From IMG/VR virus record IMGVR_UViG_3300020192_000052, positions 1-32,334 of that record: a stretch of DNA of 32,334 nucleotides. One strand, 5' to 3'. The DNA comes from a virus. Shown in pieces: positions 1 to 32,334 of this stretch. The notes beneath the pieces were generated by a model. It saw only the letters and a program-made list of their open reading frames with translations, was not told the origin of the DNA and made no database searches. The stretch's first letter is position 1. Each line of letters starts with the position of its first letter. A program made the translations under genes and the position numbers.

Positions 1-26
1 CGCCGAGCACGCCGCCGCCGCGCGCG
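1..26. repeat. Inverted copy of bases 91-116 at the contig end
   Basis: Bases 1-26 are the exact reverse complement of bases 91-116, which lie in the Ala/Ser repeat part of the junction-crossing gene. Read in the frame of that gene, bases 1-18 do not continue the repeat found upstream of the matching sequence at the right end. The simplest reading is an assembly artefact, a strand switch in a GC-rich palindrome-prone repeat, rather than real phage sequence. A true inverted repeat cannot be excluded from sequence alone. Confidence 0.8.
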
Positions 27-144
27 GCGGAATCGGCGGCGTATGCGGCGGCGTGCTCGGCGTGGCCTGCGGACTCGGCGTGCTCGACGGCGCGCGCGGC
101 GGCGGCGTGCTCGGCGTGGTCGACGGCTCGCTCGGCGGCTTATG
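19..144. repeat. Left copy of the 126-bp terminal overlap
   Basis: Bases 19-144 are identical to 32209-32334. The match ends exactly at the right end of the window, and the reading frame entering from the right end continues at base 145. This is the signature of a circular or circularly permuted molecule cut at an arbitrary point. A collapsed repeat is possible because the shared sequence is itself repetitive. Confidence 0.9.
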
Positions 145-194
145 ACTTTTTTGCTGACGAACTTCTTCTGATTCTAAAGGAAAGAAAAAGTTGA
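19..194 (+). CDS. C-terminal part of junction-crossing Ala/Ser-repeat phage protein
   Basis: This is the 3' end of the gene that begins at 31668. Joining 32334 to 145 keeps the frame open and gives TAT-GAC-TTT-TTT, continuing to TGA at 192-194. The part here encodes the end of the Ala/Ser repeat followed by a non-repetitive amphipathic tail, YDFFADELLLILKERKKS. Counted once round the circle the protein is 238 residues. The repeat region is far richer in G+C than the rest of the window. Phage proteins with a similar N-terminal domain and Ala-rich tail usually end with a short Leu-rich helix like this one (recalled from the family). Function is unknown. Confidence 0.8.
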
Positions 195-267
195 ATAGCG
201 AAAACTCCACACAAAACGCTTTGATTTTAAAGCTTTGCTGGGTTCAATTGTAGAGGGGACATAGAGA

Positions 268-360
268 ATGCACTTTGACAGCAACCAAATTGATTTACAG
301 CTTTTCTGGACAGCTACTGGGCTTGGATTCTTTTTTTTGTTGACGCGGGTTTGGCGTTGA
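268..360 (+). CDS. Small membrane-type protein, 30 aa
   Basis: The ATG at 268 is preceded by a purine-rich ribosome-binding region (gaggggac then atagaga). The 30-residue product has a polar start (MHFDSNQID) followed by a hydrophobic stretch around LFWTATGLGFFFLLT and a final RVWR, so a single membrane span with basic residues after it is plausible. Its TGA (358-360) overlaps a TTG start at 357, the first of three similar stop-start overlaps in this cluster. I do not recognise the protein. It could be a non-functional ORF, but the overlap chain and start context argue for translation. Confidence 0.45.
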   Translation: MHFDSNQIDLQLFWTATGLGFFFLLTRVWR

Positions 361-575
361 CCACAACTAAGAACATTCTCTTCGACATCAAAACAGAATT
401 AGAAAAGCGTCGTGCCTCTGAGGCCAAACTCAAAGCACTACTGCGCGAAATTAGGCCTCTGCTCAGCAAGGCCCGGCAAACTCTCCACAGCGAATATTGT
501 GGCTCTGTTCAACATCTGACACTTTGCTCGGAGCTAATGACTATGACTCAGCGAGTGGACGGGACATTGAGTTGA
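357..575 (+). CDS. Small basic helical protein, 72 aa, unknown
   Basis: This ORF starts at TTG 357, inside TTGA with the preceding stop; a second in-frame TTG at 351 would add two residues. No strong Shine-Dalgarno sequence is visible, so translational coupling to the upstream ORF is likely. The product (MTTTKNILFDIKTELEKRR...) is rich in Lys, Arg, Glu and Leu with spacing typical of helical or coiled-coil proteins through about residue 40. Two Cys lie further on (EYC and TLC). There is no signal peptide or membrane span. I recognise no family. Its TGA (573-575) again overlaps a TTG start at 572. Confidence 0.55.
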   Translation: MTTTKNILFDIKTELEKRRASEAKLKALLREIRPLLSKARQTLHSEYCGSVQHLTLCSELMTMTQRVDGTLS

Positions 576-637
576 CCTACTTCGTTGTTGTGTCCGTTCT
601 TGTCTGGGTCGCTTTTTTTAGCTGGGGGTTTAGGTGA
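572..637 (+). CDS. Possible 21-aa hydrophobic micro-protein
   Basis: TTG 572 overlaps the previous stop as TTGA and opens a 21-codon frame ending at TGA 635-637. The product (MTYFVVVSVLVWVAFFSWGFR) is almost wholly hydrophobic with a terminal Arg, the composition of a single membrane span. Its stop overlaps the next GTG start as GTGA. The ORF is very short and evidence rests on the overlap pattern and composition only. Confidence 0.35.
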   Translation: MTYFVVVSVLVWVAFFSWGFR

Positions 638-735
638 GCGGTATAAACACAATTTATTTATTTGATGGACTTTACGCCGCGGCGTTTGTTTTAAAGAAGC
701 TGTTCGAAGTTTCGTTTTGCTGGTTCTCGCGCTAA
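634..735 (+). CDS. Possible 33-aa small protein
   Basis: GTG 634 overlaps the previous TGA (GTGA). The frame runs 33 codons to TAA 733-735. The product (MSGINTIYLFDGLYAAAFVL then KKLFEVSFCWFSR) is moderately hydrophobic and ends with basic and aromatic residues. It is the last member of a chain of four tiny ORFs linked by 4-nt overlaps. There is no recognisable domain. Confidence 0.35.
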   Translation: MSGINTIYLFDGLYAAAFVLKKLFEVSFCWFSR

Positions 736-745
736 GCTAAAGTTT

Positions 746-817
746 AGGCAGTCATTAAACGCTTAATTGAACGGTTGGGGGGACCTTGGGGTCGTCTTTT
801 TTCTTTAACGACTGCCT
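746..817 (+). other. Long-range hairpin in a 180-bp spacer
   Basis: AGGCAGTCATTAAA (746-759) faces TTTAACGACTGCCT (804-817), 14-nt arms with a single mismatch. The loop contains a G-rich stretch with GACC-TTGG-GGTC (782-793) followed by a T-run (797-802), a weak internal terminator-like element. The structure lies between the tiny-ORF chain and the packaging operon. It may terminate or process the upstream transcript; no known RNA family is recognised. Confidence 0.5.
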
Positions 818-841
818 ACTGTAGAAAAAGCTCACGAGGTC

Positions 842-869
842 TTGTTAAGATAACATCACAGACTAAGAT
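842..869 (+). promoter_or_regulatory. Candidate sigma70-type promoter for the head/packaging block
   Basis: TTGTTA (842-847) and TAAGAT (864-869) are separated by 16 bp, acceptable -35 and -10 matches. They lie directly after the hairpin at 746-817 and about 45 bp before the first gene of the packaging block. The assignment is by eye only. Confidence 0.35.
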
Positions 870-915
870 CTAGCCCTAGCTTGGTTGGTTAAGCCCAGCT
901 TTTGGGGGGTGTTCG

Positions 916-1347
916 ATAGCCGCTAAGAAACGTATTCCGAACCAATATACGGGCGCCTTTAAGCACGGTCACCGCCGAGGCGTTAGAGAATACATCGACG
1001 ATGACTTTTCATTTCGTCTTTTAAATAAGGCTGAAAGCGGGGACGAAAAGGCGCACGAGGCCCTTCTATGGATCACGAAATACAATAACGAATACTACCG
1101 CGGGGTTCTAAAAAAGAACGACCCTAACGCTATTCATAAAACCCAGAAGCTCTACAAAGAAGCGACCGATGCCCACAACGCCCGTCGGCGCGATCTAACC
1201 TGCGTTGTTAAATCCGGCAAGCTTGGCACTGAATTCGTACATGCGGAATTCGACTCAGACATCATCGAAAAGCAGATCAATAGCTACCGATTCATGGACC
1301 ACGAGGAAACCATCCTTGAATTCTTTCGAACCGACCACGAATATTGA
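916..1347 (+). CDS. Unknown phage protein, 143 aa, probable ATA start
   Basis: An open frame runs from 880 to TGA 1345-1347 with convincing protein composition (KKRIPNQYTGAFKHGHRRG...) but no ATG, GTG or TTG near its beginning; the first in-frame ATG is near the C-terminus. The best start is ATA 916, six bases after a G-run (904-909) that could act as Shine-Dalgarno, giving MAAKKRIPNQYTG. Alternatives are a +1 shift out of a five-codon GTG ORF (909-926), or a sequencing error. The protein is charged and helical, without membrane spans. It precedes the terminase genes, so a role in packaging is possible, but I recognise no family. Confidence 0.65.
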   Translation: MAAKKRIPNQYTGAFKHGHRRGVREYIDDDFSFRLLNKAESGDEKAHEALLWITKYNNEYYRGVLKKNDPNAIHKTQKLYKEATDAHNARRRDLTCVVKSGKLGTEFVHAEFDSDIIEKQINSYRFMDHEETILEFFRTDHEY

Positions 1348-1349
1348 AA

Positions 1350-1370
1350 ATTACCACTATTCAATAGGAC
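1350..1370 (+). repeat. Intergenic element, copy 1 (ATTACCACTATTCAAT-AGGAC)
   Basis: First of four copies of a conserved element, starting three bases after the stop of the preceding gene. The core TTACCACTATTCAAT is identical to copies 2 and 4. Here the following AGGAC is not at start-codon distance; the next gene has its own AGGAG at 1411. Confidence 0.8.
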
Positions 1371-1423
1371 CTCTACAGAACAAGCCATCCGGTAATCGGA
1401 CGCTTTTAAAAGGAGCAAACAAA

Positions 1424-1690
1424 ATGGAAGAAGTAAAAGTAGACCTACCACAAGATCTAAACGCCCACGTGCAAACCATCAGGGCCTTTGCATTAACTCA
1501 TAACGTATTAGTTCAAGGCACCTATAAGCCTCAAGATTTTCAAGCCGTTCACGACTGCGTTGAATTCATTAAATCCCTTCACGGTGAAGCCCTTAAAGTT
1601 GCCTCTCGCCATAAGGATTCAGACCTTGTTCCTGAGTTAAAAGCCTTTAAAGAATCCATCGTCGATGAGGCCCCAAATGCCTCGGTCTAA
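1424..1690 (+). CDS. Unknown small phage protein, 88 aa
   Basis: ATG 1424 is preceded by AGGAG (1411-1415) at good spacing, which favours it over a much longer upstream start that would lie inside the preceding gene. The 88-residue product (MEEVKVDLPQDLNAHVQTIR...) is mildly acidic, predicted soluble and helical, and has no recognisable motif. Phage genes of this size next to terminase often encode capsid-assembly or chaperone-like proteins, but nothing in the sequence shows that here. The 3' end overlaps the next gene by 14 nt. Confidence 0.8.
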   Translation: MEEVKVDLPQDLNAHVQTIRAFALTHNVLVQGTYKPQDFQAVHDCVEFIKSLHGEALKVASRHKDSDLVPELKAFKESIVDEAPNASV

Positions 1691-1964
1691 AAAAGCTAGT
1701 GTCATTAAGCCCATCATTAAAGCTAATGGTCAGGACCACGTTCTAGAGCTCGCTGAAAAAAAAGGACCTCTTCCTATTTTTAAGGCAATCGGGCTTTCCC
1801 GCCTATCGCCAGAATCAAGGGACTTTGTTTCCTACGTCGTAACCGTCCAAGGCGATAAGTGTCTTAGCATCGAGGTTTCAGAACCTAATTTAAAAGCCAT
1901 CATTGTCGACGATGCTAAAACCTCTTTTGTTCAAACCTTTTTAAGCGAAGACGGACTTTTATGA
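1677..1964 (+). CDS. Unknown small phage protein, 95 aa
   Basis: ATG 1677 has GAGG (1667-1670) at 6-nt spacing; an in-frame ATG at 1665 lacks a ribosome-binding site. The product (MPRSKKASVIKPIIKANGQ...) begins with a basic segment and continues with alternating beta-like stretches (DFVSYVVTVQGDKCLSIEV). No membrane span, no family recognised. It overlaps the previous gene by 14 nt and its TGA overlaps the next ATG (ATGA at 1961-1964), so the small genes here are translationally coupled. Confidence 0.75.
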   Translation: MPRSKKASVIKPIIKANGQDHVLELAEKKGPLPIFKAIGLSRLSPESRDFVSYVVTVQGDKCLSIEVSEPNLKAIIVDDAKTSFVQTFLSEDGLL

Positions 1965-2287
1965 TTTATTGGAGCTACCTACAATTAGGCATACTCGTTT
2001 CAACTCTTATTAACGCCTGTGTTAATCAAAATTGGCCATCAGCGGTCATCGTCCTCATTGCAGCCCTTATTTACGCTCAAGAGCGCTATGAGCGCGGGAT
2101 TTTAGAAGCCACTCCGGCAGTTGATCTTACCTCCATCAATAGCTCAATTGAGATGCTAGGCGCGAGACTTGATAAAGTTCAAAAGACTCACGATGAGGTT
2201 AATAAATTAGCCAGCGAAACAAAGAGACTTTTAACTGAGACAAATGTTGGGGCGGCATTTCGCCCTCGCATTATGAAGAAAGATTGA
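1961..2287 (+). CDS. Small membrane-anchored coiled-coil protein, 108 aa
   Basis: The start overlaps the preceding stop as ATGA. Residues about 5-40 are hydrophobic (WSYLQLGILVSTLINA and then SAVIVLIAALIYA), compatible with two short or one hairpin-type membrane segment. The rest is charged with helical heptad-like spacing (SIEMLGARLDKVQKTHDEVNKLASETKRLL). The layout resembles holin/spanin-type or membrane-anchor phage proteins, yet it lies in the packaging block and not the lysis block. Function unknown. Confidence 0.75.
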   Translation: MIYWSYLQLGILVSTLINACVNQNWPSAVIVLIAALIYAQERYERGILEATPAVDLTSINSSIEMLGARLDKVQKTHDEVNKLASETKRLLTETNVGAAFRPRIMKKD

Positions 2288-2288
2288 G

Positions 2289-2600
2289 ATGCCTCAATAT
2301 AAAAAGGGGGACCAGAGGCCACAAGGTTCTGGTCGAAAACCTGGGTCAAAGAACAAGAAGTCTTTTCTTGTCTTAGAGGTTTTAGAAAATAACGGCATTG
2401 ATATCGTTCAAAAGATTATTGATTCACTCCCGAGTCTTCAGCCTCAAGACCAGGTGAAAGCACTAATCGCACTACTCCCCTACTGTTTCCCAAAACTCAC
2501 GGCCATTGAAGTATCAGGCGGGATGAATCTTCAAGACGAACGTCCCCTAAAAGAGATTTCAAATGAGGACCTCGACCAAATCCTTATTGATAAAGATTGA
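2289..2600 (+). CDS. Putative small terminase subunit or terminase-associated protein
   Basis: This 103-aa protein lies directly upstream of, and overlaps, the large terminase gene, the usual place of the small subunit. The N-terminus carries GSGRKPGSKNK, the Gly/Arg/Lys-rich G-R-x-x-G-S-x-N-K motif common in phage DNA-binding proteins next to terminases (DUF5681-like). A helical middle follows (VLEVLENNGIDIVQKIIDSL) and an acidic C-terminus (EISNEDLDQILIDKD). Known family behaviour: the small subunit recognises phage DNA and regulates the large subunit. The assignment rests on position and the basic motif; no HTH is clear by eye. Confidence 0.5.
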   Translation: MPQYKKGDQRPQGSGRKPGSKNKKSFLVLEVLENNGIDIVQKIIDSLPSLQPQDQVKALIALLPYCFPKLTAIEVSGGMNLQDERPLKEISNEDLDQILIDKD

Positions 2601-3990
2601 TGAGGCTCGTCGCGAGTCGTGGGAGAGAGGTCGGCTAAATTACCTCCTACACGAGGGCCAACGTAAAATTGATGAGATATTTAGAAAAGTCTTAGGACAA
2701 CTCTTTGTCGCAAACGTTCCAAGACAATATGGGAAAAGTTATTGGGCTGTAACAAAAGCGCTAAGTGTTGCGATATCAAAGCCAAAGGCTCGCATTAAAT
2801 ACGCAACTGCCTATCAAACAGATTTGGTTGAATTCATTCTGCCCACATTCGACGCCGTTCTTCAAGATTCTCCAGCGCACTTAAGGCCCGTTTATAAAGT
2901 GCAAGGCTCTAAGTGGGTTTTCCCAAATGGCTCTGAAATTAAACTTGTTGGCCTTGATAAAAGCCCCAACTCCCTTCGCGGTAACGTTATTGATCTCATC
3001 ATCATTGATGAAGCAGGCTTTGTTGAAAACCTAACCTACATCTATGAGTCGATCATTATCCCGGCCACGCTCCATCGGCCTAATTGCAAGATTATCTTCA
3101 TCTCGACACCTCCCTCAACTCCGGCTCACCCGTTTGGCGACTTCATTCAAAAGGCTGAAAAGGAAAATGCTTATATAAAGCTAACGATTTACGATAACCC
3201 GCGCATTGGTGAAAATGATATTGAGCGTATGGCTCGTGAAATGGGCGGGCGTGACTCGACAACATTTCGTCGCGAATGTTTATGCGAACTAGTCCTGGAT
3301 GATGACCTAGCAATTTGTCGTGAGTGGAAGGATGACTTTATTGCAGAAATCCGGCGCGATGAATTCTTCGGTTACTACCATAAACTTGTGGGACAAGACT
3401 TAGGCCGAAAAGACCACACAGCTTTAATCTTTGGCTACTACGACTTTAAAAGAGCCGCTCTCATCATCGAAGACGAGCTGACAATGGAGGGCCCAAGCTG
3501 GACCACGTTAACCCTAAAAGATGAGATCAATAAAAAGGAAAAGGCCCTTTATGGCGAACATAGGGTGTTTCGACGCGTCTCCGATAACAATAACCCACAC
3601 CTTTTGCAGGATCTATCGTCCCTTCACAACATGCATTTTATGGCCGTTAAAAAGGACTCAAGTCTTGAACAAATGGTTAACCGGATCCGGGAATGGGTTA
3701 GAGACGGCAGAATTCTCATTAACCCGCGCTGTAAGATGCTCATCGGCTGCTTAAAGTACGGCATCTGGGATAAGAACCGTAGAGAGTTCTCGCGCTCAAA
3801 AATCTATGGCCATTTCGATCATCTGGCCGCGTTAATGTACCTTCTAATCCACACTCCATCATCATCTAACCCCATTCCACGTGAGCACGGTCATGAGGCG
3901 CATAAGGCATGGCTCGGAAATCTCAAAGGTCAATCGAGCTCTAACGCCCGGACCTTTGAAAGCCTACTTGGACCCAAGAAACGCAAATAA
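2563..3990 (+). CDS. terL: Terminase large subunit (packaging ATPase and nuclease)
   Basis: The 475-aa product has the two-domain terminase layout. ATPase domain: Walker A-type PRQYGKS (GKS at residues 57-59), Walker B IIIDE (146-150), and coupling motif STPPS (181-185). RNase H-like nuclease domain: acidic residues in GQDLG (D279), RRVSD (D341) and GHFDH (D419). The protein translocates DNA into the procapsid and cuts it. I chose ATG 2563, which has AAGAGA upstream and a 38-nt overlap with the previous gene; TTG 2587 is an alternative. The gene is followed immediately by copy 2 of the intergenic element and the portal gene. Confidence 0.95.
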   Translation: MRTSTKSLLIKIDEARRESWERGRLNYLLHEGQRKIDEIFRKVLGQLFVANVPRQYGKSYWAVTKALSVAISKPKARIKYATAYQTDLVEFILPTFDAVLQDSPAHLRPVYKVQGSKWVFPNGSEIKLVGLDKSPNSLRGNVIDLIIIDEAGFVENLTYIYESIIIPATLHRPNCKIIFISTPPSTPAHPFGDFIQKAEKENAYIKLTIYDNPRIGENDIERMAREMGGRDSTTFRRECLCELVLDDDLAICREWKDDFIAEIRRDEFFGYYHKLVGQDLGRKDHTALIFGYYDFKRAALIIEDELTMEGPSWTTLTLKDEINKKEKALYGEHRVFRRVSDNNNPHLLQDLSSLHNMHFMAVKKDSSLEQMVNRIREWVRDGRILINPRCKMLIGCLKYGIWDKNRREFSRSKIYGHFDHLAALMYLLIHTPSSSNPIPREHGHEAHKAWLGNLKGQSSSNARTFESLLGPKKRK

Positions 3991-4011
3991 TTACCACTAT
4001 TCAATGAGGGG
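3990..4011 (+). repeat. Intergenic element, copy 2, leading into portal RBS
   Basis: ATTACCACTATTCAAT (3990-4005) begins on the last base of the terL stop codon and runs directly into GAGGGG (4006-4011), the ribosome-binding site of the portal gene. Confidence 0.85.
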
Positions 4012-4020
4012 ATTCACTTG

Positions 4021-6006
4021 ATGGCTAAAGCCGACCGAAACAACGTTTACTGGGCTTCAGTCCCACCAAAAGAAATCGCAGACGAAATCCTCGATAAGGT
4101 CGAAAACTATTACCGATACATGTCGGTGACAGGCCGTCTTGGTCTCTACCGCCGAAGCTACACTTATTTTTATAGACCGCGCGTTACTGGCGGTCGCTTG
4201 AACCCAACCGGTGAACAGGGAGAGCTAACCGCTCTTTCTATTAACCACTATCGAAATCTGTTGTCCCACTTAGAGACAATGACCACACAACAGCGCCCAG
4301 CCTTTGAACCCAGAGCCACTAATTCAGACGCCAGAAGTCAGTCTCAGGTGATCTTGGCGACCGGCCTTCTTGATTATTACATGCGTGAAAAGAAGATGGA
4401 GCGATTCATCAAGTCTGGCGTTAAGGATTGTCTCATCTTTGGCGAAGCGTTTGTTCGTTGCGAGTGGGATGCATCAAGTGGCGAGGCTTACGGGAAAACC
4501 GAGACCGGCGCTACTGTTTACGAGGGTGATATGAAGTATTCAAACTTCACTCCGCTCAATTGCATCAGAGATTATTTTAAAGAAAACCCCTCTCAAGATG
4601 ATTGGGTTGTTCTACGTGAAACAGTTAATAAGCACACCCTGGCTGCTAAGTTTCCGGATCTGGCCGACGAAATTCTAAACGATTCAATTGATCTTTTAGA
4701 ATACGCAGCCACAACTTCGATTCAATCCTTGGGCTTAGAAGATTCAGACAACATTTTCATGTACACGCTTTTGCACAAACCAAGCCCCGCACTTCCTGGC
4801 GGTCGACTCACCACATGTCTTGATAACGGCACTGTCATGCAAGATGGACCGATTCCCTACAAGGAAACTCACGTTTATCGAATCGCCGCTGATGAAGAGA
4901 CCGGAACCATCTTCGGCTACACAGTGGGTTTTGATCTCTTGGCCGTTCAAGAAGCCATCGACATTCTCTATTCCACAATCATCACAAACCAATCAACTTT
5001 TGGCGTTCAAAATATCTTAGTCCCCAAGGGACACGACATCTCAACCTCTCAGTTATCCGGCGGCCTAAACCTCGTCGAGTACGACAGTAATGTTGGAAAG
5101 CCCGAGGCGATGAATCTAACGTCAACGCCGCCTGAGATCTTTAACTTTATCGGGATGCTTGAACGAGTTGGGGAAACCTTGTCTGGCGTTAATTCTGTTG
5201 CGCGCGGGAATCCTGAATCATCTCTTAAATCAGGCGCGGCCTTAGCCCTTGTTCAATCGATGGCGATTCAATTCAGCCAGAACTTGCAACAAAGCTACGC
5301 TCGTTTAGTTGAAGATGTAGGCACTGGGACAATTTCAATCTTAAAAGACTTCGCAGCGGTTCCAAGAGTCGCGGCCATTGCCGGTAAATCAAATCGTCCC
5401 ATGATGCGTGAGTTCTCCGGCGATGATCTCTCATCCATTAACCGCGTGATGGTTGATATGGGAAATCCTCTGACAAGAACAACTGCCGGAAAAGTGAACT
5501 TAGCCGACGCGCTGGCTGAGCGGAACATGATCGACAATCCAGACCAGTACATCCAAGTCATCACGACTGGACGTTTAGAGCCCGTTATTGAGGGTAAACA
5601 AGCTGAGTTGTTGCTGATCAAAGCTGAGAATGAAGAGTTGGCCGAGGGTAAGCCGCAAATCGCGCTCATTACCGATCAACACGCCCAACATATTTTGGAG
5701 CACAAAACTGTATTAGCTAATCCACAGGTTCGTCGTGACCCAGAAAGTGCGAACATCATTCAAGTAACTCTCGCGCACATTCAAGAACACATCGGAATGC
5801 TACAAACCGGCGACCCTGTATTGTTACAACTCATCCACCAACAGTCGTTTGCACCACAACCCCCGGCACAAAGCCCAGGGAATGCGATGAATGCAATGCC
5901 AGCAGTTCAGCAAGAAGCGGCGGCGGTTCAAGGACCGAACATGCCATCGCCCCCGGCCGGGGCTGATGCAACGAGTGCAGCTCTTATTGAAGGAAATCAG
6001 GCCTAA
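4021..6006 (+). CDS. Portal protein
   Basis: The 661-aa product follows terL and has the size and composition of large podovirus portals. The N-terminal part contains YRRSYTYFYR and an invariant-looking segment around LETMTTQQRPAFEPRA, followed by a helical region. The C-terminal part is Gln/Pro/Ala-rich, as in portals with barrel extensions. Portals form the dodecameric ring at the head vertex through which DNA enters and leaves, and they dock terminase and the adaptor. The start may be ATG 4021 or TTG 4018; both are served by GAGGGG at 4006-4011. The assignment rests on position, length and resemblance rather than a catalytic motif. Confidence 0.85.
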   Translation: MAKADRNNVYWASVPPKEIADEILDKVENYYRYMSVTGRLGLYRRSYTYFYRPRVTGGRLNPTGEQGELTALSINHYRNLLSHLETMTTQQRPAFEPRATNSDARSQSQVILATGLLDYYMREKKMERFIKSGVKDCLIFGEAFVRCEWDASSGEAYGKTETGATVYEGDMKYSNFTPLNCIRDYFKENPSQDDWVVLRETVNKHTLAAKFPDLADEILNDSIDLLEYAATTSIQSLGLEDSDNIFMYTLLHKPSPALPGGRLTTCLDNGTVMQDGPIPYKETHVYRIAADEETGTIFGYTVGFDLLAVQEAIDILYSTIITNQSTFGVQNILVPKGHDISTSQLSGGLNLVEYDSNVGKPEAMNLTSTPPEIFNFIGMLERVGETLSGVNSVARGNPESSLKSGAALALVQSMAIQFSQNLQQSYARLVEDVGTGTISILKDFAAVPRVAAIAGKSNRPMMREFSGDDLSSINRVMVDMGNPLTRTTAGKVNLADALAERNMIDNPDQYIQVITTGRLEPVIEGKQAELLLIKAENEELAEGKPQIALITDQHAQHILEHKTVLANPQVRRDPESANIIQVTLAHIQEHIGMLQTGDPVLLQLIHQQSFAPQPPAQSPGNAMNAMPAVQQEAAAVQGPNMPSPPAGADATSAALIEGNQA

Positions 6007-6064
6007 CCTTTTCAAAAAGGACGGCCATTTATAAGCCTATCCCACGGGACGGCGGAGGAGATAT

Positions 6065-6955
6065 ATGACCGACACAATTGCAGCCCCTGCACCAGTAGCC
6101 ACAACCGAAGCCGCACCACAGAATGCTGGGCAAACCCCAGCAGGCGGCGCACAAACTGGCGATGTTAAATCAGCAGCCCAAGAGGCCATGCGAAAATACA
6201 AGGTTAAGGTTGAGGGACAAGAACTAGAGGTCGATGAAAAAGAACTTCTACGTGGTTATTCTCATCAAAAAGCAGCTTCTAAAGCATTAAACGAGGGGAA
6301 AGCCCTTCGTAAACAGGCCGAAGAATTCGTCGCCATGCTTAAAGATAAAGACAAACTAAAAGATGTGCTCGTAAAGCTTGGGCATGACCCGAGACGATTA
6401 TCAGAAGAGATCTTATCGGCGCATCTTGAAGATGAATTAATGGACCCGAAGGATAAACAGCTTCGCGATATTACCTCCAAACTAAAGCACCTAGAGGACA
6501 TGGATAAACGACAAAAAGAAGCCGTCCAGACGCAACGCTTAGAAGAGATGAAGACTCGCTTCATGAAAGAATATGAAACAGACTTTGTTCAAGCCCTTCA
6601 AGAATCAAAGCTCCCGCCAACTAAACCTATGGTTGCTGAAATGGCCCGCTACATTTCTCGCGCCGCAAAGATTGGCTTTAAAATGTCAGCTCAAGAGGCC
6701 GCAAAACTTGTCGCAGAAGATGTTCGTAGCGCTCATGAAAGGCTCATCGGGGATTCCGACGGGGAAACACTTCTGAAGCTTCTAGGGGATGAGGTCGCCA
6801 ACAAGATTCGAAAGGTCGATACCTCAAGACTTAAGAATCCAGAAGCCGGACTACAAACACCTGAAAAATCTCTTGAACCCAGAGAACGCCGCCACTCACC
6901 GCAAAAACGCATGAGTACGCGGGAATGGCAGCTTCATAAGCGCGGCTTGAGGTAA
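6065..6955 (+). CDS. Scaffolding protein
   Basis: The 296-aa product sits between portal and capsid, the standard scaffold position. It has an Ala/Pro-rich N-terminus, a long highly charged helical centre (for example LKDKDKLKDVLVKLGHDPRR and KHLEDMDKRQKEAVQTQRL) and a strongly basic C-terminus (REWQLHKRGLR), as in scaffolds whose basic tail contacts the coat. Scaffold guides procapsid assembly and is then lost or cleaved. Start ATG 6065 has a strong GGAGGAG site. The 58-bp spacer before it has a small CCTTT/AAAGG hairpin but no clear terminator. Confidence 0.8.
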   Translation: MTDTIAAPAPVATTEAAPQNAGQTPAGGAQTGDVKSAAQEAMRKYKVKVEGQELEVDEKELLRGYSHQKAASKALNEGKALRKQAEEFVAMLKDKDKLKDVLVKLGHDPRRLSEEILSAHLEDELMDPKDKQLRDITSKLKHLEDMDKRQKEAVQTQRLEEMKTRFMKEYETDFVQALQESKLPPTKPMVAEMARYISRAAKIGFKMSAQEAAKLVAEDVRSAHERLIGDSDGETLLKLLGDEVANKIRKVDTSRLKNPEAGLQTPEKSLEPRERRHSPQKRMSTREWQLHKRGLR

Positions 6956-6957
6956 TT

Positions 6958-6977
6958 TTACCACTATTGATTAGGAG
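6958..6977 (+). repeat. Intergenic element, copy 3 (variant)
   Basis: TTACCACTATTGATTAGGAG begins two bases after the scaffold stop codon. The first 11 bases match the other copies, then CAAT is replaced by GATT, again followed by a Shine-Dalgarno-like AGGAG. It heads the capsid leader. Confidence 0.75.
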
Positions 6978-7009
6978 CCCTAAAAGATGCCAACCGCTAC
7001 CTTTTGGGC
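6977..7009 (+). terminator. Terminator- or attenuator-like hairpin in the capsid leader
   Basis: GCCCTAAAAG (6977-6986) pairs with CTTTTGGGC (7001-7009), nine pairs with one bulged T. Only a short T-poor tail (ttcta) follows, so it is a weak terminator at best. The loop region contains the start of a 9-codon ORF. It may instead stabilise or process the capsid message. Confidence 0.4.
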
Positions 7010-7016
7010 CTTCTAA
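6987..7016 (+). CDS. Possible 9-aa leader peptide upstream of the capsid gene
   Basis: ATG 6987 has AGGAG (6973-6977) nine bases upstream and encodes MPTATFWAF before TAA. The ORF overlaps the hairpin at 6977-7009, so ribosomes translating it would open the stem. This would suit a leader-peptide arrangement, but a chance ORF is possible at this length. Confidence 0.25.
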   Translation: MPTATFWAF

Positions 7017-7091
7017 ATGAAACCTTAATCTAACGACGCTACGGCCATCCGTGATGGGTTGAAACTTTTAACTACGTTTTAATTTATTAAA

Positions 7092-7109
7092 TCCGCACAT
7101 GTTTGCGGA
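7092..7109 (+). other. Hairpin just upstream of the capsid ribosome-binding site
   Basis: TCCGCA (7092-7097) and TGCGGA (7104-7109) form a perfect six-pair stem with a six-base loop, directly before the AAGGGATGG region and the capsid ATG at 7126. A 5' hairpin of this kind can protect an abundant structural message. Another small stem, CCATC/GATGG, lies at 7045-7057. Confidence 0.4.
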
Positions 7110-7125
7110 AAGGGATGGCATTTTT

Positions 7126-7264
7126 ATGGCAATTGATTCAGGAACATTAAACGCACTTTATAAAGTAGCTTACGCAAAAGGCATCGTGGACGAAATTCCG
7201 GATGCATCAAAACTTATCGACCTCATTCCGTTCGTACCGTCTGACCTGCAAAACGGCAAACACT
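7126..7264 (+). CDS. Major capsid protein, exon 1 (46 codons plus one base)
   Basis: ATG 7126 opens a frame encoding MAIDSGTLNALYKVAYAKG...DLQNGKH. Without splicing it ends at once: the last exon base T with the first two intron bases makes TAA (7264-7266). Bases 7257-7264 (CAAACACT) pair perfectly with the internal guide GGTGTTTG at 7272-7279, leaving the U-G pair expected at a group I 5' splice site after 7264. Joined to exon 2 at 8037 the frame continues as NGKH-YEQPVVLAAEQGF, an uninterrupted 434-aa protein. The split gene lies directly after the scaffold gene, where the coat gene is expected. Confidence 0.85.
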
Positions 7265-8036
7265 AAATCTTGGTGTTTGTGGGTTAATCCCACTAGGTTC
7301 TTAATCCCGTTTGGGAGGAAGATTAAATGAAAACTTACAAAGTATACTGCATAAAAGACAGACTTTCTAATGAAATCAAGTATGTAGGCTTAACAGGCTC
7401 AACTCTCTATAAACGGTTTAACGACCATGTTTCTAGACAGAAGTTAAACCCTAAAGACTACTATATTGGACTAATTCAAGGAGATTTAACTCTTCCTGAA
7501 GCTGCAACACTAGAAAGAATGCTCATTGAACAATATGACCTTTTAAATAAAGGATGGAATAAGTCGCCAGGAAGCATCAATGGATGCTCTAATGAACACT
7601 CACAATCTCAAAAAGATAAGTGGTCAGTAGAAAGAAAGAATAAACCCTTTCTTCACAGGCAGAACCGAACCTCTCCAAACTCTAAAAGTCATAACGAAGC
7701 AATCAGCAAGGCTAATTCAAAGCCTATTATCTGTCTGAATGACGGTTTAACTTACCTCTCTTTAAGAGTTGCTGCTAAAAAGCTCAACTTATCTGAGAGT
7801 AAGGTCTCTTTGGTAGCTAATGGTAAAAGACCACACACCAAAGGCTTTAAGTTTAAATACCTATAAATTTCTTCTAATTGACTTGGAGTTCCAGCAGTGG
7901 ATAACAAGGGGCAAGATAATCTCGGCCTGAACGACTAAATGAAGAAACCTCGACAGAGGATGCGATAGTCTGATCTACCTTATAACAACAAGAAGAGGTA
8001 GGAGTTGATCCGAAGAGTTCAACCACTAACATGATG
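7265..8036 (+). mobile_element. Group I intron with homing endonuclease, in the capsid gene
   Basis: The 5' end carries the guide sequence forming P1 with exon 1 (GGTGTTTG, 7272-7279) and a following small stem (TGGG/CCCA, 7280-7292). The 3' part has the group I core: GACTA at 7933-7937 within GAACGACTAAATG (R-type element) pairs with TAGTC at 7966-7970 (S-type element) as P7. P8 is CCTC/GAGG with loop GACA (7948-7959). P9 is CTACCT/AGGTAG (7975-8001), and GTTGA/TCAAC follows. The intron should end in G; both G8036 and G8033 keep the exon 2 frame (YEQPVV or YDEQPVV). I saw no convincing P10. Self-splicing is inferred. Confidence 0.88.
7327..7866 (+). CDS. GIY-YIG homing endonuclease with C-terminal NUMOD-type domain
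   Basis: This 179-aa intron-encoded protein has the GIY-YIG nuclease layout: VYC (residues 6-8) and YVG (19-21) for the two signature strands, R30 and H34 in YKRFNDH, and E63 in TLERMLIEQY as the likely metal ligand. The C-terminal 50 residues (CLNDGLTYLSLRVAAKKLNL... to GKRPHTKGFKFKY) match the NUMOD1-like DNA-binding helix-turn-helix pattern of such enzymes. ATG 7327 has GGGAGG upstream. It would cut intron-less capsid genes near the exon junction and spread the intron. All key residues look intact, so the element may be active. Confidence 0.92.
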   Translation: MKTYKVYCIKDRLSNEIKYVGLTGSTLYKRFNDHVSRQKLNPKDYYIGLIQGDLTLPEAATLERMLIEQYDLLNKGWNKSPGSINGCSNEHSQSQKDKWSVERKNKPFLHRQNRTSPNSKSHNEAISKANSKPIICLNDGLTYLSLRVAAKKLNLSESKVSLVANGKRPHTKGFKFKYL

Positions 8037-9202
8037 ACGAACAACCAGTTGTTTTGGCTGCTGAACAAGGCTTCACCTATAGCCTTGATTCTCAGTCGGC
8101 TTACGATCTGAACGACTCTATCGGCATGGCAATGCAATCTGCAGTTGTCCCCGGCGCTGACATCGTTCTCGATTCGACCATTGGTTACAACCAAGCGGCT
8201 CGCGCTTCGCACTCGGCAAATGCTTTCAAGAGCGTTATGTCGACGAAGTTTGAGAACATGCTGAAATCAAGCCGCAAACGTCTTGAAATCGCTATGCTCT
8301 ACGGCCAAAGCAACATTGGAACTGCAGCAACTCAAGCGGTCACGATTGCTAGCTCGATGCTCCCGATCGTTATCGACACGGCTTCATGGGCAACTGGCAT
8401 TTGGGCTGGTTCTGAAAATTCAAACGTTGTTTTAGTTAAAGCTTCTGACAACGACGACGTTGATTCTCTGCGCTCTTTCAAAATCGCTAAAGTCGACGTT
8501 GATGCTCGCACGATCTACTTGGCTGCTGGAACTGCCGGAACTGCTGGCACCTTGTCAACTCTTGAAACTGCTATCGAAGCCTACGCTTGTAACATCCATT
8601 TCTATGGATCTTGCTCTGGAACGACTAGCGCTTTCGTATACGCAGAAATGGCAGGTCTTAAAAAGATCATGACCAATACCGGAACACTCTTTGGTATTGA
8701 TGCTGCTGCTTATGACTTGTGGCGCGGAAACGTCGTTACATCTTCTGGCCAACTCACAATGGCTAAAGTATTGAGCGCAGTTTCTAAAGCCGTTCAGCGT
8801 GGTCTTGATGTTGATGCTACGGTCTTGGTTAACCCCTCGACTTGGGCTGATTTGGCATCAAACCTTGCAGCTCTTCGCCGATTCGATGGATCGTACTCGA
8901 AGAAAAAAGCTGAAAACGGATCTGAAGTATTAGAATACGTTTCTCAAAACGGTTCGTTGAAGCTTGTTAGCTACAACATCGTTAAAGAAGGCGATTGCTT
9001 TATCTTCCCAGAAGAAAAAGTTATGCGTATCGGCGCTCGCGATTTGAGTCTCAATGACCCGACTCGCCCGGCTGATGAAGTGTTCTTCACGATTCCTGGC
9101 AAAGCAGGCGTCGGAGTTCGCGCCTACACTAACCAAGCAATCTTCTTAGAGTCGCCCGCACAAGCGGTCTACATCTCTGGAATTGTTAACTCGCTTGCAT
9201 AA
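8037..9202 (+). CDS. Major capsid protein, exon 2
   Basis: Bases 8037-9202 continue the exon 1 frame and encode 388 residues (EQPVVLAAEQGFTYSLDSQ... to VYISGIVNSLA) before TAA. An apparent TTG start at 8054 is not needed; the protein is complete only after splicing. The segment has the alternating helical and beta character of an HK97-like coat, with sequence such as KSVMSTKFENMLKSSRKRLEIAMLYGQ near its start (long-helix region) and a beta-rich end (GVGVRAYTNQAIFLE). The identification rests on order (after scaffold), length and composition. A strong terminator at 9223-9250 follows. Confidence 0.82.
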
Positions 9203-9222
9203 GCGAACATAAATTTTGAACA

Positions 9223-9250
9223 GGGTCATGGGGCTAAAACCTCATGACCC
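9223..9250 (+). terminator. Strong hairpin terminator after the capsid gene
   Basis: GGGTCATGGGG (9223-9233) pairs with CCTCATGACCC (9240-9250), 11 pairs including one G-U, around a CTAAAA loop, followed by GTTCTT. It ends 20 bases after the capsid stop. The weak T-tract suggests partial termination, which would favour capsid over downstream tail genes. Confidence 0.75.
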
Positions 9251-9276
9251 GTTCTTATATGAAAGAGGGTTAAAAA

Positions 9277-9801
9277 ATGTCTTTTCAAAGATTAATTATC
9301 GAATCACCGCTGACAGCTGTTGGGTTTAAGTCGGTTTGTGATTTAGATCCTGGGCAATTTCCTGCACTCAACAATTTTGCTGGTTATGTTGGGGCAGTTC
9401 TTGGTGGGAACCAATCTGCTAAACTTAGTTTTCAAGTGGGCGCTGTAAACGCGACTGGCACACTAACAGTGGCCGCTGGCGGATCGGCCAATAACGAAAC
9501 CTGCACTATTTTAAACATCACGCTCACGGGAAAAACCAGCTCAACGGCTGATAACGAATTCACCGTTTCCGCAACGGCAGCAACTCAAGCAACAAATATG
9601 GCGGCAGCGATTAACGCTTCAACCACTTTGGCTGGAAAAGTTGCTGCGACTTCGGCTCTCGGTGTTGTCACAATTACTAGCGTAGTGCCTGGTCTTCTTG
9701 GAAACGGTCTTCAATTGTCGGCTGGCACTCTTGCAAACGTCGCAGCCGGTGCTTTTGCAAGCGGTACTGATGGAACAAGTTACGTTTTGAACATGTTGTA
9801 A
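9277..9801 (+). CDS. Putative virion structural protein (decoration or tail type), 174 aa
   Basis: The start ATG 9277 has AGAGGG upstream. The product is rich in Ala, Thr, Ser, Gly and Val, low in charge, and beta-rich. Its centre and C-terminal half follow a pattern common in phage structural proteins: an Ala/Asn-rich helix (AATQATNMAAAINASTTLAG), then VTITSVVPGLLGNGLQLS. Position between capsid and fibre-like genes fits a head decoration, connector or tail-surface protein. I cannot choose between these. Confidence 0.6.
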   Translation: MSFQRLIIESPLTAVGFKSVCDLDPGQFPALNNFAGYVGAVLGGNQSAKLSFQVGAVNATGTLTVAAGGSANNETCTILNITLTGKTSSTADNEFTVSATAATQATNMAAAINASTTLAGKVAATSALGVVTITSVVPGLLGNGLQLSAGTLANVAAGAFASGTDGTSYVLNML

Positions 9802-9814
9802 TAGGGGTTTTTAG

Positions 9815-11380
9815 ATGTCGATTCTTTTAGATGTAAATGGTCAGGAGTTCGACTACCCAGAAGTCGGCGATGTTGCTTGGGGACCGGACTCAACTGATTG
9901 GGCTGTAGCTGTAACAAGCGGCATGCTTCAAAAGGCAGGAGGTCTTTTCCTACTTTTAGCAGCTGTTGATTTTGGTGCGAGCTTTGGTCTTAAATCTATC
10001 TATTACACATCGAGAACTGCAAACAGTGCGGCGGCAGGAGCTGTAAGACTTGCTCGCACTGATTCTGTTTCATGGCGAAATGCGGCCAATGGCGCAGACC
10101 TTTCACTTACGGTTAACGGCTCTGACGAATTAACATTTAACGGCACGGTTCTTCAATTAGGAACGATCACCGTATCTGACACTGCGACGATTGATTTAAC
10201 GATCGCTGCCGATAATATTTCTGGATCTATTGTTGCAGCTTCGATTGGTGACTCCTACATCGCAGCAGCTGCTGCAATTGCTGTTAATAAATTAGCAGCA
10301 CTCACAGCATCTCGCGCGGTTGTCTCAGATGGTTCTGGATTCCTCGCATCTGCTACAACGACCGCGACCGAGCTCGGTTACGTGAATGGCGTAACAAGTG
10401 CGATTCAAACTCAGATTAATACTAAGCAAGCCACAATCTCTGTCTCTGACACTGCGACGATTGATTTAACTTTAACGGGCGCCGGAATCTCGGGCGTCAT
10501 TGTCGCCGCATCCATTGATAACTCTTTTATCGCTACGGCGGCAGCAATTGCTAGATCAAAGATTGCGAGTGGCACTAACTCACACGTTATCATTAACGAT
10601 GGCTCGGGCGTTCTAAGTTCCGAAGCTCAGCTCGCTGGCACAAGAGGCGGCACGGGGGTTTCTTCAACTGCAACGTATCCTGCAAGCGGCGTTGTCGCGA
10701 CACAAGCTGCGACTGAGACTTTAACTAATAAAACTTTAACATCTCCCGTACTCACGACACCGGTTGTGGATGACGGCGCAGACTTTATTGAAGAGGCATC
10801 TCTTGCTTCGCCATCTGCTGGACGCCGCAGGCTTGGTGTTAAGACTGATGGAAAACTTTATCTTAGAGATTCCGCAGGAACAGAAAATCAGATTGGCTCT
10901 GCTGGCGGTGGTGGCGGTGGTGGTATCGATTGGCGCGGAGACGGAGCGGACGCTCCTGAAGAAGGAACATCTTTTGGTCAAAAGGTCTTTAAATTTACTG
11001 ATGGCCTCTCGCAAAACCTATACGGGATTGTGGCGGTTCCGGCATCCTACGTTGCAGGTGATCCTATTAAGGTTCGCATTAAAGCTTTTCACCAAGCCGC
11101 CAGCGCGACTCAACTACTAACGGCTGTCGCAACGCGTATCCCTCAGGGGACTGCGATCGACGACGTGACAAATCAACGAACGACAACGAACACGGCGCAA
11201 ACCGGAGCGTCTAAAGTCATTAAAGAACACGTCCTTGATGTCACAGCCTCTAACGGGCAGGTGAATGGCGTTGCCGTAGCGGCTGGCGACTTACTCGTCA
11301 TTAGGCTTTTCCGAGGAACCGATACTTCGACCGCAGATCTTGAATTTTTACCATCATCGACAGGGGTGAGTTTCACATGA
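9815..11380 (+). CDS. Tail fibre-like protein, 521 aa
   Basis: The protein has the look of a trimeric fibre: low-charge repeats, two near-identical segments (SDTATIDLT...SGxIVAASI) encoded by a 26-bp exact DNA repeat (10175-10200 and 10445-10470), the fibre-type motifs LGYVNGVTSAIQTQINTK and TLTNKTLTSPVLTTP, then a Gly-rich linker (about residues 364-371) before a beta-rich C-terminal domain (GIDWRGDG...). Such proteins mediate host attachment. The start ATG 9815 follows AGGGG, and the TGA overlaps the next gene start (ATGA). The C-terminal domain is not recognised. Confidence 0.75.
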   Translation: MSILLDVNGQEFDYPEVGDVAWGPDSTDWAVAVTSGMLQKAGGLFLLLAAVDFGASFGLKSIYYTSRTANSAAAGAVRLARTDSVSWRNAANGADLSLTVNGSDELTFNGTVLQLGTITVSDTATIDLTIAADNISGSIVAASIGDSYIAAAAAIAVNKLAALTASRAVVSDGSGFLASATTTATELGYVNGVTSAIQTQINTKQATISVSDTATIDLTLTGAGISGVIVAASIDNSFIATAAAIARSKIASGTNSHVIINDGSGVLSSEAQLAGTRGGTGVSSTATYPASGVVATQAATETLTNKTLTSPVLTTPVVDDGADFIEEASLASPSAGRRRLGVKTDGKLYLRDSAGTENQIGSAGGGGGGGIDWRGDGADAPEEGTSFGQKVFKFTDGLSQNLYGIVAVPASYVAGDPIKVRIKAFHQAASATQLLTAVATRIPQGTAIDDVTNQRTTTNTAQTGASKVIKEHVLDVTASNGQVNGVAVAAGDLLVIRLFRGTDTSTADLEFLPSSTGVSFT

Positions 11381-13197
11381 AAAAAATTACCAGCACACTT
11401 TCATTTCTTCTTTCCACGTTGGTTTTTGGGCAGCTTACTAATAACCAAAAAGCCGAAATGCCTTTTAAAAACTACATCGCAAACCCAGGTGCCGAACAAT
11501 TAACAAGGGCTTGGACTGGAACCGACTCTACTCTTGCGAGTAACACGGCAAACGTGCATTCCGGACTTGGTTCACTTGCTTGGAACGCGACCGCTGCGGC
11601 TGAGACTTTAGTTTCCACTCTTGTTGCAATCCCAGAAGGGGATGGCGCATGTTTAGCTGAATTTTATTACAAAGGGTTTGGAACCGCCGACATTCGGATT
11701 TACATCAAGGACAACTCAGCTAACGTGATTGCTGGATACACGGCAGCCGACACTGTGTGGGCAATTTCAACGGCCGCTACTTCGTGGACAAGAGTGCAGG
11801 TTCCTTTTCCCTGCCCTTCGTCTGGCACCGTACAATTAGTTCTTGAGGCGCAAGGGAACGCAGCCATTGGCTATGTGGATGACGCTTACTTGGGGCGCGA
11901 TTTTCGGATTGGTGTTGATAAAAAAATAACCGATTGGATTGGGTACACCCCAACAGGCGCGTGGAGCACAAACACAACCTACACAGGATTTTGGCGTCAA
12001 GTTGGCGATCAAATGGAAGTCCAGGCAAAGATTGCAACAGCAGGCGTTCCAACGTCAGCCACGCTTACCGTTAATATCCCAACCGGCTATACAATTTCGA
12101 CGGCAAAACTAGTTAACGGGTCTGGTACAGCAGAAGCCCTTGGAATAGGTGCCGCTAACGATTCAGGCACTTCATATAAATTCACTGTTTTTTACAGTAG
12201 TACCACTGCGGTTCTTGTCGGTTATCAAAATAGCGTGACAGCAACAGCAACGACCGTAACTCAGGCAGCACCATTTACATTCGGCGCAGGTGACTATGTG
12301 ACAATCAATTTCAGCGTACCGATTGTAGAATTTGCATCGCAAAATACTCTTAGAGGAGACACGACGGATCTCTACGGTGAAGTTTACACGAACGGCGCTT
12401 CAAGCTGTCAGTGGCTTTCAACCAGCGCAACAGTAGCAGCATTCACGGCTGACTCTGACTGCGCAGCGCCAACGGCATCTGGCAATGCAACGGCACCGGC
12501 AACCAAAATTCCGGCAATGATTGTTCCTAAGATTCTCCCCGGTCGTTATTTGATTATGGCAACAGGCGTTTTTAAGGCTGACAGTTCGGCTTCGGGAACT
12601 CAGACTTGCCCGTTTTCAATTACTGACGGGACTACAGTTAAAGCTACGAACGGTCCGGGACAGATTGTGAATACATATCAAGATCGCATTGGAGAAATGT
12701 CGGCGGTGTTTGAATACACAACTGCGCAAACAAATAGGCAGTTTGAAATTTACGTTAAGCGAGCCAGCGGCAACGCGTCTTGTGCCATTGATGTAAACGT
12801 CGCAACCGAAATGGCTTTCCAAATGCGAATCATTCCAATTTCTCAAGCGCTTCCAAGACCTTTCATCCCTGGTAGCGTTTTCGCTGCTCGACCAAGAGTT
12901 GTGAAGATCGGTACGGCAAAAGTCAGTTGTTCAAGTTCGTCCTCGATCACAACAAACACCGACAGCATGATTGTTAGTATTGGGAATATCTCGTCCGGAT
13001 CCTGTGCAATAACGCTTACGACCGGGTATTTTTCCGCAACTCCTGAGTGCTTCGTTACATGGACGGGCGTGGGAAATAATGCAATCACATATAGCAGTGC
13101 TTCTTCAGCAACGGCAACGACCGTCGCTGCTGTTACAGATGCAGGGGTTGCAGCCACAACATTCGGGGCACAGATAATGTGCATAGGAAATAACTAA
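11377..13197 (+). CDS. Fibre or carbohydrate-binding-type protein with N-terminal signal peptide, 606 aa
   Basis: The start overlaps the preceding stop (ATGA). Residues 1-19 (MKKITSTLSFLLSTLVFGQ) look like a Sec signal peptide: basic start, hydrophobic core and a possible cleavage site near FG-Q. Next comes a domain opening with NYIANPGAEQ and W residues, resembling N-terminal parts of carbohydrate-binding or jelly-roll modules on surface proteins. Later Thr/Ser/Ala-rich beta regions contain several Cys (CQWL, DCAAP, CPFS, CAID, CSSSSS, CIGNN). Position among fibre genes suggests receptor binding; the signal peptide instead predicts export, unusual for a virion fibre. Function uncertain. Confidence 0.65.
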   Translation: MKKITSTLSFLLSTLVFGQLTNNQKAEMPFKNYIANPGAEQLTRAWTGTDSTLASNTANVHSGLGSLAWNATAAAETLVSTLVAIPEGDGACLAEFYYKGFGTADIRIYIKDNSANVIAGYTAADTVWAISTAATSWTRVQVPFPCPSSGTVQLVLEAQGNAAIGYVDDAYLGRDFRIGVDKKITDWIGYTPTGAWSTNTTYTGFWRQVGDQMEVQAKIATAGVPTSATLTVNIPTGYTISTAKLVNGSGTAEALGIGAANDSGTSYKFTVFYSSTTAVLVGYQNSVTATATTVTQAAPFTFGAGDYVTINFSVPIVEFASQNTLRGDTTDLYGEVYTNGASSCQWLSTSATVAAFTADSDCAAPTASGNATAPATKIPAMIVPKILPGRYLIMATGVFKADSSASGTQTCPFSITDGTTVKATNGPGQIVNTYQDRIGEMSAVFEYTTAQTNRQFEIYVKRASGNASCAIDVNVATEMAFQMRIIPISQALPRPFIPGSVFAARPRVVKIGTAKVSCSSSSSITTNTDSMIVSIGNISSGSCAITLTTGYFSATPECFVTWTGVGNNAITYSSASSATATTVAAVTDAGVAATTFGAQIMCIGNN

Positions 13198-13227
13198 ATG
13201 AAATTGCCGCAAACAGGAGAAAAATAA

Positions 13228-13860
13228 ATGTCACAAAATAATAGATTAATTGCAAAAAATATCTTTGATCTAGAAAGAACCGAGGGCGGTGATTCTAGCA
13301 TCATGGACTTGTGGGAGAGTGGCCCTTGCAACCGTTTTTCCCTGCAGTCGGTTTATACGGTGACAGCCGTTCCGGAAGCGGCCGCCATTTTAGTAGCTAA
13401 CATCAAACTTAGCTCAGACCCCACGCATCCGAGCGAATTTTTCAAATCTTCGCATGGAATGGTGACCGGCATGATCGTTCAAGCCACAACGGCCGGAACT
13501 CTGGCGGTGCCCTTAGTTGTTTCCACAAATTATTATGTGATTAGAATCGATGCCGATTATTTTGCGTTGGCCACAACTTATGCATTGGCGGAAGCTGGCA
13601 CCAAAATCGTGATCACTAACGTCGGCGTCACATCAACCACGCTCACGCCCGGAGCGCTGGCGAGTTCACTGACTTTTAAACGTTCAAACGACCGCACGAA
13701 CTGGACCGACATTCAGGCCGCCACAACCATCACGGCCACTGGCTCTCTTTACTTAGATCAAACCAACGTGGCTTACCGCTACCTCAAAGCCAACAAAACT
13801 TTAACGGGCGGCGACGTGGCCCTAACAGCCTTCCTCATAGTCATCGGCGACGCGGTTTAA
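13228..13860 (+). CDS. Putative virion structural protein, 210 aa
   Basis: The start ATG 13228 is preceded by AGGAG (13216-13220). The product is beta-rich with low charge and includes SLTFKRSNDRTNWTDIQAATT followed by YLDQTNVAYRYLKANKTLTGGD, a pattern seen in phage structural proteins carrying a small beta-sandwich (S-N-D...W...YRY). It lies between the fibre-type genes and the adaptor. No enzyme motifs. Likely a tail or head surface component, by position only. Confidence 0.55.
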   Translation: MSQNNRLIAKNIFDLERTEGGDSSIMDLWESGPCNRFSLQSVYTVTAVPEAAAILVANIKLSSDPTHPSEFFKSSHGMVTGMIVQATTAGTLAVPLVVSTNYYVIRIDADYFALATTYALAEAGTKIVITNVGVTSTTLTPGALASSLTFKRSNDRTNWTDIQAATTITATGSLYLDQTNVAYRYLKANKTLTGGDVALTAFLIVIGDAV

Positions 13861-13870
13861 GGAGAAAATA

Positions 13871-14122
13871 ATGAAACAAGAATTAGAAGTCATAATGGGT
13901 CTGATGAAAGATCTTCAGGACAAAATGGAATACGGCGAAGAGGATTTCTCTGAGCGTTTGGGACGAAAGAAACCAGAAGTTGAAGTTTTGAAAATCGATG
14001 GAGATCTTCCTTTAGACGAAGAATCAGAAGAGTGCTTTGAAGAAGCGCCTTTGGAAGAAGAAGAGCTTCCTGAGAGCCCTGAAAACAAATTAAAAAACCG
14101 TTTATTAAAGCTTCGAGGTTAA
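13871..14122 (+). CDS. Small very acidic protein, 83 aa
   Basis: ATG 13871 has AAGGAG at good spacing. The product starts with a helical segment (MKQELEVIMGLMKDLQDKMEYGEEDF), has an extremely Glu-rich middle (EESEECFEEAPLEEEELPES) and ends with a short basic tail (NKLKNRLLKLRG). Not recognised. Acidic small proteins at this place may be assembly chaperones or minor virion proteins. Confidence 0.65.
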   Translation: MKQELEVIMGLMKDLQDKMEYGEEDFSERLGRKKPEVEVLKIDGDLPLDEESEECFEEAPLEEEELPESPENKLKNRLLKLRG

Positions 14123-14126
14123 TTAG

Positions 14127-15065
14127 ATGGCTGGTCCCTCTTTTGCTACTGAAGCATTGATTTCAAATATCAAGAGACGTTGTGCTGTCCCTAATTCTCA
14201 GCTGACATATTTGCCCGCTGATTTTACAGACATTGCAAACGACGAGCTTCAGGGACGCGTAGTGCCGCTGCTCATGAGCACTAGAGAAGATTACTTTGTA
14301 AGCTTTACAGATGTAACGCTGTCTGGGAATGAAGTTGAAATACCGGCTGACGCAGTTGGAGAAAAACTTAGGACTGTCGCCATAGTTTCTCAAACTAGCC
14401 CGCTTGTTCTCAACAACCTTCCACGCATTGATTTAGATGTCGTTGCGGGAGTCGGGTTTTCTAGCTCCACATCTATCGCTGGATTCTACATTCAGGGCAA
14501 CACTCTGATGCTTTATCCTTCCAACGCTGTTCCGCAGAGTACGACGATTCGTCTTTATTATTATAAAAGAACGCTAGCTTTAGCAGCGCCTTCTACCTAT
14601 GGGCAGGTTGTTGCCGTCAACCCTGGAACCAGTACGGTGCAGCTATCTTTTCTACCGTCTTCTTGGGTGACCGGAACGGTTCTAAATTCTGTGTCGGAAA
14701 CATCCCCATTTGAAGTTACTGATTCATCGATCACCATAGTATCAACTTCGTCGCCATCAATCATTGTGGACTCCGTCGCAGATATTGCTGTTGGTGATTA
14801 CATATCGGAAGAAGGCTATTCAGCCATTCCACAAATTCCAATTGAGGCACATGCCTATTTAGCACAGCTATCGGCTGTGAAATGTTTAGAGGGCTTAGGT
14901 GACAGAGAGGGAATGAAAGCCGCAAACGCTATGGCTGAGATTTTAGAAAAATCCCTCCTCGTTATGGTCTCTCAACGGGTGGATGGATCTGTGAAAAAGA
15001 TCGTTAATCCTAATGGCGGGCTTCGGATGAATGGCGGCCTCTGGCGCTCAGGGCGGGGGCTCTAG
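14127..15065 (+). CDS. Head-to-tail adaptor protein (podovirus adaptor-like)
   Basis: The 312-aa protein sits immediately before the large nozzle-like gene, as adaptor (tail tube A, T7 gp11-like) genes do. The N-terminus (FATEALISNIKRRCAVPNSQLTYLPADFTDIANDELQGRVVPLLMSTREDYF) has the helical character of adaptor N-terminal helices. The middle is beta-rich, and a helical segment (IEAHAYLAQLSAVKCLEGLG) follows near the C-terminus. Adaptors form the dodecameric ring between portal and tail. The assignment is by resemblance and order; the central beta insertion (about residues 160-215) is larger than in minimal adaptors. Confidence 0.65.
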   Translation: MAGPSFATEALISNIKRRCAVPNSQLTYLPADFTDIANDELQGRVVPLLMSTREDYFVSFTDVTLSGNEVEIPADAVGEKLRTVAIVSQTSPLVLNNLPRIDLDVVAGVGFSSSTSIAGFYIQGNTLMLYPSNAVPQSTTIRLYYYKRTLALAAPSTYGQVVAVNPGTSTVQLSFLPSSWVTGTVLNSVSETSPFEVTDSSITIVSTSSPSIIVDSVADIAVGDYISEEGYSAIPQIPIEAHAYLAQLSAVKCLEGLGDREGMKAANAMAEILEKSLLVMVSQRVDGSVKKIVNPNGGLRMNGGLWRSGRGL

Positions 15066-15068
15066 CTT

Positions 15069-17747
15069 GTGGCGCAACAGCAGAAAATTGATTTATCGCT
15101 TCGGGGACTTTTCACAGCCCCCAACTCTTTATCTGGCATTCCGCCAGGCGCGCTAACTGTTGCCGATAACCTTGTTATTAATTCTAAAAATCTAGGCGAG
15201 TCCCGTCGCGGACAAACACAGTATGGCGCTGCTCTCTCTATAGGAGTGTCAGAGGTTAAGAAGGTTTTTAACTACGCCTCGACTCTCATTGTAAATTACA
15301 CAAATAAACTAGCCTATGATGCAGGGTCTGGGGTCTGGACTGACTTTTCTGGAACCTACAACGCTCCATCGGCTGCCTATAAGATGCGAAGCCTAGAGGC
15401 CCTTAGAAACTTCTACTTCACTACTGATTCTGGAATTTATAAAATTGATGCCTTGGGTGGAACACCAAGAACTGCCGGGGCTCCAAAAGCTTTAGGGGGG
15501 GAAGGCGCCAACTCTGGAGCCAGTGGTTTTCTAGTTAACAACTCAGCTGTCGCATACCGATTAGTGTGGGGCTACAAAGACGCTAATTCTAATCTTATTC
15601 TAGGCGCACCCAGCGCTCGCCTCATCGTGACTAATTCAACTGGCGGAACTAGAGATGTTGCCCTTGAGTTCCCAATCCCAGATGGTTTAACAACTTCATT
15701 TTTCTACCAGGTCTATAGATCATTAGGAACTTTGACTGCCGCGGATGAGCCAACAGATGAGCTACAGCTTGTGTTGCAAGCAAATATAACCCCTGGGGAA
15801 ATAACGGCTAAGGCTTTTACGGTCACTGATTCCACTCCCTACTCTTTAATGAGAGCAACGCTCTACACATCCCCATCTCAAGAGGGGATCGCTAATGCAA
15901 ACCTACCACCTCCATTTGCTTTCGATATGGATGTTTTTAAGAGCGCCGCCTTCTATGCGAACGTAAAGCAAAAGCAAACCATGTCATTGGCCCTGATCTC
16001 AGTTGATAACCCATCACTAGGTTATGTGGTTGATGGAACAGTGGCGACTGTGGATACAAGCACTACTCTGAGCACTATCGCCAACACCGCACTTTTACGT
16101 GTTGGAATGAGAGTCGTCGGCACCGGCATTCCAGTAAATGCGACCATTGCTACAATTGCCGGAGCAAACTCAGTTACGATTACGGCCGCTGCTACCGCTA
16201 CCGGATCTGTTTCGGTTGAGTTCCAAGATAGAATTACAATTGGCGGAGTTGATTACTGGGCTGGTTCAGCTGAGAACGTGGCAACGAACACGTTCCTTCT
16301 TTATAATTCATCAACACCTGGAACAAATATCAATGAGTCAGCGATTAATCTGATTCGGGTTATTAATACATCAGCCTCAAATACAACGATTTATGCTTTC
16401 TACACATCTGGTTTAGAGGATCTTCCTGGCCAAATGCTATTTGAAGAAAGAGCGATTGGCGGAGCAGTTTTTTATGCAACATCAACTGCTGGGTCATCTT
16501 TTAGCCCGACACTTCCAACAAGCGGGACCACGATTGCGTCTGATAACGAAGTAAAACAAAACCGAGTTTATATTTCAAAGTCTGGGCAGGTAGAGTCGGT
16601 TCCAATTTATAGTTACCTCGACATTGGGGCTGCAAACTTTCCAATTCAACGGGTCGTAGCCCTTCGAGACGGTATATTTTTCTTTAAAGCCGACGGTATT
16701 TATAGAATTTCTGGGGAAACGTTCTCATCGTTCACGGTTACACTCATTGACAATACTGTTGCTCTAAAAGCCCCGGAATCAGCCGTGCCGTTTAATAACC
16801 AAGTGTTTTGTTTTACAACTCAAGGGATTGTGGCCGTCACTGATGCTGGCGTTCAGTTGATGTCGGTTCCCATTGAAAACACTTTGTTAGAATTATCGTC
16901 TGAGCAATACACCAATTTCGCGTCTGCCTCATTTGGCGTTGCCTATGAATCGGCTCGTTTATATTTGTTTTACACCGTCACCAATGAAGAAGATGCGTTT
17001 GCGACTCAAGCCTTTGTCTACAACTCGCTAACTGATTCTTGGAGCCGCTGGATTATGGATAGGACGTGCGGGGTTGTTAACTCCTCGGTCAATAAACTAT
17101 TCATGGCACAGCCAACTACTGGGCAGATGTTGATTGAGAGAAAGAGCTACACCAATGACGATTACGCCGATGAGCAATATGCGGTAACCATCGCGTCTGT
17201 TGGTTCAGAAACTGAAATCACACTTGTTAGCGCAACAAATGTTGCCGATGGGATGACTTTAAAGCAGGGAGTCCGAACGACTTTTATCGAGTCGGTTGTT
17301 GGAAACGTTCTCACGGTTGTTAGCTCTGATGGATTAAATGCAGCGGCAGCAAATGTTTACACTCCAATTAGAACTAAAGTTCAGTGGACACCGATTGATG
17401 GGGAAAACCCTGCTCTTTTAAAACAGTTTTCTGAAGTTACATTCATGTTTAAGAACGCAGCTTTTATTGAAATAGTCGCGGCTTTTGCGACAAACATCTC
17501 ATCAGGGATTTATTACGTTGATGTATTAAACAACACTGGAGCGTCGCAGTGGGGGAATTTCGACTGGGGTGACCAGCCTTGGGGTGGCATCTTAGGTGGC
17601 GAGAACGTCATTAGGACCTATGTTCCAAGAGAGAAACAACGCTGTTCTTGGTTATCTCTGTCACTTGAAACCAATGAAGCCTTCACTGGTTTCAGTTTGC
17701 AGGGGGTTAGCCTTAACTATGTCCCCATGTCGACGTGGGTGAAATAG
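15069..17747 (+). CDS. Tail nozzle-like protein (tail tube B type), 892 aa
   Basis: GTG 15069 lies four bases after the adaptor stop. The start (KIDLSLRGLFTAPNSLSGIPPGALTVADNLVIN) matches the usual opening of podovirus nozzle or stabilisation proteins: a gene after the adaptor that begins with a strand then a phrase like G-ALTVADN. The rest is beta-rich with repeated propeller-like strands and a Trp-rich C-terminal region (WGNFDWGDQPWGG) found in such proteins. It would form the hexameric tip of the short tail. Its size and position are the strongest indication that the phage is a podovirus. Confidence 0.72.
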   Translation: MAQQQKIDLSLRGLFTAPNSLSGIPPGALTVADNLVINSKNLGESRRGQTQYGAALSIGVSEVKKVFNYASTLIVNYTNKLAYDAGSGVWTDFSGTYNAPSAAYKMRSLEALRNFYFTTDSGIYKIDALGGTPRTAGAPKALGGEGANSGASGFLVNNSAVAYRLVWGYKDANSNLILGAPSARLIVTNSTGGTRDVALEFPIPDGLTTSFFYQVYRSLGTLTAADEPTDELQLVLQANITPGEITAKAFTVTDSTPYSLMRATLYTSPSQEGIANANLPPPFAFDMDVFKSAAFYANVKQKQTMSLALISVDNPSLGYVVDGTVATVDTSTTLSTIANTALLRVGMRVVGTGIPVNATIATIAGANSVTITAAATATGSVSVEFQDRITIGGVDYWAGSAENVATNTFLLYNSSTPGTNINESAINLIRVINTSASNTTIYAFYTSGLEDLPGQMLFEERAIGGAVFYATSTAGSSFSPTLPTSGTTIASDNEVKQNRVYISKSGQVESVPIYSYLDIGAANFPIQRVVALRDGIFFFKADGIYRISGETFSSFTVTLIDNTVALKAPESAVPFNNQVFCFTTQGIVAVTDAGVQLMSVPIENTLLELSSEQYTNFASASFGVAYESARLYLFYTVTNEEDAFATQAFVYNSLTDSWSRWIMDRTCGVVNSSVNKLFMAQPTTGQMLIERKSYTNDDYADEQYAVTIASVGSETEITLVSATNVADGMTLKQGVRTTFIESVVGNVLTVVSSDGLNAAAANVYTPIRTKVQWTPIDGENPALLKQFSEVTFMFKNAAFIEIVAAFATNISSGIYYVDVLNNTGASQWGNFDWGDQPWGGILGGENVIRTYVPREKQRCSWLSLSLETNEAFTGFSLQGVSLNYVPMSTWVK

Positions 17748-18151
17748 TGCGCCTGCCAACATCGAAGAAAGTATTACGCGAAGACGTTAAAGGGGCTCCG
17801 AATTGGATCAATCCCCTCATCGATACGCTAAATTCTTTTATGGAAACCGTGTATCAGGCGATGAATAAGAACATCACCCTTTTTGAGAACGTGAACTGCC
17901 AGATTAAAGAGCTAACCTACAAAACCCCCACTACTTATCCGAATGGGGTTTCCGATATAGAGTTCACAAGCGAGCTTAAGACTAAAGCCACAGGCGTTAT
18001 GCTCATGCAGGTCTTTGATAAGGCGCTCTACGCGCCTCCTCCTGGGCCTGTTTACATTCCATGGGTTGAGAACAACGGGAACATCATCATTTCAACAGTG
18101 CCCGGCTTAGCGGCGGATAAGACTTACACTTTACGGCTACTTGTGACCTAA
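17747..18151 (+). CDS. Small tail-associated protein, 134 aa
   Basis: GTG 17747 overlaps the preceding TAG (TAGTG) and has GGGTGA six bases upstream; an in-frame GTG at 17735 would add four residues. The product opens with a helical region (NWINPLIDTLNSFMETVYQAMNKNITLFENVNCQIKEL) and ends with a beta-rich domain (LKTKATGVMLMQVFDKALY... and TYTLRLLVT). Proteins of this form occur beside podovirus nozzle genes (recalled). Likely a tail component; precise role unknown. Confidence 0.65.
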   Translation: MRLPTSKKVLREDVKGAPNWINPLIDTLNSFMETVYQAMNKNITLFENVNCQIKELTYKTPTTYPNGVSDIEFTSELKTKATGVMLMQVFDKALYAPPPGPVYIPWVENNGNIIISTVPGLAADKTYTLRLLVT

Positions 18152-18154
18152 TCA

Positions 18155-18176
18155 ATTACCACTATTCAATAAGGGG
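18155..18176 (+). repeat. Intergenic element, copy 4, leading into RBS of the internal-protein gene
   Basis: ATTACCACTATTCAAT (18155-18170) starts three bases after a stop codon and runs into AAGGGG (18171-18176), the ribosome-binding site of the gene at 18183. The core is identical to copies 1 and 2. Confidence 0.85.
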
Positions 18177-18182
18177 CTAAAT

Positions 18183-19622
18183 ATGGCGTTCTACAACGGA
18201 ATCGAAGAAGAAGATGAAGATGAAGGAACAGGGCAGACTGTTGGCCCAGAGTCGGCAGCACTAGGCGCTGGAGCCGTTAATGCTGAGCCCGGAGGATCAG
18301 GCGCTGCTTCAAAGCCTGAGCCATTCGTTGGCATTTCGCAATACATCAACGCCAATAAGCCTCAGGCTGAGAAATTAGCCGGTCAAGTCGTTAGTAATGT
18401 CGACGGAAAGGCGGCTGGGGTGGAAACCGCCATAGGCTCGGCTCAGAACTCATTTAATCAGGCAGCCGATAGCCAAAAGGTTGAGGCCGATGATGATCTA
18501 TTTAGCCAAGTTAAAACCAACGCCACAAGTGTTGTTGGCGATCAAAACAAAGTGAATTCGTTTACCAAGCTTCGCGATGCAAGCTACTCGGGGCCACAAA
18601 GCATTCAAGACATGGATCAAGGAAACGCGTGGGGCGGGATTCAGTCCGCCATTCAAAAAGCAAAACAAGCAAAAGATCTAACGAATACCGAAGAAGGCCG
18701 AATGGGCCTTATTAAAGAAATCTCGAATAACCCGCGACAATCCCAGGGCGGGCTCATCTTTGATAATCTCTTGCTGCAGTCAGACCCAAACGCTGCAAAA
18801 AGGCTACAAGATGCCGGAGCTAGTCTTAATACGGTTGATGAAAGACTGGCTGGCGCGAACCAAACGGCGGCTGAAAAGGCTGCATCTATTAAAGCGCAAA
18901 ACCAAGGCGTTTCACAATTAGCTAAAGGGGCTTTGACCGAAGGGTATGCAGGCCTTGGAAACGATTTAGCATCTAGAGAATCTATGGCCGACCTTGAACA
19001 ACAAGGACAGGTAAAATATTTAAAGCAAGCGATCCAAAACGGCACACTCACACCGGAAATGCTGGCCCAATTAAAAATGACGGCTAAAGACAACACCTAT
19101 GGAGCAGACCTTTCCAAATTCATTAATTACACGGACACCGTTGATAAATATTCCGTTGCTAATCAGGACGACATAGCTCGGCAATCTGCGCTGAAATCTT
19201 TGGCCGGGGATAATTCTCTTGGTGACGACTTTTTGAGCGCCGCTAGAAAACTTGGAGAAAAAGGTGAAAACTTTCAAACGGATCTTGCGGGTTATGGGGC
19301 ATCAAAAGACGCAAATCTCTCGGCGTACAACAGCGCGATGAATGACACATCAGTGCTGGCTGACATTATGCAGGTCCCTCTCAAAAATTTAACTAGGGGG
19401 CCAAACCCGACGACTACTGGACTCGCCGAATATATAAAATCAGTTGAGCGACGCGGGTTACACGACAACGGAGTGACAGACCCGAAAAAAGAGCGAGCAC
19501 TGGCTCTCAAATATTTGAACGAAGTACTCTACCCGGCTCGCGATAAAATTCAGAACCAGTTCAACTACAACGAAACGCTTGGGGGTCCTCGACCCACAAC
19601 AACAACTAGGAATGGTGTTTAG
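18183..19622 (+). CDS. Putative internal virion protein, 479 aa
   Basis: First gene after copy 4 of the intergenic element and first of four large genes that follow the tail genes. The product has an acidic N-terminus (EEEDEDEG), then long Ala/Gln/Asn-rich helical segments with no hydrophobic spans. The C-terminus carries a basic helical region (DPKKERALALKYLNEVLYPARDK). Composition and place resemble podovirus internal or ejection proteins that are released with the DNA. No lytic transglycosylase motif is visible. Not recognised as a named family. Confidence 0.6.
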   Translation: MAFYNGIEEEDEDEGTGQTVGPESAALGAGAVNAEPGGSGAASKPEPFVGISQYINANKPQAEKLAGQVVSNVDGKAAGVETAIGSAQNSFNQAADSQKVEADDDLFSQVKTNATSVVGDQNKVNSFTKLRDASYSGPQSIQDMDQGNAWGGIQSAIQKAKQAKDLTNTEEGRMGLIKEISNNPRQSQGGLIFDNLLLQSDPNAAKRLQDAGASLNTVDERLAGANQTAAEKAASIKAQNQGVSQLAKGALTEGYAGLGNDLASRESMADLEQQGQVKYLKQAIQNGTLTPEMLAQLKMTAKDNTYGADLSKFINYTDTVDKYSVANQDDIARQSALKSLAGDNSLGDDFLSAARKLGEKGENFQTDLAGYGASKDANLSAYNSAMNDTSVLADIMQVPLKNLTRGPNPTTTGLAEYIKSVERRGLHDNGVTDPKKERALALKYLNEVLYPARDKIQNQFNYNETLGGPRPTTTTRNGV

Positions 19623-19624
19623 CC

Positions 19625-20773
19625 ATGGGTTTATTCAGCAGCGTTTTTGGTGACGATGCCTCAATTAAATTAAATCAGGCCGAGGATGTTTATCGAAACA
19701 TTGATCTACCAGACATTGAAAAAATGAAGCTTCAGCTTCAGCAGTACGTTGATCAAGGCATGATGACGCCCGAAGAGGCCGAGGCTCAGTTAGTTGGTTC
19801 TAACGGTTATGATTCTATGGATCTCGATAGTTCGGGAAAGGCGGCGCAAATGGCCGCCCTTCAAGGGCTACAAGAAATTGGAAATCAGGGAGGGTTAACT
19901 AGTTCTGACAAAGCTAAACTTCAGGAAATCCAAAACCAAGAACAAACTTCAGCGCGTGGATCACGGGAGGCAATCCTACAAAATGCCAATGCTAGAGGGG
20001 CTGGCGGCTCAGGTCTTGAGATGTTGGCCCAACTTCAAAACGCCCAAGATTCCGCCACCCGCGCCAGTTCGCGAGATTTAAACGTCTCGGCCCAAGCCCA
20101 GGATCGGGCTTTGCAAGCGTTGCAACAAGCCGGGCAAATGGGCGGCAATATCAACCAACAACAATTTGGCCAACAAGCCGCCGTTGCGGATTCGCGAAAT
20201 GCTATTTCTCAATTCAATGCCGCCAATCGGCAGCAAGTGAATTCAAACAACACGGCCATTAATAACAACGCCATGCAGACAAATTTGCAGAACAAACAAA
20301 ACACGGCCAACGCGAATGTGGACACTCAAAATAAGCAGCAACAATACAACTCGCAATTGCCGCAGCAACAATTCCAAAACGAGATGACTAAGGCCGGTGG
20401 AATCACGGGGATTTCCAGATCCGCAGCCGACCAGGCGAGTTCTGATGCAAACAGTGAAAAGAATTTGTGGGGCGCCGTTGTTGGTGCTGGCGCGACACTT
20501 TTTTCGGACGAGCGCGCTAAAAAAGACATTAAAGAGTTTAACGCTGCTGACTTTTTAGATTCTCTAACGGGCTATAAGTATAAATACAAAGACGAGAGCA
20601 TGGGGGATGGGAAACAAGTCGGCGTGATGGCGCAGGACCTAGAAAAAGAAGTTCCGCAAATGGTCGCGGACACGCCTCGCGGCAAAGTCGTTGATTACAA
20701 CAAAGCGGGCGGCCCCATTATGGCCAGCCTTGCGCATTTGAATGAGCGCCTGAAGAAAATGGAAGGTAGATAA
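19625..20773 (+). CDS. Virion protein with C-terminal S74-type intramolecular chaperone
   Basis: The N-terminal 290 residues are Gln/Asn/Ala-rich and helical (for example QQFGQQAAVADSRNAISQF). From residue 294 the sequence FSDERAKKDIKEFNAADFL, then YKYKDESMGDGKQVGVMAQDLEKEVPQMV and DYNKAGGPIMASLAHLNERL, matches the S74 peptidase or endosialidase chaperone domain. Ser294 is the expected self-cleavage serine. Such domains normally end tailspikes and fibres, assist their trimerisation and are cleaved off. Here the domain is on a protein with a helical, non-beta-helix body inside the internal-protein cluster, an uncommon pairing. Confidence 0.8.
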   Translation: MGLFSSVFGDDASIKLNQAEDVYRNIDLPDIEKMKLQLQQYVDQGMMTPEEAEAQLVGSNGYDSMDLDSSGKAAQMAALQGLQEIGNQGGLTSSDKAKLQEIQNQEQTSARGSREAILQNANARGAGGSGLEMLAQLQNAQDSATRASSRDLNVSAQAQDRALQALQQAGQMGGNINQQQFGQQAAVADSRNAISQFNAANRQQVNSNNTAINNNAMQTNLQNKQNTANANVDTQNKQQQYNSQLPQQQFQNEMTKAGGITGISRSAADQASSDANSEKNLWGAVVGAGATLFSDERAKKDIKEFNAADFLDSLTGYKYKYKDESMGDGKQVGVMAQDLEKEVPQMVADTPRGKVVDYNKAGGPIMASLAHLNERLKKMEGR

Positions 20774-20774
20774 A

Positions 20775-21791
20775 ATGGGTTTGTTTGATTTTCTAAACGG
20801 CAAAAAAGAAGAACTTCAGCCCGAACAACCCTTCAAAATTGAAAACCCGGCCGTTCAAGAATACATGGCTAAATATTCGGACGCTAATCGCGAGAACATT
20901 GTGGACGAGGATAGGGGCCCTAATTTATTGGCCGCAGTGGCCGCGCTAGGCTCGGGCCTTCAAGGCGGCAATGCTGCGGAAACAGGCATGAATTTTCGCA
21001 GGAACCAAAAAGCGATGCACGATAAAAAACTTTCGGATTTCGATTCTGGGAAATCTCTAGCAGAAGAAAACGATCCAATGTCTGCGCAATCAAAGCTCGC
21101 ACAACAAGCGGCTATTGAACTCGGGGTTAAGCCTGAAATCGTAAATGGCATGACTGCTGATCAGTTTAAGAAGCAAGGTCCGATGTTTGAGAAAATCTAC
21201 CAGGTCAAACAAGCGAGACTTAGCCGTCAAGACGCTGCGAGCGAGCGAGATTTTGCAAGACAATCCTCTGCTCATGAAAAGAGTCTTGTAAGAGACGAAA
21301 AGAAAAATGAAAAGCAGTTGGCTTCAGATGAAAAGAAAAAGGCCACGACTAACGAAATCGAACAGCGACGAACCAACATAAAAGACAATCTTGCGCTCCT
21401 TCAATCACAGATTGATGAGAACGGCACATGGGAGGCTTTCGGAAGCCATAATCAAGATATGGAACGCCGACTTGATCAAATAGCAACAGATATGTCTAAG
21501 CTTATGGACCCAAACTCTGTTGCTCGTCCTGGCGAAGTAGAGCTAGTGAAGCAAGGCCTCATCAAGGCAGGCTTTAAAAACTCCAATGCAACGGCTAAAA
21601 AGCTTCTGCAAAACTTCGAGAAAGAGGTAGATGATAGGGCGGCTAATGCCTACAGCATTCGGGGAATCGATAACCCTGGTTATGCGAAAGCCGCACCCCC
21701 CGCAATGAATTCAGACGATGCAGCTAAAACACGACAAGAACGAATTGCAGCGCTCCAAACGAAAAGAGCTGGCGGAGTGGCGAGTAAGTAA
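20775..21791 (+). CDS. Putative internal virion protein, 338 aa
   Basis: ATG 20775 follows GGAAGG. The protein starts GLFDFLNGKKEE, similar in style to the start of the preceding protein (GLFSSVFGDD), and has a highly charged coiled-coil centre (about residues 150-200, many K/E/R/D). No membrane span or enzyme motif. The stop overlaps the next start (TAATG at 21789-21793). Position suggests it is packaged or ejected with its neighbours. Not recognised. Confidence 0.58.
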   Translation: MGLFDFLNGKKEELQPEQPFKIENPAVQEYMAKYSDANRENIVDEDRGPNLLAAVAALGSGLQGGNAAETGMNFRRNQKAMHDKKLSDFDSGKSLAEENDPMSAQSKLAQQAAIELGVKPEIVNGMTADQFKKQGPMFEKIYQVKQARLSRQDAASERDFARQSSAHEKSLVRDEKKNEKQLASDEKKKATTNEIEQRRTNIKDNLALLQSQIDENGTWEAFGSHNQDMERRLDQIATDMSKLMDPNSVARPGEVELVKQGLIKAGFKNSNATAKKLLQNFEKEVDDRAANAYSIRGIDNPGYAKAAPPAMNSDDAAKTRQERIAALQTKRAGGVASK

Positions 21792-23344
21792 TGGCCTTAT
21801 CTCAAGAAGAATCAGAAGAGCTGGAGCTTCTAGAATTAGAAGAAGAAGAGGCGCAGTATCAGGCCTCTAAGGTAGCCGCTGGCCCGAGCAAAGGTGATTC
21901 GGCCCTTAAAGGTGCCCAGCAAGGGCTAACTTTTGGTTTCGCCGATGAGATGGGCGGAGCAATTCAAGGCGGCATGGATAAAGTTGCAGGTCTTTTCGGG
22001 GAATCTCCTACTGAAATCAATGCTCGTCTTTTATCCGAAGGAACTAGTGGCAACATTGGTCCGACTGACTTAAATCAAATGTATTTAACTGCTCGCGATG
22101 AAAATCGTGATGATTATAAAAAAGCACAACAAGCTAATCCAGGATCTTATTTATTCGGCAGCGTTGCTGGCGGGGTTTTAGCGAACGCAGTTCCTGGCGC
22201 GGGTTTAGCTAAGGGTGCGGGTATTGCAAAAACCTTGAGCAGCGCAGCCCTTCAAGGTGCAGCTTTTGGCGCTGGCGGGTCTGAACAAGAAAACATCGGC
22301 GGCATTGTGCGAGACTCTCTTATCGGCGGAGGCGTTGGCCTCCTGGGCGGTGCGGCTGGATATGGAGTTGGAAAAGTTTTATCCGGCGTGGCTCGAGGGA
22401 CTGGAAAGGCCATTGGGAGATTAGCGCCAGGCCTTGAAAACTCTGCTGAGTCCATGGCTGTACAGGCTACTGGGGCAACTGGGAAACAAGCGTCAGAATT
22501 TGCAGACGATGCTGGCCGTGAGCTTTTAGATAGAGGGCTTGTTAGATTTGGCGATTCAGCAAAAAACATCGCGGATCGAACTGGCAAAGCTATGAGTGAA
22601 GCCGATGCGGCGATCTCAGGCGCACTTAGTAAACTAGACGAAATGGGCGTTGAGGCGAGCCAAGATAACATAGTCGCAGTTTTGAAAAAGCAAATTGCTG
22701 GATTGCAAAAAGATTCATCGAAAGCTGGTGTCATCCGCCAAATGGAAAAAGCCATCGAGGATATTGTCGGCACGGGAGAATCAAACATGAAGGTCTCCGC
22801 TGCGGAGGGAGTCAAGCGCGGCTGGACTGAAAAAGCCGGAAACTGGCTCGACCCTGAAGCAGGACAGGCCGGGAAAACGACCTATCGCGCATACCAAAAA
22901 GAAGTAGAACGAGCGGCGCTAGATAAAGCCCCGGAACTCGCAGCACAATTCATCGAAGGAAAGAAAGTTCACGGACTTTTGGCTCCCATAAAAGAAGCTG
23001 CAGAACGTAGAGCTATGACACTTAATCAATCTCCCTTTGGGGGCTTAGGGGATACGGCTGCGGCTGCGGCGGCAATGTCTCAAGGCGGCCCTGCAGCGGC
23101 CACTGCGGTCGCTGGGCGTCGCATTGTGGGGCCACGCCTTGCTAGCTCACTTTCGGTTACATCTGACGGCTTAGCAAAACTTGCGGCCGAGGCCCCACAA
23201 ATGCTGGGCAAATTCGCAGGCGTTATCCAAGAAGCAGCCACACGCGGATCTCGCGCCGTCGCAGCCACTCATTTTATTTTGCAACAAACCAACCCTGAAT
23301 ACCGGAAACAGATTCGAGTGCTGACCGGGGACGGCGACGAATGA
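21791..23344 (+). CDS. Putative ejection protein with glycine-zipper membrane segment, 517 aa
   Basis: The N-terminus is very acidic (ESEELELLELEEEEAQ). Residues about 120-205 hold long Gly/Ala-rich hydrophobic stretches (LFGSVAGGVLANAVPGAGLA, GGGVGLLGGAAGYGVGKVL) typical of glycine-zipper proteins that insert in membranes. The C-terminal half is helical and charged, with a second Ala-rich stretch near TAAAAAAMSQGGPAAATAVAG. In podoviruses such proteins can build the conduit for DNA through the inner membrane; that role is inferred. Its stop overlaps the start of the lysis cassette (ATGA). Confidence 0.6.
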   Translation: MALSQEESEELELLELEEEEAQYQASKVAAGPSKGDSALKGAQQGLTFGFADEMGGAIQGGMDKVAGLFGESPTEINARLLSEGTSGNIGPTDLNQMYLTARDENRDDYKKAQQANPGSYLFGSVAGGVLANAVPGAGLAKGAGIAKTLSSAALQGAAFGAGGSEQENIGGIVRDSLIGGGVGLLGGAAGYGVGKVLSGVARGTGKAIGRLAPGLENSAESMAVQATGATGKQASEFADDAGRELLDRGLVRFGDSAKNIADRTGKAMSEADAAISGALSKLDEMGVEASQDNIVAVLKKQIAGLQKDSSKAGVIRQMEKAIEDIVGTGESNMKVSAAEGVKRGWTEKAGNWLDPEAGQAGKTTYRAYQKEVERAALDKAPELAAQFIEGKKVHGLLAPIKEAAERRAMTLNQSPFGGLGDTAAAAAAMSQGGPAAATAVAGRRIVGPRLASSLSVTSDGLAKLAAEAPQMLGKFAGVIQEAATRGSRAVAATHFILQQTNPEYRKQIRVLTGDGDE

Positions 23345-23613
23345 AGTTAACCCCAGAGATTCAAGAGATGCTTCCAAACCTCGCTTATGGAGCGATTTCG
23401 GTTTGGCTCTTGAATAAGCTTTGGGATATCGGATCTGGGTCACATAAGAAATTAGTCGAGTCGAACGCGAATCTTGTCGTGGCACTCGTGGAACTTAAGA
23501 TTGAGCTAAAGGGTTTAAAGGAAATCATTTCAGAGATACCGCGCATCCGGGGGGATGTGAATGAGGCTCATGCAAAAATCAGGGAATTACGCGCCGAACA
23601 GCGGCGGCCATAA
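23341..23613 (+). CDS. Small membrane-anchored coiled-coil protein, 90 aa (lysis cassette)
   Basis: The start overlaps the preceding stop (ATGA). A single hydrophobic segment lies at about residues 13-28 (LAYGAISVWLLNKLWDI), followed by a charged helical region with Leu/Ile heptads (VVALVELKIELKGLKEIISEI). One N-terminal span plus a coiled coil is the layout of inner-membrane spanins and of some phage holin-associated proteins. It is the first gene of the run leading to the endolysin. An i-spanin role is possible but unproven. Confidence 0.65.
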   Translation: MKLTPEIQEMLPNLAYGAISVWLLNKLWDIGSGSHKKLVESNANLVVALVELKIELKGLKEIISEIPRIRGDVNEAHAKIRELRAEQRRP

Positions 23614-23623
23614 AAGGGGGATT

Positions 23624-24049
23624 ATGAAACAATTTTTATTTATATCGGTATTTATGCTCATTCCAATCATGGTGCTATCGCAGGCACTGGGAATCGACCC
23701 GGCGCCGCTAATTCCTGCAATGCCGCCGCCGAACTCAGATGATTTGGGAAAGTTTTTCGACTCCCTGGGAAACCTCAGGGGAGCCAGTGCGATGGTCGTT
23801 GCTGTTTTTTGTGTGCAGGTAGTGATCGCGTTTTTGAAATCAAAGCTCGGGGAATTCGCTGGAAAATATCAGTATTTAACAGTCTATGGATTAACCCTTA
23901 TCTCAGGCATCTTGAGCTTGAAATCTGTTGGCCTTGATTGGGCAGCAGCGGCACTTCACGCCAACTCGCTTGCTGCAGCACAAGTGTTCTTGCACCAAGG
24001 GTTTACGCTGTTCATTAAGGCTAGAGACCCCAGCCTTTTGTTGAAATGA
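23624..24049 (+). CDS. Multi-span membrane protein, holin candidate, 141 aa
   Basis: ATG 23624 has AGGGGG eight bases before it and is preferred to an upstream in-frame ATG inside the previous gene. Residues 1-20 form a hydrophobic or signal-like segment, followed by a Pro-rich stretch (PAPLIPAMPPP), then spans near SAMVVAVFCVQVVIAFL and LTVYGLTLISGILSL, and a weaker Ala-rich one. Two to four spans and a place just before the endolysin fit a holin that would permeabilise the inner membrane. The Pro-rich insertion is unlike classical small holins. Confidence 0.6.
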   Translation: MKQFLFISVFMLIPIMVLSQALGIDPAPLIPAMPPPNSDDLGKFFDSLGNLRGASAMVVAVFCVQVVIAFLKSKLGEFAGKYQYLTVYGLTLISGILSLKSVGLDWAAAALHANSLAAAQVFLHQGFTLFIKARDPSLLLK

Positions 24050-24390
24050 ACCAAGGGACGCTCTTTAAAAGTTTTGTTTGGGATGCGGCGGCGAAATATG
24101 CGGTCTCTCAAATATTCTTAGCCGTTCCATTTCTAAGTCTTGGGCCCCTAGCCCCAATCGTAACTTGGGTTGTAACGCTCATCGCAGACAAGATCTACAT
24201 GGCCATTGAGGTCGTGATGGATCTTCAAACGATTGCCTTTAAAAACCAGGCTCATAAGGAGGCCTTTGATAAGGCGTCCCTGCGTTTAAAACTTGTGGCC
24301 CAAGTTAAAGGGATTGATTCCGAGGAATTTAGAAAGGAGCGGGATGCGCAAAAAGAAAAATTATCTGAGTTTGTTAGGTTTAATTACTAG
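24046..24390 (+). CDS. Small membrane protein, second holin or spanin candidate, 114 aa
   Basis: It starts in ATGA overlap with the previous gene. Residues about 15-52 are hydrophobic (YAVSQIFLAVPFLSLGPLAPIVTWVVTLIADKIYMAIEVVM), giving one or two spans, and the C-terminal half is charged and helical (LRLKLVAQVKGIDSEEFRKERDAQKEKLSEF). It overlaps the lipoprotein gene by 47 nt. A membrane protein overlapped by a lipoprotein gene is the arrangement of Rz/Rz1 spanin pairs, so this could be the inner-membrane partner; a holin is the alternative. Confidence 0.6.
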   Translation: MNQGTLFKSFVWDAAAKYAVSQIFLAVPFLSLGPLAPIVTWVVTLIADKIYMAIEVVMDLQTIAFKNQAHKEAFDKASLRLKLVAQVKGIDSEEFRKERDAQKEKLSEFVRFNY

Positions 24391-24655
24391 CGCCTGCGCC
24401 ACTATTCCAAATACGAGAGTGTGCACGGTAGCTGGCTCAATTTCAGCTGGAATGAACTGCGCCTACACGCTTTCAAAAAAAACAGAAGAAATGACTGTTG
24501 ATGAAACATTCTATTTTCTAGAACCGCGAGATAGCCCGGCTCGATCCGGTGCAATTTGTATGAGTGCATTCGACTACGCAAAATTCAAGAATGCCTTGGA
24601 GCAGTCATGTCACCTTCTTGGAAGCCGATGTCAGAAAGAAGCCGTATTACCTTGA
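24344..24655 (+). CDS. Putative lipoprotein in the lysis cassette (o-spanin candidate), 103 aa
   Basis: ATG 24344 has AAGGAG seven bases upstream. The N-terminus MRKKKNYLSLLGLITSAC is a lipoprotein-type signal: basic start, short hydrophobic core, and a lipobox-like TSAC at Cys18. The mature part contains further Cys (CTVAG, NCAYT, ICMSA, SCHLL, RCQ). The gene begins within the upstream membrane-protein gene in another frame and ends within the endolysin gene. Outer-membrane spanins are small lipoproteins encoded like this, but this one is longer and less Pro-rich than Rz1. Confidence 0.6.
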   Translation: MRKKKNYLSLLGLITSACATIPNTRVCTVAGSISAGMNCAYTLSKKTEEMTVDETFYFLEPRDSPARSGAICMSAFDYAKFKNALEQSCHLLGSRCQKEAVLP

Positions 24656-25059
24656 GCTCAAGATTAGAGGCCCTCATCATTAAACATGAGGGGTTTGAAT
24701 TAAAGCCATATACCTGCGCTGCTGGGAAACTAAGTATTTCAGTTGGCGTAAATTTAGAAGAGGGCATCACGGCTGAAGAGGCCATGCTTCTTTTTCGAAA
24801 TCGCCTGTCACAATCTGTTCGCGATGCGAATACTTTCCCCTGGTTTAAGGGCCTAGATGATGTGAGACAAGATGTGGTTATCAGTATGATTTATAACCTG
24901 GGGCTTCCACGACTTAAGGGTTTTAAGAAGATGATCGGGGCCTTAATGAATAAAGACTATAAAGAGGCAGCAAAAGAAATGCTATTTTCTGAATGGAGTG
25001 AACAAGTAGGCCCTAGAGCTAAAGAGCTAAGCAAGATGATGGAAATCGGGGCGTACTAG
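24607..25059 (+). CDS. Endolysin, GH24 lysozyme (T4 lysozyme-like), E-8-C-5-S active site
   Basis: The 150-aa protein has the GH24 layout: IIKHEGFELKPYTCAAGKLSISVGVNL at the N-terminal active site and a helical C-terminal lobe with QDVVISMIYNLGLPRLKGFK, the usual N-x-G region. Catalytic Glu28 is followed by Cys37 eight residues on, and Ser43 five residues later, instead of the Glu/Asp/Thr of T4 lysozyme. E-8-D/C-5-T spacing is known in phage GH24 enzymes; Ser in the last place is unusual. ATG 24607 has GGAG upstream (ATG 24628 is an alternative). No signal-anchor, so it needs a holin. Confidence 0.9.
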   Translation: MSPSWKPMSERSRITLSSRLEALIIKHEGFELKPYTCAAGKLSISVGVNLEEGITAEEAMLLFRNRLSQSVRDANTFPWFKGLDDVRQDVVISMIYNLGLPRLKGFKKMIGALMNKDYKEAAKEMLFSEWSEQVGPRAKELSKMMEIGAY

Positions 25060-25208
25060 TTTTTCTTGATCGTCCTGGTTGTTGCTGCGCAGCTCCAAGG
25101 CTGTTCTTCGCAAGTGTAGGGGGGTTTTTTTTTGGATTCCGATGCACAACCTATTAAAGATAACAATAGAAGGAGGGCAATGGCCCTAAAGGTTTTTTGT
25201 TTAATCAT
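25056..25208 (-). CDS. Small lipoprotein, 50 aa, convergent with endolysin
   Basis: The product MIKQKTFRAIALLLLLSLIGC starts with a clear lipoprotein signal with lipobox LIGC (Cys21); the mature part (ASESKKKPPYTCEEQPWSC...) is short with Pro and two more Cys, close in size to Rz1-type o-spanins. It is the last gene of the ERF operon, and its stop overlaps the endolysin stop on the other strand. Two adjacent ATG codons (25211, 25208) are possible starts after GGTGGG, and the start overlaps the stop of the upstream gene. It may be a second spanin component or a surface-exclusion lipoprotein. Confidence 0.65.
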   Translation of the reverse strand: MIKQKTFRAIALLLLLSLIGCASESKKKPPYTCEEQPWSCAATTRTIKKN

Positions 25209-25392
25209 CATCCCACCGAAGAATTTCACGCTGTCGCCTTTTTGATGCCGCATAATCCCATTCATCCTTTTCTATAAGGATGGGTCCAACCGAGTCTGCA
25301 ACGATAACTGGGTAGTAGGATTTTGATTTATTCGGCAGCATGATGATTTTAAATTCTACCGGATCAGCGATCCAAGTTAAAAATTCAACCAC
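25201..25392 (-). CDS. Unknown small protein, 63 aa
   Basis: The frame opens at GTG 25392 and ends at TAA 25201-25203, overlapping the lipoprotein start. It has a plausible folded core (VEFLTWIADPVEFKIIMLPNK, then YYPVIVADSVGPILIEKDEWDYA) and a charged end (RRQREILRWDDD). The frame remains open upstream of the GTG with no better start, so a few more residues are possible. No family recognised. Confidence 0.6.
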   Translation of the reverse strand: MVEFLTWIADPVEFKIIMLPNKSKSYYPVIVADSVGPILIEKDEWDYAASKRRQREILRWDDD

Positions 25393-25408
25393 GTCTAAAA
25401 TAGCGTCA

Positions 25409-25495
25409 TCACGGGCGCACAGTATCTAGTTTATAGTGTTTTTTTTTAGAGTAAAGGTAGCGATAACTTCGCTTTTTCACATCTTCGCTGGTCAT
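25409..25495 (-). CDS. Small basic protein, 28 aa
   Basis: ATG 25495 overlaps the stop of the upstream gene (ATGA). The product (MTSEDVKKRSYRYLYSKKK then HYKLDTVRP) is strongly basic with many Tyr and Lys. The overlap and its fit into the operon support translation despite the short length. Function unknown; nucleic-acid contact is conceivable from composition alone. Confidence 0.45.
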   Translation of the reverse strand: MTSEDVKKRSYRYLYSKKKHYKLDTVRP

Positions 25496-25746
25496 TTTAA
25501 AACCTCTTTCTGTATCTCATCCAACGACCGAAGTGCATTGCCGACTCTAATGTCTGGGCTTCGGTCGTTTGCCATCCGTGTAACAGCGACAACTCGCCGA
25601 TACGCTTCGAGTAGAACCCGGTCTTGGTCGAGTGCTTCTGTCGCCATATGTACACACCTCAAAACAAGATCGGGGACATGGATCATCGCACTTATTTGCG
25701 CCCATCTTTTTAACTCAAACAGTTCAGCCTTGCTAAGTGGGGTCAT
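25492..25746 (-). CDS. Unknown helical protein, 84 aa
   Basis: The start overlaps the preceding stop (ATGA) and the stop overlaps the following start (ATGA). The product is helical and soluble (LSKAELFELKRWAQISAMIHV, LLEAYRRVVAVTRMANDR) with an acidic/basic mixed C-terminus (RSLDEIQKEVLK). No motif is recognised. It belongs to the ERF recombination operon, whose small genes appear translationally coupled. Confidence 0.7.
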   Translation of the reverse strand: MTPLSKAELFELKRWAQISAMIHVPDLVLRCVHMATEALDQDRVLLEAYRRVVAVTRMANDRSPDIRVGNALRSLDEIQKEVLK

Positions 25747-25955
25747 TTAAACTCCTGCAAAAACCCGTAGAGAGTATCAAGTTGTTCTTTGGCCTGATCT
25801 AGTAGGTCAACTTTCTGCTTGTCGCCATCCAAGAAATCCCCGATGTCGTGTCGGGCCGAATCAACTCTTGCAAAAACCATTTGCATTTTCACTTTCTCAA
25901 TCTCTCGCAACGCATGGATGCGGCCAGCATACTCACTTGTAGTTCTTTCTTTCAT
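25743..25955 (-). CDS. Unknown coiled-coil-type protein, 70 aa
   Basis: ATG 25955 overlaps the upstream stop (ATGA), which favours it over longer in-frame starts inside the preceding gene. The product (MKERTTSEYAGRIHALREIEK...) is almost all charged helix and ends DLLDQAKEQLDTLYGFLQEFK. No recognised family. Operon position only suggests an accessory role in recombination or early takeover. Confidence 0.65.
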   Translation of the reverse strand: MKERTTSEYAGRIHALREIEKVKMQMVFARVDSARHDIGDFLDGDKQKVDLLDQAKEQLDTLYGFLQEFK

Positions 25956-26167
25956 TTTTTTCTTTCCGCCAAATAACGCTCGAACTCTACAGCCCACTGG
26001 GGCTTCAGCCATTTTGTCACGGTCTGACATTTTGTGGTTTTCGGAGTGTGGCTCGCAATGCCGTCTTCGATTTCGCTCCAAAGCTTTTCTTGATGCTTTT
26101 CTTGAGCTGCGCGTTTGTCTTCACGCTCCCATGCTTCTCGGATTTGATCTTCTTGAGATTTAGCCAT
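25952..26167 (-). CDS. Unknown charged protein, 71 aa
   Basis: The product begins with a highly charged helix (MAKSQEDQIREAWEREDKRA then AQEKHQEKLWSEIEDG) and ends with TKWLKPQWAVEFERYLAERKK, rich in Trp and basic residues. The start lies three bases after the upstream gene. Its stop overlaps the next start (ATGA). Not recognised. Confidence 0.65.
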   Translation of the reverse strand: MAKSQEDQIREAWEREDKRAAQEKHQEKLWSEIEDGIASHTPKTTKCQTVTKWLKPQWAVEFERYLAERKK

Positions 26168-26170
26168 TGT

Positions 26171-26464
26171 TTAATCGATGCTCTTAAGAGCGATAACTTC
26201 GAGCCAGGGACTGTTGAGTTCTTTTTTGCGCTCCTCGAGCTCGGGGTGGACCTTGCCAACAAGCCAAAGTTTAAACCAACGATCTACATCCTCCTCGGTT
26301 GCTCGCAGGTACCGAAGTCCCGTGCGAAAAACGGAGGAATTGGTAAGACCTTTTTCGATTAACACAAACAGTGCTTCAACGGAGGCGGGGGTGCCAACGG
26401 CTCGCTTGGAAATCCACGGTCTATCAAGGTCGCTAGAAATTACTGGTTGGTTTTTTTCTTCCAT
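26171..26464 (-). CDS. Putative small DNA-binding protein (excisionase/MerR-like HTH), 97 aa
   Basis: ATG 26464 has GAGG upstream at 6-nt spacing; a longer frame upstream lies within the ERF gene. The stretch WISKRAVGTPASVEALFVLI... to LRYLRATEEDVDRWFKLWL follows the pattern of excisionase-type winged helix proteins (helix, turn, helix, then a G-x-R-Y strand and EEDVDRWF helix). In such families this binds DNA as an architectural or regulatory protein. No integrase is present, so regulation of the operon is more likely than excision. The assignment is by pattern only. Confidence 0.5.
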   Translation of the reverse strand: MEEKNQPVISSDLDRPWISKRAVGTPASVEALFVLIEKGLTNSSVFRTGLRYLRATEEDVDRWFKLWLVGKVHPELEERKKELNSPWLEVIALKSID

Positions 26465-26472
26465 GATTGACC

Positions 26473-27180
26473 TCAAAAAGGGATGTCGTCGTGTTCTTTC
26501 GGCGCTTGATGCTTGCTTTTGTCTTGCACTCCACGACTCAGCCACTGATCAACAATTTCGAAAGTCTCTGCTCCCTGAGAGTTTATTTTCTTCCCAGCTG
26601 CTCTGTCTGAAGCCATCGAGGCCGCCATAAAGTCGGCGTAGCTCGAAAGCTCTTGGTAGTTAATATCTGCTAACTGCTGATTTTTGAACTTCCCGAATGG
26701 CATGACAAAAGTTGCCAGGTCGCCCTTTAAAACAGTCTTCTCGGGAGCCTTTGTGAACTTTTTGTCCGGCTGTGACGCTTTGTCTTGGTTAACGCTGCCT
26801 TTTGAAGCTGAATTGCCGTCGTCGTCCTCGTCGCTTGAAACGCCAACAATGGCGGACAGTCCGTAGCGCCTTGCATAAGTCAGGGCCGAACCGAGACCCT
26901 GCATGTTTTGTTTTTCAATAACAAGCGGCAGCTCGAAAGAAACTCTTTCTCCCGAAGCATGCAGAAGGGTTGTTTCAAGCACCAGCTTGCCGTTCTCAAG
27001 CGTCTTTGTACCCTGGATAACTGACAGGCCGTTCTTTGTTAGTGCCTCTCTACAGGCAGCCCAGACAGCCGTTAGGGTTGAATATTTTTTGCCAAAGTGA
27101 GGGTTAACAGCGTCTTTTTCAGCTTCTGTAATTTCTGATTGGGCCTTAGCTAAAGCCTCAGCGAGTTTACTTGGTTCCAT
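26473..27180 (-). CDS. erf: ERF-family single-strand annealing protein with SSB-like C-terminal tip
   Basis: The 235-aa product has the ERF core: NPHFGKKYSTLTAVW, CREALTKNGLSVIQ, LHASGERVSFELP, GSALTYARRYGLSAIVGVSSDEDDDGN. ERF proteins coat and anneal single-stranded DNA for recombination and end-joining. After an Asp/Ser/Lys-rich linker there is MPFGKFKNQQLADINYQEL, resembling the DUF3820 pattern, and the protein ends HDDIPF, the tip used by bacterial SSB to recruit partners. ATG 27180 has GGAGG four bases away. It heads the - strand operon and is preceded by a terminator hairpin. Confidence 0.9.
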   Translation of the reverse strand: MEPSKLAEALAKAQSEITEAEKDAVNPHFGKKYSTLTAVWAACREALTKNGLSVIQGTKTLENGKLVLETTLLHASGERVSFELPLVIEKQNMQGLGSALTYARRYGLSAIVGVSSDEDDDGNSASKGSVNQDKASQPDKKFTKAPEKTVLKGDLATFVMPFGKFKNQQLADINYQELSSYADFMAASMASDRAAGKKINSQGAETFEIVDQWLSRGVQDKSKHQAPKEHDDIPF

Positions 27181-27189
27181 GTGTCCTCC

Positions 27190-27237
27190 AAAAAAAAACC
27201 CCCACACATCCGAGTCTCACGACAGGATGTACGGGGG
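27190..27237 (-). terminator. Leader terminator directly before the ERF ribosome-binding site
   Basis: On the - strand CCCCCGTACATCC (27237-27225) pairs with GGATGTGTGGGGG (27211-27199), 13 pairs including two G-U wobbles, followed by nine T (27198-27190) and then GGAGG-ACAC-ATG. It is a textbook intrinsic terminator, but placed between the likely promoter and the first gene it should control, so attenuation or antitermination is implied. Confidence 0.85.
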
Positions 27238-27242
27238 CAAAC

Positions 27243-27332
27243 TTCGCTGGCAGTGAGTGCTGTGGTTTTTTGGACCAACACAACCAGCGAAAATCTAGAC
27301 AATTTTTAATTTGAAAAACCACAGCGAAAATC
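27243..27332. promoter_or_regulatory. Repeated operator-like elements in the divergent control region
   Basis: CAGCGAA occurs at 27285-27291 and 27322-27328 on the + strand and inverted at 27243-27249. The longer CAGCGAAAATC is a direct repeat (27285-27295, 27322-27332), and TTCGCTGG/CCAGCGAA is an inverted repeat (27243-27250, 27284-27291). GCTGTGGTTTTT (27259-27270) and AAAAACCACAGC (27314-27325) form a perfect 12-bp inverted repeat. Such clustering between divergent operons suggests operators or a leader RNA fold; the binding protein is unknown. Confidence 0.5.
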
Positions 27333-27383
27333 GTTATGGCAAAGAATTTTGGATTTGCAAAGTAGTTTTTTGGCCAAAAATAT

Positions 27384-27420
27384 AAAGGGCTGGGGGTTGT
27401 GAAAACCACGCCAGCCCTTT
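27384..27420. terminator. Hairpin in the divergent region, best oriented to end - strand reads
   Basis: AAAGGGCTGG (27384-27393) pairs perfectly with CCAGCCCTTT (27411-27420), with further inner pairing. Read on the - strand it is followed by ATATTTTTGG, a terminator-like tail; on the + strand by AAGACACTC. It may stop antisense transcription or act as a second leader element. The 355-bp gap 27181-27535 holds this, the leader terminator, the operator repeats and a promoter candidate, but no convincing gene. Confidence 0.5.
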
Positions 27421-27430
27421 AAGACACTCT

Positions 27431-27458
27431 TTGCAAGAAAAGTATTCCCAAAGATTAA
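27431..27458 (+). promoter_or_regulatory. Weak candidate promoter for the replication block
   Basis: TTGCAA (27431-27436) and GATTAA (27453-27458) are spaced by 16 bp, about 80 bp before the first replication gene. The matches are weak. A stem of CCCCC (27482-27486) and GGGGG (27503-27507) with AAATTGC twice in its loop lies in the leader. Confidence 0.25.
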
Positions 27459-27535
27459 ACGCCAAAAGAATATTTGTCTAGCCCCCAAATTGCAAATTGC
27501 ATGGGGGAGTCGTTATCGAAAGAGAGGGAATCAAC

Positions 27536-27901
27536 ATGCCTAGAATCAGATCAATTAAACCAGAGTTTTGGTGCGACGGGGAGGTGCATAAATTGTCCGA
27601 TGCCGCAGCACTGTTTTTTGTCGGAATTTGGAATTTTTGCGACGATCAAGGACGGTGCACTACAGACCCGTCCCAGCTCTCATTATGGATGCCACGTTTT
27701 AGGGCACAAAACGTCAAGCACTGGTTGAGGGAATTGCAAAAAAAAGATCTGATCAAAATTTCACGGGAAGGGGGACACCTGTTGGTCGTTAACTGGCACC
27801 ACCAGAATATAAAAAAGCCAAGGCCGGGTGACCCGAACTTAGACAAAATTGAGTTTGGTAACGATATCGATTTGTCGAACGACGGGAATCTACATGCCTA
27901 A
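27536..27901 (+). CDS. Phage replisome-organiser-type DNA-binding protein, 121 aa
   Basis: ATG 27536 is preceded by AGAGGGA. The opening RIRSIKPEFWCDGEVHKLSDAAALFFVGIWNFCDDQGRC follows the widespread phage pattern R-S-I-K-P-E-F-W...L...A..LF.G.WN..DD.GR, found in winged-helix replication proteins. The second half has WLRELQKKDLIKISREGGHLLVVNWHHQ, a wing-like beta turn, and a short tail. Such proteins bind origin DNA or help load helicase; that function is inferred. It is the first gene of the replication block. Confidence 0.75.
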   Translation: MPRIRSIKPEFWCDGEVHKLSDAAALFFVGIWNFCDDQGRCTTDPSQLSLWMPRFRAQNVKHWLRELQKKDLIKISREGGHLLVVNWHHQNIKKPRPGDPNLDKIEFGNDIDLSNDGNLHA

Positions 27902-27938
27902 TCATCACTTTAAACCACGACAAACGAAGGGGAGAGTC

Positions 27939-28673
27939 ATGGAAGAAACAATCGAAATAGTAGTTAAAGGATGGGACAAATACAACCCGAGGAAAGACGT
28001 CAAACACCACTCTTGGTTTAGGCTTCAAAACAGCATTTTTGAAGACCATGAGCTTTTCTTATTGTCGCCAAATGAGATGGCTTTTTTGGTTTATGTGTTC
28101 TGTCTTGCCTCAAAAAAGAACTGCGAAAATGTCATTATTTCGATCCCGCACGCCATCAAAGTTGGACGTTTTGACGTTAAGACTATCGACCGAGCCCTTG
28201 AAAAATTGCACTCAGCAAAAATCGTAATAATTTCCGAAACATCCCGGATCCGTACGCACCCGATACGCATCCGTACGCTACAAACAAACAAACACTACAA
28301 ACAAACATTACAAACATTACACTCAAACATTACAAACAAACACGGATCGGATATTGCATTTGTAGAAAATACGAACATCTTTGATTTTAAGAACCAGGCA
28401 CCATCAACATGGTTATTTGAATTTTCTAGATCAGAAGATTCTCAAAAGTGGGAAGAGCTAATCCAAAACGCTTTTGAAAATAAGGCACCTCCTGAAATTC
28501 TAAAACTAACCGCCAAGCTGGCGTGGCTGTACCGAACCGACCTTGAAACCTTTCGGGCCGACCTGAACGACCTTTTGAGCGCGAAACTAAATTCCGAAGA
28601 AAACCGGCGGAAGTATTTGGCCGTCTGCCTCAAAAAGAAACTCGGCCTCATCGCCGCGAAGGCTGCGGGCTGA
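27939..28673 (+). CDS. Replication initiator / replisome-organiser protein, 244 aa, with internal repeats
   Basis: ATG 27939 has a strong GGGGAGAG; ATG 27894 is a possible longer start. The N-terminal domain (KGWDKYNPRKDVKHHSWFRLQ... and LSPNEMAFLVYVFCLASKKN) matches phage initiator proteins with a winged-helix core. A basic, Thr/Gln/Asn/His-rich linker (about residues 103-138) is encoded by an iteron-like repeat array, and the C-terminal part is helical (WEELIQNAFENKAPPEILKL), perhaps the helicase-loader contact. The layout matches lambda O. The stop overlaps the next ATG (TGATG). Confidence 0.75.
   Translation: MEETIEIVVKGWDKYNPRKDVKHHSWFRLQNSIFEDHELFLLSPNEMAFLVYVFCLASKKNCENVIISIPHAIKVGRFDVKTIDRALEKLHSAKIVIISETSRIRTHPIRIRTLQTNKHYKQTLQTLHSNITNKHGSDIAFVENTNIFDFKNQAPSTWLFEFSRSEDSQKWEELIQNAFENKAPPEILKLTAKLAWLYRTDLETFRADLNDLLSAKLNSEENRRKYLAVCLKKKLGLIAAKAAG
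28248..28342 (+). repeat. Iteron-like repeat array, candidate replication origin
   Basis: Within the initiator gene, ATCCGTACGC occurs at 28248-28257 and 28269-28278 with a partial copy between. Then TACAAACAAACA occurs exactly three times (28279-28290, 28296-28307, 28331-28342), and CAAACATTACA three times (28302-28312, 28311-28321, 28324-28334). The second block is strongly A+C biased by strand and low in G. Repeats in the linker-coding part of an initiator gene are a known origin arrangement, as in lambda O. Confidence 0.7.
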
Positions 28674-28861
28674 TGGAACTTCAAAAAATTGTCGCCGCAT
28701 TTAAACGGCTTCTAAGCCACGATCTTTCCTTGGACCATGCGAGACCCCAGTTGATGAAAGTTTTTTCAATGGCGACCCCTTCACGCTCGTTAGGTTTGAA
28801 GTGGCTCGTAGAACTGCTCCGTTGTTTTGGCCGAAACAACCTTTTGAGCGGGTTAATCTGA
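28673..28861 (+). CDS. Small protein, 62 aa, start duplicated in the helicase gene
   Basis: ATG 28673 overlaps the preceding stop (TGATG). The product MELQKIVAAFKRLLSHDLSL is similar at its N-terminus to the helicase encoded next (MDLQKIAATLARHL), and the DNA of both starts matches closely over about 30 bases. The remainder (SMATPSRSLGLKWLVELLRCFGRNNLLSGLI) is helical and basic. It could be a helicase partner or a leftover from a tandem duplication. Its stop overlaps the helicase start by one base. Confidence 0.6.
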   Translation: MELQKIVAAFKRLLSHDLSLDHARPQLMKVFSMATPSRSLGLKWLVELLRCFGRNNLLSGLI

Positions 28862-30054
28862 TGGATCTTCAAAAAATTGCCGCCACATTGGCGCGTCACC
28901 TGGTTTTAAAAGATGGCGCCAAAGAAGAAATCGAACTGCACGGGATCAACTTCCGGGATTGGCCTGATTTCATCGACGCCAAGAAAATTTTTAAAGACTA
29001 CGAAATCATCACGCTTTCGAAAAAACACGAGGCTGCCCGCTTTGAGTTGCGTCCAGGGGTTGAAAAGATTTTTGAAAAGTGGGGCGTCTCCGCCCTTGAG
29101 CGACCGCTCGGGATCAAAGAATGCGTCGCCCTTTACCCAGAGGTTTTAAGAAAACAAACGGTGCAAGATTTGGCCATCGATCTGGGGAAAGACTGGAAAA
29201 ACGCCGATAAGCTAATTTCTCAGTTTCAAAACAAACTTACCAGCGCCGTTAGGGCCGAAGATATTACTACGCTGGGTGACGAGTTCTTCATCGAGCTTGA
29301 CCGCCTTCGAAAAATTAATGGGCTGCAACGAATCCTGCCAGATTTCCCAATCCTTAGCGAAGCCATTGGCGGCTTTAATCCTGGTCGATTCACGATCCTC
29401 TTCGCCGACACCGGCTTCGGAAAAACCAACATCGCCCTGCAGCTAGCGCTTTCCGCGTCGAAGGTTTGGCCCACAACGTATTTCAATATGGAAATGACCC
29501 AGTTCGATTTTATGTACAGAACCATTGTGGCCGCTAGTGGCGAGACCTACCGCGAAATGCCTAAAAAGATTGACCGCCTGAAATTCCAACAACTTTTTCA
29601 AGGCCGTAAACTCCGCGTCACCCCCGGTAACGATCTCACCGTTCAAGAAATTGCCACTTCCATCATGCGCGAAAAACGAAAGTACGGCGCCGAGTTCTTC
29701 GTTGTAGATTACGACCAGAAAATTATTCTCGCCGATTCCGACGAACCCGAGTGGAAACAAATCCAACGCGCCGCTGTTTACCTCGAGCGCGTCGCGATCA
29801 GAGAAAACGTGCACGTGCTGCTTTTAGTGCAATCCAACTTCGAGGGCGGCATCTCCAGTTCCAAGCGGATGATGTACGGCGCCTACACAGTAATGCGCTT
29901 TCACAACGTCGAGAACAAAGACGTGATAGAGTGCATAAAAAATCGCGGAGGTGAAGGCGGCGCCACCGTTGAAGTTTCCTACGACCGAACCCGCGCATGG
30001 GTCCGAGAAAGCCGGAGGGTTACTCTTGAAAAATCTAAGTCCAGAAGAGTTTGA
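28861..30054 (+). CDS. Replicative helicase, DnaB family RecA-type ATPase
   Basis: The 397-aa product has a helical N-terminal part (1-155) and a RecA-fold C-terminal ATPase. Motifs: Walker A FADTGFGKT (K188, T189); NMEM (208-212), matching the SLEM-type catalytic Glu; Walker B FFVVDYD (D283); LLVQSN (Q324), matching the DnaB sensor Gln; and IKNRGGEGG (359-366), matching the DnaB K-N-R-x-G element. It should unwind the fork after loading at the origin. ATG 28861 overlaps the previous stop; a longer GTG start at 28801 would read through that gene and is unlikely. No primase domain. Confidence 0.88.
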   Translation: MDLQKIAATLARHLVLKDGAKEEIELHGINFRDWPDFIDAKKIFKDYEIITLSKKHEAARFELRPGVEKIFEKWGVSALERPLGIKECVALYPEVLRKQTVQDLAIDLGKDWKNADKLISQFQNKLTSAVRAEDITTLGDEFFIELDRLRKINGLQRILPDFPILSEAIGGFNPGRFTILFADTGFGKTNIALQLALSASKVWPTTYFNMEMTQFDFMYRTIVAASGETYREMPKKIDRLKFQQLFQGRKLRVTPGNDLTVQEIATSIMREKRKYGAEFFVVDYDQKIILADSDEPEWKQIQRAAVYLERVAIRENVHVLLLVQSNFEGGISSSKRMMYGAYTVMRFHNVENKDVIECIKNRGGEGGATVEVSYDRTRAWVRESRRVTLEKSKSRRV

Positions 30055-30361
30055 ACAAATCAGGATGCTTCCAGGATACGTGCGGCCCTACACCGACGAA
30101 GAACTGGCGGCCATCGTCGAAAATCGGATCGAAGAAAACCAGCGTGCCGCCGACAACCTCGAAATCACGCGAGGTATTTTTAGAATGTGGAGCTACGCGT
30201 TTAGTAACTCGCTCCCTTCGCTCGTCAAGGAACTTCAAAAATCCGTCGAAAGCTCCGCTCTTTTCGAATGGGGACCGGACTCAACCGTAATTTTTGATCA
30301 CGTCGTGAAACGCGTTTTGATTGAAAACTTTGATGGGAGATCGATCTATTTTGCGCTTTGA
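30026..30361 (+). CDS. Unknown protein, 111 aa
   Basis: TTG 30026 has GGAGGG (30014-30019) at 6-nt spacing and overlaps the helicase end by 29 nt. The product begins MKNLSPEEFEQIRMLPGYVR and is helical and acidic, with a hydrophobic centre (WSYAFSNSLPSLVKELQ) and ends DGRSIYFAL. No recognised domain. It follows the helicase in the replication block; its 3' end overlaps the convergent resolvase gene by 16 nt. Confidence 0.7.
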   Translation: MKNLSPEEFEQIRMLPGYVRPYTDEELAAIVENRIEENQRAADNLEITRGIFRMWSYAFSNSLPSLVKELQKSVESSALFEWGPDSTVIFDHVVKRVLIENFDGRSIYFAL

Positions 30362-30831
30362 AACAAAAACTTAGGATCAAACGCCTCAAGAGTCCCGAGA
30401 TCCAAACCATCCTCGTGCCCAATCGACGATCGTGGACTAAGTTTAGCCAACAAATTCGAATTCACGAAAACCACCTTGTTGACTGGCCTAAAAAAAACAA
30501 CATAGCCGCAAACATTCCCATGGCGTGCGAGAGTTTCCATGGCCAAAACTTGATGCGGAATAATCTTCGAATGTACCAAGCGATCAGCATCAATACTTTT
30601 GGTATCAACAAATGCTGTTTGATTCCCGAAACCTAAAATCCAATCAAACGGGCTTTTCACGGCTTTTAGGACTAAACGACCACCCATAAACATCTTTTGG
30701 CAGCCATCAGGAATCCGTATAACGCTTATGGAACTGCGCTGGCATTTAAAGCGCCAATGGGCCTCCCAGTTCTTGCCCTCTTTTTGGGCTTTCCACCCAC
30801 CTATTTTTCGTGCAAATTTCCCAAAGGCCAT
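30346..30831 (-). CDS. RecU-like Holliday junction resolvase (PD-(D/E)XK nuclease)
   Basis: The 161-aa product shows the RecU-type pattern: an N-terminal GKNWEAHWR (Glu23), SPFDWILG (Asp63), FVDTKS (D76-x-K78, the D/E-x-K core), and the downstream IPHQVLAM (His93, Gln94), followed by GYVVFF. Such enzymes cut four-way junctions left by replication and recombination, which fits with the ERF protein. It is the only gene on the - strand right of the ERF operon. There is no good Shine-Dalgarno before ATG 30831, so a leader-poor start is possible. Confidence 0.8.
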   Translation of the reverse strand: MAFGKFARKIGGWKAQKEGKNWEAHWRFKCQRSSISVIRIPDGCQKMFMGGRLVLKAVKSPFDWILGFGNQTAFVDTKSIDADRLVHSKIIPHQVLAMETLARHGNVCGYVVFFRPVNKVVFVNSNLLAKLSPRSSIGHEDGLDLGTLEAFDPKFLFQSAK

Positions 30832-30931
30832 AAAAATAAGTTTAGATTAATTTATTGAATTCAGCTACTTAGAAATGATTATTAATGCAATTATTATGTA
30901 CTAAATCAATAATTCCGCATAAAATAAAACA
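30832..30931. promoter_or_regulatory. AT-rich divergent control region
   Basis: This 100-bp gap between the resolvase (-) and the DUF3768 gene (+) is strongly AT-rich, with many TTA/ATT motifs and several possible -10 elements; no single promoter can be chosen. TAATGCAATTA (30883-30893) is a small palindrome. Bidirectional promoters are likely from the layout. The DUF3768 start has no strong Shine-Dalgarno. Confidence 0.5.
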
Positions 30932-31339
30932 ATGAGAACTTCGAAAGCTGAAATAGCCGCTGGAAACCTGTTTTTCCGTTCAACCCTTATCCGATCCGAG
31001 CGGCACAAAGTTGTGTTGTCTTCGAGAGTCGCCGATCTTTTTGAAAAAGACCACGACACTTTCAGCCGCCTCCTCGACGAGGTTCGCGCCTTCAGTTGGA
31101 CCAACGCCCAAGACCCCCACGGCGAGCGAAACATCGGGCTGGTTAAGATTGGACAAACAGAGTATTTTTTCAAAATCGACCTCTACGATTCAAGCTGGGA
31201 ACATTTCTTCGACCAAGAAACAATGCCGCATTCTCAATGCCACCGACTTTTAACTTTGACGACAGCGGACGAGGCCCTACTCACTGAATATATCAAGTCG
31301 GCCACCTCCATCTTAGAGCGCACGTTTGGATTGGCTTAG
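30932..31339 (+). CDS. DUF3768 family phage protein, 135 aa
   Basis: The product carries the DUF3768 pattern: RHKVVLSSRVADL, LLDEVRAFSW, NAQDPHGERNIG, YFFKIDLYDSSWEHF, and CHRLLTLTTADEALL. The central DP-H/Y-GEH/R-x-x-G and FFKIDxYD segments are the recognisable parts. The function of the family is unknown; it is common in phages and mobile elements of Proteobacteria. A 17-base stretch at its start (30937-30953) recurs before the last gene of the window. Confidence 0.75.
   Translation: MRTSKAEIAAGNLFFRSTLIRSERHKVVLSSRVADLFEKDHDTFSRLLDEVRAFSWTNAQDPHGERNIGLVKIGQTEYFFKIDLYDSSWEHFFDQETMPHSQCHRLLTLTTADEALLTEYIKSATSILERTFGLA
30937..30953 (+). repeat. 17-bp direct repeat, copy 1
   Basis: AACTTCGAAAGCTGAAA occurs exactly at 30937-30953, inside the start of the DUF3768 gene, and at 31608-31624, in the leader of the junction-crossing gene. 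It includes the palindrome TTCGAA. It may be a shared regulatory site or a duplication trace. Confidence 0.6.
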
Positions 31340-31380
31340 TGTTGTCTTCGAGTTTGGTGTAACCTTTGCACAAGAAAAAA

Positions 31381-31599
31381 ATGGAAACTCAAGAATTAGA
31401 AAAAGGTCGCCCTGGCCCCAAGAAAAAATATCATCATGAAATGAAGAGAATTAATCTTCACGTACCAGAGCCGATGTTCGATGCGATTAACGATTTGGCA
31501 GCAAATCAGTACCCGCCATCAAGCACCACTGCTCTTATTCAACTTGCCATAATGCAACTTTTACAACGTCGCGGGGCAAAGCTTCCCGAAAAACTCTAA
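31381..31599 (+). CDS. Putative ribbon-helix-helix regulator, 72 aa
   Basis: After a charged, basic N-terminal arm (METQELEKGRPGPKKKYHH) the segment MKRINLHVPEPMFDAINDLAANQYPPSSTTALIQLAIMQLLQRR shows the Arc/CopG pattern: a short beta strand (RINLHVP), a helix, a turn and a second helix. Such dimers bind operators in the major groove. ATG 31381 is preferred; an in-frame TTG at 31366 is an alternative. As the only clear small repressor-type protein in the genome it is a candidate binder of the repeats in the control regions. Confidence 0.65.
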   Translation: METQELEKGRPGPKKKYHHEMKRINLHVPEPMFDAINDLAANQYPPSSTTALIQLAIMQLLQRRGAKLPEKL

Positions 31600-31607
31600 A
31601 AAAACCA

Positions 31608-31624
31608 AACTTCGAAAGCTGAAA
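31608..31624 (+). repeat. 17-bp direct repeat, copy 2
   Basis: Identical to 30937-30953. It is followed by a GCTGTT/AACAGC stem in the leader of the gene at 31668. Confidence 0.6.
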
Positions 31625-31667
31625 AAGACGCTGTTCTGTCGGGAAACAGCGGGGAAAACCAAAAAAT

Positions 31668-32334
31668 ATGAAAGCATTTCACAACGACCAAGCAATTAAA
31701 GACAAATACCTGGCCCGAGTTGTGGCACACATTAATGCCGATAATTTGGTGCGCGGAGCAACGGGGAAAAACGGCAAGGGTTGCGCCGTTTTTTGTACGC
31801 TAGATATTTACGATCACGCGCGCTATCCGATCGAGCTGGGAATTCCCGAGTGGCTTGCTCGCGTCGAAGATTCGCTGTTTGAAAAGATGTCGATTGAAAA
31901 GTCGAAGACATGGCCGGCGGACTTTCTCGCCGCGATCAATGTCGGGGCGGACCTAGAGAAAACTAAGGTGCCTTTTCTAATCATGACTCTAGAAACGACG
32001 CTACAAAGCATGGCAGCGGCGGACTTTGACGCTAAGAAGTTTCCCGAAGTTACCAAGGCAATTGAAGGCTCAATGCACGCGGTCGAGCAAATGATTCACG
32101 CGCACAAGAATGGTCTTGCCCTACAAGCAGCGCTCTCGGCGGCGTGCTCGGCGTGGCCTGCGGACTCGGCGTGCTCGACGGCTCGCTCGGCGGCGGCGGA
32201 CTCGGCGGCGCGCGCGGCGGAATCGGCGGCGTATGCGGCGGCGTGCTCGGCGTGGCCTGCGGACTCGGCGTGCTCGACGGCGCGCGCGGCGGCGGCGTGC
32301 TCGGCGTGGTCGACGGCTCGCTCGGCGGCTTATG
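31668..32334 (+). CDS. Conserved phage protein with Ala/Ser-repeat region, N-terminal part (continues at base 145)
   Basis: ATG 31668 opens a frame that runs off the right end and ends at 194 after circular joining (238 aa in all). Residues 1-150 form a folded domain with the features of a widespread phage family of unknown function (recalled): GKGCAVFCTLD, HARYPIELGIPEWLARVEDSLFE, TWPADFL, INVGADL. Then comes a tract of Ala/Ser units with interspersed Cys, Trp, Arg and Asp, including CSAWPADSACSTAR twice, encoded almost entirely by GCG, TCG, GCT, CGC and similar codons. The base composition differs sharply from the neighbours. Repeat length may be wrong because of assembly. Confidence 0.85.
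   Translation, partial: MKAFHNDQAIKDKYLARVVAHINADNLVRGATGKNGKGCAVFCTLDIYDHARYPIELGIPEWLARVEDSLFEKMSIEKSKTWPADFLAAINVGADLEKTKVPFLIMTLETTLQSMAAADFDAKKFPEVTKAIEGSMHAVEQMIHAHKNGLALQAALSAACSAWPADSACSTARSAAADSAARAAESAAYAAACSAWPADSACSTARAAAACSAWSTARSAAY
32137..32182 (+). repeat. 46-bp direct repeat inside the Ala/Ser region, copy 1
   Basis: Bases 32137-32182 are identical to 32236-32281 (and to 46-91). The offset is 99 bp, 33 codons, so the repeats are in frame. They encode the duplicated CSAWPADSACSTAR segment. Confidence 0.85.
32209..32334. repeat. Right copy of the 126-bp terminal overlap
   Basis: Identical to bases 19-144. The copy ends at the window end inside an open reading frame, consistent with circular closure rather than a genomic terminus. 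Confidence 0.9.
32236..32281 (+). repeat. 46-bp direct repeat inside the Ala/Ser region, copy 2
   Basis: Second copy of the 46-bp unit at 32137-32182. It lies within the terminal overlap, so the true number of units in the gene is uncertain. Confidence 0.85.

What the first reader, a model, noticed from the sequence alone, without database searches (positions are those of the whole stretch)
7126..9202. Major capsid gene split by a group I intron carrying a GIY-YIG endonuclease
Exon 1 (7126-7264) and exon 2 (8037-9202) join in frame into a 434-aa protein. P1 (CAAACACT with GGTGTTTG, U-G at the splice site), P7, P8 and P9 are all visible, and the intron holds a complete GIY-YIG/NUMOD enzyme. 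Reading the gene without the intron would wrongly give a capsid protein lacking its first 48 or so residues. Introns in capsid genes of podoviruses appear much rarer than in polymerase, terminase or nucleotide-metabolism genes (from memory).
Basis: partly seen in the sequence, partly recalled or inferred. Interest (0 to 1): 0.85.

Follow-up and report, generated by a model that had tools for sequence, protein, structure and literature searches.

The report
Capsid gene split by self-splicing intron
An uncultured short-tailed phage carries a mobile, probably self-splicing RNA element inside the gene for its main shell protein; related phages show that this gene is a repeated landing site for such elements, which a standard RNA database search does not detect.

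Summary
The finding holds. The major capsid gene of this SU10-like phage is interrupted by a 772-nt group I intron (7265-8036) containing an intact GIY-YIG homing endonuclease gene (7327-7866). Thirteen relatives (76-86% identical) carry the same capsid gene uninterrupted and read NGK[HQ]-YEQPV. This fixes the 3' splice site at 8036, not 8033, and shows that exon 1 is genuine capsid sequence. The ribozyme core is a group I pseudoknot: across 41 related phage introns 97.9% of pair cells pair, and P3, P5, P6 and P8 carry many compensatory changes. Rfam RF00028 misses this intron and the tested relatives. Capsid introns in phages are known, including one proven by RT-PCR (PMC3706429) and some in crAss-like phages, so this is a new member of a known kind. 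Two additions: (1) 38 of 56 introns of this class found in IMG/VR lie within or beside a major capsid ORF, so the claim that capsid introns are rare does not hold for this class. (2) Codons ~13-57 of SU10-like capsid genes are an insertion hotspot: at least seven other contigs carry one to three introns there, and two of them share exactly this window's position. Splicing itself was not tested.

The parts
7126..7264 (+). Major capsid gene exon 1 (46 codons + 1 nt; MAIDSGTLNALY...LQNGKH-Y)
   Evidence: Aligned in frame with the N-terminus of 13 uninterrupted homologues
7265..8036 (+). Group I intron, 772 nt, ending in G (omega-G, 8036)
   Evidence: Boundaries from empty-site homologues; core from nhmmer, CM and covariation
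7257..7279 (+). P1: CAAACACU (7257-7264) with GGUGUUUG (7272-7279), U.G at the 5' splice site
   Evidence: Sequence; fold z-score -2.75; 23/7932 T positions as good
7280..7292 (+). P2 hairpin UGGG/CCCA
   Evidence: Sequence and fold
7299..7322 (+). Hairpin that partly covers the Shine-Dalgarno sequence (GGAGGA) of the endonuclease ORF
   Evidence: Fold; regulatory meaning is inference
7327..7866 (+). GIY-YIG homing endonuclease ORF, 179 aa, with C-terminal NUMOD-like DNA-binding domain
   Evidence: PF01541, PF22083; phrog_314 homing endonuclease 1.9e-12; Y7, Y19, G21, R30, H34, E63, N78 invariant in three homologues
7868..7947 (+). P3 (7868-7874 with 7941-7947), the pseudoknot helix
   Evidence: 6 of 7 pairs with compensatory changes, 99% of cells paired
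7882..7928 (+). P4 (7882-7885/7905-7908), P5 (7890-7893/7898-7901), P6 (7909-7912/7925-7928)
   Evidence: Compensatory changes in 1/4, 3/4 and 3/4 pairs
7933..7970 (+). P7 (7933-7937/7966-7970), guanosine-binding helix, enclosing P3' and P8 (7948-7951/7956-7959)
   Evidence: P7 invariant in 41 cores (constrained by the search pattern); P8 4/4 pairs compensatory
7975..8023 (+). P9 (7975-7981/7995-8001) and P9.1 (8004-8008/8019-8023)
   Evidence: Fold of one sequence only, not better than shuffles
8037..9202 (+). Major capsid gene exon 2
   Evidence: SU10_MCP PF17236 3e-6; predicted fold of homologue L001 matches SU10 capsid chains in the PDB

Best explanation
The capsid mRNA contains a 772-nt group I intron. 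The RNA folds into the P1/P3-P9 ribozyme, uses an external guanosine bound in P7 to cut after U7264, joins U7264 to A8037, and so restores codon 47 (UAC, Tyr) and a 434-aa SU10-type major capsid protein. The intron also encodes a GIY-YIG endonuclease expected to cut intronless capsid alleles of co-infecting relatives, so that break repair copies the intron in (homing). Shown: in-frame exons, empty sites in relatives, covarying group I core, intact endonuclease motifs. Inferred: splicing, DNA cutting, homing.
For: Spliced ORF of 434 aa. 13 of 13 close homologues are uninterrupted with NGK[HQ]YEQ. A profile of 40 related cores without the window hits 7864-7976 at E=6e-26; the 5' half alone, which was not part of the scan pattern, hits at 8.5e-15. 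Covariation: 238 double-changed cells against 69.5 in shuffles and 20-43 when partners are slid. Endonuclease domains and invariant catalytic residues. Homologous endonucleases sit in capsid-gene insertions of two other phages, one at the identical site. Intron G+C is 38% against 47% for the exons, as for a mobile element. The homologue L001 is modelled as an HK97-fold capsid, with SU10 capsid chains among the top PDB matches.
Against: RF00028 does not recognise it (8.4 bits). P9 is supported only by a single-sequence fold. P10 pairing with exon 2 is weak (3 of 4 possible pairs, read by eye). No RNA or protein data. The related cores were retrieved with a pattern taken from this window's P7-P8 region, so P7 invariance is partly circular.
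Confidence: 0.95

Rival explanations
1. No splicing: the capsid protein starts inside exon 2 (e.g. TTG 8054), and exon 1 is an unrelated or dead 46-aa ORF.
For: An ORF caller gives exactly this 382-aa ORF.
Against: All close homologues and the intronless wider-family members read carry the exon-1 counterpart in frame, with conserved positions on both sides of the junction; no ribosome-binding sequence is seen before 8054.
Confidence: 0.02
2. The insertion is a decayed group I intron or a dead allele in a defective phage, so that the capsid gene is not expressed.
For: No expression data; metagenomic contig.
Against: Both exons and the endonuclease are free of stops and frameshifts, the core pairs of this sequence fit the family structure, and the CM gives it 115 bits (the window was part of that model).
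Confidence: 0.02
3. The insert is removed in another way, for example translational bypassing, trans-splicing or a group II intron.
For: Other phage genes are known to use bypassing (T4 gene 60, from general knowledge).
Against: The 772-nt length, P1 with U.G, terminal G, covarying P3/P7/P8 pseudoknot and encoded homing endonuclease are all group I features; no group II family reached E<=10 over the region.
Confidence: 0.01

Closest known systems
Capsid-gene group I intron of mycobacteriophage LittleE (PMC3706429)
   Same: Intron with an endonuclease gene in a major capsid gene; splicing proven there by RT-PCR and N-terminal sequencing
   Different: Siphovirus, different capsid, LAGLIDADG-related endonuclease on the opposite strand, intron type called most likely group I there
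MCP introns of crAss-like phages, Delta and Zeta groups (PMC7886860)
   Same: Group I introns in capsid genes of uncultured phages, several per gene in some cases
   Different: Much larger genomes (Zeta group), other phage lineage, identified there mainly by endonuclease domains
Podoviridae sp. ctn9Y15, MW202674.1
   Same: The same intron class (72% identical over the core) splits a P22-type coat gene of a podovirus; GenBank lists two 'P22 coat protein' CDS
   Different: Only a short hypothetical ORF lies between the two coat CDS; different capsid family and site
L017 = IMGVR_UViG_3300031772_000322
   Same: Same core class, homologous GIY-YIG endonuclease (52% identical), SU10-type capsid gene
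   Different: Inserted 5 nt further downstream (YH^QPV); ORF lies after P7' instead of before P3
L155 = IMGVR_UViG_3300020195_000167, first intron
   Same: Identical insertion position (codon of the conserved Tyr, phase 1) and homologous endonuclease (47%)
   Different: No match to this window's core model; core resembles the middle intron of L175 instead (81% over 177 nt)

Membership tests
Group I intron | P3-P7-P8 pseudoknot core with P4-P6 | tested here: met
   97.9% of cells paired; compensatory changes in 17 of 28 pairs, including 6/7 of P3
Group I intron | U.G wobble at the 5' splice site in P1; intron ends with G | tested here: met
   U7264.G7272; G8036; boundaries set by empty-site homologues
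Group I intron | Match to Rfam RF00028 above gathering score (a detection criterion, not a biological feature) | tested here: not met
   8.4 bits against 50; 0 hits in 12 relative loci. Read as a model limit, since another capsid intron (L163) scores 109.6 bits with the same model
Group I intron | Guanosine-dependent self-splicing | not testable with these tools
   Needs in vitro transcription or RT-PCR
Group I subgroup IA (over half of viral introns in the PMC11835236 database are IA2) | Extra P7.1/P7.2 helices between P7 and P3' | tested here: not met
   Only 3 nt (7938-7940) between the P7 5' strand and P3' (alignment, pairs); subgroup otherwise not assigned
GIY-YIG homing endonuclease | GIY-YIG domain with catalytic Tyr, Arg, Glu, Asn | tested here: met
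   PF01541 above cut-off; the corresponding residues invariant across three homologues; assignment of catalytic roles from general knowledge of I-TevI
GIY-YIG homing endonuclease | Cuts the intronless allele and drives homing | not testable with these tools
   Needs a cleavage assay
SU10-type major capsid protein | Sequence and fold similarity to SU10 MCP (HK97 fold) | tested here: met
   PF17236 4.5e-6 on the spliced protein; model of homologue L001 matches SU10 capsid chains, E about 6e-10

The most novel reading that the evidence does not exclude
A widespread class of phage group I introns, scored poorly by the standard Rfam model, is specialised on major capsid genes; in SU10-like phages the first ~57 codons are a shared homing hotspot where different ribozyme cores and different endonuclease families (GIY-YIG, HNH, LAGLIDADG) have converged on the same or neighbouring positions, up to three introns in one gene, with endonucleases exchanged between cores.
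Probability: 0.5. Interest if true: 0.6.

Novelty: new member of a known kind. Interest (0 to 1): 0.48.

Why it matters
Capsid proteins are among the most strongly expressed phage proteins, so an intron there must splice very efficiently. Gene finders and databases report such genes as two fragments (as in GenBank MW202674.1) and lose the N-terminus. Because RF00028 does not score this class, and a recent 42,459-intron database was seeded from that model (PMC11835236), capsid introns may be undercounted. The endonuclease may also act in competition between co-infecting phages, as shown for another intron endonuclease (PMC11620839, abstract).

Tried and rejected
Rfam on the window and the intron, at gathering and at E<=10: only chance snoRNA hits; RF00028 alone gave 8.4 bits. 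The alternative 3' splice site at 8033 was rejected by 13/13 homologues. My first junction for L017 (LQPV) was wrong by one codon and was corrected against intronless L137; alignment A1 still contains it. The scan of bacterial and archaeal genomes for the capsid protein found no relative. A stop codon seen in L178 was only its normal end. The pattern scan contains chance hits and near-identical contigs; only those with the J6/7 sequence and unique flanks (56) were counted. Whether the first intron of L155 and the intron of L190 are group I rests on P1 and/or the terminal G only; not pursued.

Full report
Observation. The window is an IMG/VR virus record of 32,334 bases with a short-tailed-phage head module: terminase (2563-3990), SU10/P22-like portal (4018-6006), a scaffold-like gene by position only (6065-6955, no family match), the capsid gene, and an SU10-type adaptor (14127-15065). 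The two reading frames 7126-7264 and 8037-9202 join in frame into 434 aa. The intervening 772 nt hold a 179-aa ORF, 7327-7866.

Exon test. Thirteen capsid homologues from viral contigs, 76-86% identical over exon 2, are each one uninterrupted frame with the exon-1 counterpart in place. Their DNA continues in frame across the site and matches window 7264|8037, not 7264|8034. A wider search (80 loci) adds two more intronless close relatives (L126, L128).

Ribozyme. Rfam RF00028 gives only 8.4 bits. A pattern from the P7-P3'-P8-P7' strands found 96 viral stretches. Forty unique sequences, plus the window, share a full core. A profile without the window hits 7864-7976 at 6e-26. The part 5' of P7, which the pattern did not constrain, hits at 8.5e-15. 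On the alignment A3 the structure P3-P8 with its pseudoknot has 97.9% of cells paired against 77.9% in shuffles and 37-48% in slid controls, and 238 compensatory cells against 69.5 in shuffles. P3, P5, P6 and P8 covary; P7 is invariant, partly because the pattern demands it. A covariance model of this set gives the window 115 bits (the window was included in the model). The class has no P7.1/P7.2 and so is not subgroup IA; I did not assign it further. Twelve loci with these cores gave no RF00028 match at gathering, while a different capsid intron in L163 scored 109.6 bits with the same model. The limit of the model thus concerns this class.

Endonuclease. The ORF matches GIY-YIG and an I-HmuI/NUMOD-like DNA-binding domain; the profile of it and two homologues also matches the HNH homing endonuclease structure 1u3e over the C-terminal part. 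Residues corresponding to the I-TevI catalytic set are kept in three homologues. G+C is 36% and GC3 33%, against 47% and 46% in the capsid gene.

The neighbourhood of the finding is the larger story. Among 80 SU10-type capsid loci, at least seven others carry introns in the same stretch. Compared with intronless L137 and L170, the positions are: near LNG.FK (L163 and L175 with LAGLIDADG-like ORFs by my reading, not scanned against Pfam; probably L157); EIG^NLYH (L175 group); NL^Y, identical to the window (L155, GIY-YIG homologue 47%); NK^F, again the same codon and phase (L190, with an HNH-like ORF by my reading); YH^QPV (L017 with GIY-YIG 52%; L099 without ORF); QP^VQL (L163); QPV^Q (L155, L175 group, HNH-like ORF); and VLG^LEHG (L099, HNH-like ORF). 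L175 and two near-identical contigs have three introns within about 57 codons. The GIY-YIG family thus occurs in three introns at or within 5 nt of one site, in two different core types and at two different places within the intron (before P3; after P7'). The simplest reading is that the endonuclease recognises the conserved Y-x-Q-P-V coding sequence and has been exchanged between ribozymes; this is inference.

Targets of the class. Of 56 introns of this core class with unique flanks, 38 lie within or beside a major capsid ORF (10 with capsid sequence on both sides), 9 in or beside anaerobic ribonucleotide reductase, and 9 are unassigned by that clustering, one of them next to a portal and one next to a tape-measure gene. 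In the INPHARED phage collection a blastn search with the core found one record, the podovirus ctn9Y15, where the intron splits a P22-type coat gene annotated as two CDS. The sample is biased: the pattern came from a capsid intron, and related phages are counted more than once. The preference is a hypothesis, not a measured rate.

Comparison with the literature. Capsid introns are known: LittleE with proven splicing, and the lactococcal phage Tuc2009 as cited there (PMC3706429); crAss-like phages, including a capsid gene in five fragments (PMC7886860). A recent database started from the Rfam model (PMC11835236) and may under-represent this class. I found no report of introns in SU10-like capsid genes in the searched library, which does not hold most subscription papers.

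Fold of the product. The uninterrupted homologue L001 is predicted with mean pLDDT 83.5; residues 46-52, at the splice junction, form a strand. Its best PDB matches are phage capsids, with SU10 capsid chains second and third.

What is not shown: splicing, endonuclease activity, homing, host, and any benefit to the phage.

Noticed in passing
L175 600-3000 (also L174, L179): One SU10-type capsid gene with three introns in about 57 codons; the first and third hold ORFs (LAGLIDADG-like and HNH-like), the middle one none.
   Followed up: partly
L190 2347-2992; L155 1235-2098: Introns at exactly the window's codon and phase, one with an HNH-like and one with a GIY-YIG endonuclease; L155's core does not match this window's class.
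   Followed up: partly
L194 2693-4208 (MW202674.1 16569-18084): GenBank podovirus with its P22-type coat gene annotated as two CDS and a hypothetical ORF; a group I intron of this class lies between.
   Followed up: yes
loci (L022, L024, L025 and others): A whole class of covarying group I introns gets no hit from Rfam RF00028 at the gathering threshold.
   Followed up: yes
L061 12376-12494; L048 1523-1651; L028, L079, L090, L091, L098, L102, L104, L110: The same intron class next to a portal gene, a tape-measure gene and anaerobic ribonucleotide reductase genes.
   Followed up: partly
window 7299-7322: A hairpin overlaps the ribosome-binding sequence of the endonuclease ORF; it could keep translation of the enzyme low.
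   Followed up: partly
window 27849-30054: DnaD-like helicase loader and DnaB-like helicase genes at the right end.
   Followed up: no
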